A stretch of DNA of 64,000 nt. Source: Phyllobacterium chamaecytisi (lineage in GTDB: Bacteria > Pseudomonadota > Alphaproteobacteria > Rhizobiales > Rhizobiaceae). The position numbers and the translations under genes are program-made. Position 1 is the stretch's first letter; each line of letters begins with the position of its first letter. This document shows, one piece after another, positions 1-64,000 of this stretch. The notes under the pieces were generated by a model, which was not told the origin of the DNA, made no database searches, and saw nothing but the letters and a program-made list of their open reading frames with translations. The stretch is taken from contig NZ_JAIQWW010000016.1 in NCBI RefSeq assembly GCF_020164455.1, positions 62,001-126,000 on the forward strand. Direction: 5' to 3'.

Positions 1-509
1 CCGCCATAGGGCGCGAGTGACAGATAGAGGTCGAGGATTTCGGCCTTGCTCAAACGACGCTCGATTTGCAGGGCGCGGGCCAGCTGCTGAAGCTTCGCCG
101 TGAATGATCTGCCTTCGCGCGGCTCAATCAGCCGGGCAACCTGCATGGACAGCGTCGAGGCGCCGGAAACAATACGGCCATTGCTGACAAGCTGCACGGC
201 GGCGCGTGCAAGCGCTACGGGGTCGATGCCCCGGTGCTGCCAGAAGCGCTGATCCTCATAGGCGATGAGCATGCGAACGAATTGCGGATCGACATCCTTT
301 GCTGTCGTGCCGAGCCGCCAGCGGCCTTCGGAGGTCGCGAAGGCGCGCAGCAACTGCCCATCCGCATCAAGGACTTCAGTCGACACCTCCCTCGCCGTTT
401 CCAAGGGCGGTGGAAAGGCACGGTCGGCCAGGTCGAGGCCAAACGCAAGCACCGTAGCCAGCACAAGATTGGCCGAGACACCCATGCAGAGTTTGCGTGT
501 GGACCACAT
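1..509 (-). CDS. pbpC: Penicillin-binding protein 1C, N-terminal part (cut by window edge)
   Basis: Bifunctional class A peptidoglycan synthase of the PBP1C type, anchored in the inner membrane. Only the first 169 codons are in the window; the 3' end lies beyond base 1. The ATG at 509 overlaps the TAA of the upstream macroglobulin gene (TAATG), so translation is probably coupled. After a short N-terminal membrane segment (about residues 8-25) comes the start of a GT51 glycosyltransferase domain, with YEDQRFWQHRGIDP carrying the catalytic Glu, followed by SGASTLSMQVARLIEPR. The pairing of pbpC with a bacterial alpha-2-macroglobulin gene is a known and widespread arrangement (E. coli yfhM-pbpC). 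The transpeptidase domain cannot be seen here. Confidence 0.93.
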   Translation of the reverse strand, partial: MWSTRKLCMGVSANLVLATVLAFGLDLADRAFPPPLETAREVSTEVLDADGQLLRAFATSEGRWRLGTTAKDVDPQFVRMLIAYEDQRFWQHRGIDPVALARAAVQLVSNGRIVSGASTLSMQVARLIEPREGRSFTAKLQQLARALQIERRLSKAEILDLYLSLAPYG

Positions 510-3500
510 TATTGTGCTGCGACGACCTCCATGCGACCGGTTGCCGTACGCGCGGAGAACTGCGGACGATACATGTCCTCGACGCTGGCCGCCGGGTGGT
601 CATAGGTGCCGGGTGTTACCGCGCGGACTACATAGGCCAGCGTGATTCCGCCATTGTCCCCCGTCGCCCGGTCAAAGGCGGCGACGAAACGATCGCTGCG
701 GAACTCCGTGTGCGCTGCCTCCACTTCGCCGATCCAGTCGAAATTCGACAGGCTGGCGCTGTTAACGAGACCGGGATTGTCGATTTCGAACCCGGCAGGC
801 AAAAGATCGGTGATCAGCACACGCGACGGCCAGTTGTTGTTCTCGGTCACTTTCAGAACAACCACATAGCGCTCGTTCTGCTTGGCCTGGCTGACATTGG
901 CCTCCTTGCCATCGAGCGTGTAATAGGTGCGCTCGATGTTGAAACCATCGCCGCCGGCAGGCAGCGGCTGCGACGGAGATGCCACCGTCGTCACCACCGC
1001 CGACACGGGTTCGGCGGTCGCATTGGTGATAGTCACCGGTTGGGCAAGAAGTTCATCGCCGGTCAATCGCGCCGCATAGCCTCCGCTATGGGCAGCGCCA
1101 TTGATATCGAGCTGCAGATCCCTGTCGCCATCTTGAACAGCACGCGCCGCAAGCAGCATCCATGTTTGCTCCTGCGTGCTCGTATAGGTCTTGTGTTCCC
1201 ATTCACTGGCAACGATCTTCGACAGTTGCGGGATGATGGGCGGGACCGGCCGGCTCTCGGCAGCAAGCGCCAGAACAGCAGCGTCATCACGAAGCGACGA
1301 GCCATAGTCCGAACGAACCAGGCTGACATTGGTGACGGTCGTCGCCTGTTGCAGGGCATTGGTGAAAATGCTTTGCGAACGCTGGGCATCACCATAGAGC
1401 GACAAGGCGGCGGCAAGATGCGCGCGTGACAACGGTGTCGGGAAGTCGCCAAGTTTCGTGTCTGCGTAATAACGCAGATCACTGATGGCCGCCTTGCGGT
1501 TACGTGCCAGAACGTAGAGCGCATAGGCAATTTCATTGCCCTGATCCTTGACGTTCACGTCGTAGCTCAGCGAGTTCTGCAAGTTTTCAAGTGCCTGTAC
1601 GAGAGCTTGTTCCGGCACATTGTATTTCTGTTCGCGGGCGCGGGTAAGGAAATCCGTGACATAGGCATCGAGCCAGAGGTCGCCAGAACCCGGAGCCCAC
1701 AGACCGAAGCTACCTGCAGAGGATTGATACGACAGGACACGGTAGATCGCTTCCTGCACGCGTTTCTGCACTTCGCCGTCGTCGGCAATTCCAGACTGCC
1801 TGGCGAGATCGCTCATATAGAGCAACGGCAGGGCGCGGCTGGTCGTCTGTTCGGCGCAGCCGTAGGGGTAGCGATCGAGCGTCATCAGCAAGGCCGGAAT
1901 ATCAAAGGCGGCCGAGCGGGTTACATTGAGACTGACGGAAGCCCCCTGCAGGACACTGCCAGCCAGCAACTCGCTGTCCACCTTGAGGCTGCTGTTGGGC
2001 CCAAGCTTGATGGGTCTGCGCACGGTCATCGGCAAGGTCGCCGGCCGGACCGGAACATTCAAAGTCTGCTCGAGCGAGAGGCCAGCGGCATTGGATAGCT
2101 TGACCGACACGACCCCGTCGCCCGGCTGATTGCCGGTCAGTGGCAGCGTAAGGTTTGCCTTACCACCCGCAGCCAGATTGACGGTTTGTGACGCGGCCGG
2201 TTGATCGACCTTCACCGCAGGATTGCTCGTGACCTGCACCTGGTAGTCGCCTGCCGGCGCGTCGGTATTGGCGATATCGAGCCGCAACGCGGCCTTGTCG
2301 CCGGGGGCCAGGAATTTCGGCAAGCTCGCAGTGACGACCACAGGATCACGAATGACCACGTCGGAGGTGGCATGGCCGACACCGGATTTCGACCACGCGA
2401 CAGCCATGACACGCGCCGTGCCATTGAACTGCGGAATATCGAAGCTGACATTGGCCTTACCCTGTGCGTCCAGCTTGACCGGACCGGAGAAGAAGGCGAT
2501 CAGCTTTTCGGTGGGTGGGCTGCCTTGCATCGGCATTTGCGCGCCGTCACCGCCAGTGCGCAGCTTGCCTGTTGCACCCTGCGAGCCATCGATCAGGCGG
2601 CCATAAAGGTCGCGAATCTCGAGACCGAGCTGGCGCTGGCCGAAGTACCAGCCATCCGGATTCGGTGCTTCATAACGGGTAAGATTGAGAATACCGACGT
2701 CGACCGCTGCCACGGTGACGAAAGCGCCCTCGTTTGCACCGGCACCCGTGACCTGAAGGGCGATGTTGATCGGCTTGCGAGGCTCGGTCTTCGGCGGCGT
2801 ATCCAGCTTTACGGCGAGCTTGCGATCGCCCGGATTGACGTTGAGCCATTTGACGCCGATGGCACGCATCGGCATGTGGGTTTCCTGTGCGTCACCCGGA
2901 CGGAACAACGTGGCGGTGACGTATGCCCCCGCACCCCAGTCAGCGGTGACAGGAATATCGACCTCGCCACCCTCGGCCGGAATGCTGGCGCGCTTGGTCA
3001 CCAGCAAACTCTCGGCACCGACGGTCACCAGCAATTCGCCGGCGAAACGCGGCGAAACCTTCAATTTCGCCGTCTCACCGGGGGCATAGTTTTCCTTATC
3101 GAGAGCGATCTGAAGACCGTCTGGCGTTTCGGTAGAAGTAGTTGCCACATAATAGCCGGCGTCGAATTCAACGCTGGATGCCGGGCCGTCCGCAGCAGCA
3201 GTTTCCACCTCCAGACGGAACTGACCCCAGGTAACAGGGACGGAAATATCGGTGCCATCCGCCGTTGTGTCGATCACCCCATTCGCAACTTGCTTGGTCG
3301 AAAGTATTGGCTCGTATTTCCAGGAGTCGCCGTCGCGATACCACTGATAGTTGCGCTCAACGCTGATAAGTTTCCACTGAAGCCCCTGCATGGCCTGTTT
3401 CTGGCCATTCTCATCGACAGCAATGACATGAAATTTGCCAACGGAGTTTTCGGCGAGAGCACCGGAGAACTCCGGCTTGATGCCGATCATCGAGCCTAGC

Positions 3501-5962
3501 TGCTTGACCGGCAGCGTCAATGTACGCTCTACGGCGCGACCGCCTGCTTCCTGCATGCGAACGACCACATTTGCGTTGAGGAGCTGTGTCGTCGATGGAG
3601 CATCCGCTACTGAAACATCAAACGTCGCCTTGCCGTTCTCGTCCAGCGGCTGCAAATCTTCGAGCGGCACGCTGGTGTTTTCACTCGCCTCTTCATCAGC
3701 GAGCCCAAAGAGATAGCCCTTGAAATCAGCGCTTTCATGTGTTGGCTTCAGCGCGACTTCGCCTTCAAGTTCGAGCGCCGCAGCAGGAGCGCCATAAAGA
3801 AAGCGGCCGTCTACCTTCACCGGCGTTGGCTTGCCGATCTCAATGAATTTGGCGTCGCTGGTCAGATCGAACTCAACCCGGTCTGGCACGAAATCCTCAA
3901 CCAGGAATTGCTTTTCTGCTATCGGCGAACCTTTTGGATCGGTGAATATCTGCATCGTCCAGGTGCCGCGCATGGAGTTGGCCTGCAACTCCAGATCGAG
4001 CGTATGCCCGCCGAGGTTTGCGCCGTCACTGACCATACGGCGATCCTCCACGCCGTCCGGCCGTTTGAACACAAATGTCAGCGGCAGTTTTTCGACGGCA
4101 TTGGCGGCGTTATCCCGGGCGAGCGCGGACGCATGTACCGTTTCGCCGGCGCGATAGATACCGCGTTCGGTCCATGCCAGAATATCGATTGCACCCGGCG
4201 CGGGACGGCCGGTGACACCGCGATCCGAAAGATCGAAGCCCGCCCGGGTCATGTCGAGGAAAACATAGTCCGCATCGCCATTCTTGGCGGTGATGACTGC
4301 AGGAGCGGTGGCTGCAGTGCCACGCATCAGCCCGGCGGTAAAAGTAGCGCGGCCTTCGGTATCTGTGACGGCAGTGCCAAGTATCTCGTTGTTTTTGGCT
4401 AGAAGTTGAAGCTCGACACCGATGAGCGGCTGGGCCGAGGCAAGCGAGCGAGCAAAAACATTGAGGCCGTCATTGCCGGCATAGGTGGTGAGGCCGATAT
4501 CGGAGACGACGAACCATTGGGTCGCCTGGGCATCCCACTCGTTGTTCTTTGCGTCAGGCGAGACGGCAGTCAGGACATAGACACCGGGCTTGCGTTGCGG
4601 CAGGGCCTCATCGACTGGGAAACTGGTGACGACATCCTTGTTGAGATCGGACTGAAGATCGATCGTGCCTTGCCAGACAAGCTCACCCGATTCATCCTGC
4701 AGACGCTGAGCGCTATAGCCATCCATCTGCGTCAGGAATTGCGAACTGGTCAAAAGCGGGGCCAACCCTCGATCACCGATGCGATAGAGCTTGAGATTGG
4801 CGCTGGTCGTATTGACCGAAACGATGGGAATGCCGCGACGCGCGGTGCTCGGCAGCACAAAGCTATCGCCGGTAAAGCGCACCGTGGCGGAGCGGTCCTT
4901 GATGTAGATATCAAGATCGACGGGCGCTTCAAGGGATTCGCCCACCGCCGATGGCAGCCCGGGACGCAGGGCGAGCTTGTAGCGCTGGCCATGTTCAAGG
5001 CCCTCGACACAGATCTCGCTGCCCTTGGCCTCCAGCGCTTTCGGGGCAGTCCCGTTCAATGTCACGAAGGGCGTATAGTCCGTTCCCATTTTCACCAAAG
5101 GATCAGAGAACTGGACACAAGCACGGGGATTAACGCTATCCGCGTCAATCGTATGATTGGTGACGCGGAAGCCTTGCCGTGATCTGAGGTCGAGATAGGC
5201 GGCCTCAACCGGCTTGGCGTTGACGAGCGCAAGACTGGCTTTGTAGGCCTCAAGCGACGCGCGATAGTTCTCGGAGTTCTGCAACGCATCGCCGAGTACT
5301 GCCAGCGCATCAGCGCGGCTTTGTGTCGTTCGCGTCAATTGGTAGCCGTTGAGCGCGGCTAGCGCCGCCTGTGCGGCGATATAGGTATTTTTCTCGGCGC
5401 GGTTCGCCGCGCGTGCCGTCTCGATCCAAAGCGGGCCATTGTCCGGCGTAACCGCCAATGCACCTCTAAATGCTTTGAGAGCGTTCTCGATGTTGCCCTT
5501 TGCAACTTCAGCTCGTCCGGCCGCGACGAGACCATCGACACCCTGTGCTTTCTGATCGTCGGTGGGGCTCAGGCTCGCCTTGACCTGCCGTGCATCCTGC
5601 GCGAGTTGATCGGACACAAATTGCAACTTTGGCGGTGCGCCGATATCGGGCTCATCGGCAGTCTCGACAACCTTGCCGGCAACAGAACCCGGTGCCGTTT
5701 TCAGCTGATTGAAATCGGATTTGAGAAAGCACCACTTCACCTTGGGGTTGTAGGTGAATGCCTTGCAGGACTGGTCAGCGAGACAGACCAGCTCGCACTG
5801 ATCCTGGGTGACATCCCGTTCCGTACGCAGGTCAAAACCGAAATAATCGCCGTCCTTCGTCGTAACGACATCGCGATTCATTTCCGCCGCGCCAACCGGT
5901 GCGGAAAGAGTGAAAAGAGTGAGAAGGAAGGCCGAAAAGCCGATGACCGAACGCAGAGACAT
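509..5962 (-). CDS. Alpha-2-macroglobulin-like protein with N-terminal PAN/Apple domain
   Basis: A 1817-residue bacterial alpha-2-macroglobulin (YfhM family). It is thought to trap proteases that reach the periplasm, alongside PBP1C, which repairs peptidoglycan. A Sec signal peptide ends near residue 25 (...APVGAA). Unlike E. coli YfhM there is no lipobox cysteine, so this protein may be soluble in the periplasm. Residues about 35-80 form a cysteine-rich PAN/Apple-like module (CELVCLADQSCKAFTY). A TPR-like stretch (about 130-260), MG domains and the bait region follow. The thioester motif GCAEQ lies at about residues 1368-1372, with Cys1369 and Gln1372 intact, so covalent trapping should be possible. 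The family's usual length is 1500-1900. It is followed directly by pbpC with a one-base overlap. Confidence 0.93.
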   Translation of the reverse strand: MSLRSVIGFSAFLLTLFTLSAPVGAAEMNRDVVTTKDGDYFGFDLRTERDVTQDQCELVCLADQSCKAFTYNPKVKWCFLKSDFNQLKTAPGSVAGKVVETADEPDIGAPPKLQFVSDQLAQDARQVKASLSPTDDQKAQGVDGLVAAGRAEVAKGNIENALKAFRGALAVTPDNGPLWIETARAANRAEKNTYIAAQAALAALNGYQLTRTTQSRADALAVLGDALQNSENYRASLEAYKASLALVNAKPVEAAYLDLRSRQGFRVTNHTIDADSVNPRACVQFSDPLVKMGTDYTPFVTLNGTAPKALEAKGSEICVEGLEHGQRYKLALRPGLPSAVGESLEAPVDLDIYIKDRSATVRFTGDSFVLPSTARRGIPIVSVNTTSANLKLYRIGDRGLAPLLTSSQFLTQMDGYSAQRLQDESGELVWQGTIDLQSDLNKDVVTSFPVDEALPQRKPGVYVLTAVSPDAKNNEWDAQATQWFVVSDIGLTTYAGNDGLNVFARSLASAQPLIGVELQLLAKNNEILGTAVTDTEGRATFTAGLMRGTAATAPAVITAKNGDADYVFLDMTRAGFDLSDRGVTGRPAPGAIDILAWTERGIYRAGETVHASALARDNAANAVEKLPLTFVFKRPDGVEDRRMVSDGANLGGHTLDLELQANSMRGTWTMQIFTDPKGSPIAEKQFLVEDFVPDRVEFDLTSDAKFIEIGKPTPVKVDGRFLYGAPAAALELEGEVALKPTHESADFKGYLFGLADEEASENTSVPLEDLQPLDENGKATFDVSVADAPSTTQLLNANVVVRMQEAGGRAVERTLTLPVKQLGSMIGIKPEFSGALAENSVGKFHVIAVDENGQKQAMQGLQWKLISVERNYQWYRDGDSWKYEPILSTKQVANGVIDTTADGTDISVPVTWGQFRLEVETAAADGPASSVEFDAGYYVATTSTETPDGLQIALDKENYAPGETAKLKVSPRFAGELLVTVGAESLLVTKRASIPAEGGEVDIPVTADWGAGAYVTATLFRPGDAQETHMPMRAIGVKWLNVNPGDRKLAVKLDTPPKTEPRKPINIALQVTGAGANEGAFVTVAAVDVGILNLTRYEAPNPDGWYFGQRQLGLEIRDLYGRLIDGSQGATGKLRTGGDGAQMPMQGSPPTEKLIAFFSGPVKLDAQGKANVSFDIPQFNGTARVMAVAWSKSGVGHATSDVVIRDPVVVTASLPKFLAPGDKAALRLDIANTDAPAGDYQVQVTSNPAVKVDQPAASQTVNLAAGGKANLTLPLTGNQPGDGVVSVKLSNAAGLSLEQTLNVPVRPATLPMTVRRPIKLGPNSSLKVDSELLAGSVLQGASVSLNVTRSAAFDIPALLMTLDRYPYGCAEQTTSRALPLLYMSDLARQSGIADDGEVQKRVQEAIYRVLSYQSSAGSFGLWAPGSGDLWLDAYVTDFLTRAREQKYNVPEQALVQALENLQNSLSYDVNVKDQGNEIAYALYVLARNRKAAISDLRYYADTKLGDFPTPLSRAHLAAALSLYGDAQRSQSIFTNALQQATTVTNVSLVRSDYGSSLRDDAAVLALAAESRPVPPIIPQLSKIVASEWEHKTYTSTQEQTWMLLAARAVQDGDRDLQLDINGAAHSGGYAARLTGDELLAQPVTITNATAEPVSAVVTTVASPSQPLPAGGDGFNIERTYYTLDGKEANVSQAKQNERYVVVLKVTENNNWPSRVLITDLLPAGFEIDNPGLVNSASLSNFDWIGEVEAAHTEFRSDRFVAAFDRATGDNGGITLAYVVRAVTPGTYDHPAASVEDMYRPQFSARTATGRMEVVAAQ

Positions 5963-6003
5963 AAAGTCCTCCCACTGCCACTATTTTGGTGTGGGGGCAC
6001 TGT

Positions 6004-6927
6004 TCAAACTTCGGTATAACTTGTCAACAGATCATGCGATCCGGTTGCATTCTCTCGCTCGATTTCGCTGCGAATCCAGCGCTGGAAGTGCAGCGTTTGA
6101 AGGCTTGGTTTGCGGTTGTTCGGCATGACCAACCAATAACCCACGGACGACGGTACGCGCGTGGGGAAAGGTGCAACCAGCCTGCCATCCGCCAAGGCAT
6201 CTTCAACAAACAGGTCCCAGGCGAGCATGATTCCCTGCCCGCTGATCGCAGCTTCAAGCCCAAGCCACGGATCGGAAAAAGTTGTCCCGTCGAAAGGCAA
6301 CGGACCATCAAGACCAGCGGCGGCCTGCCAATCATCCCAGCTGAACATCGGATTGTCATAACAGATGATCGGTTGATTGAAGATATCGGCAGGTCCTTGC
6401 AACCTGAGAGCCACATTCCGCGTGCAAACCGGAAACATCCTTTGCGGCAGAAGCCGTTCCGGAGCGCCGTCCCGCCAATCGCCTTTTCCAAGCCGGATAG
6501 CGAGATCGATGTCCGAACTTTTCAGATCGACGATGCCGGGTGAAGGATCAATGCGGATTTTGAGGTCCGGATGGGCACTACGCAAACGGCCAAGACGTGG
6601 AACGAGCCATTTCGAGGCGAAGGTAGGAGCAACGGAAAGCATGAGCGTCTGATCCGTCCCATCAGCCATTGAGACGGCCTTTGACAGTGACTGAAAGCCT
6701 TCTTCCAGCTTGGCAAGAAAGCCTTTGCCGAACGCCGTCGCCACCAGCCCGCCGCGCGTTCGCTCGAAGATGGCATGTCCAATCTGGCCCTCGGTGCGTA
6801 TCAATTGCTGGCTGACCGCGCTGACCGATACGCCGAGTTCCTCCGCGGCCTTCGGCAGTGAACCCAAACGTCCGATCGCTTCCACTGCCTTCAAACCGTT
6901 GAGGTGGACTTTGTTTAAGTTTTTCAT
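6004..6927 (-). CDS. LysR-family transcriptional regulator, GcvA-like
   Basis: A 307-residue LysR-type regulator. The N-terminal winged helix-turn-helix (LNGLKAVEAIGRLGSLPKAA, then EELGVSVSAVSQQL) is of the GcvA/AmpR kind, and a periplasmic-binding-fold effector domain fills residues 95-300. The reading frame is open further upstream to 7185, but the ATG at 6927 starts exactly where the family starts, and the longer version would run across the promoter region of the divergent small gene. It is divergent from the small gene at 7023. The 95-base spacer holds two clean inverted repeats that are good candidates for its own operators. The effector and targets cannot be inferred; glycine-system control is not implied by the family name alone. 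Confidence 0.88.
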   Translation of the reverse strand: MKNLNKVHLNGLKAVEAIGRLGSLPKAAEELGVSVSAVSQQLIRTEGQIGHAIFERTRGGLVATAFGKGFLAKLEEGFQSLSKAVSMADGTDQTLMLSVAPTFASKWLVPRLGRLRSAHPDLKIRIDPSPGIVDLKSSDIDLAIRLGKGDWRDGAPERLLPQRMFPVCTRNVALRLQGPADIFNQPIICYDNPMFSWDDWQAAAGLDGPLPFDGTTFSDPWLGLEAAISGQGIMLAWDLFVEDALADGRLVAPFPTRVPSSVGYWLVMPNNRKPSLQTLHFQRWIRSEIERENATGSHDLLTSYTEV

Positions 6928-6967
6928 AAAGAATTTCTTTACGACGGTTTCGGCAATCTGGATTGCC
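6928..6967. promoter_or_regulatory. Two inverted repeats between the LysR gene and the divergent small gene
   Basis: Two perfect palindromes lie in the divergent spacer. AAAGAA-T-TTCTTT covers 6928-6940, directly before the LysR start codon. GGCAAT-CTGG-ATTGCC covers 6952-6967. Perfect short dyads in a LysR divergent intergenic region are the usual place for autoregulatory binding sites. Binding is inferred. Confidence 0.5.
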
Positions 6968-7022
6968 CTTACGAGATATCCTGCACAGAATAACGCATGT
7001 TTGAACACAAGGGAGTCAGACG

Positions 7023-7205
7023 ATGAAGATTTTCTTTCTGCTCCGAGCCCTGATAGCACGGTTCTGCGGCGGGCAAATCGAGTCCGGAGATGATGCTGAG
7101 TCCAACTGGCAAAGGGATCCACTTGCGCACCCGACACTACAGGCCATGGACCTCGATCAGCTGGCCGATCTGCCATTCGATCCACGCGCGGTGTGCAGGC
7201 AATAG
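7023..7205 (+). CDS. Small protein of unknown function (60 aa), divergent from LysR
   Basis: A 60-residue protein with a good ribosome binding site (GGGAG, 8 bases before the ATG). The N-terminus is hydrophobic (MKIFFLLRALIARF), followed by an acidic stretch. The C-terminal segment reads HPTLQAMDLDQLADLPFDP, which faintly resembles the end of DUF1127-type small proteins (a Leu-x-x-Met...Leu-Ala-Asp-Leu pattern). I do not recognise it with certainty. It sits head to head with the GcvA-like regulator, so it may be that regulator's target. Its stop is 5 bases from the convergent DMT gene. Confidence 0.7.
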   Translation: MKIFFLLRALIARFCGGQIESGDDAESNWQRDPLAHPTLQAMDLDQLADLPFDPRAVCRQ

Positions 7206-7210
7206 CGCAA

Positions 7211-8113
7211 CTACACGGTCAGGCGTCGTGCTGCCATTGCCATGCGCCGTTCCCACCAGACGAGAGAGAGGCTGGAGGCCACAATGAGAATTGCGCCAAG
7301 GAAGACGTTTAATTGCGGCACCTCGTGCCAGATGAGATAGCCGTAAAGAAACGCCCAGATGAGACCGCTATACTCGATGGGCGCAAGAGCCGACGCCGGG
7401 GCGTAGCGGAACCCTTCATAGAGGAAATATTGTCCGGCCGAGCCGACCAGGCCAAGGCTGATCATCAACATCCAGCCGTTGAAATTCGGTGTTTTCCATA
7501 ACCATGGAAGCATCGCCCCACAGACAACGGCGAAAAGGAAACTCGTTGCCATCATCTGGTTGAAGGTGCTTTCGCTACGGCTGACGAGGCGCACGAGAAT
7601 GACGCTCCACGCCCAGCAAAAACCGGCAAACAGTACCATTCCCGCAGGCGCGAGATCGGGTGTTTCCGCCGGATTCGCTGCGAGAATCACCCCCACGAAT
7701 CCCGCGATGGACGCTATCCAGCGAACCAGTCCCACCTTCTCCTTCAGAACAAAGATCGAGAGGATGACAACCATCACCGGCGCGGAGAAATACATGGTGG
7801 TGATTTCGGCAAGCCCGAGGTGGCGCGCCGCGGAATAATAGGAGAGCCATGCGCCAAGCATCAGCGCGGCACGAATAGCGAGCGATCGCTTGTGCGGGCT
7901 CTTCAGGATCGACGGATGCCGTTCATGCCGCACCATGATTGCGGCAAAGATGACGATGATCACACTGCGCATGAACAATATCTGCGGCACCGAATAGTCT
8001 GCCACCAGCCACTTCACCAGCGCATCCTGAATAGCAAAGAGTGAATAGCCGAGCGCGGCCAGGGCAATGCCGGTGAGCGGACTGGGTTCTTGCCCGATAA
8101 ATCGACGAAGCAT
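7211..8113 (-). CDS. DMT-superfamily transporter with two EamA domains
   Basis: A 300-residue inner-membrane protein with about ten transmembrane helices arranged as two EamA repeats (residues about 12-145 and 160-290), the standard layout of drug/metabolite exporters. The ATG at 8113 is chosen over the in-frame upstream start at 8260 because it has an AAGG ribosome binding site at good spacing and leads straight into the first helix (MLRRFIGQEPSPLTGIAL). The substrate cannot be read from sequence; relatives export amino acids, purines or other metabolites. It is monocistronic. Confidence 0.88.
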   Translation of the reverse strand: MLRRFIGQEPSPLTGIALAALGYSLFAIQDALVKWLVADYSVPQILFMRSVIIVIFAAIMVRHERHPSILKSPHKRSLAIRAALMLGAWLSYYSAARHLGLAEITTMYFSAPVMVVILSIFVLKEKVGLVRWIASIAGFVGVILAANPAETPDLAPAGMVLFAGFCWAWSVILVRLVSRSESTFNQMMATSFLFAVVCGAMLPWLWKTPNFNGWMLMISLGLVGSAGQYFLYEGFRYAPASALAPIEYSGLIWAFLYGYLIWHEVPQLNVFLGAILIVASSLSLVWWERRMAMAARRLTV

Positions 8114-8379
8114 GGGGACCTTGCGGAGGGTAGGCGGTGCTGCTGTTTCGCCTATCAAGAAGACAAACTGATTACAACTGCATTCGGAGAACATTAACTT
8201 TATTGGTAAAACTCTAATGATTTCGAGCAGCGCGGCCCTAAAGCATATTGGACGTAACACCTTGCTTCATAATGAATTTTGACGACCGCGGAGCTATTGT
8301 TGCCCAACACCGCTTGCTGCATAGTTGCTTGGCCGGATTAACATTTTGGCCTGAAGACACGAACGTTGCAGGGGGGCAA

Positions 8380-8511
8380 ATGCTGAGGGACGACAAAAAT
8401 ACGAAGGCCGACTACGAGCCTTATATTACTCGCTCTGCACCCTATGTCGTATTCCTGCTTTTGTGGCTTCCGTTTGTTCTTGTCGTAGGCAGGCTATTCG
8501 GCAATCAATGA
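8380..8511 (+). CDS. Possible small single-pass membrane protein (43 aa)
   Basis: A 43-residue frame starts at the ATG at 8380, just after a run of six G (8371-8376) that would serve as ribosome binding site. Charged residues (MLRDDKNTKADYEPYITRS) are followed by one strongly hydrophobic helix (APYVVFLLLWLPFVLVV) and a short positive/polar tail. The frame is open back to 8248, but that part has no hydrophobic or family character. The region is otherwise empty of genes from 8114 to 8651. A short GC-rich hairpin (GCCCC...GGGGC, 8525-8538) follows without a T tract. No family is recognised. Confidence 0.42.
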   Translation: MLRDDKNTKADYEPYITRSAPYVVFLLLWLPFVLVVGRLFGNQ

Positions 8512-8651
8512 CCAAGAATGAGAGGCCCCCTTAGGGGCACCGATTTCAGATATTGCCGCTATGTGAATAAGACTATCGCCTGCTGCAACGTCATCCAGAC
8601 ACCGAAAGTGTCCGAATTCCCAAGACCGCCCAAGTATCAGGCAATTGGTGA

Positions 8652-8900
8652 TCAGGCCGGAACCGGCCCAGGCTTGCGGATGTGTTTTGCAGCTTCTACC
8701 ACCAGCGGATCAAAGCCGTTATCCTCTTGTTCAAGGATCGCGAAAAACTGCTCGCGCATGCGTGGCTCCCAGAAATGGTTGATGTGGTCAGCAACACCTG
8801 CCACCGCCTCATCCTTCGGCTGTGTATGGAAGAACGCCGCTATCTGGTTGGCCATGTAGACGAGCTTGGTCGCCGTCGATTTGTGGCTTTCACTATCCAT
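8652..8900 (-). CDS. fdsD: Formate dehydrogenase subunit delta
   Basis: An 82-residue small acidic protein of the FdsD family, the last gene of the fds operon. It has conserved segments KLVYMANQIAAFF, HINHFWEPRMREQ and a C-terminal Pro-rich end. FdsD is needed for maturation or assembly of the cytosolic NAD-dependent Mo-formate dehydrogenase (in Rhodobacter capsulatus it helps keep the active holoenzyme). Its start overlaps the end of fdhD by 8 bases, the compact coupling expected in the fdsGBACD order. Confidence 0.9.
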   Translation of the reverse strand: MDSESHKSTATKLVYMANQIAAFFHTQPKDEAVAGVADHINHFWEPRMREQFFAILEQEDNGFDPLVVEAAKHIRKPGPVPA

Positions 8901-9825
8901 ATTGCACCAATCTTACAGTGGGACTTTGAACGAGAGTCGATGCAGCCGGATCGGGATTCGGCTTGGGAAGCACATCCGTCGCTTTTGCATCCAGCTGGGC
9001 CAAAGCGGCCGGGACGCGCTCAGGGCGGGTAAATACATCGAATTCATCACCGCGCACAAGCGCAACAAGCGTCATGCCCGCGGCATGCGCTGTGCGGATC
9101 GCCAAGGCTGTCGGCGCCGACACGGCGATCAGGATCGGAGCGCCGACGATCGCCGCTTTTTGCACCATTTCAATGGATACGCGGCTGGTGATGACGACCG
9201 CGCCAGTCTTGCCCTCGACACCAGAGCGGCAGAGAGCTCCGGCCAGCTTGTCCAGCGCATTATGGCGGCCAACATCTTCGCGCGCTGCAACGATGCCCTT
9301 GCCCGGAACATAGAACCCGGCGGCGTGGACCGCGCCGGTTTCACTGTGCAACGGCTGGACCTGCGAGAGCAGCTTGACCGCGTCCGCGATTTCATCCGGC
9401 GTCAGCTTGAGTTTGGCTCTATCGACCGAAGCGACGGGTTTCAGAGCCTGCTCGATCGACTCGATGCCGCAGAGGCCGCAGCCGACAGGTCCGGCCATGC
9501 GGCGGCGGCGATCCGTGAGTTCCTGGCCCGCTTCACCTGCGAGCACGATCTGGACATCGACACCCTCGTCATGCTCCTCGACGGTAATTTCGCTGATTTC
9601 GTCGAGCTGCGAAACGATGCCCTCCGACAGGCTGAAGCCGACAGCGAAATCCTCCATGTCGGCTGGCGTCGCCATCATGACCGCATGGGTGGTGCCGTTG
9701 TAGCTGAAGGCAATTGGGGTTTCTTCAGGCACCATCCTGTTGTCTGTCGCGTAAACATCACCCGCACCCTTGCGGCGGCGGGTGATGCGCGGAACGACAA
9801 GCAGTGTTGGACGCTCCTCGGGCAT
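8893..9825 (-). CDS. fdhD: Formate dehydrogenase accessory sulfurtransferase FdhD
   Basis: A 310-residue FdhD/NarQ-family protein that carries sulfur from the IscS-type cysteine desulfurase to the bis-MGD cofactor of formate dehydrogenase before the cofactor is inserted in FdsA. The sulfur-carrying CxxC pair is present as VGCGLCGIESIEQA (Cys116 and Cys119), followed by the family stretches HSETGAVHAAGFY, REDVGRHNALDKL and TSRVSIEMVQKA. It starts 2 bases after fdsA ends and overlaps fdsD, so it is embedded in the operon. Confidence 0.95.
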   Translation of the reverse strand: MPEERPTLLVVPRITRRRKGAGDVYATDNRMVPEETPIAFSYNGTTHAVMMATPADMEDFAVGFSLSEGIVSQLDEISEITVEEHDEGVDVQIVLAGEAGQELTDRRRRMAGPVGCGLCGIESIEQALKPVASVDRAKLKLTPDEIADAVKLLSQVQPLHSETGAVHAAGFYVPGKGIVAAREDVGRHNALDKLAGALCRSGVEGKTGAVVITSRVSIEMVQKAAIVGAPILIAVSAPTALAIRTAHAAGMTLVALVRGDEFDVFTRPERVPAALAQLDAKATDVLPKPNPDPAASTLVQSPTVRLVQYG

Positions 9826-9827
9826 GG

Positions 9828-12707
9828 TTACTCCGCGGCGTCCAACACAGGAGCAATACGCCTGCTCTGGCGCGCCTGCTCGTCATACTCGATCTGCCAG
9901 TCGCTCGGACCGTTCGAGGCGCCGACCTGCACCGCCGTAACCTTGTATTCCGGACAATTGGTCGCCCAATCGGAGAAATCCGTGGTGATGACATTGGCCT
10001 GCGTCGTCGGATGGTGGAAGGTCGTATAGACAACACCCGGCGATACGCGATCGGTGATCAGCGCCCGCAGTGTGGTTTCGCCTGCACGGCTGGTGATCTT
10101 CACCCAATCGCCATCACGAATGCCGCGCTGCTCGGCGTCATGGGCGTGGATCTCGAGCCGGTCCTCTTCGTGCCAGACGACGTTATGCGTGCGGCGTGTC
10201 TGCGCCCCGACATTGTATTGCGAGAGGATGCGTCCCGTCGTGAGAAGCAGCGGGAAGCGTGGTCCGGTTCGCTCGTCCGTCGCGACATATTCGGTTCGGA
10301 TGAACTTGCCCTTGCCACGCGCAAAGCTGTCGATATGCATGATGGGCGTTCCCAACGGCGCCTTTTCGTTGCACGGCCATTGAACCGATCCTTCCTTGTC
10401 CAGAAGGTCGTAGGTTACACCGGCGAAACTCGGAGTCGTCAACGCGACTTCGTCCATGATTTCGGAAGGATGGGTGTAGCTCCAGCCAAGTCCCATGGCA
10501 TTTGCGAGGTTCTGCGTGACCTCCCAATCGGCATAACCGTTGAGCGGGCTCATAACCTTGCGCACGCGATTGATCCGGCGCTCGGCATTGGTGAACGTAC
10601 CATCCTTTTCAAGGAAGGTAGAGCCGGGCAGGAAAACATGGGCGTAGTTGGCGGTCTCATTCAGGAAGAGGTCGTGCACGACGACGCATTCCATGGCGGC
10701 AAGACCGGCAGCAACGTGCTTGGTATCGGGGTCCGACTGAAGGATGTCCTCGCCCTGGATGTAGATGCCCTTGAAGGTGCCATCAACGGCAGCGTCGAGC
10801 ATATTCGGAATGCGAAGGCCGGGCTCGTCCTGCAGCTTCACGCCCCAGAGCTTGTCGAAAATGTCACGCGTCGATTCATCGGAGATATGGCGGTAACCCG
10901 GAAGTTCGTGCGGGAACGAACCCATATCACAGGAACCCTGCACATTGTTCTGACCGCGGAGCGGGTTCACGCCGACGCCCTTGCGGCCGATATTGCCGGT
11001 CGCCATGGCGAGGTTTGCGATAGCCATGACGGTTGTCGAGCCCTGGCTATGCTCGGTAACACCAAGACCATAGTAGATCGCGCCATTGCCGCCGGTTGCG
11101 AAAAGCCGTGCGGCCTCGCGCAAAGCCTGGGGATCAACGCCTGACAGCTGTTCGATGGCTTCCGGGCTATGCTCAGGAGAAGAAACGAAGGCTGCCCAAT
11201 CCTGGAACTCATCCCAATCGCAACGTTCGCGGATGAACTTCTCGTTGAAGAGCCCTTCGGTAACGATCACATGCGCCATCGAGGTGACAACGGCAACGTT
11301 GGTACCGGGACGCAACGGAAGGTGCTGTGCAGCTTCAACATGGGGTGAACGCACCAGATCGATGCGGCGCGGATCGACGACGATCAGTTTTGCACCCTTG
11401 CGCAGCCGCTTCTTCAACCGGGAAGCAAAGACAGGATGACCATCGGTCGGATTGGCGCCGATAATCATTACGACGTCGGTGTGCTCGACACTGTCGAAAT
11501 CCTGCGTGCCTGCAGAAGTACCAAATGTCGTTCTGAGGCCATAGCCCGTTGGCGAATGGCAAACGCGGGCACAAGTATCGACATTGTTGTTACCAAAACC
11601 GGCGCGCACCAGTTTCTGGACAAGATATGTCTCTTCATTGGTGCAGCGAGACGATGTGATACCGCCGATGGAATTGCGTCCATACTGATACTGGATGCGG
11701 CGGAATTCGTTGGCGACGTGCTTGTAAGCTTCTTCCCACGTGACTTCGCGCCATGGATCCGAGATCTTCTCGCGGATCATCGGGTTGAGAATGCGGTCCT
11801 TGTGGGTTGAATAGCCGTAGGCAAAGCGACCCTTGACGCAGGAATGGCCGCGATTGGCCTTGCCGTCCTTCCAGGGCACCATGCGAACGAGTTCTTCGCC
11901 TCGCATCTCGGCCTTGAATGAGCAGCCGACGCCGCAATAGGCGCAGGTCGTCACTTTCGAATGTTCCGGCTGACCAATCTCGATGACTGATTTTTCGGTC
12001 AATGTTGCTGTCGGACAAGCCTGGACACAGGCGCCACAGGAAACACATTCGCTATCGACGAAATTCTCATGCATGCCCGGCGAAACGCGGCTGGAGAAAC
12101 CACGGCCTTCGATGGTCAGAGCGAATGTACCCTGGACTTCCTCGCAGGCTCGTACGCAGCGCGAGCAGACGATGCATTTGGCAGGATCATAGGTGAAATA
12201 GGGATTGGACTCGTCCTTAGGCATCCAGCGATCATTGGCAACGTCATGCGCCTTGGCGAAAACGTGGTTATCGCCCTCATAGCCATAACGCACATCGCGA
12301 AGACCCACTGCGCCTGCCATGTCCTGCAGTTCGCAATCGCCGTTGGCCGCGCAGGTTAGGCAATCAAGCGGATGATCGGAGATATAAAGCTCCATGACGC
12401 CTTTGCGGATATTCTTCAGACGCTGCGTTTGGGTATGGACGACCAGTCCTTCCATTGCCGGCGTCGTGCAGGAGGCGGGCGTGCCATTACGGCCTTCGAT
12501 CTCTATCAGGCAGAGGCGGCAAGAGCCGAACGCATCCACCATGTCAGTGGCGCAGAGCTTGGGAACCTTGATACCGGCTTCCATGGAGGCGCGCATGATC
12601 GAAGTGCCTTCGGGCACAGTGACCTCGTTGCCATCAATGGTCAGCGTGATCATCTTTTCGGAAAGAGATTTCGGCGTACCGTAGTCGATTTCTTCAATGA
12701 GAGACAT
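9828..12707 (-). CDS. fdsA: NAD-dependent formate dehydrogenase, catalytic alpha subunit (Mo, FeS)
   Basis: A 959-residue catalytic subunit that oxidises formate to CO2 on a bis-MGD molybdenum centre. A NuoG-like N-terminal 2Fe-2S domain has Cys52, 63, 66 and 80, followed by a His-Cys cluster segment. Two ferredoxin-like 4Fe-4S motifs come next (CIVCSRCVRACEE and CVSCGACVQACP), then the 4Fe-4S site of the molybdopterin domain (CAYCGVGC). The Mo ligand is a cysteine in CARVCHSPTGYG (Cys383, with the adjacent His), not selenocysteine. The C-terminal MGD-binding domain is complete. The start MSLIEEIDYG matches the family and has an AGGAGCT ribosome binding site. It lies 10 bases downstream of fdsB. 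Confidence 0.97.
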   Translation of the reverse strand: MSLIEEIDYGTPKSLSEKMITLTIDGNEVTVPEGTSIMRASMEAGIKVPKLCATDMVDAFGSCRLCLIEIEGRNGTPASCTTPAMEGLVVHTQTQRLKNIRKGVMELYISDHPLDCLTCAANGDCELQDMAGAVGLRDVRYGYEGDNHVFAKAHDVANDRWMPKDESNPYFTYDPAKCIVCSRCVRACEEVQGTFALTIEGRGFSSRVSPGMHENFVDSECVSCGACVQACPTATLTEKSVIEIGQPEHSKVTTCAYCGVGCSFKAEMRGEELVRMVPWKDGKANRGHSCVKGRFAYGYSTHKDRILNPMIREKISDPWREVTWEEAYKHVANEFRRIQYQYGRNSIGGITSSRCTNEETYLVQKLVRAGFGNNNVDTCARVCHSPTGYGLRTTFGTSAGTQDFDSVEHTDVVMIIGANPTDGHPVFASRLKKRLRKGAKLIVVDPRRIDLVRSPHVEAAQHLPLRPGTNVAVVTSMAHVIVTEGLFNEKFIRERCDWDEFQDWAAFVSSPEHSPEAIEQLSGVDPQALREAARLFATGGNGAIYYGLGVTEHSQGSTTVMAIANLAMATGNIGRKGVGVNPLRGQNNVQGSCDMGSFPHELPGYRHISDESTRDIFDKLWGVKLQDEPGLRIPNMLDAAVDGTFKGIYIQGEDILQSDPDTKHVAAGLAAMECVVVHDLFLNETANYAHVFLPGSTFLEKDGTFTNAERRINRVRKVMSPLNGYADWEVTQNLANAMGLGWSYTHPSEIMDEVALTTPSFAGVTYDLLDKEGSVQWPCNEKAPLGTPIMHIDSFARGKGKFIRTEYVATDERTGPRFPLLLTTGRILSQYNVGAQTRRTHNVVWHEEDRLEIHAHDAEQRGIRDGDWVKITSRAGETTLRALITDRVSPGVVYTTFHHPTTQANVITTDFSDWATNCPEYKVTAVQVGASNGPSDWQIEYDEQARQSRRIAPVLDAAE

Positions 12708-12717
12708 AAAACAGCTC

Positions 12718-14274
12718 CTATTCCGCCGCTACGGCGATTGGCGCGGGGCGGAAATCTTCAGGAAAATGGGTGAGAGCGCTCATGACCGGATAGGGCGTGA
12801 AGCCACCCAAGGCACAGAGCGAGCCAAACTTCATCGTGTTGCACAAGTCGGTCAAAACCTCGATCTGCTTTTCAGGCTCGATGTTGGCCGAGATGCGATC
12901 GACGACTTCGACACCGCGTGTTGAACCGATGCGGCAGGGAGTGCATTTGCCGCAGGATTCGATCGCGCAGAATTCCATGGCGAAACGCGCCTGCTTCAGC
13001 ATGTCCACGCTGTCATCGAAAACCACCAAACCAGCATGACCGATAAGGCCATCCTTTGCGGCGAACGCTTCGTAGTCAAAGGGCGTATCGAAGAGTTCGC
13101 GCGGGAAATAGGCGCCGAGCGGGCCACCGACCTGCACAGCTTTGACCGGACGTCCTGTGGCCGTGCCACCGCCAATGTCATCGACGATTTCGCCAAGCGT
13201 GAGACCAAAGGCAGCTTCGAAGAGACCGCCATGTTTCACATTGCCGGCGATCTGCAGCGGGATGGTGCCTCGGGAACGGCCCATGCCGAAATCCTTATAG
13301 AAAGGAGCGCCTTTATCGAGGATGACAGGAACGGAAGCCAGAGAGATGACATTGTTGATGACGGTTGGCTTACCGAAAAGGCCTTTATGCGCTGGCAGCG
13401 GCGGCTTGGCGCGAACAATGCCGCGGCGCCCTTCGAGGCTTTCCAGCAACGCGGTTTCCTCGCCGCAAACATAGGCCCCTGCCCCGACGCGGACTTCAAT
13501 GTCAAACACATGAGACGAGCCAAGCACGGACGGCCCAAGGACGCCGCCCTCACGAGCGATCTCCAGCGCTTCGTTCATGACAGCAATGGCATGCGGATAT
13601 TCAGAGCGCGTGTAGATGTAACCCTTCGTTGCGCCGACGGCGATGCCAGCGATGGCCATGCCCTCGATCAACACGAAGGGATCGCCTTCCATGATCATGC
13701 GATCAGCAAAAGTACCGCTATCCCCTTCGTCAGCGTTGCAGACGATATATTTCTGCGAACCAGTGGTTTCGAGAACCGTCTTCCATTTGATACCGGTCGG
13801 GAAGCCCGCACCGCCGCGACCGCGCAAGCCGGACTCCGTCACCTGGGCCACGATTTCGGCAGGCGTTAGCTTGAGAGCGTTTTCCAGACCCTTCAGACCA
13901 TCATGGGCACGATAATCTTCGAGGGAGACAGGATCCGTGATGCCGCAACGGGCAAAGGTCAGGCGTGTCTGTTTGGCGAGGAAGGGGTGATGATCGATGA
14001 GGCCGAGCCAGAGAGGATGCACCCCGCCCTCGGCCATGCCATTGTCAAGCAGTGCCGCCACATCGGAGCCCTTGACCGGGCCATAGGCGATACGGCCGCT
14101 AGGCGTTTCGACCTCGACCATCGGCTCCAGCCAATACATGCCGCGCGAGCCATTGCGGACGATTCGCGCATCGAGGTTGCGTGTGTCGATTTCAGCCTGC
14201 AGGGATCTGGCGACCTTTTCGGCGCCAAGCGCCAAGGCACCGGAATCGCGCGGAACGTAAAAAGTGATTGTCAT
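12718..14274 (-). CDS. fdsB: NAD-dependent formate dehydrogenase, beta (NADH-binding) subunit
   Basis: A 518-residue NuoF-like subunit that binds FMN and NAD+ and passes electrons from FdsA to NAD+. An N-terminal thioredoxin-fold region (about 1-110) is followed by the flavin/NAD domain with GLRGRGGAGFPTGIKW and NADEGDSGTFADR, then the 4Fe-4S site ESCGKCTPCRIG near the C-terminus. The length is normal for FdsB. Its start shares four bases (ATGA) with the end of fdsG, indicating translational coupling. Confidence 0.96.
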   Translation of the reverse strand: MTITFYVPRDSGALALGAEKVARSLQAEIDTRNLDARIVRNGSRGMYWLEPMVEVETPSGRIAYGPVKGSDVAALLDNGMAEGGVHPLWLGLIDHHPFLAKQTRLTFARCGITDPVSLEDYRAHDGLKGLENALKLTPAEIVAQVTESGLRGRGGAGFPTGIKWKTVLETTGSQKYIVCNADEGDSGTFADRMIMEGDPFVLIEGMAIAGIAVGATKGYIYTRSEYPHAIAVMNEALEIAREGGVLGPSVLGSSHVFDIEVRVGAGAYVCGEETALLESLEGRRGIVRAKPPLPAHKGLFGKPTVINNVISLASVPVILDKGAPFYKDFGMGRSRGTIPLQIAGNVKHGGLFEAAFGLTLGEIVDDIGGGTATGRPVKAVQVGGPLGAYFPRELFDTPFDYEAFAAKDGLIGHAGLVVFDDSVDMLKQARFAMEFCAIESCGKCTPCRIGSTRGVEVVDRISANIEPEKQIEVLTDLCNTMKFGSLCALGGFTPYPVMSALTHFPEDFRPAPIAVAAE

Positions 14275-14744
14275 AGCCGCACCTCCGCTGCGATTTCCTC
14301 GAGTTGCTCGGCGTCGAGACGTCCAATCACCTCGTCGTCAAGCATCGCGGCAGGTGCACAGGCACAAAGGCCGAGGCAATAAACTGGCTCAAGCGTCACC
14401 GCACCATCGGCTGTCGTACCATGCCAATCGATCCCGAGAAGCTGGCGCGCCCGATCGGCGAGCGCATCGCCGCCCATGGACTGACACGCTTCAGCCCGGC
14501 AAAGCTTCAGGACATGCCGGCCAGCAGGATGATCGCGGTAATCATGATAAAAGGTAAAAACGCCATGGACTTCGGCGCGGGAAATGTTGAGGGCCTGTGC
14601 AATCAACGGAAGCGTTTCCGGTGGAACATAGCCGAATTCGTCCTGCAATTCGTGCAGAATTGGAAGAAGCGGGCCTTCTTTGCCCTTTAGTTGATCGATA
14701 ATGCCTATCGCTCTGCTGGCGATATCGGTACTTGCGCTTTGCAT
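14271..14744 (-). CDS. fdsG: NAD-dependent formate dehydrogenase, gamma subunit
   Basis: A 157-residue NuoE-like thioredoxin-fold 2Fe-2S protein, the first gene of the fds operon. Cluster cysteines are visible in LCRAEACQSMG and YCLGLCACAP. A helical N-terminal region (LLPILHELQDEFGYVP) is typical of NuoE. The ATG at 14744 is preferred over the in-frame one at 14783 because GGGAGGG lies in front of it and the protein then has the family's length. The 102-base gap before it should hold the operon promoter and the palindrome at 14832. Confidence 0.94.
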   Translation of the reverse strand: MQSASTDIASRAIGIIDQLKGKEGPLLPILHELQDEFGYVPPETLPLIAQALNISRAEVHGVFTFYHDYRDHPAGRHVLKLCRAEACQSMGGDALADRARQLLGIDWHGTTADGAVTLEPVYCLGLCACAPAAMLDDEVIGRLDAEQLEEIAAEVRL

Positions 14745-14831
14745 ATCGTGCAACGCCCTCCCTTGTTTCTCCCCACAACCCAAGATAGATCAAAGTTGCG
14801 TGGCATTATCAATACCGCAGTCTCGTTGAGC

Positions 14832-14848
14832 GATAGAAAATTTCTATC
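14832..14848. promoter_or_regulatory. Palindromic LysR-type operator candidate upstream of fdsG
   Basis: A perfect dyad, GATAGAAA-A-TTTCTATC, contains a T-N11-A LysR box. It overlaps the stop codon of the regulator gene and lies about 90 bases before the fdsG start, the normal position of an activator site. Binding by the adjacent LysR protein is inferred. Confidence 0.6.
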
Positions 14849-15743
14849 AAACCATATTCATACTTACAGCCAATGCGCGTGCCTCGTGCAACAGCGCCGA
14901 AACCAATGGTGTATGTGGTTCACGATCCGCAGCAACCAGTCCAACGAGGTGGCGCGCGTCAGGCTCGACGATGGGTATCGAACGGATCGGTTCGGCAAAT
15001 CCCAGCGTCTCGGCAAGGTTGAGCGGCATAATGCTAGCCCATTTTCCGGTTCTTATGTGCGAGAATAGCACGATCATGGAATTAGACTCGAGTGTCGGGT
15101 GAACCTCGACCCCCGCCTCCTGCAAATGCTTGTTGATGAGACGGCGATTCTGCATGTCCATAGTGAGAAGGCAAAGCGGCAACTGCCCCACCTCCGCCCA
15201 TGTGACCGACTTCCGATCGGAATAGGTATTGCCGGACGAAGTAATGAGCTGGTAGCGCTCGGTGTAAAGCGGCACGGACGTCACGCGTCCGAGCGGCTCA
15301 TTGTCCAGGTAGCTGATACCGATATCGATCTCGAAATTGCTGAGCAGCGTCAATACTTCAAGCGATGTTCGCGACGTCACGGAGAATGTAACATCCGGGT
15401 GCTTTTCACGGAAAGGCGTTGTCAGCCGCGAGACCATGGCAAGTGCGGTCGGAATGGCGGCGATCTTCACGTGCCCGGCAAGGCCGAAGCGGGCGGCGCG
15501 GATCTCCTCGCGCATCGTGCGGGTATCACCAACAATGCGGCGGGCCCACTCAAGTACACGCTGACCTTCCGACGTCAGGCCCTTGAAACGCGACGCACGC
15601 TGTACGAGTACGACACCGAGCGTATCCTCAAGCTGGCGGATCGCTGCGGAAAGCGTCGGCTGGGTGACACCGCATTCTTCTGCCGCCCGGCCGAAATGCT
15701 TGTGGTGCGCCAAAGCGATGAAAAATTCCAGCTTGTCGATCAT
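14847..15743 (-). CDS. LysR-family regulator of the formate dehydrogenase operon (FdsR-like)
   Basis: A 298-residue LysR-type regulator. The N-terminal helix-turn-helix (ECGVTQPTLSAAIRQLED) is followed by a C-terminal effector domain (from about residue 90). The start has AGGAG about ten bases upstream. It lies immediately upstream of fdsG on the same strand, with 102 bases between, where FDS operons commonly carry a LysR-type regulator. Formate or a metabolite linked to it is the likely effector, by context only. A read-through transcript from here could also reach fdsG. Confidence 0.87.
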   Translation of the reverse strand: MIDKLEFFIALAHHKHFGRAAEECGVTQPTLSAAIRQLEDTLGVVLVQRASRFKGLTSEGQRVLEWARRIVGDTRTMREEIRAARFGLAGHVKIAAIPTALAMVSRLTTPFREKHPDVTFSVTSRTSLEVLTLLSNFEIDIGISYLDNEPLGRVTSVPLYTERYQLITSSGNTYSDRKSVTWAEVGQLPLCLLTMDMQNRRLINKHLQEAGVEVHPTLESNSMIVLFSHIRTGKWASIMPLNLAETLGFAEPIRSIPIVEPDARHLVGLVAADREPHTPLVSALLHEARALAVSMNMV

Positions 15744-15806
15744 GCAGGGTTGCTCCTCTTAAAGCGACCCTAGCGATGATCCTGCATAATCAGCAAGCCA
15801 AGTTTT

Positions 15807-16502
15807 TCAAACGGTCAGGAACTTGCGCACTTCCGGTTTATCGAGGCTCGCGGCATCGCCGGAATGAACGATCTCACCGCGATCCATAATGTAGACGTGA
15901 TCAGCAAGTTCGCGGCAGAAATCGAGATACTGTTCCACGAGAAGGATTGCGAGGCCGGCCTGATCACGCAGGAACTGGATCGCCCGGCCGATATCCTTGA
16001 TGATCGAAGGCTGGATACCTTCGGTCGGCTCATCGAGAACCAACAGTTTCGGCCGTGTCACCAGCGCCCGGCCGATGGCAAGCTGTTGCTGCTGACCACC
16101 GGAGAGATCGCCGCCGCGCCGCCCGAGCATAGTCTTTAATACCGGGAACAGTTCGAAGACTTCCGGGGGGACATTGCGATTGCCGCGCGTCGCCGCAGCA
16201 AAGCCGGTTGCGAGGTTTTCGCGGACAGTTAGCAACGGGAAAATCTCGCGCCCCTGCGGAACGAAAGCAATGCCCGCGCGGGCACGATCATAGGGTGGTT
16301 TCCTTCCCAGAGCCGATCCTTCAAAACTGATCGAACCGGAAGAAAGCGGGTGCTGACCGACGATGGCTCTGAGCATGCTGGTCTTGCCGACGCCATTGCG
16401 CCCGAGGATACAGGTGATCGATTTCGGTTTCACTTGCAACGAAACACCGCGCAGCGCTTGCGCGGCACCATAGTGCAGAGACGCATTTTCAATTGTCAGC
16501 AT
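15807..16502 (-). CDS. urtE: Urea ABC transporter ATP-binding protein UrtE
   Basis: A 231-residue ABC ATPase of the branched-chain amino acid type (LivF-like), the last gene of urtABCDE. Walker A is GRNGVGKTS, the signature is LSGGQQQQLAIGRAL, and Walker B/D-loop is LLVLDEPTEGIQPS. With UrtD it powers urea import through UrtBC. It is separated from urtD by 63 bases, the widest gap among urtB-E, but no terminator is seen there. Confidence 0.95.
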   Translation of the reverse strand: MLTIENASLHYGAAQALRGVSLQVKPKSITCILGRNGVGKTSMLRAIVGQHPLSSGSISFEGSALGRKPPYDRARAGIAFVPQGREIFPLLTVRENLATGFAAATRGNRNVPPEVFELFPVLKTMLGRRGGDLSGGQQQQLAIGRALVTRPKLLVLDEPTEGIQPSIIKDIGRAIQFLRDQAGLAILLVEQYLDFCRELADHVYIMDRGEIVHSGDAASLDKPEVRKFLTV

Positions 16503-16565
16503 GGGAGAATTCCTTGCTCTTTTTGACGCAAATTCCGGACGGAGCCACTTCTTTGGAATAGGTCT

Positions 16566-17312
16566 TTATCGGCCAAGATAGACCTCGATCACACGCTGAT
16601 CATTACTGACGAAATCGAGCGAGCCTTCAGCCAGCACCGAACCTTCGTGCAGGCACGTCACCTTCACGTCGAGTTCGCGGACGAAATGCATGTCGTGTTC
16701 GACGACGAGCACCGACCTCGTCTTGGCGATTTCGCGCAACAGCTTGGCCGTTTCCGCCGTCTCGGCATCGGTCATTCCCGCCACCGGCTCATCGACCAGC
16801 AACAGCTTCGGGTCCTGCGCCAGCAGCATCCCGATCTCGAGCCATTGTTTCTGACCGTGCGAAAGATTCGCCGCGAGCCAGTCGCGTTTTCCATTTAGGC
16901 GGATCGTATAAAGTATATCCTCGATCCGTTCGGCTTCGTTCGCGCTCTGTTTATGGAAAAGTGCTGAAAATGCCGAACGCGGACCGGAGAGAGCCAGCAC
17001 CAGATTGTCTTCAACCGTGTGGCTTTCGAAAACCGTCGGCTTCTGGAATTTGCGGCCGATGCCGAGCAAAGCGATTTCCGCCTCGTCGTGCCTGGTCAGA
17101 TCCACTTCGCCATTGAAATAAACGTCGCCAGCATCCGGCTTTGTCTTGCCGGTGATGATATCCATCATCGTCGTCTTGCCGGCACCATTCGGACCGATAA
17201 TGGCGCGCATTTCCCCGGCCTGCAGCACAAGCGACAGATTATTGATGGCGCGGAAACCATCGAACGAGACCGAAACGCCATCGAGATAGAGAAGGGTATC
17301 CTGAGCTTTCAT
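16566..17312 (-). CDS. urtD: Urea ABC transporter ATP-binding protein UrtD
   Basis: A 248-residue ABC ATPase (LivG-like). It has Walker A GPNGAGKTT, a signature variant LSHGQKQWLEIGMLL as usual in UrtD, and Walker B LLLVDEPVAGMT. It is the partner of UrtE on the cytoplasmic side of the urea permease. Its start lies 3 bases after the end of urtC, in a continuous operon. The LSHGQ signature (instead of LSGGQ) is the feature that separates UrtD from general LivG proteins. Confidence 0.95.
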   Translation of the reverse strand: MKAQDTLLYLDGVSVSFDGFRAINNLSLVLQAGEMRAIIGPNGAGKTTMMDIITGKTKPDAGDVYFNGEVDLTRHDEAEIALLGIGRKFQKPTVFESHTVEDNLVLALSGPRSAFSALFHKQSANEAERIEDILYTIRLNGKRDWLAANLSHGQKQWLEIGMLLAQDPKLLLVDEPVAGMTDAETAETAKLLREIAKTRSVLVVEHDMHFVRELDVKVTCLHEGSVLAEGSLDFVSNDQRVIEVYLGR

Positions 17313-17315
17313 GAT

Positions 17316-18494
17316 CTATTCCGCTGCCTGAGGTTCGGGAAGGTGCACATTCTCGGCGGCAACTGGCGGGGGCGCGCTGTCCTTCTTTCGCGCGGCGCGG
17401 TCAGCCAGTTTTGTTCTCCACGAGCCATAGAGACCGAGGATGCCCTTTGGCAGGAACAGGGTGACGATGATGAACAGCGCGCCCAGCGCGAACAGCCAGA
17501 TTTCCGGGAATGCGGCCGTGAAATAGGTCTTGCCAAAATTGACCAATACAGCGCCGATGATAGGTCCGATAATTGTTCCACGGCCGCCCACCGCAACCCA
17601 GATGACGGCCTCGATGGAATTGGCCGGCTCGAACTCCGAGGGGTTGATAATACCGACCTGGGGCACGTAGAGCGCGCCGGCTATGCCCGCCATCATTGCA
17701 GAAATGGTCCAGACGAACAGCTTGTAGCGATCGACACGATAGCCAAGAAAGCGCATGCGGCTTTCCGCATCGCGGACACCGACCAGGACCTTGCCGAGCT
17801 TGGATCGAATGATGAAACTCGACACGAAGACGGCCAGTGCCAGAAACAGCGCGGTCGCCGCGAACAGCATTGAGCGGGTGGTTCCAGCCTGGATGTTGAA
17901 GCCGAGAATGTCCTTGAAATCCGTCAGGCCATTATTGCCGCCAAATCCCATGTCGTTGCGAAAAAAAGCGAGTAGCAGCGCATAGGTCAGCGCCTGGGTG
18001 ATGATCGACAGGTAAACGCCGGTGACGCGGGAGCGAAAGGCAAGCCAGCCAAAGCCAAATGCAAGCGCGCCGGGAACAAGAACGACCATCAGCGCTGCGA
18101 ACCAGAAATTATCGAAGCCGTGCCAGAACCAGGGCAATTCCTTCCAGTTCAGGAAGACCATGAAATCCGGAAGCACTGGATCGGCATAAACACCGCGCGG
18201 GCCGATCTGGCGCATCAGATACATGCCCATTGCGTAGCCACCCAACGCAAAAAACGCGCCGTGACCGAGCGAAAGGATCCCGCAGAACCCCCAAACCAGA
18301 TCAAGCGCGACTGCTAGCAGCGCATAAGTCAGGTACTTGCCGATCAGAGAAACCAGATAGGTCGGGATATGAAGTGGCGAAGTTTCCGGCAACAGGAGGT
18401 TTGAGAGTGGTACGAGGAAGGCGATTGCTACAAGCAGCGCAATGGCAATCCCACCGCGCCGATCAACATGGGTGAAAAACCATTGGGTGATCAT
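17316..18494 (-). CDS. urtC: Urea ABC transporter permease UrtC
   Basis: A 392-residue LivM-like permease with about ten transmembrane helices. It includes the family stretch VWGFCGILSLGHGAFFALGGYAMG (described here by its key GILSLGHGAFF part) at about residues 65-90. The C-terminal tail is charged and Pro-rich. It forms the membrane channel with UrtB. The start overlaps the end of urtB by four bases (ATGA). Confidence 0.94.
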   Translation of the reverse strand: MITQWFFTHVDRRGGIAIALLVAIAFLVPLSNLLLPETSPLHIPTYLVSLIGKYLTYALLAVALDLVWGFCGILSLGHGAFFALGGYAMGMYLMRQIGPRGVYADPVLPDFMVFLNWKELPWFWHGFDNFWFAALMVVLVPGALAFGFGWLAFRSRVTGVYLSIITQALTYALLLAFFRNDMGFGGNNGLTDFKDILGFNIQAGTTRSMLFAATALFLALAVFVSSFIIRSKLGKVLVGVRDAESRMRFLGYRVDRYKLFVWTISAMMAGIAGALYVPQVGIINPSEFEPANSIEAVIWVAVGGRGTIIGPIIGAVLVNFGKTYFTAAFPEIWLFALGALFIIVTLFLPKGILGLYGSWRTKLADRAARKKDSAPPPVAAENVHLPEPQAAE

Positions 18495-20119
18495 GCCTCT
18501 ATCGCCCTTCCCTTGAGTGCGAAGAGACCTCGCGGGCGCTTCTGAATGAACAGGATGATAAGCACAAGCACGACGATCTTGCCGAGGACAGCGCCGGCGA
18601 AAGGCTCGAGGAACTTGTTGGCGATACCCAGCGACATGGCGCCGACCAACGTGCCCCAGAGATTGCCGACACCGCCAAAGACGACGACCATAAAGCTGTC
18701 GATGATATAGCCCTGGCCGAGATTGGGACTGACATTGTCGATCTGGCTAAGCGCCACGCCTGCGATACCAGCGATGCCGGAACCGAGACCAAAGGTGAGC
18801 GCATCGACCCAAGGTGTCCTGATACCCATCGACGAGGCCATGCGGCGATTTTGGGTGACTGCGCGCATGCGCAAACCAAGCATGGTCTTCTTCAGGACCA
18901 ATTGCAGGATGGCAAAGACGGATAAAGCAAAAACGATGATCCACAGGCGCGACCATGTCAGCGTGATCAAGCCCAGATCGAAAGACCCAGCCATCCAGGA
19001 TGGATTGCCGACCTGCACATTGGACGCCCCAAACCAGGAGCGAATTGCCTGTTGTAGCACAAGCGAAATGCCCCAGGTTGCCAGCAACGTTTCAAGAGGA
19101 CGTCCGTAGAGAAAGCGGATAATGCCGCGCTCAATGACCACGCCTATCCCGCCAGAAACGAGAAATGCGGCGGGGAGAGCTATGAGCAGCGAGTAGTCGA
19201 ACAGTCCGGGCGCCGACGTCCGGATTATCTGCTGCACGACGAATGTCGTATAGGCGCCGATCATGACCATCTCGCCATGTGCCATGTTGATGACACCCAT
19301 GACACCGAAGGTAATGGCAAGTCCGATGGCGGCGAGCAACAACACCGAACCCAATGACAGGCCGTAAACGACATTCTGGATGGCGTTCCAGAATGCGAGC
19401 TTGGTATTGATGCTGTCGATAGCCGCCTTCGCCGCTTCGCCAACCGGACCCTGCACGTTCTCAAGTGGCGTAAGCAAACCCAGAGCATCGCGGCTGTTGC
19501 CGGCACTCACTTCCGTGATGGCGGCAATTTTCACATCGTCTGCCGCGTCGGAATTCAGAACAGCAGCAGCTTTGGCCTGTTGCATGAGCACTTTGACGCC
19601 CGCGTCCTTTTCCGCTGCGATGGCTTGATCCAATAGCGGGATCGACTCCGGATCGCGGGTCTTCAGGATAGCTTCTGCGGCTGAACGGCGCTCGGCGATA
19701 TTATCGCTCATCAGGGTCAGTCCGCCGATGGCAGCAGCGATATCACGGCGCAAGCGATTGTTGACCTTGATCTTTTCGGCGGATGACCGCGGCACGGGAT
19801 CGAGTTTTGTCCCGGTCAGCGGATCGGTTGCGGCGTAGTCAGAACCGTCACGTTTGCCAAGAAAGACAGTCTTGTCGGCTTTTGCCACGTAGAGATCACC
19901 GGCGCTGAGCGCATCGAGGATTTTGGAGACGCGTGGATCGCCGGTCTTGACCAAGTCCGAGATGGCCTTGGTCGTGTTCTCGAAATTGTCACCGGCAAGC
20001 GCCTGAACAAGCGGCCGCAGCGTCGCGTCATCAACAGTCTGCGCATTGGACTGGGCAATGTGACAACAAAAGCCAAGCATCAGAATGAATACGGACAGCA
20101 GGCGGTTCAATCGCATCAA
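18491..20119 (-). CDS. urtB: Urea ABC transporter permease UrtB with periplasmic N-terminal domain
   Basis: A 542-residue LivH-like permease. A signal-like N-terminus (about residues 1-26) is followed by a roughly 200-residue soluble, Ala-rich, HEAT-like helical domain, then about eight transmembrane helices starting near residue 250 (VVYGLSLGSVLLLAAIGLAI), with GVINMAHGEMVMIGAY as the family signature. This extra N-terminal domain is normal for UrtB and separates it from LivH. It is preceded by a hairpin-containing 106-base spacer after urtA. Confidence 0.95.
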   Translation of the reverse strand: MMRLNRLLSVFILMLGFCCHIAQSNAQTVDDATLRPLVQALAGDNFENTTKAISDLVKTGDPRVSKILDALSAGDLYVAKADKTVFLGKRDGSDYAATDPLTGTKLDPVPRSSAEKIKVNNRLRRDIAAAIGGLTLMSDNIAERRSAAEAILKTRDPESIPLLDQAIAAEKDAGVKVLMQQAKAAAVLNSDAADDVKIAAITEVSAGNSRDALGLLTPLENVQGPVGEAAKAAIDSINTKLAFWNAIQNVVYGLSLGSVLLLAAIGLAITFGVMGVINMAHGEMVMIGAYTTFVVQQIIRTSAPGLFDYSLLIALPAAFLVSGGIGVVIERGIIRFLYGRPLETLLATWGISLVLQQAIRSWFGASNVQVGNPSWMAGSFDLGLITLTWSRLWIIVFALSVFAILQLVLKKTMLGLRMRAVTQNRRMASSMGIRTPWVDALTFGLGSGIAGIAGVALSQIDNVSPNLGQGYIIDSFMVVVFGGVGNLWGTLVGAMSLGIANKFLEPFAGAVLGKIVVLVLIILFIQKRPRGLFALKGRAIEA

Positions 20120-20148
20120 TCAATCCTGTGTTGAAATTTTCGGCGGAA

Positions 20149-20210
20149 ACTCCATCCCCACACGTAAGGTGGGGATGGAGTCAGCTTCGGATGTGCCCCG
20201 GACCCGAAGC
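20149..20210 (-). terminator. Strong hairpin pair between urtA and urtB (attenuator/processing candidate)
   Basis: A perfect 13-base-pair inverted repeat (arms 20149-20161 and 20169-20181, 7-base loop) is followed on the plus-strand map by a 7-base-pair repeat (GCTTCGG at 20184-20190, CCGAAGC at 20204-20210). There is no T run on the transcript side, so a full intrinsic terminator is unlikely. The position, just after the binding-protein gene and before the permease genes, is typical for structures that stabilise the first cistron or thin out downstream transcription. Confidence 0.6.
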
Positions 20211-20225
20211 CTGGGAGTTCAAACC

Positions 20226-21524
20226 CTAGTTGGTAACACCGCCGCACTTGCCGCTGACAATGTTGAAATTGCCGCACGACATGGGCTTGCGCCAGTCAGA
20301 GATCAGGTCTTTGGAGCCCGGAAGGTAATCGGACCATTCATCACCGACGACGAGGCCGGGGGTCTGGTAGACGATGTCGAACTGGCCATCGTCCTGCACT
20401 TCACCGATCAGCACAGGCTTGGTGATGTGATGGTTCGGCATCATGGTCGCGTAGCCGCCGGAAAGATTTGGAACGGAGGTGCCGACGATTGAATCGATAA
20501 CCGCATTGGAGTCAGTGGTGCCTGCAGCCTCAACAGCCTTAACCCACATGTTGAAGCCAATATAGGTTGCTTCCATCGGGTCGTTGGTCACGCGCTTGTC
20601 GTTCTTCGTATAGGCATGCCACTCCTTGATGAACTCAGCATTGGCGTCCGCATCGACCGACTGGAAATAGTTCCAGGCTGCGAGGTGGCCGACGAGCGGC
20701 TTGGTATCGAGACCAGCCAATTCTTCTTCGCCGACCGAGAAGGCAACGACTGGAATGTCTTCAGCCTTGATGCCCTGGTTGGCGAGTTCCTTGTAGAAAG
20801 GCACGTTCGCATCGCCGTTGATCGTTGAAACCACGGCCGTCTTCTTGCCGGTGGAACCAAACTTCTTGATATCGGAGACGATCGTCTGCCAATCGGACTG
20901 GCCGAATGGCGTGTAGTTGATCATGATGTCCTCATCCTTGACGCCTTTGGCGTTGAGGTAGGCTTTCAGGATCTTGTTGGTGGTCTGCGGGTAAACGTAG
21001 TCAGTGCCGGCCAGAACCCAGCGCTCCACGCCCTCTTCCTTGGCGAGGTAATCGACGGCCGGAATAGCCTGCTGGTTTGGAGCGGCGCCTGTGTAGAACA
21101 CATTGCGCGAGCTTTCTTCACCCTCGTACTGGACAGGGTAGAACAGCATCGAGTTCAGCTCTTCGAAAACCGGCAGAACCGATTTACGCGAAGAGGATGT
21201 CCAGCAGCCGAATACGGCGGCGACTTTATCCTGCTCGATCAGCTGGCGTGCCTTTTCGGCGAAGAGCGGCCAGTCCGACGCAGGATCAACCACCACAGCC
21301 TCAAGTTTCTTGCCAAGTACGCCGCCCTTTTTGTTCTGCTCGTCGATCAAGAACAGCATTGTATCCTTGAGGGTCGTTTCGGAAATCGCCATCGTCCCGG
21401 ATAGCGAATGCAGAATGCCGACCTTGATCGTGTCGTCCGCGGCGCTCGCGGGTGACATGGCCAGGGACGCACCCATGGCGGCGGCCGCCAAAGTCCCGAT
21501 AAATTTGGCTGGAAAATTGAACAT
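20226..21524 (-). CDS. urtA: Urea ABC transporter substrate-binding protein UrtA
   Basis: A 432-residue periplasmic binding protein of the Peripla_BP_5/urea-binding type. A Sec signal peptide ends near residue 28 (SPASAADD). The mature start DTIKVGILHSLSGTMAISE and the stretch GCWTSSSRKSVLPVFEELN are characteristic of UrtA rather than amino-acid-binding LivK. It captures urea in the periplasm and delivers it to UrtBC. It is the first gene of the operon, with its own sigma-54 promoter candidate 45-60 bases upstream. No urease genes lie in this window. Confidence 0.96.
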   Translation of the reverse strand: MFNFPAKFIGTLAAAAMGASLAMSPASAADDTIKVGILHSLSGTMAISETTLKDTMLFLIDEQNKKGGVLGKKLEAVVVDPASDWPLFAEKARQLIEQDKVAAVFGCWTSSSRKSVLPVFEELNSMLFYPVQYEGEESSRNVFYTGAAPNQQAIPAVDYLAKEEGVERWVLAGTDYVYPQTTNKILKAYLNAKGVKDEDIMINYTPFGQSDWQTIVSDIKKFGSTGKKTAVVSTINGDANVPFYKELANQGIKAEDIPVVAFSVGEEELAGLDTKPLVGHLAAWNYFQSVDADANAEFIKEWHAYTKNDKRVTNDPMEATYIGFNMWVKAVEAAGTTDSNAVIDSIVGTSVPNLSGGYATMMPNHHITKPVLIGEVQDDGQFDIVYQTPGLVVGDEWSDYLPGSKDLISDWRKPMSCGNFNIVSGKCGGVTN

Positions 21525-21568
21525 TCAGGTGAACCCCTCTTTTGGTTGTTGGTACCAAAGGAGTTCTA

Positions 21569-21584
21569 AGCAACGAGCGTGCCA
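21569..21584 (-). promoter_or_regulatory. Sigma-54 (RpoN) promoter of the urt operon
   Basis: The minus strand reads TGGCACG-CTCG-TTGCT, a full match to the -24/-12 consensus (TGGCACGNNNNTTGCW), 45 bases before the urtA start. The expected transcription start is near 21558, leaving a leader of roughly 30-35 bases. RpoN control fits nitrogen-limited induction of urea uptake through an NtrC-type activator. Confidence 0.82.
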
Positions 21585-21835
21585 AGTCGTGTTCGTCGGT
21601 TAAAGACATCTGAATTATTCAAAATTATCAGCATATTATGGGTTTTCATAGTCAATGCATTTTTTGCAAGATGTTTGGTTCGGACGCTTTCGCACCCCCC
21701 TTAAGCTCATACTTTAGTCACATAGTTATATATGATGATTTAATAGGCATGGGCAGAGAGTAAAGATGCTTTGATATGGCATTGGCCTCCGTTTGATGTA
21801 TGGTACTTCGACACCAACTCTTCCAAGGACAAAAA
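21585..21835. other. Divergent intergenic region upstream of urtA and the DUF442 gene
   Basis: With the sigma-54 element this gap is about 310 bases long and noticeably AT-rich. I see no gene in it. It holds a short dyad TGCA-TTTTT-TGCA at 21655-21667, and a GCACC-like half site near 21690. Either could belong to an enhancer-binding protein such as NtrC, but neither is a convincing full site. The DUF442 gene has AAGGAC before its start. Confidence 0.5.
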
Positions 21836-22174
21836 ATGGACATCCGTCAAATTGACGAAGATTTTGCTGTGACCGGCCAGATTTCACCGGATGACGTGCG
21901 CGATATCGTTGCCGCAGGCTATCAGGCGCTGATTTGCAACCGTCCGGACGGCGAATCGCCGGACCAGCCAGATTTCGCTGAAATTTCTCAGGTTGCCGAA
22001 AAAGCAGGCATTCCGATTTATTATGTTCCGGTTATCTCCGGTCAACTGACCCAGGACGACGTCGATGCCATGGCCAAAGCGTTGGCGGAATCGGAAGGAC
22101 CTGTCCTCGCCTATTGCCGCTCTGGCGCACGCTCAACCAATATTTATGGCATCGTCCAACAGCAGAAAAGCTGA
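21836..22174 (+). CDS. DUF442 / TIGR01244-family phosphatase- or rhodanese-like protein
   Basis: A 112-residue cytoplasmic protein of the beta-lactamase-hydrolase-like family (DUF442), in the cysteine phosphatase/rhodanese fold. The active loop is YCRSGARSTN, a Cys-x4-Arg loop near the C-terminus, with the family's upstream stretch ALICNRPDGESPDQP. The natural substrate is unknown; in some bacteria this domain is fused to a persulfide dioxygenase (Blh) and takes part in sulfide handling. The ATG at 21836 is used because of the AAGGAC site; a longer start at 21800 has no support. It converges on gcdH with 3 bases between stops. Confidence 0.85.
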   Translation: MDIRQIDEDFAVTGQISPDDVRDIVAAGYQALICNRPDGESPDQPDFAEISQVAEKAGIPIYYVPVISGQLTQDDVDAMAKALAESEGPVLAYCRSGARSTNIYGIVQQQKS

Positions 22175-22177
22175 GGC

Positions 22178-23368
22178 TTAGAAGAACGCCTGGATACCCG
22201 TCTGGGCGCGGCCTAGAATGAGGGCGTGCACGTCGTGCGTGCCCTCATAGGTATTGACGGTCTCAAGGTTCTGCGCGTGCCGCATGACATGATAGCCGAT
22301 CTGGATGCCATTGCCGCCATGCATGTCGCGGGCGACACGGGCGATATCCAGCGCCTTGCCACAATTGTTGCGCTTGATAAGACTGATCATCTCTGGTGCG
22401 ACTTTGTCTTCGTCCATCAGACGGCCAACGCGCAACGAGGCTTGTAGCCCGAGAGCGATTTCCGTCTGCATGTCAGCGAATTTCTTCTGAAAGAGCTGCG
22501 TCGCGGCGAGCGGCCGTCCGAACTGCTTGCGATCAAGCCCATACTGCACTGTGCGCTGCCAGCAATCCTCCGCAGCGCCCATAACGCCCCATGAGATGCC
22601 GTAGCGAGCGCGATTGAGGCAACCGAACGGCCCCTTCAGGCCGGAAACATTCGGCAGCAGGTGCTCTTCACCGACAACCACGCCATCCATGACGATTTCG
22701 CCCGTTATCGATGCACGCAGCGAGAGCTTCCCGCCGATCTTCGGCGCGGAAAGACCCTTCATGCCCTTTTCCAGGACAAATCCCCTGATCTGGCCATCAT
22801 GCGCGTCAGATTTAGCCCAGACGACAAAAACGTCGGCTATGGGTGAATTGGAAATCCACATCTTCGAGCCGGACAACTGGTATCCGTCCGCGACTTTTGT
22901 CGCGCGGGTTTTCATTCCGGCGGGATCCGACCCAGCGTCGGGCTCGGTCAGTCCGAAGCAGCCAATCCACTCACCCGAAGCAAGCTTTGGCAGGTATTTC
23001 TTGCGCTGCTCCTCGGAGCCGTAGGCATAGATCGGATACATGACCAGCGACGACTGGACGCTCATCATGGAGCGATAACCGCTGTCGACACGCTCGACTT
23101 CTCGGGCCACAAGGCCGTATGCCACATAAGATGCTCCGGCGGTGCCGTATTCCTCAGGCAAGGTGACACCGAGAAGGCCGGAATCGCCCATCAGCCTGAA
23201 AAGGTCGGGATCGGTCTTCTCCTCGAGATAGGCCTCTTCGATACGCGGCAGCAGCTCGTTTTGCGCGAAGGCACGGGCGCTGTCGCGGATCATCCGCTCG
23301 TCTTCGGTCAATTGATCTTCCAAGAGAAAGGGATCAGTCCAGACAAAGGACGGCTTCGAATTGGCCAT
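22178..23368 (-). CDS. gcdH: Glutaryl-CoA dehydrogenase (acyl-CoA dehydrogenase family)
   Basis: A 396-residue flavoenzyme that oxidises and decarboxylates glutaryl-CoA to crotonyl-CoA in lysine/tryptophan catabolism. The full acyl-CoA dehydrogenase fold is present: the FAD motif [13 protein letters not shown], the GCDH-specific [19 protein letters not shown], and the catalytic base in [17 protein letters not shown] (Glu375). The start is preceded by GGAGG. It is divergent from mutL across 135 bases. Length and motifs match GcdH better than other acyl-CoA dehydrogenases. Confidence 0.93.
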
Positions 23369-23503
23369 TTGAGTTTCCTCCTTGATTATGGAAAAGCCCT
23401 ATCATCAAACTTGTGTCCAAAGCCAGATGGATGTCCAAATGTTTCCTGAGGACAGCCAACCCGCCGGATTTCCGTCGAAGGACGAATCCAGTATAGGTTT
23501 TCG

Positions 23504-25360
23504 ATGGCTATCAAGCAGCTGACCGAAACAATCATAAACCAGATCGCCGCGGGCGAAGTCATCGAACGCCCGGCGAGCGTAGTGAAAGAACTCGTCGAGA
23601 ATGCTATCGATGCCGGCGCAACCCGCATCGATATCGTTACTGCAGGCGGCGGCAAGAATTTGATCCGCGTCAGCGACAATGGATCGGGGATTCCGTCTGA
23701 CGAGCTAACTCTCGCCGTTGCGCGTCACTGTACTTCAAAGCTAACCGACAATGTCCATGACATACGCGCACTCGGCTTTCGCGGTGAAGCATTGCCATCG
23801 ATCGGCTCGGTATCGCGGCTTTCAATGAAATCGCGGATAGCCGAGGCGGATTCCGGATTTGAAGTCAACGTTCACGGCGGACGCCTGGAGGGGCCTCGCC
23901 CGACGCCAATGAATGGGGGAACGATTGCAGAAGTACGTGATCTGTTTTTTGCGACGCCGGCACGACTGAAGTTCATGAAAACGGATCGCGCCGAAGCTAC
24001 CGCTATAAGCGATGTGGTCAAACGCGTCGCAATCGCTTTTCCACATATCCGCTTTTCAATTGCCGGAAGCGACCGCACACCTTTGGATCTTGCCGCAACC
24101 GGCACGGGATCGACGGGGATGCTGGAGCGCATTTCGCAGGTGCTCGGCAAGGAATTTCCCGAAAACGCCATTGCTATCGATGCAATGCGCGATGGTGTGC
24201 GCCTGTCCGGCTTTGCTGGCATTCCTGCATTCAATCGCGCCAACAGCCTGCAGCAATTTGCCTATGTGAACGGACGCCCCGTCCGCGACAAGCAAATCTG
24301 GGGCGCGATACGCGGCGCCTATGCCGATGTGATTTCGCGCGACCGGCATCCAGTCGTCGTGCTTTTCCTCAATCTTGATCCGGCTCTTGTTGACGTCAAT
24401 GTGCATCCGGCCAAAGCCGACGTGCGCTTCCGTGATCCCGGGCTGGTGCGGGGGTTGATCGTTGGGGCCATTCGCGAAGCACTTGGCCAATCCGGCATCC
24501 GTGCCGCGACCAGCGGTGCCGACGCGATGCTGAATTCATTCCGACTTGGCGGCGTAGAACCAATCCGACCAGCAGCACAGCGCTGGCAGGGGGCTGCCGC
24601 GGTCAATCAGAACTACAATGTCCAGCAATCACCTTATCGTCCGTTCGAAGCAGAACCCGTAGCCTCGCATGGTGGAGAGGGTTTTGCGGAAACGGTTCAG
24701 GCCTTCCTTTACGATGGTGCAACGGCACTTGCCACAGACACACGGGCTGGGATGGCTGAGGCTCCACAGGAGCTGCTATCAGCGCCGCTTGGGGCTGCAA
24801 GAGCGCAGATTCATTCCAACTATATCGTCTCACAGACAGAAGACAGTCTGGTCATTGTCGACCAGCATGCGGCCCACGAGCGGCTCGTCTATGAGGCACT
24901 GAAAAATGCGCTTCATTCGAAGCCCCTGCCCGCGCAGCTGCTGCTCATCCCCGAAATCGTCGATTTGCCGGAAGAAGACGTCGGGCGGCTTGTGGCCCAC
25001 GCGGAGACACTAGCGCGCTTCGGCCTTGGTATTGAGTCTTTCGGGCCAGGTGCGATCGCCGTGCGTGAAACGCCCTCCATGCTGGGTGAAATCGATACGC
25101 AGAAACTGATCCGCGATCTCGCTGATGAAATTGCCGAACACGATACGTCGGACGGTCTCAAAGCCATTCTCGATCACGTTGCCGCGACCATGGCATGCCA
25201 TGGCTCTGTTCGCGCCGGACGACGCTTGAAACCCGACGAAATGAATGCCCTGCTGCGCCAGATGGAGGAAACTCCAGGCTCCGGTACCTGTAATCACGGC
25301 CGCCCCACCTATATTGAATTGAAGTTGACAGACATTGAGCGCTTGTTTGGCCGCAGGTGA
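23504..25360 (+). CDS. mutL: DNA mismatch repair protein MutL (endonuclease-type)
   Basis: A 618-residue mismatch repair matchmaker. The N-terminal GHKL ATPase has [20 protein letters not shown] and [16 protein letters not shown], and a transducer domain follows. After a Gln/Pro-rich linker (about 360-430) comes a dimerisation domain that carries the metal-dependent nicking motif [12 protein letters not shown] (from Asp453), matching DQHAx2Ex4E, plus [12 protein letters not shown]. This is the MutH-independent type, which nicks DNA itself, as in most bacteria outside the enterics. Confidence 0.96.
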
Positions 25361-25422
25361 GTCTTGACCGGCATGACCACGGGCGCCTAAATGAAATGAA
25401 TTGATAAAACCGGAACGCATTT

Positions 25423-25659
25423 ATGAACAGATTTGAAGGCCCTGGCTCGCGCGAAGCCAAAATCCGCTATCTCGACGGTGATTTCCAGGTCCTGTCGCCG
25501 GGCTCCTACGTCTTGTGTTCCGTTACCTCCGAAAAGATCCCGCTTGACGAACTGAAGTACTGGAGCGTCGCGCGGCAGGAAGCCTACGCCGACGCACGGA
25601 TTTCATTGGAGCGCGAGATAGAGATGAACCCCGCTCTGCGTCAACGCAGCAAGGCCTGA
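25423..25659 (+). CDS. DUF2093 family protein
   Basis: A 78-residue cytoplasmic protein of the alphaproteobacterial DUF2093 family. It has the conserved segment AKIRYLDGDFQVLSPGSYVLC and, further on, the helix PLDELKYWSVARQEAYA. There is no signal peptide or membrane segment. The function is unknown. It is followed after one base by the lipoprotein gene, so the two are probably co-transcribed. Confidence 0.85.
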   Translation: MNRFEGPGSREAKIRYLDGDFQVLSPGSYVLCSVTSEKIPLDELKYWSVARQEAYADARISLEREIEMNPALRQRSKA

Positions 25660-25660
25660 C

Positions 25661-26116
25661 ATGGTCTCGCGACGCGTAGCAATATTTTCGCTTCTTGCAG
25701 CCGCTATACTAGCGAGCGGCTGCACCACAGATAGCTCGAGCCGCGAGCCGGCCTATAGCGGACCAACGAAAACCATACGCGGCTATCTGCGAGGTTCTCC
25801 CTATACGTGGCTTACGGCAAGTTCCGTCGTATACATCAACGCCTATGACGCCACAGGCGGAAATTCCTCCCATATGCCCAAGATTGGCGGGACCAGCTTC
25901 ACGCTCAACCGCAATGGCTATTTCCCCGTGGCATATGAAATCGAGATTCCAGCGAGTGGATCGGTGCCGCGCGTTGCGCTTTCCGTCGAAATTCGGCGTG
26001 GAGGCACTATTCTTTTCTCGAATGACCGCAACTTCAGCCAGACGACTGGACGCAATCTCGATATACCCATGCGCGAAGCACCGCCGAGGATCCGGAATTT
26101 CCGCGGGCGGTTATGA
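25661..26116 (+). CDS. YbaY-family lipoprotein
   Basis: A 151-residue lipoprotein. The signal peptide ends in the lipobox LASGC (Cys21). The mature part is a single beta-sandwich domain of the YbaY type, with TASSVVYINAYDATG and VALSVEIRRGGTILFSNDRN. The related YbaY/YscW domain is found in pilotins and in an outer-membrane lipoprotein of unknown role. Its 3' end overlaps that of the convergent lpxK by six bases. Confidence 0.82.
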   Translation: MVSRRVAIFSLLAAAILASGCTTDSSSREPAYSGPTKTIRGYLRGSPYTWLTASSVVYINAYDATGGNSSHMPKIGGTSFTLNRNGYFPVAYEIEIPASGSVPRVALSVEIRRGGTILFSNDRNFSQTTGRNLDIPMREAPPRIRNFRGRL

Positions 26117-27142
26117 GCGTTTGAGACAACGCATCCGGGCGCGATCTCGCGTTTCCCGAATGATGCGCGACGCAGTCTGAGGATGACTGAAGACGAGTTC
26201 CACCTCCAGAACGAGGACCCGCGACGCGAACTCTTTCACGGCCGGGCTACCGTCCAGCAACCGCACCTGGTCCTTTGCCGTTGTAATCAAAGTAAGACCG
26301 TCCTTGCCGGCGTCCCTTACAAGATCGGCAACGTCCTCGTCCTTATAGGGGTGATGGTCGGGGAACGATCTTGTTTGCTCGACCTTGGCACCCGCCCCTT
26401 CAAGCGTCCTGAAGAATTTGGATGGATCGCCAATCCCCGCAAAAGCGAGTAACGGTTTATCTGCTATCCCTTCCAATGCTTTGGGTTTGAGGACGGCCTC
26501 GTAGACGGGCTTCGCCGCACGCGCAGCGTTTCGGACCAGTTTGTCAGCGCCGTTCGCCGTGCCGATCTTCAGCAACGCGTCGGTACGAACCAGCTGGTCG
26601 GTCAAGGGCGCGCGCAAGGGACCACCCGGGAAGACATGGCCGTTGCCGATGCCACGTCGGGCATCGACGACGAGCAGGGCATAATCGAAGTGAAGACGGG
26701 CGCTCTGGAAGCCATCGTCCATGATTATGAAGTCGCATCCCGCGTCCTGCAGGGACTTCGCACCGGCAAGGCGGTCTGTGCATACGACGACAGGTGCATG
26801 CCGCGCGAGCAGCATCGGCTCGTCGCCGACATGGCGGGCACTGTCGTGGTCCAGATCAACGCGGTGCAGACCGGAGAACGCGCCGCCATAACCACGCGAA
26901 ACAATGCCTGGCTTGAGACCTGCTGCAGTCGCCGCCTGCGCAAACGCTATTGATGTCGGCGTTTTGCCTGCTCCGCCCAGGGTAAAGTTACCTATGCACA
27001 GTACAGGCACAGGTATGGCTGGCGGTTTGGCCCGGCGAATACGTCGGCCGGCAACAATTCCATATATTTTTGACAGGGGACTCAGAGCCCGAGCGCGCCA
27101 ATCCGGTTTCTCCCACCAGAACGGAGGCGCCTCACTCGTCAT
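26111..27142 (-). CDS. lpxK: Tetraacyldisaccharide 4'-kinase LpxK
   Basis: A 343-residue inner-membrane-associated kinase that phosphorylates the 4' position of the lipid A precursor to give lipid IVA. The P-loop is GNFTLGGAGKTPTSIAF, and the family stretch IIMDDGFQSARLHFDYALLVVDARRG is represented by its DDGFQ core. The N-terminal hydrophobic patch that binds the membrane is present. It is the last gene of the envelope cluster; its ATG overlaps the end of waaA (ATGA). Confidence 0.95.
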   Translation of the reverse strand: MTSEAPPFWWEKPDWRARALSPLSKIYGIVAGRRIRRAKPPAIPVPVLCIGNFTLGGAGKTPTSIAFAQAATAAGLKPGIVSRGYGGAFSGLHRVDLDHDSARHVGDEPMLLARHAPVVVCTDRLAGAKSLQDAGCDFIIMDDGFQSARLHFDYALLVVDARRGIGNGHVFPGGPLRAPLTDQLVRTDALLKIGTANGADKLVRNAARAAKPVYEAVLKPKALEGIADKPLLAFAGIGDPSKFFRTLEGAGAKVEQTRSFPDHHPYKDEDVADLVRDAGKDGLTLITTAKDQVRLLDGSPAVKEFASRVLVLEVELVFSHPQTASRIIRETRDRARMRCLKRS

Positions 27143-28461
27143 TTCCAGCCGCCTTCGCGATTGCTCAGACGTGCTTGAAGAACCAGCGGCTGAATAAAAG
27201 GCTCAAGCGCCGTCATGGTGCGGGTCAGGGAACCGCGCATGTCTTCGACGGTCTTCAACCCGGCATCGATCATGATTTGGCGTTCTGCGGGGTTGTTGAA
27301 CAGATAATTCACCGCGCCAGCCAGCATGTCCTTGTCGCGTACAAGCTTGGCGCCGCCATTTTTGATCAGTCGCTGATAGGAATCACGGAAATTCTGGACA
27401 TTTCGCCCGGAAAGAATAGCGGACTTCAGCATGGCAGGTTCAAGGGGGTTTTGCCCGCCCTGGGCCGTCAACGAACGACCAACAAAGGCGATTTCCGTCA
27501 GCCGCAGATAAAGTCCCATGTCGCCTATCGTATCGCCAAGATAAATGTCGGTATCGGGTTCAATCTGATCGCCGCGGCTACGCAGCGCGACCTTCATGCC
27601 CAACTTCTCAATCTCGGCTGCAATCTGCGCTGCACGATCCGGATGGCGGGGAACGATGATGGTCAGCAAATCGCGATGCCTGGCCTTCAGCATATGGTGG
27701 ACCTGCGCAACGACCGCCTCTTCGCCCTGGTGAGTTGAAATGGCTGCCCAAATCTTGCGCGTTCCGATCATACGCTGGAGCGAAGCGAGCTCTGCCGTGT
27801 TTACTGGCGGCACGGCCGTGTCGACCTTTAGATTGCCCGAAACCGTCACCGGTCTTGCACCAAGCGCGCGGAACCGTTCGCCATCGACTTCGGATTGGGC
27901 GACGACATGCGCAAGGTTTTCGAACAAGGCTTCGGCGATTGATGCGCGCCTGTGCCACGATGCGAAAGATCGATCCGACAAACGGCCGTTGACGAGAACT
28001 TGCGGGACCCGGCGCGTCCCGAGTTCGAGGATCGTCATCGGCCAGATTTCGGATTCGCAGATGACTGCGAGATCGGGCTGCCAGTGGGTTAGAAAACGAT
28101 CGACTGCAGGCTTGAGGTCGAGCGGGACATACTGATGAATGACCCGGTCCCCGAGGCGTTCCTGCACCATCTTCGCAGACGTGACGGTGCCCGTCGTCAG
28201 GACCACATGGATACCCGTATCGATGATTGCTTCCACAAGCGGCGTGACAGCCGATGTCTCGCCGACACTGGCAGCATGAACCCAAATGAGTGGACCCGAA
28301 GGGCGGGCAACGCTCGCATTGCCGTAGCGCTCGCCATGACGACCGCGCTCTTCCTTGCCTTTGCTCGCGCGGAAAGCCACATAGGCACCAACGATCGGAA
28401 AGGCTGCTGCACCGACCCATCGATAGGTGCTCAGGACAAATCGCGCCCAACGTTCACTCAT
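27139..28461 (-). CDS. waaA: 3-deoxy-D-manno-octulosonic acid (Kdo) transferase
   Basis: A 440-residue GT30 glycosyltransferase that adds Kdo to lipid IVA, the first step of LPS core synthesis. There is an N-terminal membrane helix (about residues 12-30). Family motifs are WVHAASVGETSA with the catalytic Glu, ICESEIWP, NGRLSDRS and EPAMLKSAILSG in the C-terminal Rossmann domain. It overlaps its neighbours on both sides by four bases (ATGA), so it is translated in a tight operon with lpxK and the acyltransferase gene. Confidence 0.95.
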   Translation of the reverse strand: MSERWARFVLSTYRWVGAAAFPIVGAYVAFRASKGKEERGRHGERYGNASVARPSGPLIWVHAASVGETSAVTPLVEAIIDTGIHVVLTTGTVTSAKMVQERLGDRVIHQYVPLDLKPAVDRFLTHWQPDLAVICESEIWPMTILELGTRRVPQVLVNGRLSDRSFASWHRRASIAEALFENLAHVVAQSEVDGERFRALGARPVTVSGNLKVDTAVPPVNTAELASLQRMIGTRKIWAAISTHQGEEAVVAQVHHMLKARHRDLLTIIVPRHPDRAAQIAAEIEKLGMKVALRSRGDQIEPDTDIYLGDTIGDMGLYLRLTEIAFVGRSLTAQGGQNPLEPAMLKSAILSGRNVQNFRDSYQRLIKNGGAKLVRDKDMLAGAVNYLFNNPAERQIMIDAGLKTVEDMRGSLTRTMTALEPFIQPLVLQARLSNREGGWK

Positions 28462-29231
28462 ACTCTACCATCCACCAACTCATGCACCCGAACGGTGTTC
28501 GCATTCAAACTGTTGGTCAATTCGACACGTTTGGCTTCAAGCATTGCATCGTCGGCATCCTCCGGCACGAAAATAGGGTCGCCAATAATCAGCCCCGACC
28601 TGCCAAAGGGCAAGGGAATGGTGGTCTTGTCCCAGCTCTTCTCCAAGACTTTTCGTTTAGACGTCAGGTAGCAAATCGGGAGAATTGGACGGCCAGACAG
28701 CTTGGCAAGAAGGACGACGCCAATTCCGGATTCACGCGGCGTCCCGTGCGGGATATCAGCAATCATGGCAGCGGTCTTACCTTCCTTGAGTGCTTTTTTC
28801 AAGGCGAGCAAAGCGCGCGCACCACCTTTTACCGCTCCCCTGGCCCGGTCTCTCCCGCCGGAACCGCGCACGATCTCGACGCCAAAGCGTTCAGCGACAC
28901 GTGCATTGAGTTCAGCATCCTTGCTTTTCGAGAACATGGCAACAAAGCGAACACCGCGCGGCATGAGGAACGGCGCCATCAGGTGCTGGCCGTGCCAAGC
29001 AACCGCGATGAAAGGTTCGCCACCGCGTTTCATTTCCTCAAGATCGGAGGAACCGGGAAGCCTCTGGTTGGTAGCATTGACCAGCCGGAAAAACTGCGTG
29101 ATCAGAAAAGCGATCATCGAGCGGACCATCGGCGAGTTTGCCAAGGGGCCACGTACCCTCCGCCAAAAACGTTTCAGCATCCCGCTTTTTCGCCGGGGAG
29201 ACTTGGTTGCCACTGGGATGTGTTCACTCAT
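28458..29231 (-). CDS. Lysophospholipid acyltransferase-family protein (DUF374)
   Basis: A 257-residue LPLAT-fold protein of the DUF374 type. It has an N-terminal hydrophobic helix, an AVAWHGQHLMAPF segment bearing the His that stands for the HX4D active site, and a VRGSGGRDRARG stretch. An in-frame GTG at 29249 is an alternative start; neither has a strong ribosome binding site. In Brucellaceae this gene sits in the same place before waaA, which suggests a part in lipid A or phospholipid acylation, but the substrate is not established. Confidence 0.83.
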   Translation of the reverse strand: MSEHIPVATKSPRRKSGMLKRFWRRVRGPLANSPMVRSMIAFLITQFFRLVNATNQRLPGSSDLEEMKRGGEPFIAVAWHGQHLMAPFLMPRGVRFVAMFSKSKDAELNARVAERFGVEIVRGSGGRDRARGAVKGGARALLALKKALKEGKTAAMIADIPHGTPRESGIGVVLLAKLSGRPILPICYLTSKRKVLEKSWDKTTIPLPFGRSGLIIGDPIFVPEDADDAMLEAKRVELTNSLNANTVRVHELVDGRV

Positions 29232-29255
29232 GCCGATAATAGACCGCACGAGCGA

Positions 29256-29504
29256 TCAGTCTGCCTTGCCTGTGACTGGATCCAGCAACTTATGCATGTG
29301 CACGATGAAATAGCGCATGTGCGCATTATCCACCGTCTGCTGTGCTTTGGATTTCCACGCACGCTGTGCGGTTTCGAAATTTGGGTAGATGCCGACAATA
29401 TCGAGCTTGTCGAGATCGCGAAATTCCACACCGCCCAGTTTCTTCAGCTCGCCGCCAAAGACGAGATGAAGCAGTTGCTTTTGATCTGATGCGTTTTCGC
29501 TCAT
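29256..29504 (-). CDS. DUF4170 domain protein
   Basis: An 82-residue cytoplasmic protein of unknown function that is conserved at this place in rhizobial envelope clusters. The recognisable core is LLHLVFGGELKKL, then DLDKLDIVGIYPNFETAQRA and HMRYFIVHMHKLLDP. The shape suggests one alpha/beta domain with no membrane segment. The ATG at 29504 is chosen since upstream in-frame codons encode nothing family-like. It ends 24 bases before the acyltransferase ATG at 29231 (6 bases before the alternative GTG at 29249). Confidence 0.82.
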   Translation of the reverse strand: MSENASDQKQLLHLVFGGELKKLGGVEFRDLDKLDIVGIYPNFETAQRAWKSKAQQTVDNAHMRYFIVHMHKLLDPVTGKAD

Positions 29505-29544
29505 GGTTGCCCATCCAAATGATCGAATTGAAGTTACTGCCTGT

Positions 29545-30354
29545 TTATCCGAAGGCGGTTTCGGCGACAACGGCCAACATGTTATCCATTAGTAGACCGC
29601 TGGCGGCGACGAGCGCCTCATGCCGGTAATCGCCGGTGCTGGTATTGCGTAAGCCGTAGGTGAGTGGCTTGCCATCCGCTGTCAAGACATTGCCACCCGC
29701 CTCCGAAAGGATGAGGTCCGCAGCAGCCAAATCCCAGTCGTGCGAGTTGGGGCGCACAAAAGTTCCGGCAATATCGCCGCGCGCCACCATGGCGATCCGA
29801 TAGGCCAGCGAGGCCACATAAGGCGTATGTTCGATAGAGGCCAGAAAACGCTCCGGCAGTCTTTTCAAGAATGCCCCAGGTCCCGCTACCTTGAATGGCT
29901 GGTTCTCGGCCTGAACGCGAATAGCACTGCCATTTTGCACCGCGCCGAAACCCGGCAATGCCGTGAATATTTCCTCGCGCGCAGGACAGTCGAGTACACC
30001 CGCGACAGGCCGCCCATTTTCAATGACGGCAACGCTGACACACCAGACATCCTGCCCTTCGATAAAGGCTCGAGTTCCATCGATCGGATCGACCACAAAG
30101 AACCGTTGTCTGGGTGAAGCTACCCGCTCATCGAGGGTTTCCTCCGATATCCAGCCATAGTCGGGCCGTGCCGTCAGCAACATGTCCTTTAGATACTTGT
30201 CTGCAGCAAGGTCTGCCTCTGTGACCGGCGAATTGCCTGTCTTCATCCAGATCTGCGGCGCTTGCTTAAAATACGAGAGCGCTATTCGACCTGCTCCCTC
30301 TGCAGCCTCACGTATCAGTTCGAGATCTTCGCGATTTTGTTTATTTGCCGGCAA
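29545..30354 (-). CDS. Inositol monophosphatase-family phosphatase, CysQ-like
   Basis: A 269-residue Mg-dependent phosphatase of the IMPase/FIG superfamily. Metal-site motifs are present: a Glu in WISEETLDE, VVDPIDGTRAFIEG, and SHDWDLAAADLILSEAGG. It is closest in style to CysQ 3'(2'),5'-bisphosphate nucleotidases, which remove PAP, but inositol- or sugar-phosphate activity is possible. It overlaps the pmbA gene by 14 bases and precedes the DUF4170 gene by 40. Confidence 0.85.
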   Translation of the reverse strand: MPANKQNREDLELIREAAEGAGRIALSYFKQAPQIWMKTGNSPVTEADLAADKYLKDMLLTARPDYGWISEETLDERVASPRQRFFVVDPIDGTRAFIEGQDVWCVSVAVIENGRPVAGVLDCPAREEIFTALPGFGAVQNGSAIRVQAENQPFKVAGPGAFLKRLPERFLASIEHTPYVASLAYRIAMVARGDIAGTFVRPNSHDWDLAAADLILSEAGGNVLTADGKPLTYGLRNTSTGDYRHEALVAASGLLMDNMLAVVAETAFG

Positions 30355-31684
30355 GAGTCATGCCTTCGATCAGGAGAGTCGGGCTGGCAACACCGAAATT
30401 GCGATCAATATCGTTGGCGGCAACGAGATTGAGAAACATCTCCTTAAGATTGGAGGCGATGGTGACTTCGCTCACCGGGTAAGCAAGTTCGCCGTTCTCG
30501 ATCCAGAATCCCGAAGCACCTCGACTGTACTCACCGGTGACCATGTCAACACCATGGCCGAAAAGCTCGGTAACGTAGAAGCCCGTCCCGACAGAACGGA
30601 TGATTTCTTCAGGTGTCTTGTCTCCGGGTTCTATAGCGAAGTTGGTCGAAGATGGGACAACCGTCGAACCAGAACGCACACCCCGGCCATTTGTGGTCAA
30701 GCTCAATTCCTTGGCTGTCGAGGTCGACAGGAACCAATGCCTGAGTACACCATTCTCAATCATGTTGAGGGGCACACCCTCCATCCCTTCGCCATCGAAG
30801 GGACGTGAGGAAGGGCCGCGAACCCGCAATGGATCGTCGGTAACATTGATCGCGTCCGAGAGAATTTTCATCCCCATACGATCCTTGAGAAAACTGGTCT
30901 TGCGCGCGACTGATGCGCCATTGATCGCACTGGCGATATGGCTGGCAATGCCACGGGCTACGCGCGGATCGAAGACGACGTTGACGCGGCCGGTCTTGGC
31001 CTGACGTGCACCAAGGCGCTTGACAGCCCGCTCGCCGGCGGAGCGACCAATGGCTTCAGCGTCTTCCAAAGCCTCGAAATAGATGCGCGACGAAAAATCA
31101 TAATCGCGTTCCATGGCAGTGCCGCTTCCGGCAATGGCGCTGACCGAACGCGAAAAGCGCGACCCCATGTACTGCCCGGCAAAGCCGCCAGACGTAACGA
31201 GCACAAGTCCACCCATTCCCGCCGACGCCGATCCGCCACCGGAATTGGTAACGCCTTCGACAGCAAGAGCGGCTTCTTCTGCGGTCAGGGCTGCCTCGGT
31301 CAATTGCTCTGCGTCGACTACTGTCGAATCATAAAGATCGAGGTCACGGATGTTGCGCACGAGATTTTCGGGGGCGGCAAGCCCTTCAAATGCGTCGTCC
31401 GGTGAAACTTTGGCCATGGCGACGGCGCGCTCCGCCAAAACTTTCGGATCAACGCCGGCATTGGCCGAAACGCTCGCAACCTTGCGTCCGACGAATACGC
31501 GCAACGAAAACTCGTCGCTTTCCGACGATTCCGTTGATTCGACTTTTCCGAGCCGAACAGTCACGCCCGTCGAGCGCGAACGCACGACAACCGCATCGGC
31601 TGCATCGGCCCCCGCACGCTTTGCAGCTTCCACAAGTGCCGCCGCATTGTCTACGAATTCGCGGGAATTTACCGGCTCGGTCAT
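30341..31684 (-). CDS. pmbA: TldD/PmbA-family metalloprotease subunit (TldE/PmbA type)
   Basis: A 447-residue TldE-type protein. TldD/TldE heterodimers are zinc proteases that trim unfolded peptides (microcin and CcdA in E. coli). TldE lacks the metal site and shapes the chamber. The family stretches VRLGKVESTESSESDEFSLRVF (core KVESTESSESDE) and NTNG-like TNGRGVRSGS are present, with a C-terminal GxWIENGELAYPVSEVTIA segment. The ATG at 31684 has a weak AGAGACG site; 31708 and 31720 are other options. No tldD lies nearby. Confidence 0.87.
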   Translation of the reverse strand: MTEPVNSREFVDNAAALVEAAKRAGADAADAVVVRSRSTGVTVRLGKVESTESSESDEFSLRVFVGRKVASVSANAGVDPKVLAERAVAMAKVSPDDAFEGLAAPENLVRNIRDLDLYDSTVVDAEQLTEAALTAEEAALAVEGVTNSGGGSASAGMGGLVLVTSGGFAGQYMGSRFSRSVSAIAGSGTAMERDYDFSSRIYFEALEDAEAIGRSAGERAVKRLGARQAKTGRVNVVFDPRVARGIASHIASAINGASVARKTSFLKDRMGMKILSDAINVTDDPLRVRGPSSRPFDGEGMEGVPLNMIENGVLRHWFLSTSTAKELSLTTNGRGVRSGSTVVPSSTNFAIEPGDKTPEEIIRSVGTGFYVTELFGHGVDMVTGEYSRGASGFWIENGELAYPVSEVTIASNLKEMFLNLVAANDIDRNFGVASPTLLIEGMTLAGK

Positions 31685-31824
31685 TTTCGTCTCTAACGTT
31701 GATTGCATGATAGGATGCAAGGACTTATCTGACGAAAGTCAGATGCATTCCTTCCTATATGGTGCAAATTGGGGTCTATCAAGGCAAGCTAGCGCAACAA
31801 TCTCACAGCCGAGGTCACAAATAT

Positions 31825-33651
31825 ATGCTCTCGCAAAGCGGCAACCTCTATTTTCAGGCACTGGCACTTCTCGCGGGGGCAATAATTGCGGCGCCGCTGT
31901 TTAAGCGTCTTGGGCTCGGCACGGTTCTCGGATATCTCGCTGCTGGCCTACTGATCGGACCTCTGGCCAATCTCATTACCGATGGTGAACAGGTCCTGCA
32001 TTTCTCCGAACTCGGCGTCGTGTTCCTGCTTTTCGTCATTGGCCTCGAATTGAAGCCCTCGCGTCTCTGGACATTGCGCCATGCGATTTTCGGCCTTGGT
32101 GCCGCGCAGGTCGTCGTAACGGGTGCTGTGCTTACCGGGCTGATCCTCGCTTTGAACTTGATGATGTGGCAGGCGGCAGTTGTGACCGGGTTTGGTCTGG
32201 CGCTGTCTTCGACAGCATTTGCCATGCAGATATTGGAGGAGCGCGGCGAAACAGCCACGCAGCACGGTCAGACTTCGTTCGCCATCCTGTTATTTCAGGA
32301 CCTGGCCATCGTTCCCTTGCTGGCAATGATCCCTGTCCTTGCGCCTGGCTCTGCCCAGCACGCGGCGGATCCGCTGGGCCAGTCTCTCATCGCGGTCATC
32401 TGCATTGGTGCAATCGTCGCAGTCGGACGCTATCTCCTCAACCCCCTGTTTCGCTTCATTGCCAATACGGGCGCGCGCGAAGTCATGATTGCCGCGGCGC
32501 TATTCGTCGTGCTCGGTGCAGCTGTCCTGATGCAGTTCGCCGGGTTATCGATGGCCATGGGCGCCTTCATCGCCGGCGTTCTTTTGGCGGAGTCTTCCTA
32601 CCGGCATGAGCTCGAAGCCGATATCGAACCATTTCGCGGTGTGTTTCTCGGCCTGTTCTTCATGGCTGTCGGGCTCTCGCTGGATCTCGATGTCATTCTC
32701 TCCGACTGGCTGGCAATCCTGCTTGCAGTACCGGTCTTCATGGCGATCAAGGCGCTCGTCGTCTATCTGCTGGCACGGCTGTTTCGCTCCGATCACAACG
32801 ATGCAATCCGGATTGCTTTCTTTCTACCGCAAGGCGGCGAGTTCGGCTTCGTATTGTTTTCCGCGGCCGCTGCATCTGGCCTGATGAGTGTGTCCACAGC
32901 TTCAGAACTGGTGGCAGTCGTAACGCTTTCGATGGCCGTCATGCCGTTATCCGTCGCGCTTGGAAACAAGTTTCTAGCCAATACGAATGCGCAAGATGAG
33001 ATCGACGAGGACTTCGATGGAGCGGGTGCAGATGTGATGATGATCGGTTTTTCGCGTTACGGTCAGATCGCGGCGCAAATTCTGCTCGCTGGTGGAAGCG
33101 ACGTGACTGTGATCGACGCATCCGCAGATCGGATACGCGCGGCAGGACGATTCGGATTCCGCATTTATTTCGGTGATGGCACGCGCAAGGAAGTTCTGGA
33201 AGCTGCGGGAATACGGCAAGCCAAGATCGTTGCCGTCTGCACACATATAAAAGAAACGACGGATCAAATCGTTGAAATGATCCAGGCGAACTATCCGGAT
33301 ATCAAGCTGTTCGTCCGTTCGTATGACCGCGTTCACACGTTGAAGCTACGAGCGCGCGGGGTTCACTACGAGTTACGCGAGACATTGGAATCCGGCCTGG
33401 TGTTCGGCCGCCGCACCCTCGAAGAACTCGGTGTCAGCGAAGAGCTCGCCCATGAAATCATGGAGGATATCAGGCGGCGCGATGAGGACCGGCTGCATAT
33501 CCAGGCGTCGGAAGGCCTGACAGCCGGCAACGATCTGTTGTTGACGCGACCGGTGACACCAGAACCGCTGATCAAGCCGACACGCGAAGCCAAGCGTATC
33601 GATACGGTTCCCGATGAAGAAATGGAACCCGACGCTACTCCGGCTGAGTAG
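31825..33651 (+). CDS. CPA2-family cation:proton antiporter with RCK domain (KefB/YbaL-like)
   Basis: A 608-residue inner-membrane protein. About twelve transmembrane helices (residues 5-390) form a Na/H-exchanger domain of the CPA2 family. A cytoplasmic RCK/TrkA-N domain follows (about 405-525), with the nucleotide-binding start VMMIGFSRYGQIAAQIL and a later acidic VTVIDASADRI. A charged tail ends the protein. It resembles KefB/KefC/YbaL potassium efflux systems; no KefF/KefG partner is nearby. The ATG at 31825 has GAGG upstream and is preferred over 31759. Confidence 0.88.
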   Translation: MLSQSGNLYFQALALLAGAIIAAPLFKRLGLGTVLGYLAAGLLIGPLANLITDGEQVLHFSELGVVFLLFVIGLELKPSRLWTLRHAIFGLGAAQVVVTGAVLTGLILALNLMMWQAAVVTGFGLALSSTAFAMQILEERGETATQHGQTSFAILLFQDLAIVPLLAMIPVLAPGSAQHAADPLGQSLIAVICIGAIVAVGRYLLNPLFRFIANTGAREVMIAAALFVVLGAAVLMQFAGLSMAMGAFIAGVLLAESSYRHELEADIEPFRGVFLGLFFMAVGLSLDLDVILSDWLAILLAVPVFMAIKALVVYLLARLFRSDHNDAIRIAFFLPQGGEFGFVLFSAAAASGLMSVSTASELVAVVTLSMAVMPLSVALGNKFLANTNAQDEIDEDFDGAGADVMMIGFSRYGQIAAQILLAGGSDVTVIDASADRIRAAGRFGFRIYFGDGTRKEVLEAAGIRQAKIVAVCTHIKETTDQIVEMIQANYPDIKLFVRSYDRVHTLKLRARGVHYELRETLESGLVFGRRTLEELGVSEELAHEIMEDIRRRDEDRLHIQASEGLTAGNDLLLTRPVTPEPLIKPTREAKRIDTVPDEEMEPDATPAE

Positions 33652-33657
33652 GCGTAT

Positions 33658-34560
33658 TCACTCCAGTTCGCGATGCTCCACATAGGTAATGGCGGCATCG
33701 ACCGCTCGTTTCAAGTCTTCCTTGATGCCGGCCGAGTCGCGCAATACCTGCTCGACGCGGAGAAAATCGAGAACACCGAACCGTGCGACGTTTGGGCGGA
33801 GGAAAATTGCCGGCGGATCGGTACGCAGGCGTGTCGCGATGATCGACTGCATCATCAACTGACTGGCGCCGAACATCGCATCGATGGACGATGGAAATTT
33901 GCCGATATCGCCTTCCGGTCCTCCAACGACATCGATAGCGATCACGAACTGTGCCTTGTCCTTCACGTGATCGAACGGAACGGGGTTATAGATGCCGCCA
34001 TCGATGAGAATGCAATCGTCCCGAAGTACGGGGCGGAACAATGCCGGAATCGCGGCTGACGCAGCGATGGCGCTATAGAGATCACCCTCGGCTATCGGCA
34101 CCTCTCTTTGACCGTAAAAGTCGGTGGCGGTTACGCTCAGTGGGATAGTCAATTCTTCGAACGTGTCCGGAATACGATCGGGAAGAAAACTCTTGAGCAC
34201 CTTTTCAATATTGAACTGGCTGAACCGGATACCCCCGCCCAGCATTTCGCCAAAACTGGCAGGGCGCATACGCCATAGCCGTGCCGCAATTTCGGCGCGC
34301 CGCGACAAGGTGGCGATCGCATACTCGCGGATGTCACGGCCGGACATGCCCGCCGCCATGCCTGCGCCCATGATTGCACCTATGGAGGAACCGGATATTG
34401 CCGTCGGCCGTATGCCAAGCTCGTCCAGGGCCTCAATGACATTGATATGAGCGAGCCCCCTCGCCCCACCTCCGCCGAATGCAATGGCGAAAGTCGGCGT
34501 GTCGGCGGGACTACCCGCGCCGCTCCGCTCATCCATCTCTTGCAGATCGCGAGCGATCAT
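33658..34560 (-). CDS. Patatin-like phospholipase family protein
   Basis: A 300-residue cytoplasmic serine lipase/acyl hydrolase of the RssA/YchK group. The oxyanion hole is FGGGGARGLAHI, the nucleophile elbow is GSSIG (Ser59), and the catalytic Asp is in LIDGGIYNPVPF. The Ser-Asp dyad is complete, so it should be active. The ATG at 34560 is used because GGGAG precedes it and it lies 16 bases after the M16 gene; the longer frame to 34623 would overlap that gene. It may be co-transcribed with the two M16 peptidase genes. Confidence 0.9.
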   Translation of the reverse strand: MIARDLQEMDERSGAGSPADTPTFAIAFGGGGARGLAHINVIEALDELGIRPTAISGSSIGAIMGAGMAAGMSGRDIREYAIATLSRRAEIAARLWRMRPASFGEMLGGGIRFSQFNIEKVLKSFLPDRIPDTFEELTIPLSVTATDFYGQREVPIAEGDLYSAIAASAAIPALFRPVLRDDCILIDGGIYNPVPFDHVKDKAQFVIAIDVVGGPEGDIGKFPSSIDAMFGASQLMMQSIIATRLRTDPPAIFLRPNVARFGVLDFLRVEQVLRDSAGIKEDLKRAVDAAITYVEHRELE

Positions 34561-34576
34561 GGCGCTCCCATCCTTC

Positions 34577-35887
34577 TCAGGATTGTGGCGATCCGACGAT
34601 GAGAATAGCCGGATCCGTTTCAAGCAATTTTTTGGCCGCTTCCTTCACTTGATCGAGCGTTACCGCATTGATCAGCTCGGCGCGCTTGTCGATATAATCC
34701 CGGCCGAGATTTTCGTCCTGCAAGCCGATAAGCGTACTGGCGACAGCCGACGACGAGTCGAGATTGTTCACGGCATAGGACCCGACGAGGTATTTCTTGG
34801 CCTCAACGAGTTCGTCTTCAGTCGGGCCGTCCTTGGCCATTTTGGCGATCTCGGTTTTCAAGATCTGCAGGGTTTCGTTGGCGCGATCAGCCCGGGTGGC
34901 CGTGTTCACCATCAGCGCCGCCATATGATCGCGGGTAACGAGATTCGAGCCCGCCGAATAAGCAAGACCGCGCTTTTCGCGCACCTCGTTGTAAATGCGC
35001 GAAGAGAATGTGCCGCCGCCAAGAATATGGTTCATGATGTAGGCGGCGAAGAAATCCGGATCCTGACGACGAACACCGGGATAAACCATTGAAATCGATG
35101 TCTGCGGCAGGGCATAGTCGACACGCGTGATCTGGCCAAATGCAAGCTTGGCCTCGCTGATAGTCTCGAGTTCAGCTTTCTCAGGAAGGTCGCCGAATAC
35201 CTTGTCAAGCAGCGGGCTCAACTCTTCCGGGCTGATTGAACCGACAACTGCGACGATCAGATTATCGCGGGCGAAATTGCGTTTGTGAAAGGTTGCCAGA
35301 TCATCATGGGTGATCGAGTTCAGGCTCGCTTCAGTGCCTTCTGAACGACGCCCATAGGGATGATCGCCATAAAGCACTTCTGCGAATTTACGTCCGGCTA
35401 TCGTGTTGGGATCGCGTTCAGACGACTTGATCCCTGCAACAATCTGCTGACGAATCCGGTCGATCGGGGCTTGATCGAAACGAGGCTTGTTAACCGCCAA
35501 TGTCAAAAGATCAACGGCTTGATCCCGCTTCTCTGCGAGCATACGAATGGATCCCGTCACGTCGTCATCGTCGGCGTTGAAGCCCATCTCGGCGCCGACG
35601 TCGTCAAGCTTCTCCTGAAAAGTTTCCGAATCGAGATCCCCGGCGCCTTCATCGAAGAGGCCGGTCATTAAATTGGCAAGACCTTCCTTGCCGTTAGGAT
35701 CCTGTGTCGATCCGCCCTTGAACGAAAAGCGCATGGATATCAGCGGGACGAAATCGTCCTGCACCAGCCAGGCCTTGATGCCTTTCGGCGAGACAACTTC
35801 CTTTATTTCGACTGCATAACTCGGAGCAGCAGAAAACAGGATCAGGAAAAACAGGGCGGCAAATCGCTTCATGATTGGCGCGGTCAT
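34577..35887 (-). CDS. M16-family peptidase homologue lacking the zinc motif
   Basis: A 436-residue exported M16 (insulinase-like) protein. A signal peptide lies at residues about 5-25 ([17 protein letters not shown]). At the place of HxxEH it reads [13 protein letters not shown], so the metal ligands are gone. This is the usual non-catalytic partner of an M16B heterodimer. The neighbouring gene supplies the active subunit, and the two share four bases (ATGA). A C-terminal M16 domain is present (residues about 190-370). Function: presumably periplasmic peptide degradation or processing. Confidence 0.9.
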
Positions 35888-37350
35888 TGGACGGCCCCTT
35901 CTGCAGGCGCTTCTGGTTGTTGTGCTTCTGCGGGCTCGTTGTCCGATTTCTGGTCGGGTTTGCCGTCCTCCGGCATGAGATAGCTCGTAACCGAGCGGCT
36001 ATCGACAAGATAGCGCTGCGCCACAGTCTGGATATCCTGAACCTTTACCGCGCGGATGCGGTCTGGCCATTCCTGGATGTCCTTAATGGTTTGTCCGGTC
36101 GAGAGCGTCGAGCCGTAGATGCGCGCCATGCCAGCCTGACTGTCGCGGGCGAAAATCACGCTTTTCAGGAAGCGATTGCGCGCCTTCTCAAGTTCGTCTT
36201 CCGTTACGCCATCCTTGATGATTCTGGCGATCTGAGCGTCGATACCAGCTTCGACTTCGGTCAGGGTTGCTGTACCGCGCGGCGAACCGTAGACACCGAA
36301 ACTGCCGGTATCCAGCGACCCGCCTTGATAGTACGCGCCGGCGCTTGCAGCAGTTCCGTCAGTGATGACCAGTGACTGGTAGATTCGGCTGCGGTTGGAT
36401 CCACCCAAAATTTCGCTTAGGAGATCCAAGGCTTCAGCTTCCCCCGGTTTAGCACTGGTATAGGAAGGAGCAAGCCACATCTTCTGGAAACTCGGCTGCG
36501 AGACCCGCGGGTCGGCCAATGAGACAGTACGCTTGGTATTCTGCTCCGGCTCCTGGGGACGCTCACGCTTGCCAGGCTCCGCCCTGCGCGGAACCTTGCC
36601 ATAGGTCTTTTCCGCAAGCGCCTTTACCGTAGCCAGATCGACATCACCCGAGACGACAAGCGTCGCGTTATTCGGGGTGTAGTATTTGACGTAAAATGCA
36701 AGCGCATCCTTGAGATTTAGCTGCTGCATTTCGTGCAGCCAACCAATTACCGGTATCCGGTAAGGGTGGTTCTGGTAGAGCGTTGCATTGACCTCTTCCG
36801 CGAGCAGAGCCGAAGGATTGCTGTCCGTCCGCGAGCGGCGTTCCTCAAGCACGACATCGCGCTCGGTCTTGACCACATCATCATTGAGAATGAGATTTTC
36901 CATGCGGTCGGCCTCATAGGTCATGACCATTTCGAGAGCCGATGGGGCGACCTGCTGATAGAACGCAGTGTAGTCGTAAGAGGTAAAAGCGTTTTCCTGA
37001 CCGCCAATCTCGGCAACTTTGCGGGAAAATTCACCGGCTGGATAGGTCTTGGTGGCTTTGAACATGAGGTGTTCAAAGAAATGTGCGATGCCGGATTTGC
37101 CGGGTTCTTCATCTGCTGAACCGACGTGGTACCACATCATGTGGGTGACGACAGGCGCGCGATGATCCGGAATTACGACAACTTCGAGTCCGTTGTCCAG
37201 ATGGAACGACGAAACGTCATCTTTATTGGTTGTCTCGATCGCCTTCGCGGTTTGCGGAACAGTATCTGCGCGTGCTGGAACGAAGAAAGCGGCCGTGAGG
37301 GCACCGATCAGGATAAATGCCGCAACGGCGCGGCTTAAAACGAAGGACAT
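35884..37350 (-). CDS. M16-family zinc peptidase, active subunit
   Basis: A 488-residue exported M16 peptidase. A signal peptide ends near residue 29 (VPARA). The inverted zinc motif HFFEH is at residues 90-94, and the distal glutamate lies in VVLEERRS (about Glu170), so the catalytic site is complete. The C-terminal M16 domain is present, followed by a Pro/Glu/Ala-rich tail (about 465-488). It is translationally coupled to the zinc-less partner gene downstream, which fits a heterodimer. Confidence 0.93.
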
Positions 37351-37395
37351 TCAAATCGATCCAGTTCTGTCTTACGAGCGATACAATCGCAATTT

Positions 37396-37953
37396 TTACG
37401 ACTTCAATGTGACAAGCCTTATGACTGTTCCACCGTAGGGACGTTCTTCTACCACGACAAATCGGGGATCGAGATCAATCACGGCTTCAGCTTCTTCTTC
37501 AAGCACTAGAAGTGTGTCGGGATTGAGCCAACCGCCATCAAGTGCGGATTTGAACGCCATCTCGCCGAGGCCTCTCCCATAGGGGGGATCGGCAAAGACC
37601 AGATCAAATGGCTCGATGGTGCCTGCGTCGCCAAGTTTCGTCGCATCACGGCGGAATATCTTGGTGTTACCGAGCAGACCGAATGCCTCGACGTTGGTGC
37701 GGATCAGTCCGCGCCCTTCCGTCGATTCTTCAATGAACACACCATAGCGAGCGCCGCGTGACAATGTCTCCAGGCCCAGTGCGCCAGTCCCGGCGAAAAG
37801 GTCGAGTACGCGCGTCGATTCAAACTTTTCCGGGTAGTTATGCACCAGAATATTGAAAAGGCTTTCGCGCGTACGGTCGGTCGTCGGCCGTATTGCGTTG
37901 GAGGCGGGCGTCGCCAAGGCACGCCCGCGAAATTTGCCACCGACAATTCGCAT
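37396..37953 (-). CDS. rsmD: 16S rRNA (guanine-N2-)-methyltransferase RsmD
   Basis: A 185-residue SAM-dependent methyltransferase that modifies G966 (E. coli numbering) in 16S rRNA of the 30S subunit. It has the start MRIVGGKFRGRALATP, SAM motif I DLFAGTGALG (51-60) and the catalytic DPPY (122-125) in VFADPPYGRG. The length is normal. It ends only 11 bases after the pseudouridine synthase gene, forming a small RNA-modification operon with it. Confidence 0.95.
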   Translation of the reverse strand: MRIVGGKFRGRALATPASNAIRPTTDRTRESLFNILVHNYPEKFESTRVLDLFAGTGALGLETLSRGARYGVFIEESTEGRGLIRTNVEAFGLLGNTKIFRRDATKLGDAGTIEPFDLVFADPPYGRGLGEMAFKSALDGGWLNPDTLLVLEEEAEAVIDLDPRFVVVEERPYGGTVIRLVTLKS

Positions 37954-37964
37954 GGCTTCAGGTC

Positions 37965-39806
37965 CTAGGATTTGGGTTTGTCGCCACGCGGAGGGCGACT
38001 TGCGCCTCCACCGGACCGGCCTCTCGGTGGACCTTTAGGCCCGCCATATGGCCGATCTCCGCTTTTGCCATCCTGGCGGCCGGGCGATCGAGTCGGTCTG
38101 CCGCTTGCCCCGTACGGACGCTCGGAACGCGCTGGGCGATCACCCTGAGCCGGATGCTCACCCCTCGCTTCCCGCTCCTTCAATTCGGCACGCTCCCGCT
38201 TGCCGACGCGCGGGGGACGATCCGGACGAGGTCCGTCCCGAGAACCGTCCGGCCGCGTAGCCCCGAATGGCCGCTTCGGTCGATCAGCATTGTCGCCTTC
38301 GCTTCGTGGGGCGCGCGGAGAAAAACTGCGTGGCTTGTCGCCGGCATAACCAGCTGACGAACGGCCGCCGGTGGGGCGATCACCAGCAGGACGATCGCCG
38401 GCAGGCCGAGCGGAGCCTTCACTGAAACGCTTCGGCCTGTCGGCGCGCGGGCTGTCCGAACGGTTTCGATCTTCTCGCGCTGCCACGGCCTTGGCCCTCG
38501 CCTTGCCCATCGGACGCGCGCCAGGTGCCATCCAGACATTGGCGCCGCGAGATTTGCGCGGAGCTGCGGCTTCGTCTTCCTTGCGCTCCCGATCAGCTTT
38601 CGATGACACGCCGTGTTGGGTGCGTGGCTTTTGATCGCCGTCGCGCGGCGCACGAGCGGGGCGTTCATCACGACCGCTGCGAGGCACCGCCGGTCGCTCA
38701 TTGCGATCCGTGGTCCAGCGCGAAAGGGACTCCTCCCGCTTCTCATCCTTCGATTTGCGTGGCCCTCGGGCCTTGGCGACAGGAGCGCTGGAAATCCATT
38801 CGGATGCCCGGCGCTCCGGACGCTCGCTCGGTTGCTGGACCGCCTCACCCTTCACCGCATCATTGGAGAACACGTTAATAATCGGTGCCTCGAAATCCGC
38901 ACCGGATTCTTCGATCAGCCGTTCGCCAAGCTGGTCGCGCAAGGTTCGGCCATTCATTTCGCGCACCGAGCCTTCCGGCAGATCGCTGAGCTGGAACGGT
39001 CCATAGGAAATGCGGATCAGCCGGTTGACTGAAAGTCCAAGTGCGCCGAGTACATTTTTGACTTCGCGGTTTTTGCCTTCGCGCAAGCCCACCATGATCC
39101 AGACGTTCGAGCCCTGTTCGCGTTCCAGGGTCGCTTCAATCGCGCCGTAGAAGACGCCATCGACGGCAATTCCATCCTTGAGCGTGTCAAGCTTTTCCTG
39201 GGTAATGCTGCCATGAGCACGAACCCGATAGCGGCGGAGCCAGCCGGTAGACGGCAGTTCAAGAGCGCGCGACAGGCCACCATCATTGGTGAGAAGCAGC
39301 AACCCTTCCGTGTTGATATCGAGACGACCGACGGAAAGAACGCGCGGCATATCCTTCGGCAAGGATTCAAAGACGGTCTGGCGCCCTTCCGGATCGCGGT
39401 TGGTCGTAACAAGACCTGCCGGCTTGTGGTAGAGCCAAAGACGTGTGCGTTCCTTTTGCGGCAAAGGCTTGCCATCGACTTCGATGCGATCGGCAGGCAT
39501 GACATTGATGGCCGGGCTTTCGAGCCGCTTGCCATTAACGGACACGCGGCCCGCGGCGATCATCGTTTCGGCCTCACGCCGAGAAGCTATGCCGGCGCGC
39601 GCCAAGCGCTTGGCTATACGTTCGCCTTCTTCGGCTGGTGCTTCGTCACGCGGGGGTTTGCGCTGGTCGACACCGCGCTTGGCGGGAGCGGCGCCGTCGA
39701 ACTTGCGTGGGCCTTTGGCGCGATCGCCATCGTTGCCTCGCTTGTCGAAGCTGCGCTTTTCAAAGGGACGTTTGCCGCCCTTCCCGTCATCATTTGAACT
39801 TGTCAT
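37965..39806 (-). CDS. RluB/RsuA-type pseudouridine synthase with long basic disordered tail
   Basis: A 613-residue protein. Residues 1-60 are charged and disordered. An S4 RNA-binding domain follows (about 62-110: [19 protein letters not shown]). The RsuA/RluB catalytic domain spans about 120-300, with the catalytic Asp163 in [11 protein letters not shown]. From about residue 305 to the end it is a low-complexity stretch rich in Arg, Pro, Ser, Gly, Asp and Lys with repeated DRP/RPA-like units. The likely target is 23S rRNA U2605-type (RluB). Usual family length is 250-300, so half of this protein is extension, as seen in other rhizobia. Confidence 0.9.
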
Positions 39807-39884
39807 GGAATGTTTGCCTTTCAGCAGCGCTCACTAACAGCTATGAGGTTTTCTTGCGAGTAAATTCTGGACGATGAGCGCCGC

Positions 39885-40337
39885 GTGAACCAAAAAACTG
39901 ATCCAATGAGTGTGGCCCTAGCCGAAGCGCATGACGCCGCGATGCGCAGCGAGGTGCCGATCGGTGCGGTCCTTGTCAAGGATGGGACAATCGTGGCGCA
40001 GGCGGGCAATCGCACGCGCGAGCTCAACGATCCAACAGCACATGCGGAAATCCTTGTCATTCGCGAAGCCTGTCAGATCCTTGATGACGAACGCCTCACC
40101 GGTTGCGATCTCTACGTGACGTTGGAGCCCTGCACCATGTGTGCGGCTGCGATTTCTTTCGCCCGCATCAGGCGGCTCTATTACGGTGCACAGGACATCA
40201 AAGGCGGCGGCGTGGAAAACGGTGCGCGGTTTTTTGCTCAGCCGACTTGCCACCATGCACCGGAGGTATATTCCGGCTTTCAAGAACAGGAAGTGGAAGT
40301 CATGCTCAAGGAGTTCTTTCGTACCAAAAGACTCTAG
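39885..40337 (+). CDS. tadA: tRNA(adenine-34) deaminase TadA
   Basis: A 150-residue zinc deaminase that makes inosine at the wobble position of tRNA-Arg(ACG). Zinc ligands are in THAEI (His53, with catalytic Glu55) and EPCTMCAAAI (Cys83, Cys86). The SEVPIGAVLVKDG stretch is typical. The GTG at 39885 is taken as start; the ATG at 39906 is possible but has no ribosome binding site. It is divergent from the pseudouridine synthase gene. Its 3' end overlaps the convergent DUF4105 gene by four bases. Confidence 0.93.
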   Translation: MNQKTDPMSVALAEAHDAAMRSEVPIGAVLVKDGTIVAQAGNRTRELNDPTAHAEILVIREACQILDDERLTGCDLYVTLEPCTMCAAAISFARIRRLYYGAQDIKGGGVENGARFFAQPTCHHAPEVYSGFQEQEVEVMLKEFFRTKRL

Positions 40338-41320
40338 TTTTCCGCCCTGATCTTCGCGGAAAAATCCATATCTGAGCCAGCATCCTGAGCTCGCTGGTTG
40401 ATCGAAGCTGCTCTTATCGTCTCGTCCAATGGTCCGTGACGATCGATGGCGCCGATATCATAAAGATAACCGGGCAAATAACCTGACAGAATGACCCGGT
40501 AATCGAGCGGCAGTTCCGGAGTTATGGCACGGACCATGTCGAAAATGACCGTCGTGCAATTGGCCGTTATCGTATTATAGAATTTTGCTGTGGTCGCCAG
40601 ATGGTTGGCGTTGTCAATATAGGACAGGAAGAGTGCCTGTCGCATTTCCGGCTTGAGATTGATGCGGTAGCGATAAACATCTTCCTTGCGGATATTGGTT
40701 CGCAATCGAATGATATCGCGCTCGTCTGCGGCAATCATCGCTAGCTCGAATTCCTTGAAGAAACCTCCGATTTCCGAGAACGTTTCATGACGCTCCTTGC
40801 GGATCTCTGCGGAGAAAACAACGTGATCGCCGTTGTTGAACCCGAAGCTGACAAGCGTGTGGGCGATAGCGGGGTTCGACCAATAGGACAGAAACAGGTC
40901 GACGGACTCCAGATCTTGAAGATCATAAGTCCGAACTTCCCAGCGCGGTGTGTAGTCAGCTGGCGTCCGCCATTCAAAGTTGCGAATGTTGGATAGCGTT
41001 ACATAGTTGCCGTTCAGTGAGCCGGTCACAGTCTGCGCAACATCATCGGCCCAAATACGATTCAACGAGGGTGTGATCGTGCTCCACCAATAACCAAGAC
41101 CGACCATGACCGGAACCAGCACAATAAGTGCGCGCCAGGCACGGCCCTTCAGCTCAAGCCAAAGTACCGAGAAAGCGATCGCCGCCCATAGCAAGAGGCA
41201 ACCAATATTACCGGCAATGCCAAACGGCAATTGATACCAGAGTGCAAACCCTCCCCACAGAAAGCCAATAAGCGTCAAAATTATAAGGATGATCAGGCCA
41301 AGAAATCGCAGGATGAACAA
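40334..41320 (-). CDS. DUF4105 (Lnb N-terminal-like) membrane protein
   Basis: A 328-residue protein with two or three N-terminal transmembrane helices (about 5-30, 38-56 and 62-80), then a soluble periplasmic DUF4105 domain. Conserved features are NFEWRTPADYTPRWEVRTYD (core EWRTPADY), a histidine-containing AIAHTLVSFGF and the Cys in TANCTTVIFDMVR. That His/Cys pattern gives the fold a cysteine-peptidase-like look, but no activity is proven. Related domains occur in lipoprotein N-acyltransferase-type proteins. Confidence 0.8.
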   Translation of the reverse strand: MFILRFLGLIILIILTLIGFLWGGFALWYQLPFGIAGNIGCLLLWAAIAFSVLWLELKGRAWRALIVLVPVMVGLGYWWSTITPSLNRIWADDVAQTVTGSLNGNYVTLSNIRNFEWRTPADYTPRWEVRTYDLQDLESVDLFLSYWSNPAIAHTLVSFGFNNGDHVVFSAEIRKERHETFSEIGGFFKEFELAMIAADERDIIRLRTNIRKEDVYRYRINLKPEMRQALFLSYIDNANHLATTAKFYNTITANCTTVIFDMVRAITPELPLDYRVILSGYLPGYLYDIGAIDRHGPLDETIRAASINQRAQDAGSDMDFSAKIRAEN

Positions 41321-41416
41321 TTGTTGCGGTCCTCGATGGGAAGATGGAAGCGACGCGTTTCTCTTTTAAACCAAATCAACGGGGCCGGGCACCCATCGGT
41401 TTCACAATTCTCGTTA

Positions 41417-44209
41417 CTAGAAACGTATGCTCAGATCGGCTCTGACACCATGATCCTGCACGTCGCTGGCAATCTGCCCACGATAAGCAAAGCCAAACTT
41501 GGTGGCCGGCGCAAGATCAATGTCCAAACCCACCTCGACCAGTGCAGCATCCCGAGCGATCGGCAATGCCGATATCTCGAAGCTATCCATACCGGCAAAT
41601 GCAAGCGACGATAACGGCGTGACATCGCCGTAGGCATGCCGCCAGCCTGCCATGCCCCGAAGCGTCGTCCTGGCATCGCCGAACAACAATTCCTTTGAGG
41701 CGCGCAATCCAAACGTGGTAAATGTCACATCGGTTTCCGACGAAGCACCGGCCAGCGCGGCCGAACCACCCTTTTCAGCGAAACTGTCAATATGCAGATT
41801 GGCATAGGACAAATTGGCAAACGGCTCGAGAGCAATGCTTTTGACCTGAACTCCATAGCTCAATTCGCCAAAGACCTGTGCCGTTCCACCATCGTAGTTG
41901 GCAGACAGACGTTCCTGCGATCCTGTGAACTGGACCAGACGATTGGTGTCGATGGCATGCCACGTATAGCTAGCACCTGAGCGCAGGTTGAGAGTCTCAA
42001 ACTCGGCACCGCCATAGATACCTAGATGATAATTATCGACATCGGCTGAAGCACCCAGGCCCGGTTCGTTGATACTGGTGCGGCTGTAACCAGCCAGCGC
42101 TCCGACGCGGACACTCTCACCGAACGGCACGTCGCCACCAATGAGAAAGCCACCCACGGACCGATCGAGACCAGGTACTTGATCATTGCCGTTCCAATTT
42201 GCCCACGACCCGAAACCTTGCCCCCAAACGGCGAAGCGATCGCCTGCCGCTGCTTGGGGCTCAACACCGTCTGGCCCATAAGCAAGAACCGGAAAGGATG
42301 GCACCGCGACAACTTCGAACGCAGCGCGAAGACGGTTGTTGGCCGCATCCCGTATGAAATGGCTGTCATCCAGCAGCACGCTCTTGAGAGAAGCGTGAAT
42401 TTCACCGGGCAGCTGAGCGATCGTCAGTGGTGCGGTTGCCTTGTCCAATCCCAGCAATTTTCCAATGAGGGGATAGTCATCCGGGTTTGGATCCAGCGCG
42501 ATGAAATCGTCGATGGATTTTGCGGCACGGCGTTGATTGGGTGTCTTCGCGATTTCGGCAAAGTCGATGTCGTTGCGGCGCAGGATCAGCATGACGTTGC
42601 TTGGATCATAGGTCAGGGCGGGATCGAGGAACTGGAGGTTCGATGTCACGACGCCGAACTCGCTGCCGTTCAATCCGCCCGCAGCCGTTAGGATGGTATA
42701 GGCCATACCGATACGCCAACTGCCGGCTGAAGCGATGACATCCACATGTGCGCCGCCCAGCGTTGCATTTCCGGAGACCAATGTCCTGTCGCTGTTGCCA
42801 GCCGGATCGACTTCGACCTGATAGGTCGACCCTTGGCTGAAGCTGAGATTACCATTTACGTGTAGCGCACCAATGGAATTACCCGGAGCCAGGACACCAC
42901 TATCGTTGATTGAAGTAGAGCCCATGGTGCCCGTCCCGCCCAGCAGCCCGCTCTCTTGAACAGCGATCGTCCCGCCGAGTGTGCCATTGACGAACAGATT
43001 GCCCCTCGCAAGGTTGGTACTGCCAGTGAACGCGCTGCTATCTCCTGTCTGAACTACCTCGCCTGAAAGCACATTGAATGCGCCCGGCCCACTCATGCGA
43101 GCAGTAAGATTATAGTCCGTCGCGGGATCGAGATTGAACGTGCCGCTGCCTGCGCCGAACGCAATGCTATCTGTTTGCAAAGCTCCACCTAGAACGTTGA
43201 GCGTACCTGACGAGCCAGGTTCGGAAGCAATGCTTATGACGGGACTTGCAACTGTACCGCCGCTACCAAGATTCAATGTTCCGGTGCCGGAGTTTCCAAT
43301 GGTCAGTTCCGATGCAGCAGAAAGTGCAGCCCCTGTGCCAGCGACATTGACAATTCCGGTCCCTGAGCCAGCCGCGATACCCTGTGCCGGTACCCCAGCC
43401 CCGCCGCCAATATCAACCCTATCGAGGCTCCGGACACTTGCACCGTCCAGTACCGAGAGCGAACCGGTACCGCCGAGGCCGACGAACAGGAAGTGCCCGG
43501 GATCAAGCACCGAATTCACACCCCGGATGGTGACTGTGCCGTTGCCTTCGGGGAAGCGCGCTATGGCAATCACTGAATCGGTCGTTACGCGTCCGCCTCC
43601 AGTGATATCCAGCGAACCCGCGCCTCGAATGCCGACGCTTAGCCGGGATCCAGCTTCCCAGAGTGAGCCAGGCCCGTCAACGCGGACGGTTCCCGAGCCG
43701 CCGGCTGCTGATCCGATCGCCGTCGCTGCAGGATTGCCATTAAAATCCGCGCCGGCATCGAAGACCCTTGCGCCATTCTCGATGACAAGAGACCCTGATC
43801 CGGCCCCGCCGATCAACATCTCATGGCCATAATCGAACGACGATCCCGCGCCTGTCACCAGGATGCTGCCGATAGATGCAGCATTCCTTCCGACATCCGT
43901 CGTGAATCGAGTTATAATCAGATCGTTACGCGAAAGAAACGCGACGCCACCATCACGAATGACCAGTGAACCTTCGCCATCGATCCCGCCGACAAGATCG
44001 CTGCCGACATCAAGAAAATATCCCACATCCCAAGGGCTGGGCTGTGGCCCGGTGGCTGTCACTCTTGCGCTTGTGACATGACCGCTCGTCACGATTTGTT
44101 GTGCGACGCCCGGTTCCACAGAGATGAAAATAAACAAGAAAAAAAAGAACGTTGTCAGACCCGTGCGCAAGACACGAGTAGTTTTATCCCTCATCCTGAC
44201 AACAATCAT
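41417..44209 (-). CDS. Type Va autotransporter with beta-helix passenger
   Basis: A 930-residue outer-membrane autotransporter. A long signal peptide has a very hydrophobic core (TTFFFFLFIFISVEP). The passenger (about 45-640) is Gly/Ser/Thr-rich with repeated units such as GSLVIRDGG, GSLVIENGA, GSLDITGGG and GSLSVLDGA, the autotransporter-associated beta-strand repeat that builds a beta-helix. The C-terminal barrel (about 660-930) starts near FAVWGQGFGSWANWNG and ends with Phe, as BAM substrates do. The ATG at 44209 has GGGGGG seven bases before it. The role is probably adhesion or aggregation; the ligand is unknown. Confidence 0.9.
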   Translation of the reverse strand: MIVVRMRDKTTRVLRTGLTTFFFFLFIFISVEPGVAQQIVTSGHVTSARVTATGPQPSPWDVGYFLDVGSDLVGGIDGEGSLVIRDGGVAFLSRNDLIITRFTTDVGRNAASIGSILVTGAGSSFDYGHEMLIGGAGSGSLVIENGARVFDAGADFNGNPAATAIGSAAGGSGTVRVDGPGSLWEAGSRLSVGIRGAGSLDITGGGRVTTDSVIAIARFPEGNGTVTIRGVNSVLDPGHFLFVGLGGTGSLSVLDGASVRSLDRVDIGGGAGVPAQGIAAGSGTGIVNVAGTGAALSAASELTIGNSGTGTLNLGSGGTVASPVISIASEPGSSGTLNVLGGALQTDSIAFGAGSGTFNLDPATDYNLTARMSGPGAFNVLSGEVVQTGDSSAFTGSTNLARGNLFVNGTLGGTIAVQESGLLGGTGTMGSTSINDSGVLAPGNSIGALHVNGNLSFSQGSTYQVEVDPAGNSDRTLVSGNATLGGAHVDVIASAGSWRIGMAYTILTAAGGLNGSEFGVVTSNLQFLDPALTYDPSNVMLILRRNDIDFAEIAKTPNQRRAAKSIDDFIALDPNPDDYPLIGKLLGLDKATAPLTIAQLPGEIHASLKSVLLDDSHFIRDAANNRLRAAFEVVAVPSFPVLAYGPDGVEPQAAAGDRFAVWGQGFGSWANWNGNDQVPGLDRSVGGFLIGGDVPFGESVRVGALAGYSRTSINEPGLGASADVDNYHLGIYGGAEFETLNLRSGASYTWHAIDTNRLVQFTGSQERLSANYDGGTAQVFGELSYGVQVKSIALEPFANLSYANLHIDSFAEKGGSAALAGASSETDVTFTTFGLRASKELLFGDARTTLRGMAGWRHAYGDVTPLSSLAFAGMDSFEISALPIARDAALVEVGLDIDLAPATKFGFAYRGQIASDVQDHGVRADLSIRF

Positions 44210-44391
44210 TCGAACACCCCCCAACGCCCCAAGGGTTTCGACTAGTGTCAGAAATAATAACACTTAAGTATTAGGGTGCGCAAATATCGTCTTAGTTGCA
44301 ATTATTGTCGGTCTTGACGACCTTCGCGGTCGGTCAAGGAATAGTGGCTCAACAATTGTGTGACCTTGCAGACTGCGCGCTCGGTGAATCT

Positions 44392-45063
44392 CTATTCCCA
44401 AGGAATGAGATTTTTCCAACTGAAGCCTTTGTCTTTTTTGGCAGCGGCTTTACGCTCCCGCTCCTTCTTGGCCTCGTCTTCGCCCAGCTCATTGGCTGCA
44501 GCGGTTGGCGCTGGCGCACGATATTCAAGTGGCGGCTCGCTCAGGTAGCGGCGTGTCGTCGGCGAGCCTGCAGTGGAAGCAAGCTTGCGAGCGCGAAAAT
44601 CTGCGGCCGCACTGCTTTTCGATCCTTGATTGGCGGGAGATTTGTCGTTGAAGAACCCATATTCCGGCTTGCCTGCAGATTGCTTTGCAAGAGGCATGTC
44701 GTTCTCAACTTCAGGCGTAAAGTTCGGATTGTTCTGGTTGGCAGTCGCTGTGTCGCGTATGCGCTTGCGCCGCGCCTCGGGCGATTCCGGCCAGTTTGCG
44801 CTATCGGTGGTCACGACATCATTCTGCGGTGCTGGCAGTTGTGCTACCTTGCCCTCGGCCGGGCGGACGAGCTCGGGACGCGGGTTGTAAGCGATCTGGT
44901 TCTTCTTCTTGGATTGTCCGAAGGAGGCCATGTTCGATACGTCGTCGAGAAGCTGGCTACCAGCCGTCTTGTCCGTACCATAGGTGGGCGACGACATGCA
45001 GCCGCCAAGGGCCAGTGACGCGACCAGTGCACCGAAAACCGTAATGCGTCCGTTCAAATCCAT
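44392..45063 (-). CDS. Hypothetical lipoprotein found downstream of ileS
   Basis: A 223-residue lipoprotein. The signal peptide ends in LALGGC (Cys22). The mature part is polar, low in hydrophobic residues and probably mostly disordered, with a Lys/Glu-rich segment and the C-terminal end KGFSWKNLIPWE. I recall similar proteins next to ileS in rhizobia, without known function. The ATG at 45063 gives a normal lipoprotein signal; the longer frame to 45159 does not. It lies 191 bases after ileS on the same strand. Confidence 0.75.
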   Translation of the reverse strand: MDLNGRITVFGALVASLALGGCMSSPTYGTDKTAGSQLLDDVSNMASFGQSKKKNQIAYNPRPELVRPAEGKVAQLPAPQNDVVTTDSANWPESPEARRKRIRDTATANQNNPNFTPEVENDMPLAKQSAGKPEYGFFNDKSPANQGSKSSAAADFRARKLASTAGSPTTRRYLSEPPLEYRAPAPTAAANELGEDEAKKERERKAAAKKDKGFSWKNLIPWE

Positions 45064-45254
45064 ACTCGCTATTTCCAACCCATGTCTGGGCAGTTCCGAC
45101 TGCCGATCAATTTTGCTTGATCTATGCCCTGCCTCTAAAATCAGGCAACTCAATGGCAAGCCTTTTACATGAGGCCGATTAGATTAAGCAAGTCTGTGCA
45201 TGTTTTTACAGAGGAATATGCGGATCACTTTATCCAGCAATCCGCATTTCTTCT

Positions 45255-48173
45255 CTAAACAGCAAGCTTTCCAAGTTTTTCCAGCTCGTGTAGGGCCTCG
45301 GCATCGCGGGCTGAAACATCGGGAAATGCCGGGTCCAAGCCGACATCGTGCGTATATCGCCACGAACGGGCACACTTCATGCCTGTTGCACGTTGAGATA
45401 TAACCGCAACGCCCTTCACATCATCGGCGACAAACGCATCCGCAGGTGCTTTTTCGCTTTTTATCGTGATGTCGCTGGTGATGCAGATCTCCGCCATATC
45501 CAAACCTTTCACCGCGGCAAGCAATTCCGGATCGGTAATGTAGACCACAGGCGCCGCCTCAAGGGACGAGCCAATGGTTTTCTTTGCCCTCTCCAGTTCG
45601 AGTGCTCCGGTTACAACACGGCGGACATCTTTCACCTTGCGCCATTTGGCGGCAAGTTCGTCGTTCTTCCATTCCTTTGGCGTTTCCCGGAACTGCTCAA
45701 GATGCACCGATACTGCGCCCTTGTGGAGGTCCAGCCAAGCTTCTTCCATCGTGAACGGCAGCATCGGGGCCAGCCATGTGACGATGCGGTCAAAGAGATA
45801 GCGCACGACTTGAAGCGAGGCTTTGCGTCTGATGCTCGACGGCGCATCGCAATAGAGCGAGTCCTTGCGGATATCGAAATAGAAGGCCGAGAGTTCGACA
45901 TTCATGAAGTCGATAAGCGCGCGTGTGATACGCTTGAACTCGAAGGCGTCATAGCCCGCGCGCACAACCTCATCGAGTTCGGCGAGGCGATGAAGCATCA
46001 ACTTCTCGAGCTCCGGCATATCGTCATAGGCGATTTCGTCGCCTTTATCATGAGCAAGCGTGCCGAGCATCCAGCGGATCGTATTGCGCAATTTGCGATA
46101 GGCGTCGATATTGGTCTGGATGATGTTCTTGCCGAGACGCTGATCTTCCCAATAATCAGTCGTCATGACCCAAAGACGCAGGATATCCGCACCAGAATCC
46201 TTGATTACGTCCTGCGGCGTCACCGTATTGCCGAGCGATTTCGACATCTTTCGCCCCTCTTCGTCCATGGTGAACCCATGGGTGACAAGGGTGTCGTAGG
46301 GCGCACGACCACGCGTACCGCAGCTTTCCAGAAGCGACGAATGAAACCAGCCGCGGTGCTGGTCCGAACCTTCGAGATAGACATCGGCAGGCCATTTCAG
46401 GTCGGGCCGGTCCTCCAGCGTAAACACATGGGTTGAACCGGAATCGAACCAGACATCGAGAATATCGCGGACCTGCGTCCACGGCTCATTGGCCTTTTCG
46501 CCAAGGAACCGCTCGCGCGCACCTTCGGCAAACCAGGCATCAGCGCCTTCCTGCTCGAAAGCTTCGAGGATGCGAGCATTGACGCCGTCGTCCTTCAGGA
46601 CATTGCCGTTGTCGTCAGCGAAGACGCAGATCGGCACGCCCCATGCGCGCTGGCGTGAGAGCACCCAGTCAGGGCGATCCTCGATCATCGCGCGCAAACG
46701 GTTCTGGCCGCCGGCGGGAACGAAACGGGTTTCGTCGATAGCGGCAAGCGCGCGCGAACGAAGCGTCGTCTGATCGCCGAGGTCCTTGTCCATATAGACG
46801 AACCATTGCGGTGTATTGCGGAAGATCACCGGCTTCTTCGAGCGCCAGGAATGCGGATAGGAATGCTTCAGGCGGCCACGCGCGAACAATGCGTCGCGGG
46901 CAATGAGTTCTTCGATAACGACCTTATTGGCGTCGCCCTTCTTGCCATTGTCGTCGATAACGCGCGCGGCACCGCCTTCACGGTCGGGGCCGAAGCCCGG
47001 CGCGTCCTTTGTATAATAGCCGGCATCATCGACAGTGAACGGGATTGCCGAAGAAATGCCGCGAGCTTCAAGATCGCTGCGCGCATCCGTCCATGCATCG
47101 AAATCCTCGCGGCCATGACTGGGAGAGGTATGCACGAAACCTGTGCCGGCATCGTCGGTGACATGATCGCCGGGCAGCATGGGCACGGGAAATTCATAGC
47201 CGCCGCCAAGGCCTTTAAAGGGATGAGCAGGCGTGATCGCTGCAAGTTCATCAGCCGAAACCGTCCTGATGCGCTTGAAGGTCAGCTTGGCTTTCGTTGC
47301 CGATTCTTCGGCAAGCGCCTCAGCGAAAATCAACTTCTCGCCGGGACGCGGACCGAAATCATTCTCCGTAGACTCAACCTCGTACAGCCCATACGCAACG
47401 CGCGGCGAATAGCTCACTGCTCGGTTGCCGGGGATTGTCCAAGGCGTAGTGGTCCAGATTACGACATGCGCCGACAATAAATCCTGGGGTCCTTCAGCAA
47501 CAGGAAACTTCACCCAGATCATATCACTTTCGATATCTGCATATTCGACCTCGGCTTCGGCGAGCGCGGTGCGTTCGACCACCGACCACATCACCGGCTT
47601 GGAGCCGCGATAAAGCTGGCCGGACATGGCGAATTTCAATAATTCACCGGCAATGCGGCTTTCCGCATGGAAGGCCATCGTCGTGTAGGGGTTTTCGAAA
47701 TCGCCTTCGATGCCGAGGCGCTTGAACTCCGCCGACTGGACCTTGATCCAGTGCGTGGCGAACTCACGGCATTCCTTGCGGAATTCGTTGATCGGCACGT
47801 CGTCCTTGTCCTTGCCTTTGGCGCGGTACTGCTCCTCGATCTTCCATTCGATCGGCAAGCCGTGACAATCCCAGCCGGGCACATAATTGGAATTATAGCC
47901 GCGCATCTGGAATGAGCGGGTGATGACGTCCTTGAGGATCTTGTTCAGAGCGTGGCCGATATGGATGTTGCCATTGGCGTAGGGCGGACCATCATGCAGA
48001 ACATAGAGCGGACGCCCGTTCGCATCTTCGCGTAGCTTTTTATAGAGGTTCATCTCCTGCCAGCGTGCGACGAATTCCGGTTCCTTGGCAGGCAGCCCGG
48101 CGCGCATCGGAAAGTCCGTCTGCGGCAGATAGAGTGTTTTCGAATAGTCAAGTGTCGTGGACGTATCGGTCAT
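45255..48173 (-). CDS. ileS: Isoleucyl-tRNA synthetase
   Basis: A 972-residue class I aminoacyl-tRNA synthetase. It has HIGH at 71-74 (GNIHIGHAL), KMSKS at 642-646, the editing (CP1) domain with [16 protein letters not shown], and the anticodon-binding domain. The C-terminal zinc ribbon expected as two CxxC pairs is degenerate: it reads [15 protein letters not shown] followed by VSARDAEAL, leaving one Cys. This form is common in alphaproteobacteria. The ATG at 48173 is the family start; the frame runs open to 48275 without support. Confidence 0.96.
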
Positions 48174-48445
48174 TTTACCAGCTTGTGATGGGGCCCGCGC
48201 GTTATCACAGCGAGCAAGATTCGAAGAAATGATATTAGAGCGCAAAGGCGCCGCCCCGGACCTTCCGCACCGCAAAGCCGAAGCTTCAGGAACGCGGCAA
48301 GGCCGGGCCAGTAATTCGTATCGCCTGAATAGGTATGGACTGCACGCCAGTCCAGCAAACGGTTTTCATGCCGCGCTTTTAGCAATCACCGCTCATAGAA
48401 TAAAGAGGGAGGCGCAATAAACTTCGCGTGCGCGTCCTCAACACC

Positions 48446-49288
48446 TTAGAGCGCGAAGTCGAAGCGGTAGGTTGCCTGCACGCCCAACGTCGCCTGATTG
48501 GCCGAACCGCGTTCCCTGACGAGGCTTGAATCTGCCGCTGGTCCCATCAACCGGCTATACTCGGCATAGGCGCTCGTGGTGATCTTGTCAGTGGTCTGCC
48601 AGGTGATTTGACCGCCGACGCCAAGCGATTTAAGGCCGCCGCCCGGCGAATACTGTGCGAGGCCCGACGCCACGGACTCGCTGGCAGTCACACCATAATA
48701 TTCCTCAAAATAGTCTTTGGAGGCAACGGTTGCACGCGGACCCGCAGACACGCGCACTGTCGGTGTTATGTCCTTGAAAGCATCGATGGCAAAATCGGCA
48801 ACGACGCCGTCATGAGCGCCGATACCGCGCCGCACCTCGACCCGGCCGCGAATATTGTCTGTCGGATAGAATTCTGCAAAGCCACCGAGCTCGAATCCCC
48901 AGTCGACATCCTGGAGGCCTTTGAGATCATCAGAGTCACCACGGTCGCGCCCAGTGATCAGTTTACCGGTGAGACCAGCCCGGAAAACGCCTGTGTCGAT
49001 GAAACCGAGGGAGGCATTGTCGTTGAGCGAGGAAAAACGAACCGACTTACCTGCACGGCCAAGGGAGATAACCGGGGCAGCGCTGAGCATATAGTCCTTG
49101 GCGCCTTCATACTTTGGAGCAACGAAGCCTTTGGCCCCAAGCGTGAGATACCAGTCACCTGACCACCAATGATCTCCGCGCGTGCTACTGGTTGGCTGGC
49201 TGTCCGGATAATACTCATCAGCAAAAACTGCAGTTGATCCCGCAAAAAACAGTGCGCTCGAGAGAGCGCCAATCAGGCGAATAGACAT
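48446..49288 (-). CDS. MipA/OmpV family outer-membrane protein
   Basis: A 280-residue outer-membrane beta-barrel. A Sec signal peptide ends near residue 23 (STAVFADE). The mature barrel has alternating strands and the family features WYLTLGAKGFVAPKYEGAKD and VRRGIGAHDGVVADFA, ending in an aromatic-containing last strand (ATYRFDFAL). MipA-type proteins have been linked to peptidoglycan enzymes (MltA-PBP1B) and OmpV to porin function; which applies here is unknown. The 272 bases between this gene and the ileS start hold no gene that I can see. Confidence 0.87.
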   Translation of the reverse strand: MSIRLIGALSSALFFAGSTAVFADEYYPDSQPTSSTRGDHWWSGDWYLTLGAKGFVAPKYEGAKDYMLSAAPVISLGRAGKSVRFSSLNDNASLGFIDTGVFRAGLTGKLITGRDRGDSDDLKGLQDVDWGFELGGFAEFYPTDNIRGRVEVRRGIGAHDGVVADFAIDAFKDITPTVRVSAGPRATVASKDYFEEYYGVTASESVASGLAQYSPGGGLKSLGVGGQITWQTTDKITTSAYAEYSRLMGPAADSSLVRERGSANQATLGVQATYRFDFAL

Positions 49289-49391
49289 GAAATTACTCCG
49301 GAACCCTGCCTGGGAGGTGGCAAGCTATCTGGCGAAACTATCGAAAGATAGATAAAATTGGCTTTATTGTCTTGGTAAACAATTTACCAAT

Positions 49392-50372
49392 TCAATCGAA
49401 GTTGATCGTCCGGTCGAGCGCCGACAATGGCCGCACACCCTGCAGCAAGGCCCGCGATTCCTCTTCATCACGCTTAATTTGCTGCATCATCGGTTCCAGG
49501 CCGTCGAATTTTTCCTCACCGCGCAGATAACCAAAGAATGATACAGCGCAGGTCTCACCATAGAGATCGCCGTTGAAATCGAAGACATAGGTTTCGAGCA
49601 GCGGTTCACCATCTGTGTCGACTGTCGGCCGCCGGCCGAAGCTGGCAACGCCATCGTAGAGTGTGCCGTCAGCCCTGCGGAAGCGCACGGCGTAAATGCC
49701 ATGCTTGAGATGAGTCTCGGGCGGCAAAACCATGTTGGCCGTCGGAAATCCAATGGTGCGGCCGAGCTGTTTGCCGCGAATGACCTCTGCCCGAATACGG
49801 TGGCGATAACCGAGTAGACCCGCTGCCTCCACCACCTCCCCTTCGCCGAAAAGTTCGCGAATACGGCTCGATGAGATTGCGTGGCCGCCCTCATCGCGGA
49901 AGGCATCAACCAGTGTGACGTGAAAGCCACGCTTTTCGCCGGCATCCATCAGAAAGGCGGGTCCGCCCTGACGGTTCTTGCCGAAATGAAAATCAAAACC
50001 AGTAACGATGCGGCTCGCTGCCAGGGCGTCGACCAGTATCCGGTCTACAAACACGTCTGCAGTCAGCTGCGAAAACTCGCGGGTAAAGTGGCACTCGACC
50101 ACCGCATCAAAACCCAGTGCTTCGAGAATGGAGGCTTTCTCGGCGGCCGGGGTCAAGCGGTCGACCGGCTGATCCGGTACAAACACGCTGCGCGGATGCG
50201 GCTCGAAAGTCAGCACGAGGGAAGGCTTCCTCGCAGCCCGCGCCGCTTCGAGCGCACGTTCCAGCACAGCCTGGTGACCGCGATGCACACCATCAAAATT
50301 GCCAATCGCGACAATGGCATCTTTGAGGTGCTCGGGCAAATGGTTCGGATCGCTCAGACGCAGGATCGACAT
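49392..50372 (-). CDS. ribF: Bifunctional riboflavin kinase / FAD synthetase
   Basis: A 326-residue enzyme that converts riboflavin to FMN and FAD. The N-terminal adenylyltransferase domain has AIGNFDGVHRGHQAVL and ISSSRIRELF. The C-terminal flavokinase domain starts near GRTIGFPTANMVLP, with ETYVFDFNGDLYG. The length is normal. It starts 11 bases downstream of the HAD-hydrolase gene and is probably co-transcribed with it. Confidence 0.95.
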   Translation of the reverse strand: MSILRLSDPNHLPEHLKDAIVAIGNFDGVHRGHQAVLERALEAARAARKPSLVLTFEPHPRSVFVPDQPVDRLTPAAEKASILEALGFDAVVECHFTREFSQLTADVFVDRILVDALAASRIVTGFDFHFGKNRQGGPAFLMDAGEKRGFHVTLVDAFRDEGGHAISSSRIRELFGEGEVVEAAGLLGYRHRIRAEVIRGKQLGRTIGFPTANMVLPPETHLKHGIYAVRFRRADGTLYDGVASFGRRPTVDTDGEPLLETYVFDFNGDLYGETCAVSFFGYLRGEEKFDGLEPMMQQIKRDEEESRALLQGVRPLSALDRTINFD

Positions 50373-50383
50373 GAACTTTAGCC

Positions 50384-51241
50384 TCAGGCCAGCATTGTCA
50401 TTGTGGCCACAGGATTGCTGCCGTGCTTGGCCAGAAATGCAAGCAGTTTCTCAAGGTCTTGAACGCCGCCCATGACGTAGTCTCCCGCGTGGATACCACC
50501 GGAAATATAGAGAGCATCGATCCCGAAAAGGTCGGCGCCCTTGATGTCAGTCAGCATACCATCGCCGATAGCGAGGACGCGCGCGGGATCGACAGGCTCG
50601 CCGCGCACCTCCCTAGCACCGGCAACAGCGGCCTCGTAGATTGGGCGATGCGGCTTGCCGGCAATCAGTGTCCGGCCACCGAGTTGGCTATAGTCGCGTG
50701 CAAGCGCTCCCGCGCACCATATGAGGCGGTCGCCGCGTTCGACGACAATATCCGGATTGGCGCAAATGAACGGCAGATCACGCGACCGGAATCGAGTGAG
50801 CATTTCGGCATAGTCCTCCGGTGTTTCCGTCTCATCGTCAAAGAATCCGGTGCACACGACGACGTCTGCTTCGCGTTCCTCGACAAGTTCGACGTCCAGC
50901 CCTTCATACAGTGTTTCATCGCGCTCAGGCCCAAGGTGAAAGACGTGGCGCGGCGCATTGCGGATCAATTCGCGCGTCACGTCCCCCGATGTGACAATGC
51001 GATCGTAGGAAGATTCGGGCACGCCAAGCGCGTGTATCTGCTGTGCGACGCTATCAAAACGGCGCGGTGCATTGGTTATAAGGACGACCGTCAGACCGGC
51101 TTTCCGCGCACGTGAAAGAGCTGCTGATGCGGAAGCAAACGAATCCACGCCATTGTGCAGAACGCCCCAAACATCGCAGAGGAGGACATCGTAACGATCC
51201 ATCAATTCGTCGAGACGCTGCAAATGTATCATATCGGTCAT
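50384..51241 (-). CDS. HAD-superfamily hydrolase, TIGR01459 type
   Basis: A 285-residue phosphatase of the NagD-like HAD IIA group. Motif I is LLCDVWGVLHNG (note Asp-Val-Trp rather than DxDGT), motif II is VLITNAPR, and the C-terminal Asp motif is AIGDGMLTDIKGA. It is close to the alphaproteobacterial TIGR01459 set. The substrate is unknown; position before ribF raises the possibility of flavin-intermediate dephosphorylation, which is a guess. The ATG at 51241 has AAAGGA upstream. Confidence 0.87.
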   Translation of the reverse strand: MTDMIHLQRLDELMDRYDVLLCDVWGVLHNGVDSFASASAALSRARKAGLTVVLITNAPRRFDSVAQQIHALGVPESSYDRIVTSGDVTRELIRNAPRHVFHLGPERDETLYEGLDVELVEEREADVVVCTGFFDDETETPEDYAEMLTRFRSRDLPFICANPDIVVERGDRLIWCAGALARDYSQLGGRTLIAGKPHRPIYEAAVAGAREVRGEPVDPARVLAIGDGMLTDIKGADLFGIDALYISGGIHAGDYVMGGVQDLEKLLAFLAKHGSNPVATMTMLA

Positions 51242-51348
51242 GCCGATCCTTTCCGAGAACGTGAAGCCCGACATCGCTTACCCGATTGCTTGAAATGTGT
51301 CACCCATGATCATCGGCGATTGTTTTGGATGGCAACATTGACATCATA

Positions 51349-51370
51349 CATATGAACAAGTATTTATATG
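51349..51370. promoter_or_regulatory. ArsR/SmtB-type operator before the zinc-efflux operon
   Basis: CATATGAACA-AG-TATTTATATG is an imperfect 10-2-10 inverted repeat (8 of 10 pairs). Spacing, AT content and the ATATGAACA half site are those of SmtB/CzrA-family operators. It sits 22 bases before the CDF start, in the promoter region of the operon that encodes its own ArsR-type repressor. Confidence 0.75.
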
Positions 51371-51392
51371 TTTGTCATTAATAGAGCAAGCT

Positions 51393-52400
51393 ATGTCACA
51401 TTCCCACGAAGGCCACGACCACGCGCCGAAGATCACGGTGGATAATCAGCGCAAGGTGTTGATTGCGTTTTTCATTACATTCGCCTTCATGATCGTCGAG
51501 GTCATCGGCGGTTTATTGTCCGGTTCGCTGGCGCTGATCGCCGACGCGGGTCACATGGTGACCGATGCCGCTGCGCTGGCTCTGTCCTATGCGGCATTCC
51601 ATTTCGGCAAACGGGCCGCAGATGAGCGGCGCACATTCGGCTATTTGCGCTTTGAAGTCATTGCCGGGCTGATGAATGCCATAGCGCTCTTCGCTATCTT
51701 GATCTGGATTACCATCGAAGCAATTGATCGCTTCCGCAACCCCGGTGAAGTACTGGCAGGGCCGATGCTGATCGTGGCGACGATCGGGCTTCTCATCAAT
51801 ATTGCCGTATTCTGGATTCTTACGCGCGGCGACAGCGACCACGTCAATATCAAGGGCGCGATCCTGCATGTGCTGGGCGATCTGCTTGGTTCCGTCGGGA
51901 CAATCATCGCCGCTATCGTCATCTATTATACGGACTGGACGCCGATAGATCCCATCCTCTCGGTCTTCGTATGCCTGCTTATCCTGCGCAGTGCCTGGGC
52001 ATTGCTGCGAAATTCAATGCATATTCTTCTCGAAGGTGCGCCGGCGAACGCCTCGCCGGAAGAGATTGAACAGCATTTGAAACAGACCGTCCCCGGTCTC
52101 GCCAATGTCCGGCACGTGCATGTCTGGATGATCACTTCGGGCAAGGCGCTTTGCACACTGCACGTTTTGCCTGCGCCGGACGCTGATCCAAGGCTGCTGG
52201 TCAAACGGGTCGAGATCGAGCTCAGGACGAAATTCGACATCGAACATTCGACAGTCGCTATCGATTGGCCGGACAACGCCGCGGACAACTGCTGCCTCGG
52301 AACGGAACCGGCTGATCACGGCCACGCTGATTCAAGTCACGATCACGCAGATCACAACCATGCGCCGTATAGTCATGGTCACGAGGATCATAAACATTGA
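51393..52400 (+). CDS. Cation diffusion facilitator (Zn2+ efflux), CzcD/ZitB type
   Basis: A 335-residue inner-membrane Zn2+/H+ antiporter with six transmembrane helices and a C-terminal cytoplasmic domain. The intramembrane metal sites are visible as DAGHMVTDA (helix II) and HVLGDLLGS (helix V), both His-x3-Asp pairs as in zinc-type CDFs. Both termini are histidine-rich (SHSHEGHDHAP and a long His/Asp tail). The ATG at 51393 is used; the open frame reaches back to a TTG at 51372. It is overlapped by the downstream ArsR gene, which probably represses it until zinc rises. Confidence 0.93.
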   Translation: MSHSHEGHDHAPKITVDNQRKVLIAFFITFAFMIVEVIGGLLSGSLALIADAGHMVTDAAALALSYAAFHFGKRAADERRTFGYLRFEVIAGLMNAIALFAILIWITIEAIDRFRNPGEVLAGPMLIVATIGLLINIAVFWILTRGDSDHVNIKGAILHVLGDLLGSVGTIIAAIVIYYTDWTPIDPILSVFVCLLILRSAWALLRNSMHILLEGAPANASPEEIEQHLKQTVPGLANVRHVHVWMITSGKALCTLHVLPAPDADPRLLVKRVEIELRTKFDIEHSTVAIDWPDNAADNCCLGTEPADHGHADSSHDHADHNHAPYSHGHEDHKH

Positions 52401-52711
52401 GCAAGGCAGCAATTCCATCGCAGCTCGATACGACGATCCTCGCAGAGACGTTTCGGCTGCTTGGCGATCCGACGCGGCTGCGCATCCTGTTCTTCTGCCT
52501 CGACGAGCCGAGATCAGTCGGTGATATAGCGACGAGCCTCGATCTGTCGCAATCGCTGGTAAGCCACCATTTGCGCCTGTTGCGCGGTGCACGGCTGGTA
52601 CGCGGCAACCGGCAGGCCAAGCAGATTTTCTATGAGCTCGCCGACAAGCATGTCAGCGACATGCTTGTCGATATGGCGCATCACGTTTGTGAAGAGAGCG
52701 GCGAGGATTGA
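52397..52711 (+). CDS. ArsR/SmtB-family zinc-responsive repressor
   Basis: A 104-residue winged-helix dimeric repressor. The DNA-reading helix is DLSQSLVSHHLRLLRGARLV. The C-terminal helix has Asp83, His85, His96 and Glu99 (DKHVSDML...AHHVCEE), spaced exactly like the alpha-5 zinc site of SmtB (Asp-x-His, then His-x2-Glu). No N-terminal arsenic or cadmium CxC motif is present. It starts with TTG overlapping the CDF stop, with GAGG eight bases upstream, so translation is coupled. It is expected to bind the operator at 51349 and release with zinc. Confidence 0.92.
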   Translation: MSKAAIPSQLDTTILAETFRLLGDPTRLRILFFCLDEPRSVGDIATSLDLSQSLVSHHLRLLRGARLVRGNRQAKQIFYELADKHVSDMLVDMAHHVCEESGED

Positions 52712-52761
52712 CGCTGCTCTTTTGGGCGCTTCTACTCATATACCCAGCGTAGTTGCCGTGC

Positions 52762-53775
52762 TCAGAACCCGGACAGAACAATCTTGCCCTTGGCGCGGCC
52801 GCTTTCTATGAATGCATGTGCTCTCTTGAGATTGGTGGCGTTGATCTTGCCGAAGTCATCGGCGAGAGTTGTTTTGATCGTCCCTTCGTCAACGAGTTCC
52901 GACACCTTGTTCAAAATTCGATGCTGAGCATCCATATCAGGGGTCTTGAACAGCGCCCGTGTAAACATCAGCTCCCAATGCAGCGATATGCTCTTGCGCT
53001 TCAACAACATGACATCGAGTGTCTTCGGATCATCAATCAGTGCGAACCGGCCCTGCGGCGCGATCAGCGTGGCGACTTCGGCAAGATGCGCGTCGGAGTT
53101 GGTGGTTGAGAACACGAATCCCGGAGCGTCTATACCCAGCGCTTCTACTTGTGCTGCGATAGGCCTTGAATGATCAATGACGTGATGAGCACCAAGCTCC
53201 TTGACCCAGGTCTTCGTCTCGGGACGCGATGCAGTGGCGACAACAGTGAGATTCGTCAGCTTCCTTGCAAGCTGAATGGCGATTGAACCTACACCTCCTG
53301 CCCCGCCGATAATGACAATGGCATTGGCAGCGCCGAGCACCGGCTTCTCGACATCCAATCGGTCGAACAGGGTTTCCCACGCGGTAATCGATGTCAGCGG
53401 TAAGGCGGCCGCGGCGCTGAAGCTCAGCGATGATGGTTTTTTGCCGACGATACGCTCATCGACGAGGTGAAATTCTGAGTTCGTGCCGGGACGATCGATC
53501 ACTCCAGCGTAGAACACTTCATCACCCGGCTTGAAGAATTGTGCCTCGGGACCCACTGCGGCTACAACGCCTGACGCATCCCAGCCAAGTACCTGGGGCG
53601 TTCCCCCTTCCGGTTTTACCCTGACCCGGACCTTGGTGTCGACGGGATTGACAGATATCGCCCTCACCTCAACCAACAGGTCTCTGCCACTTGCTTCGGG
53701 CTTCGGCAGGTTGATATCGACCAATGAAGTTTCAGCGGTGATGGGTTGTGATTCGAAATAGGCGACAGCGCGCAT
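52762..53775 (-). CDS. Zinc-type alcohol dehydrogenase-like / quinone oxidoreductase family protein
   Basis: A 337-residue MDR-superfamily NADPH-dependent reductase (ZADH/quinone reductase-like group). The N-terminal GroES-like domain has VLGWDASGVVAAVG, and the Rossmann nucleotide-binding motif is VIIGGAGGVGSIAIQLA. No structural zinc cysteines are seen. The likely job is reduction of quinones or reactive enals. It is divergent from an HxlR regulator across 100 bases, the standard arrangement for electrophile-stress control. Confidence 0.88.
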   Translation of the reverse strand: MRAVAYFESQPITAETSLVDINLPKPEASGRDLLVEVRAISVNPVDTKVRVRVKPEGGTPQVLGWDASGVVAAVGPEAQFFKPGDEVFYAGVIDRPGTNSEFHLVDERIVGKKPSSLSFSAAAALPLTSITAWETLFDRLDVEKPVLGAANAIVIIGGAGGVGSIAIQLARKLTNLTVVATASRPETKTWVKELGAHHVIDHSRPIAAQVEALGIDAPGFVFSTTNSDAHLAEVATLIAPQGRFALIDDPKTLDVMLLKRKSISLHWELMFTRALFKTPDMDAQHRILNKVSELVDEGTIKTTLADDFGKINATNLKRAHAFIESGRAKGKIVLSGF

Positions 53776-53827
53776 GGGCTTTCTCCAAATAAGTTGATCT
53801 GGGTCAGATGCGCCTTATGCTATGTAA

Positions 53828-53855
53828 GTGCAAGAATGCACATATATTGTATATA
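53828..53855. promoter_or_regulatory. Inverted repeats in the HxlR/oxidoreductase divergent promoter
   Basis: GTGCA-AGAA-TGCAC (53828-53841) is followed directly by TATAT-TGT-ATATA (53843-53855), both perfect dyads midway between the divergent genes. They are candidate binding sites for the adjacent HxlR protein. Inference from position. Confidence 0.5.
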
Positions 53856-53875
53856 GTGTCAAAAAGGATACCGTG

Positions 53876-54226
53876 ATGCCCCGCGTGCGCCACAAGACGT
53901 TTGATTGCTCCGCTGGCTGCCCGGTCGAAGGTGTTCTCAACTTGATCGATGGCAAGTGGAAAGGCGTGATCCTTTACCATCTCATGTCAGGTACGCTGCG
54001 GTTCAATGAAATTCGCCGCAAGCTAGTCAATGTCACGCAGCGCATGCTGACCAACCAGCTGCGCGAATTGGAAGCTGATGGGCTGATCATACGCAAGGTT
54101 TATGCCGAGGTGCCGCCCAAGGTCGAGTATTCGCTTTCGGAGCGCGGCCGTAGTCTGGAGCCGGTTATCAACGCCTTGAAGGCATGGGGTGATGCCAATC
54201 TCGCTGTCGACAAGGAAGCAGCCTGA
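53876..54226 (+). CDS. HxlR-family transcriptional regulator
   Basis: A 116-residue winged-helix regulator. The family N-terminus has the conserved cysteine region (FDCSAGCPVEGVLNLIDGKW), with Cys residues that could sense electrophiles or oxidants, followed by FNEIRRKLVNVTQRMLTNQL and EYSLSERGRSLEPV. The ATG at 53876 has AAGGAT upstream; the longer frame from 53828 would begin inside the operator region. It is divergent from the MDR oxidoreductase gene, its likely target. Confidence 0.9.
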   Translation: MPRVRHKTFDCSAGCPVEGVLNLIDGKWKGVILYHLMSGTLRFNEIRRKLVNVTQRMLTNQLRELEADGLIIRKVYAEVPPKVEYSLSERGRSLEPVINALKAWGDANLAVDKEAA

Positions 54227-54346
54227 CTCTTCGTTTCATCAATACATCACATTTATATGGAATAAAGGCTTGGCTGCAGTACTTGCGCGTGCCTTGCGAT
54301 TGCCGATTTTGAGTTCACCGCAGAAAAGATTCATCGCAGCTTTCCC

Positions 54347-54376
54347 TTGACTCTTCAGTGTCATCCCACTATCTCC
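54347..54376 (+). promoter_or_regulatory. groESL promoter candidate
   Basis: CTTGACT near 54346-54352 is followed after 16 bases by CTATCT (54369-54374). It resembles both a sigma-70 promoter and the alphaproteobacterial sigma-32 pattern (CTTGA...CTAT). It lies just upstream of the CIRCE element, as expected for a start site that HrcA would block. Confidence 0.6.
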
Positions 54377-54384
54377 GGCCGCAG

Positions 54385-54411
54385 TTAGCACTCACCTCTG
54401 TCGAGTGCTAA
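54385..54411. promoter_or_regulatory. CIRCE element (HrcA operator)
   Basis: TTAGCACTC-N9-GAGTGCTAA is an exact match to the CIRCE consensus on both arms. It lies about 60 bases before the groES start. HrcA binding here represses groESL at normal temperature. hrcA itself is not in the window. Confidence 0.95.
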
Positions 54412-54472
54412 TAACGCGGATGGCGCAGCTGTTCGCGACATCGTTTTGACACCAACATCAAGGGTTCTAACC

Positions 54473-54769
54473 ATGGCCAAGACCAAGTTCCGCCCGCTTC
54501 ACGACCGCGTCGTAGTACGCCGCGTCGAATCCGAAGCAAAGACTGCAGGCGGCATCATCATTCCGGATACTGCCAAGGAAAAGCCACAGGAAGGCGAAAT
54601 CGTCTCCGTAGGCACTGGCGCTCGTGACGAAGCAGGCAAGCTCGTACCACTCGATGTCAAGGCAGGCGATCTTATCCTGTTCGGCAAGTGGTCCGGCACG
54701 GAAGTCAAGATTGGCGGCGAAGACCTGCTGATCATGAAGGAATCCGACATTCTGGGTATCCTCGGCTAA
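54473..54769 (+). CDS. groES: Co-chaperonin GroES
   Basis: A 98-residue GroES that forms the heptameric lid of the GroEL chamber. The mobile loop lies in the region [19 protein letters not shown] (about 15-35), with the conserved IIIPDTA, and the end reads [15 protein letters not shown]. The ATG at 54473 has AGGG upstream and gives the normal length. It is followed by groEL after 57 bases. Confidence 0.98.
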
Positions 54770-56473
<1,704 letters not shown>

Positions 56474-56498
56474 GAAGTCCTCATCCAGGCAAATACGG

Positions 56499-56526
56499 AA
56501 AAGGCGGGTTTCGACCCGCCTTTTTT
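56499..56526 (+). terminator. Intrinsic terminator of groESL
   Basis: AAAAGGCGGGT, loop TTCG, ACCCGCCTTTT with T run (TTTTTT). This is an 11-base-pair perfect stem, 26 bases after the groEL stop. The A run on the other side means it could also act on minus-strand transcription of the HxlR gene. Confidence 0.92.
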
Positions 56527-56574
56527 GTTATCACAGCCGTTTAACGTACTCTTGCACAGGCTTGGCAAGATTCC

Positions 56575-56982
56575 CTATTCTGCCGCGTCAGCAAATCCCG
56601 GCTGTACCTCGGCATTCCCGTGGGCTGCGTCGAAACGGGCACGGGCCTCGCTGACACGTTGCTCGTTCTTGATCGCCCAGTCGCCAAGGCCCCGCACGGG
56701 CACCAGCAGATCACGCCCGAGATCAGTCAGCTCGTAGTCCACACGTGGCGGAATGGTCGGATAGACCGTTCGCGTGACGAAACCGTCGCGCTCAAGGCTA
56801 CGTAATGTGCTCGTCAGCATCTTTTGCGAGATACCATTGATCGCCCGTTTCAACTCGTTGAATCGCATTGAGCGATTGCCGAGGTAACTGACGACCAGCA
56901 CCGTCCATTTATCGCCGACCCGCGCCAGAATGTGATGAACCGCGCTACACGCGGAGGTTACTTCAAAGTGATCCGGTTTCAA
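56575..56982 (-). CDS. HxlR-family transcriptional regulator, TTG start
   Basis: A 135-residue winged-helix regulator. It has the conserved Cys near the N-terminus (VTSACSAVHHILARVGDKW), MRFNELKRAINGISQKMLTSTL and VDYELTDLGRDLLVPV. The start is set at the TTG at 56982 because a perfect AAGGAGG lies seven bases upstream; the in-frame ATG at 57048 would place coding sequence across the divergent promoter. It is divergent from the FMN reductase gene, its likely target. Confidence 0.87.
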   Translation of the reverse strand: MKPDHFEVTSACSAVHHILARVGDKWTVLVVSYLGNRSMRFNELKRAINGISQKMLTSTLRSLERDGFVTRTVYPTIPPRVDYELTDLGRDLLVPVRGLGDWAIKNEQRVSEARARFDAAHGNAEVQPGFADAAE

Positions 56983-57029
56983 AAAAGTGCCTCCTTGCGG
57001 TCGTTTCGAACAGGCACTTATATAGCGCC

Positions 57030-57046
57030 GGTCACAAATAGTTACC
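57030..57046. promoter_or_regulatory. Operator candidate between HxlR and FMN reductase genes
   Basis: GGTCAC-AAATA-GTTACC is a near-perfect dyad (5 of 6 pairs) in the 89-base divergent spacer. Its core resembles the operators described for HxlR-family YodB-type repressors, from memory and unverified. A second, wider dyad (AAGTGCC at 56985-56991, GGCACTT at 57013-57019) flanks the ribosome binding site of the HxlR gene. Confidence 0.5.
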
Positions 57047-57071
57047 ATCCCAAGACAAAGGATTTCTCAAT

Positions 57072-57632
57072 ATGGCTAAAGCAAAAATCGGCATCATCGT
57101 TGGCAGCACGCGGATCGGCCGTTTCGCCGAATTTCCGGCCAAGTGGATCGCCGAAATAGCCGGCAAACGTGACGATATCGAAGTCGAAATCCTCGATTTG
57201 CTCGACTATCCTATGCACTTCTTCGGTGAAGAGCGCACGTCGACCGCCCAAACCGAGACGGCAGAGCGCTGGAAAAAGAAACTGCGTGAGTTCGACGGTT
57301 TTGTTGTCACCGTTGCGGAATACAACCACGGCCCGACCGCAGTTCTGAAGAATGCTATCGATCTTGGTGAGTTCATTCACAAGCCGGTTGGATTTGTCGG
57401 CTATGGCGGCGTTGGCGGCGCCCGCGCAATCGAGCATCTTCGACTGGTTTTCGTGGAAATGAGTGCCGCGTCAGTCAAAACCGGTATCCACATCTCCTTC
57501 CCCGAATATCTCACTGTGGTCAAGGGCGAGAAGAAGCTTGCCGACTATGAACACCTCAATGAAGCGGCCAACAACCAGCTCGACCAGCTTGTCCTGTGGG
57601 CAAACGCCCTTAAAACAGCCCGCGCAGCTTGA
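57072..57632 (+). CDS. NADPH-dependent FMN reductase / quinone reductase family protein
   Basis: A 186-residue flavodoxin-fold protein that binds FMN and reduces flavins, quinones or azo compounds with NAD(P)H. The FMN-phosphate loop IIVGSTRIGRFAEFPAKW is near the N-terminus. FVVTVAEYNHGPTAVLKNAID and GYGGVGGARAIEHLR follow. It has an AAGGAT ribosome binding site. It is divergent from an HxlR regulator, a pairing typical for quinone/electrophile detoxification. Confidence 0.9.
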   Translation: MAKAKIGIIVGSTRIGRFAEFPAKWIAEIAGKRDDIEVEILDLLDYPMHFFGEERTSTAQTETAERWKKKLREFDGFVVTVAEYNHGPTAVLKNAIDLGEFIHKPVGFVGYGGVGGARAIEHLRLVFVEMSAASVKTGIHISFPEYLTVVKGEKKLADYEHLNEAANNQLDQLVLWANALKTARAA

Positions 57633-57640
57633 CCATTGAA

Positions 57641-57664
57641 GAGCGGCCGCGCAAGTGGCCGCTC
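57641..57664. terminator. Convergent hairpin between FMN reductase and VOC genes
   Basis: GAGCGGCC, 8-base loop, GGCCGCTC: a perfect 8-base-pair stem. It lies between the two convergent stops and overlaps the VOC stop codon. There is little T run on either side, so terminator function is moderate at best. Confidence 0.45.
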
Positions 57665-58019
57665 ATTTGTCGGACCAGACCGCCAATTCGTAACCCTCCG
57701 GATCGGTGAAGTGAAAGCGGCGCCCGCCGGGGAAATTGAAGATCGGCTTGACGATCTTGCCGCCCCCCTTTTCAACCCGCTTCAATGTATCCGCAAGATC
57801 GTCGGCGAAGAAGATGACCAAGGGACCGCCACCCGGTTTGACGTCGCCGGCATTGGCAAATCCGCCTTTGAGATTACCATCGGAAAACTCGCAGTAATCG
57901 GCACCGTAGTCGGTGAACGTCCAGCCGAATATACTGCCATAGAAACTGCGAGCCCGCGCAATGTCCTTCACGTTGAATTCGATATAGTCGATACGCTTGT
58001 CCCTGCCTGAATTCGCCAT
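57663..58019 (-). CDS. VOC-superfamily (glyoxalase/bleomycin resistance-like) protein
   Basis: A 118-residue vicinal-oxygen-chelate protein. It has the two beta-alpha-beta-beta-beta modules (YIEFNVKDIARARSFYGSIFGW and a C-terminal half ending FHFTDPEGYELAVWSD, cited by its core TDPEGYELAV). Metal-type residues Glu and His are in place. The ligand is unknown. GAGGTG precedes the start. It lies 8 bases after the SRPBCC gene, so the two are probably co-transcribed. Confidence 0.85.
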   Translation of the reverse strand: MANSGRDKRIDYIEFNVKDIARARSFYGSIFGWTFTDYGADYCEFSDGNLKGGFANAGDVKPGGGPLVIFFADDLADTLKRVEKGGGKIVKPIFNFPGGRRFHFTDPEGYELAVWSDK

Positions 58020-58027
58020 TTTTCACC

Positions 58028-58438
58028 TCACGCCACAAGTTGTGCTTCGAGCACGTCCTTGAGTTTCTGCAGGTCACGCATCACCCAGGCCGCGTCTGCA
58101 GTGAATTTTTCGTCGTCCATTCCCGGCAGCCGGAATAAAGTGAATGTCACCTCCGAATTTTCTCCGTTGGCGACAACCCGCAATGGAATATAAACCTCCT
58201 CGCCAGTTTCGGTGATGACCCAGTGATCGAGAACGCCGAGCTGGTTTGGCGGTGCAAAACGTAGCCTGAGCTTACCGGCAGGACTGTCCGCCAGCCATTC
58301 CTCGCCCGACTTTTGCAAAGCAGAAGTTAGCCCGGAGGCCCATTCCGGCAGGTTTTCCGGGATGCTTGCGTAGTCATAGACGTCGCGCCAAGATCGCTGA
58401 ATGGAAATTTGAAGGGTTCGCGCTTCATGCGTCGCCAT
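58028..58438 (-). CDS. SRPBCC-family (polyketide cyclase/START-like) protein
   Basis: A 136-residue helix-grip protein with a hydrophobic ligand pocket. The N-terminal ISIQRSWRDVYDYASIPENLPEWA (core VYDYASIPENLPEW) is typical for the group, and the C-terminal long helix MRDLQKLKDVLEAQL closes the fold. There is no signal peptide. The ATG at 58438 has GGAGGACAG upstream and is preferred to 58456. The ligand and role are unknown. Confidence 0.78.
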   Translation of the reverse strand: MATHEARTLQISIQRSWRDVYDYASIPENLPEWASGLTSALQKSGEEWLADSPAGKLRLRFAPPNQLGVLDHWVITETGEEVYIPLRVVANGENSEVTFTLFRLPGMDDEKFTADAAWVMRDLQKLKDVLEAQLVA

Positions 58439-58573
58439 GCCCTGTCCTCCCTGCATGCTCTAATCGATTTTAACTTAGCATGGCATAGTTTTCCGGCCAA
58501 CATTTGCCGCTCGAACCTTGCCTACCGTCGAGCTTCGCAGTAGTGATCTGCCAACTCCCATCAGGAAAAGTGC

Positions 58574-59968
58574 ATGATGAGCTCTACGCGTACCGAAACA
58601 GATACTTTTGGCCCGATCGAAGTTGCCTCGGACAAATATTGGGGCGCACAAACCGAACGCTCACTGCACAATTTCAAAATCGGCGGCGAAAGAATGCCGA
58701 TCCCGCTTGTACGTGCTCTCGGTATAGCGAAGCGCGCCGCCGCGGAAACCAACATGGCACTTGGCAAGCTCGACGAAGTAATTGGCCGCGCCATCACCGT
58801 CGCTGCCGAAGAAGTCATCGAGGGCAAGCTGGATGAACATTTCCCGCTCGTCGTCTGGCAGACGGGATCGGGCACGCAGTCGAACATGAATGCCAATGAG
58901 GTGATCTCCAATCGCGCCATCGAGATGCTGGGTGGAACAAAGGGCTCGAAAAAGCCGGTTCATCCCAATGATCACGTCAATATGAGCCAATCGTCGAACG
59001 ATACGTTTCCGACTGCAATCCACATTGCCACAGCTGTGGAAGCGACAGAGCGTCTCTTTCCAGCACTGAACCATTTGACGGCGGCGCTGGCCAAAAAAGA
59101 AGAGGCCTTTGCAGACATAATCAAGATCGGCCGCACACATACGCAAGATGCAACCCCAGTCACGCTTGGTCAGGAATTCTCGGGCTACCGGGCTGCGCTG
59201 GAATACGCGCACAAGCGCATCGAACAAAGCTTGGCCGACGTGTTCCTGTTGGCACAGGGCGGCACCGCCGTCGGTACCGGCCTCAATGCGCCAATTGGCT
59301 TCGACACCGGATTTGCCGAGGCCGTATCCGATATTACCGGCCTGCCCTTCAAAACGGCCCCGAACAAGTTCGAGGCACTGGCCAGCCACGGTGCACTCAC
59401 AAACTTCCACGGCAGCCTCAATGCGCTTGCCACCGATCTGTTCAAGATTGCCAATGACATCCGTTTTCTCGGCTCCGGTCCTCGCTCCGGTCTCGGTGAG
59501 TTGAAGCTGCCCGAAAACGAACCGGGCTCATCAATCATGCCTGGCAAGGTCAATCCGACCCAAGCCGAAGCACTGACCATGGTGGCCACACAGGTGTTCG
59601 GCAACAACGCTACCGTGACCGTCGCAGCCAGCCAGGGCCATTTCGAGCTCAATGTATTCAAGCCTGTGGTTGCATTGAACGTGCTTCAGTCAGTCCGCAT
59701 TCTCTCCGATGCGATGATCTCCTTTGCCGATAATTGTGTCGAAGGTATTGAGGCGGATGAAGTCCGTATCAAGGACCTGCTTGAGCGTTCATTGATGCTT
59801 GTCACGGCCTTGGCTCCGGCTATCGGCTATGACAATGCTGCCAAGATAGCCAAGACAGCCCACAAAAATGGTACGACACTGAGGGAAGAAGCCCTAGCAA
59901 GTGGTCACGTCTCAGCCGAAGACTATGATCGCCTCGTTCGCCCGGAACGTATGATTGCGCCAGAGTGA
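58574..59968 (+). CDS. fumC: Fumarate hydratase, class II
   Basis: A 464-residue iron-free fumarase that interconverts fumarate and malate in the TCA cycle. It has the signature [17 protein letters not shown], the substrate-site stretches SSNDTFPTA and [14 protein letters not shown], and the catalytic His in [14 protein letters not shown]. There are two adjacent ATG codons (58574, 58577); AGGA lies seven bases before the first. It is monocistronic; no fumA/B-type gene is nearby. Confidence 0.97.
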
Positions 59969-60076
59969 GATTGGAAAACCGTTCTCTTGTGAACAATGTG
60001 TAGAGAAAATAATGGCTTTGTTTGACAATCGGATTTAGCTATTGGGGGGTCAACGCCAAACCCGGAGAGATTTCTT

Positions 60077-60463
60077 ATGTCTAACAATGCCCTAGTTACA
60101 CTAATCAGTCGTATTCTACTTTCGATTCTGTTCATTCCTGCTGGCTTCGGCAAGCTGTCTAATATCGGGGGTACGGCAGGATTTTTTGCAGGATTGGGCC
60201 TGCCAGTGCCAACTGTTACAGCTGTGGTTGTAGGTTTGATCGAACTGCTGGGCGGACTAGCTATACTTATTGGTTTCAAAACTCGATATGCGGCTATTTT
60301 GCTCGGTATTTTCGCGATTGCTAGCGCATTAGTCGCGCATCTGGTGCCATGGGACCAAGCGAACCAGATCAACTTCTTCAAGAACCTTGCCATAGCCGGT
60401 GGCTTCTTCGTTCTCGCCCAGTACGGGGCAGGCGCTCTTTCAGTAGACGCCAAGCGCGGCTGA
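60077..60463 (+). CDS. DoxX-family membrane protein
   Basis: A 128-residue inner-membrane protein with four transmembrane helices. It has the DoxX family stretch RILLSILFIPAGFGKLSN and the central GLIELLGGLAILIGFKTRYAA. GGAGAG precedes the start. Relatives couple to redox stress or thiosulfate oxidation, but function here is unknown. The gene uses more AT-ending codons (CTA, TTA, ATA) than its neighbours, a mild hint of different history. A bidirectional terminator follows. Confidence 0.85.
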   Translation: MSNNALVTLISRILLSILFIPAGFGKLSNIGGTAGFFAGLGLPVPTVTAVVVGLIELLGGLAILIGFKTRYAAILLGIFAIASALVAHLVPWDQANQINFFKNLAIAGGFFVLAQYGAGALSVDAKRG

Positions 60464-60481
60464 TCCCATTTGACCGAATGT

Positions 60482-60510
60482 AAAAAAGGCCGCTCATTGC
60501 GGCCTTTTTT
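60482..60510. terminator. Bidirectional terminator between doxX and msrA
   Basis: AAAAAAGGCCGC, loop TCATT, GCGGCCTTTTTT: a 12-base-pair perfect stem with A run and T run on both strands. It lies between the convergent stops of the DoxX gene and msrA. Confidence 0.92.
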
Positions 60511-60528
60511 CTATCGAACCAGCGGGAT

Positions 60529-61218
60529 TCAGTTCGAAGCTTTCACTTCGCTGACCAATACGGGCTTGTCGCGGTAGTCCTGCGGGAACAGTTTGCTCAG
60601 GTTTTCGATTTTTGGCAAATCGTAATAGGCGATATAGGGCTGTGTCGGATTGATCGTGGCGTAGTCCTGATGATAGGCCTCGGCCGGATAAAACTTTTCA
60701 AGCGACGAGACTTTGGTAACGATCGGGTCAGAATAGACCTTCGCCTTATCAAGCTGGGCGATGTAAGCCTTGGCTACCTTTTCCTGATCGGCACTGGTTG
60801 TGAAAATCGCCGAGCGATACTGCGTCCCCGAATCCGGCCCCTGACGATTGAGTTCCGTCGGATTGTGAACCACCGAGAAATAAACCTGCAGGATTTTGCC
60901 AAGGCTGACAGCCTTGGGGTCAAAAGTCACCTCGACCGATTCAGCATGCCCGGTGTCGCCGCCGCTGACAATCTCATAGCTCGCCGTTTCCTTCTTGCCG
61001 CCGGAGTAGCCAGAAACGGCGCTGGATACACCCTTCATGTGCTGGTAAACGCCTTGGACGCCCCAGAAGCAGCCGCCGGCGAGGACGATGGTCTCGTTTT
61101 TGGCGGGCATAGTTTGGTCGAGCGCGGGCGGTGGCACCATGGTGACATCCTCCCCGGCAAGAGCAAATCCGGGAGCCAATAGAACCGCCGTGGCGAGCAG
61201 AATTTGACGAAGTTTCAT
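60529..61218 (-). CDS. msrA: Peptide methionine sulfoxide reductase MsrA, exported
   Basis: A 229-residue MsrA that reduces the S-epimer of methionine sulfoxide in proteins. It has a Sec signal peptide (MKLRQILLATAVLLAPGFALA) and the catalytic GGCFWG (Cys50). The family stretch SGGDTGHAESVEVTFDP is present. AAGGAC lies before the ATG at 61218. A periplasmic location is predicted from the signal peptide; most MsrA are cytosolic. It is 20 bases downstream of msrB on the same strand. Confidence 0.94.
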   Translation of the reverse strand: MKLRQILLATAVLLAPGFALAGEDVTMVPPPALDQTMPAKNETIVLAGGCFWGVQGVYQHMKGVSSAVSGYSGGKKETASYEIVSGGDTGHAESVEVTFDPKAVSLGKILQVYFSVVHNPTELNRQGPDSGTQYRSAIFTTSADQEKVAKAYIAQLDKAKVYSDPIVTKVSSLEKFYPAEAYHQDYATINPTQPYIAYYDLPKIENLSKLFPQDYRDKPVLVSEVKASN

Positions 61219-61238
61219 AGGTTTTGTCCTTCTAGCGC

Positions 61239-61733
61239 TTACGCAGCGACAGGTTTGAATTTCAACGCAACGCCATTCATGCAATAGCGCAGGCCCGTCG
61301 GTTTTGGGCCATCATCGAAAACATGCCCAAGGTGACCGCCGCAGCGATGGCACGAGACCGCGGTGCGCGCCATGCCAAACGACCGATCCGTCTCCTCATT
61401 GACGGCGCCCTTCATCGGCATCCAAAAACTTGGCCAGCCAGTGCCGCTATCGAACTTCGTATCTGAATCGAAGAGCGGTAAATCGCAACCGGCACATGCA
61501 AACGTGCCTTTGCGTTTCTCATGATCCAACGGGCTCGAAAAGGGACGCTCTGTGCCCTCCTGCCGCAACACATCGTACTGCTCCGGCGTCAGCAGCTTTT
61601 TCCATTCCGCATCGGAATGCTCAACTTCGAAAGAGCCGGCTGCATGGGCGGCGGGTCCGCTCGCAAAGCGCGTGGCCACGAACGCACCAAGCCCTGCTAT
61701 AGCACCGCCAAAAAGCGTTCGACGTGTCATCAT
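61239..61733 (-). CDS. msrB: Peptide methionine sulfoxide reductase MsrB, exported by Tat
   Basis: A 164-residue MsrB that reduces the R-epimer of methionine sulfoxide. The N-terminus TRRTLFGGAIAGLGAFVA is a twin-arginine type signal with SGPAAHA as cleavage region. Zinc cysteines are at 80, 83, 128 and 131 (CAGC, CHRC), and the catalytic Cys151 is in RYCMNGVALKF. It has GGGAG upstream. It forms an operon with the Sec-exported MsrA, together handling both epimers in the periplasm. Confidence 0.93.
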   Translation of the reverse strand: MMTRRTLFGGAIAGLGAFVATRFASGPAAHAAGSFEVEHSDAEWKKLLTPEQYDVLRQEGTERPFSSPLDHEKRKGTFACAGCDLPLFDSDTKFDSGTGWPSFWMPMKGAVNEETDRSFGMARTAVSCHRCGGHLGHVFDDGPKPTGLRYCMNGVALKFKPVAA

Positions 61734-61846
61734 GGCTGAACTCCCTGTGCCAATGTACCGATAATAACCGGTTTCTGCAGGGAGATACGTAAGGACGGCC
61801 GGAAAGGTTACACAACCAGCCTGGAATCACGGAAAGTTGATGAAAA

Positions 61847-62545
61847 TCAGCCTTTGTTCAAAGCGGCCTCGATGCGCCGCGACAGTTTTTCGACTGCGCT
61901 AGCCTCGGCTGTACCACGTGACGAAACCAGACAGGCTTCCGATTGGAGGATTATTCCGTCGTCAAGAACCTTGAGATGATTGGCTTGCAGCGTCGATCCT
62001 GTCGATGTGATGTCGACGATAATATCAGCCGAGCCCGAAGCCGGGGCGCCCTCGGTGGCGCCAAGACTCTCGACGATGCGATAGACCTGAATGCCATGCA
62101 TCTGCGAAAAGAACTGCTGTGTGAGACGCCAATATTTAGTGGCAATGCGCAGACGCCGGCCATGGCGCTGGCGGAAATCAGCGGCAACGTCATCAAGATC
62201 GGCCATGCTCGATACGTCGTACCAGACCTCTGGCACCGCGACCACAACGTCCGCTTGGCCGAAACCGAGCCGGGCTTCGATCTGAACACGCTCATCGGCG
62301 GACGACAAAGTCTCGCGGATCAGATCTTCACCTGTTATGCCCAGATCTACACTGCCATAGCCAAGCTCGCGTGCAATTTCGGATGCGGAGAGAAACAGTA
62401 TATCGATCTGGCTTTCGCCTTTGACCTGCGCCCGGTAGTTGCGTTGGTCCTTGGGGAGGATCACGCTGAGACCGGCGCTTTCAAGCACACCAAGCGCCTG
62501 ATCCTTGAGACGGCCTTTGGATGGAAGGGCCAAGGTAACCGTCAT
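61847..62545 (-). CDS. hisG: ATP phosphoribosyltransferase, short form
   Basis: A 232-residue catalytic subunit for the first step of histidine synthesis. It is the short form (no C-terminal ACT-like regulatory domain), which needs HisZ. It has the stretch [14 protein letters not shown] at the N-terminus, [10 protein letters not shown], and the PRPP-type region [17 protein letters not shown]. Its start overlaps the hisZ stop by four bases (ATGA). Confidence 0.95.
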
Positions 62546-63672
62546 TTTTCTTCTCCCGCGATCTGTTCAAGCCTGTCGAGCCAGATCGAGAATCCGACAC
62601 CTGGAATGGAGCCAACGGCTCCCAGCATTGTCAGCAACCGGTCATAACGGCCGCCACCCACGATCGCGCCGAGGTCAATATGCTTCAGCGCGCGCGTTTC
62701 ATAGACCAGACCGGTATAGTAATCGAGCGGGCGTCCGAACGCGGCGTCATAGATAATCGTCTCATCTCCGATGCCCGCTTCGACGACCGAGGCCGCCCGC
62801 GCTTCGAATTGTTCCAGTGCAGGCCCAAGATCAAACTCGTTGGCGCGCGCGAAACTGAGCAATTCACCGGCGGCCGATCGCAGTGGCACGCGGATCGCAA
62901 GAAAGCTCTCCAAAGCAGAGAAGGCCTTGGCGGGCAGCCGTACCGAAGCAAGCGCTGCCTTTTCGATCAAGCGGCGCGCGATTTCGACAGGTGCGCGACC
63001 GGCGGCCGGCGAAATACCAGCAACCCGCATATCCTTTTCGAGTGCAGCAGCAAGTACAGCTTCATCGCCTTTTTCGACCAGTGCCGCGAGATGATCTGGT
63101 AGCGCATCGCTTTGCCGGTCCGACGATAGGTCCTTGAGCAAACCCTTCAATTGACCGGGATTACCAAAGGCGCGCGCGAGCTTTTTTTGCCAGCCTCGCG
63201 GCAGGCCGAGCGCCGCCAGCACCGACTCGAAAATCGCCTGGTCGCCGAGCAGGGTTTCGAGTTGTGCATCGGGAGCAATAACGCGGATCGCGGCAATAGC
63301 ATCGGCTAGCGAACGTGCATCAGCACGAGCCCGGTTGGCATCACCGAGATCCTCTATGCCGGCCTGGAAAAACTCGTTACCGCCCTCGCGGCGCTGGCGG
63401 AACACCTCGCCCAGATAGGCATAGCGTTTTGGCGTCGCGGCGTTACGTTCGATATGATTGCGGCAAACGGGAATCGTGAATTCCGGTCGGAGACACAGGC
63501 TCTCGCCGTTTTCGTTTTCCGTCAAAAAGATGCGGCGGCGCAAGTCTTCGCCCGCCATGTCGAGGAACTGGTCGGCAGGCTGAATAACGGGAATATCAAC
63601 GAGCTCAGCATCCCGCCCCGAAATCAACGCGGCGAGTTCATCGGAAAAAGCTGGGGCTCTGGAGGCGACCAT
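62542..63672 (-). CDS. hisZ: ATP phosphoribosyltransferase regulatory subunit
   Basis: A 376-residue HisRS-like paralogue without tRNA synthetase activity that forms the hetero-octamer with short HisG and gives histidine feedback. It has the class II core ([38 protein letters not shown] cited by its core GEVFRQR) and [13 protein letters not shown], with the catalytic features of HisRS altered. It lies 6 bases after hisS and overlaps hisG. Confidence 0.93.
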
Positions 63673-63678
63673 CCGAAT

Positions 63679-64000
63679 TCAAACGGCCTTCGCCGCATTG
63701 GCGCGATCTTCCGCCTGCGCCTCAAGGATCTTGCGCACCTCGGTGACCAGATCGCTTTCCTTGGCTGTGATCTGTGCGGGACGGCCCTCACGCCACGTGA
63801 CATTGTCCTCGATTTCCGCCGAAAGACGCGCGCCCTCGATCAGGTCCTTGATCTGCACCTCGCCATTGTCGCGCTCCTGCGACCCCTGAATGATCACGCA
63901 AGGTGCACCGCGGCGATCGGCATATTTCATCTGCGGCTTCATGCCGGACCCGCCAAGATACATTTCAGCGCGAATGCCGGCCTGGCGAAGGTCCGACACC
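63679..64000 (-). CDS. hisS: Histidyl-tRNA synthetase, C-terminal part (cut by window edge)
   Basis: The last ~106 codons of hisS; the start lies beyond base 64000. The visible part is the anticodon-binding domain ([46 protein letters not shown]). Its position before hisZ and hisG makes a hisS-hisZ-hisG operon, as in other rhizobia. Confidence 0.92.

Follow-up and report, generated by a model that had tools for sequence, protein, structure and literature searches.

A probable zinc-efflux operon of the SmtB/CzrA type, with the exporter gene first, in Phyllobacterium chamaecytisi

In Staphylococcus aureus, the czrAB locus (zntRA) brings together the zinc repressor CzrA and CzrB, a transporter of the cation diffusion facilitator (CDF) family, according to an excerpt of PMC5480029. 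The mechanism of CzrA is that of a repressor released by metal, and it responds to zinc and cobalt (excerpt of PMC7689651). In Synechococcus, SmtB carries the ligand pattern DxHx10Hx2E, which is the signature of the alpha-5 metal site, and its operator is a 12-2-12 inverted repeat (excerpt of PMC8790569). In Mycobacterium smegmatis, on the other hand, what SmtB represses is the CDF gene zitA, as an excerpt of PMC7174638 describes it. Among the matches listed from the open-licence literature, judged by title and by the start of the abstract, none describes an operon of this kind in Phyllobacterium.

The locus presented here lies in a window of 64,000 nucleotides of P. chamaecytisi, the window being the whole stretch of DNA analysed (positions 62,001 to 126,000 of the forward strand of contig NZ_JAIQWW010000016.1, assembly GCF_020164455.1, 6.36 Mb in 93 contigs); all coordinates below are counted within it. 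Reading the sequence, we found a two-gene unit at 51338-52711, on the plus strand, in which the gene for a CDF cation-efflux transporter of 335 amino acids (51393-52400, with its ATG at 51393 and its TGA at 52398-52400) is followed by the gene for an ArsR/SmtB-family repressor of 104 amino acids (52397-52711). The two frames share 4 nt, and the CDF gene is preceded by a TTGACA box and an imperfect inverted repeat. We read this unit as very probably a zinc-efflux operon of the SmtB/CzrA type that regulates itself and whose two genes would be co-transcribed. On its 5′ side it neighbours a divergent gene for a HAD-IIA hydrolase, and on its 3′ side a convergent gene of the zinc-binding alcohol dehydrogenase family. 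The latter, on the minus strand, is adjoined by a divergent regulator gene (both within 52762-54226) that matches the models of the redox regulators RrpB and RrpA at 106 and 100 bits, below both cut-offs.

The transporter scores 274.3 bits with the superfamily model TIGR01297 (cut-off 82.35) and 152.5 bits with PF01545 (cut-off 26.6). Zinc-type CDFs have a metal site made of one HxxxD motif in TM2 and another in TM5. Here these are HMVTD (His54/Asp58) and HVLGD (His159/Asp163), which align with HLLID and HALGD of ZnT8, and the HxxxD/HxxxD site is invariant in all 39 distinct CDFs. Both tails of the protein are rich in histidine: residues 1-20 include 4 His, and the C-terminal 46 residues include 10. 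A first-pass annotation of this DNA had proposed a CDF with intramembrane His/Asp sites and His-rich tails, and the two motifs and the His counts confirm it. The best-scoring NCBIfam equivalog is ZitB, with 344.3 bits, short of its cut-off of 408. Among solved structures the top match is SLC30A10, a calcium/manganese antiporter, at 127.4 bits against 125.7 for ZnT8; the first site of SLC30A10 reads NxxxD where that of the window CDF reads HxxxD. Solved relatives also include SLC30A3 and other SLC30 zinc transporters, and YiiP/FieF match more weakly.

We consider it unlikely that, within the same architecture, Co(II)/Ni(II) or Cd(II) takes the place of Zn(II) as physiological signal and cargo. 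This possibility draws on the response of CzrA to both Zn(II) and Co(II) (excerpt of PMC7689651) and on a partial match of the CDF to DmeF, the Co/Ni model. That match, however, reaches 154.3 of the 250 bits needed, compared with 344.3 for ZitB. Moreover, the HxxxD/HxxxD site, which is the zinc type among CDFs, does not vary in the relatives examined, and extra ligands like those of NmtR would appear to be missing from the repressor.

As for a zinc-efflux operon, the remaining metal transporters of the genome bear on the role that its CDF would play. Three further CDF matches are present: one is MntE-like (435.3 bits, cut-off 500), one matches at the superfamily level only and the third has no NCBIfam match at 1e-20. 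Two P1B ATPases exceed the cut-off (L111 on G000:C5 and L112 on G000:C17), and both fit the copper model best, with 590.3 bits against 391.0 for the Cd-family model and 522.4 against 331.1, so that no ZntA-type zinc ATPase is evident in the genome. Likewise, no match to a CzcA-type RND pump in this genome exceeds the curated cut-off. Since the P1B ATPases are copper-like and no CzcA-type RND lies over its cut-off, the CDF of the operon would be a good candidate for the role of principal dedicated zinc exporter in this genome. The Cd-family model, TIGR01512, is non-discriminating because copper ATPases exceed its cut-off, and for that reason our statement on ATPases is confined to this genome. 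Of 19 same-genus genomes, 7 have an additional ATPase that this model scores at 517-528 bits and 2 more have one at 453-455 bits, so a zinc/cadmium ATPase may well exist in other members of the genus. A CzcA-type RND match in two pieces, the larger covering model positions 478-989 and lying below the cut-off, occurs at G000:C22:43686-45367 (L145) and may be a heavy-metal RND pump that is truncated or frameshifted.

The repressor scores 87.4 bits with NF033788 (cut-off 55) and 57.9 bits with PF01022 (cut-off 22), and both these profile models and a fold nearest to CzrA and SmtB identify it as an ArsR-type winged helix-turn-helix protein; it reaches the cut-off of no narrower equivalog model (CmtR, TsoR or BigR, for example). 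The alpha-5 ligand set, DxHx10HxxE/H, is present as Asp83, His85, His96 and Glu99, the very four residues that had been proposed at the outset, each found exactly in the 104-residue protein. All four are shared by 49 of 49 distinct homologues (81 rows), the homologues being the best 80 relatives and one of the six search patterns including H96 and E99. Within its own genome the window repressor is alone in carrying the motif among at least 19 ArsR-type matches (18 loci), the other 18 being without it; as 150 of 203 candidates were scored, these 19 may not be the full set.

By sequence, the nearest solved chains are CzrA and SmtB. An AlphaFold2 model of the monomer, built with 31 homologues (pLDDT 90.4), matches Zn-bound CzrA (6cdb) with Z 17.6 and rmsd 1.2 over 97 residues, and Zn-bound SmtB (1r22) with Z 16.5 and rmsd 1.4, also over 97 residues. 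Its final helix spans residues 84-101, and hence H85, H96 and E99 lie inside this helix and D83 just ahead of it; the alpha-5 site as such, being inter-subunit, is beyond the reach of a monomer model.

No CxC or CxxC occurs in the 104 residues, and Cys34 and Cys98 are the only cysteines. An alpha-3N sensor of the CadC/AztR type was discarded, the protein being without the alpha-3 Cys pair motif and the N-terminal Cys. Cys34 is found in 49 of 49 distinct homologues, a count that owes something to one search pattern with Cys34 in it (20 of the 49 rows); Cys98, placed between the ligands His96 and Glu99, occurs in 12 of the 49, namely the window and L013-L023. To our knowledge, CzrA has no cysteines like these two. 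It would be quite improbable, in our view, that the repressor is a dual sensor that perceives zinc through alpha-5 and a thiophilic metal such as Cd(II) or a sulfur/redox signal through Cys34/Cys98, in an operon replacing a ZntA-type zinc ATPase in this genome; both this reading and a BigR-like one were rejected, the repressor falling below the cut-off of the BigR model. Less probable still is a thiol/persulfide or redox sensor (BigR/SqrR/HlyU-like) that works by a Cys34/Cys98 switch and for which the alpha-5 site is secondary. The occurrence of both cysteines in homologues speaks for it, and so do HlyU, BigR and SqrR among the lower-ranked fold matches, but the first count is helped in part by the search pattern, the second residue is confined to the group just given, the BigR model yields 47.1 of 155 bits and the operon partner is a metal exporter. 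Furthermore, the fold Z scores are 17.1-17.6 for CzrA and 14.6-16.5 for SmtB, against 13.8-14.4 for HlyU and 12.1-13.3 for BigR and SqrR. Across the whole genome, the BigR model gives 11 matches, none of them over its cut-off.

For an alpha-5 metal repressor, which is the reading we retain, the expected operator is an imperfect inverted repeat of 12-2-12 form within the target gene's promoter, and such a repeat is found before the CDF gene. It lies at 51349-51370 and reads CATATGAACA-AG-TATTTATATG, exactly the 10-2-10 repeat of the first-pass annotation; 8 of 10 positions pair in this frame, and 9 of 12 in the 12-2-12 frame usual for the family, which is modest when taken alone. In a motif-free scan of the 110 bp preceding the CDF start codon it was the top-scoring 10-2-10 palindrome, ties being possible, and in several relatives (for example L015, L016, L020 and L022) the same scan chose another or a shifted palindrome. 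We then used as a motif the symmetrised left half of the window site, TATGAACA-N2-TGTTCATA. The window site agrees with TATGAACA-2-TGTTCATA at 14 of 16 positions and is equalled by 0 of 200 dinucleotide shuffles, a result that is not independent for the window alone because the motif derives from the left half of the same site; the pattern count at the window site is likewise not independent of it.

Independent support for the operator comes from its recurrence in relatives. We compared 38 distinct regions upstream of CDFs on loci with repressor homologues, the window included, obtained from the 48 of 80 loci that have a CDF after setting aside duplicates and one CDF on the opposite strand. 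In these regions, which are mutually non-independent as many come from near Phyllobacterium relatives, the best match to the motif scores 12/16 or higher in 36 cases; the other two have 11/16 and 10/16, and the 10/16 match is equalled by 12% of its own shuffles, all other matches by at most 3.5%. In 24 of the 38 the half-site is preceded by TTGAC at a distance of exactly 13 bases, as in the window, and in 4 further regions the distance is 14 or 15 bases. The repeat is therefore placed directly behind the -35 box and over the probable -10. In the window the -35-like box of the operon promoter is TTGACA (51338-51343, plus strand), and 17 bp past it starts TATTTA (51361-51366, plus strand), a possible -10 in the right half of the operator; this hexamer agrees poorly with the consensus, at 3 of 6 positions, and is absent from the list of a consensus promoter scan. 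The predicted operator would thus cover the spacer and this possible -10. Six of the 38 regions (L040, L065, L078-L081) come from loci with the reverse arrangement, the repressor homologue being upstream of the CDF, so the site accompanies the CDF gene in both gene orders, and among named relatives it recurs before the CDF as far off as Paracoccus, Sphingopyxis and Halomonas. Comparison thus supports 51349-51370 as a site, and the repressor would be expected to bind there.

Searching the genome with the operator pattern, which was built from the window site, returned four places, the site at 51349-51370 exactly and three others at 2 mismatches (7 strand-hits, against 4 for the reversed control). 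By eye, from the first residues of nearby frames, no recognisably metal-related gene lies near these three. A regulon extending beyond the operon is not supported by these matches.

The repressor frame begins with TTG at 52397, which overlaps the TGA of the CDF gene, in agreement with the earlier claim of a TTG start inside the CDF stop. It is the sole ATG, GTG or TTG candidate near the start of the frame, since an in-frame stop sits two codons before it. The same arrangement is seen in 17 of 20 same-genus genomes, in 13 of which TTG is the sole candidate; the other four also offer a GTG further in (2) or an ATG directly after the TTG (2), and the 3 remaining genomes have an ATG without such a TTG. 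The stop/start overlap is therefore a common theme and TTG its usual form. The accompanying idea that the TTG start keeps the repressor level low is weakly founded. The survey fits at least as well a constraint imposed by the overlap, with the CDF ending in His and then TGA, and the repressor level could just as well be set by translation coupled to that of the CDF.

At E 1e-20 the repressor is found in 20 of 20 same-genus genomes, our own included, behind a CDF in every one, and all 20 retain both the pairing and the alpha-5 motif. An even draw of 121 genomes of the family has it in 4, of which 2 belong to the same genus; outside the genus it is thus in 2 of 119 sampled family genomes. This difference suggests that the genus may have acquired the operon at its base or close to it. 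The nearest named loci, with 95-97% repressor identity, are those of Phyllobacterium trifolii, P. bourgognense and 'Candidatus P. onerii'. The HAD neighbour is seen at 12 of 20 same-genus loci (with a reach of about 1.5 kb upstream) and at 16 of the 27 named loci L013-L039, all 16 being Phyllobacterium or 'Rhizobiales bacterium' records; it is not seen at the Pseudogulbenkiania, Paracoccus, Sphingorhabdus and Sphingopyxis loci, which have 74-79% repressor identity. This comparison of loci would fit a single old acquisition in Phyllobacterium, at a fixed position, together with horizontal spread among Proteobacteria. A CDF was not found on the fetched DNA of 32 of 80 repressor-homologue loci, some of which end at contig ends. 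Sixteen records from different genera (Pseudomonas, Comamonas, Methyloversatilis, Stutzerimonas and others; L044-L050, L052, L054, L055, L058-L063) have a repressor homologue of 70% identity in every case, share the motif and the start pattern and show no CDF on the fetched DNA; this group looks like a recently spread metal-resistance module. That the pair is a relic or a chance neighbourhood without any regulatory link has no observation in its favour and is barely credible given its retention, alpha-5 motif included, in all 20 same-genus genomes and the presence of the operator before CDFs out to Paracoccus, Sphingopyxis and Halomonas.

An autoregulated zinc-efflux operon would work as follows. 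Without excess metal, the dimeric apo-repressor would sit on 51349-51370 and block transcription of both genes. When cytosolic Zn(II), or possibly Co(II) or Cd(II), rises, metal would occupy the alpha-5 sites at the dimer interface, each formed, if the geometry is that of CzrA and SmtB, by Asp83 and His85 of one subunit and His96 and Glu99 of the other. Metal binding would lower the affinity for DNA, the promoter would open and the CDF would be made, exporting the metal, presumably by proton antiport through His54/Asp58-His159/Asp163 as in the family. The repressor, probably translated from the same mRNA by coupling across the 4-nt overlap, would close the loop. Of the complete zinc-sensing efflux loop put forward in the first-pass annotation, the operator, the zinc-type CDF and the alpha-5 sensor are upheld by relatives and solved structures; its zinc-sensing part is to be read as a probable assignment, because CzrA, with the same kind of site, responds to Co(II) too. 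What the analysis yields is a well-supported annotation: the promoter is probably under metal control, the residues of the repressor's site are specified and the CDF is a zinc exporter candidate. The operon would be a compact zinc-responsive switch, and ideas on metal sensing are unchanged by it.

The operon belongs to a well-known type of system, in an exporter-first gene order. Among NCBIfam equivalogs its CDF scores best with that of E. coli ZitB (344.3 bits, below the curated cut-off of 408), and E. coli zitB is not known to be paired with an ArsR gene. With Synechococcus SmtB the window repressor shares the alpha-5 set and its spacing as well as an operator of the 12-2-12 type; the target of that SmtB is a metallothionein gene (smtA/smtB), in a divergent gene order, whereas here it would be a CDF pump in the same direction. 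As in Mycobacterium smegmatis SmtB-zitA, an ArsR-type zinc repressor would control a CDF zinc exporter, but in that species smtB shares its operon with zur, apart from the CDF gene, whereas in the window repressor and CDF form one predicted operon. S. aureus czrAB has in common with the window the combination of an ArsR-family alpha-5 repressor and a CDF, and CzrA is the nearest solved repressor both by sequence and by fold, the two proteins being 37-39% identical in the fold alignments. As fourth alpha-5 ligand CzrA has His, and the window repressor has Glu99, as in SmtB. Unlike czrAB, finally, the Phyllobacterium operon has the exporter first and the repressor second, joined by a 4-nt overlap and a TTG start.
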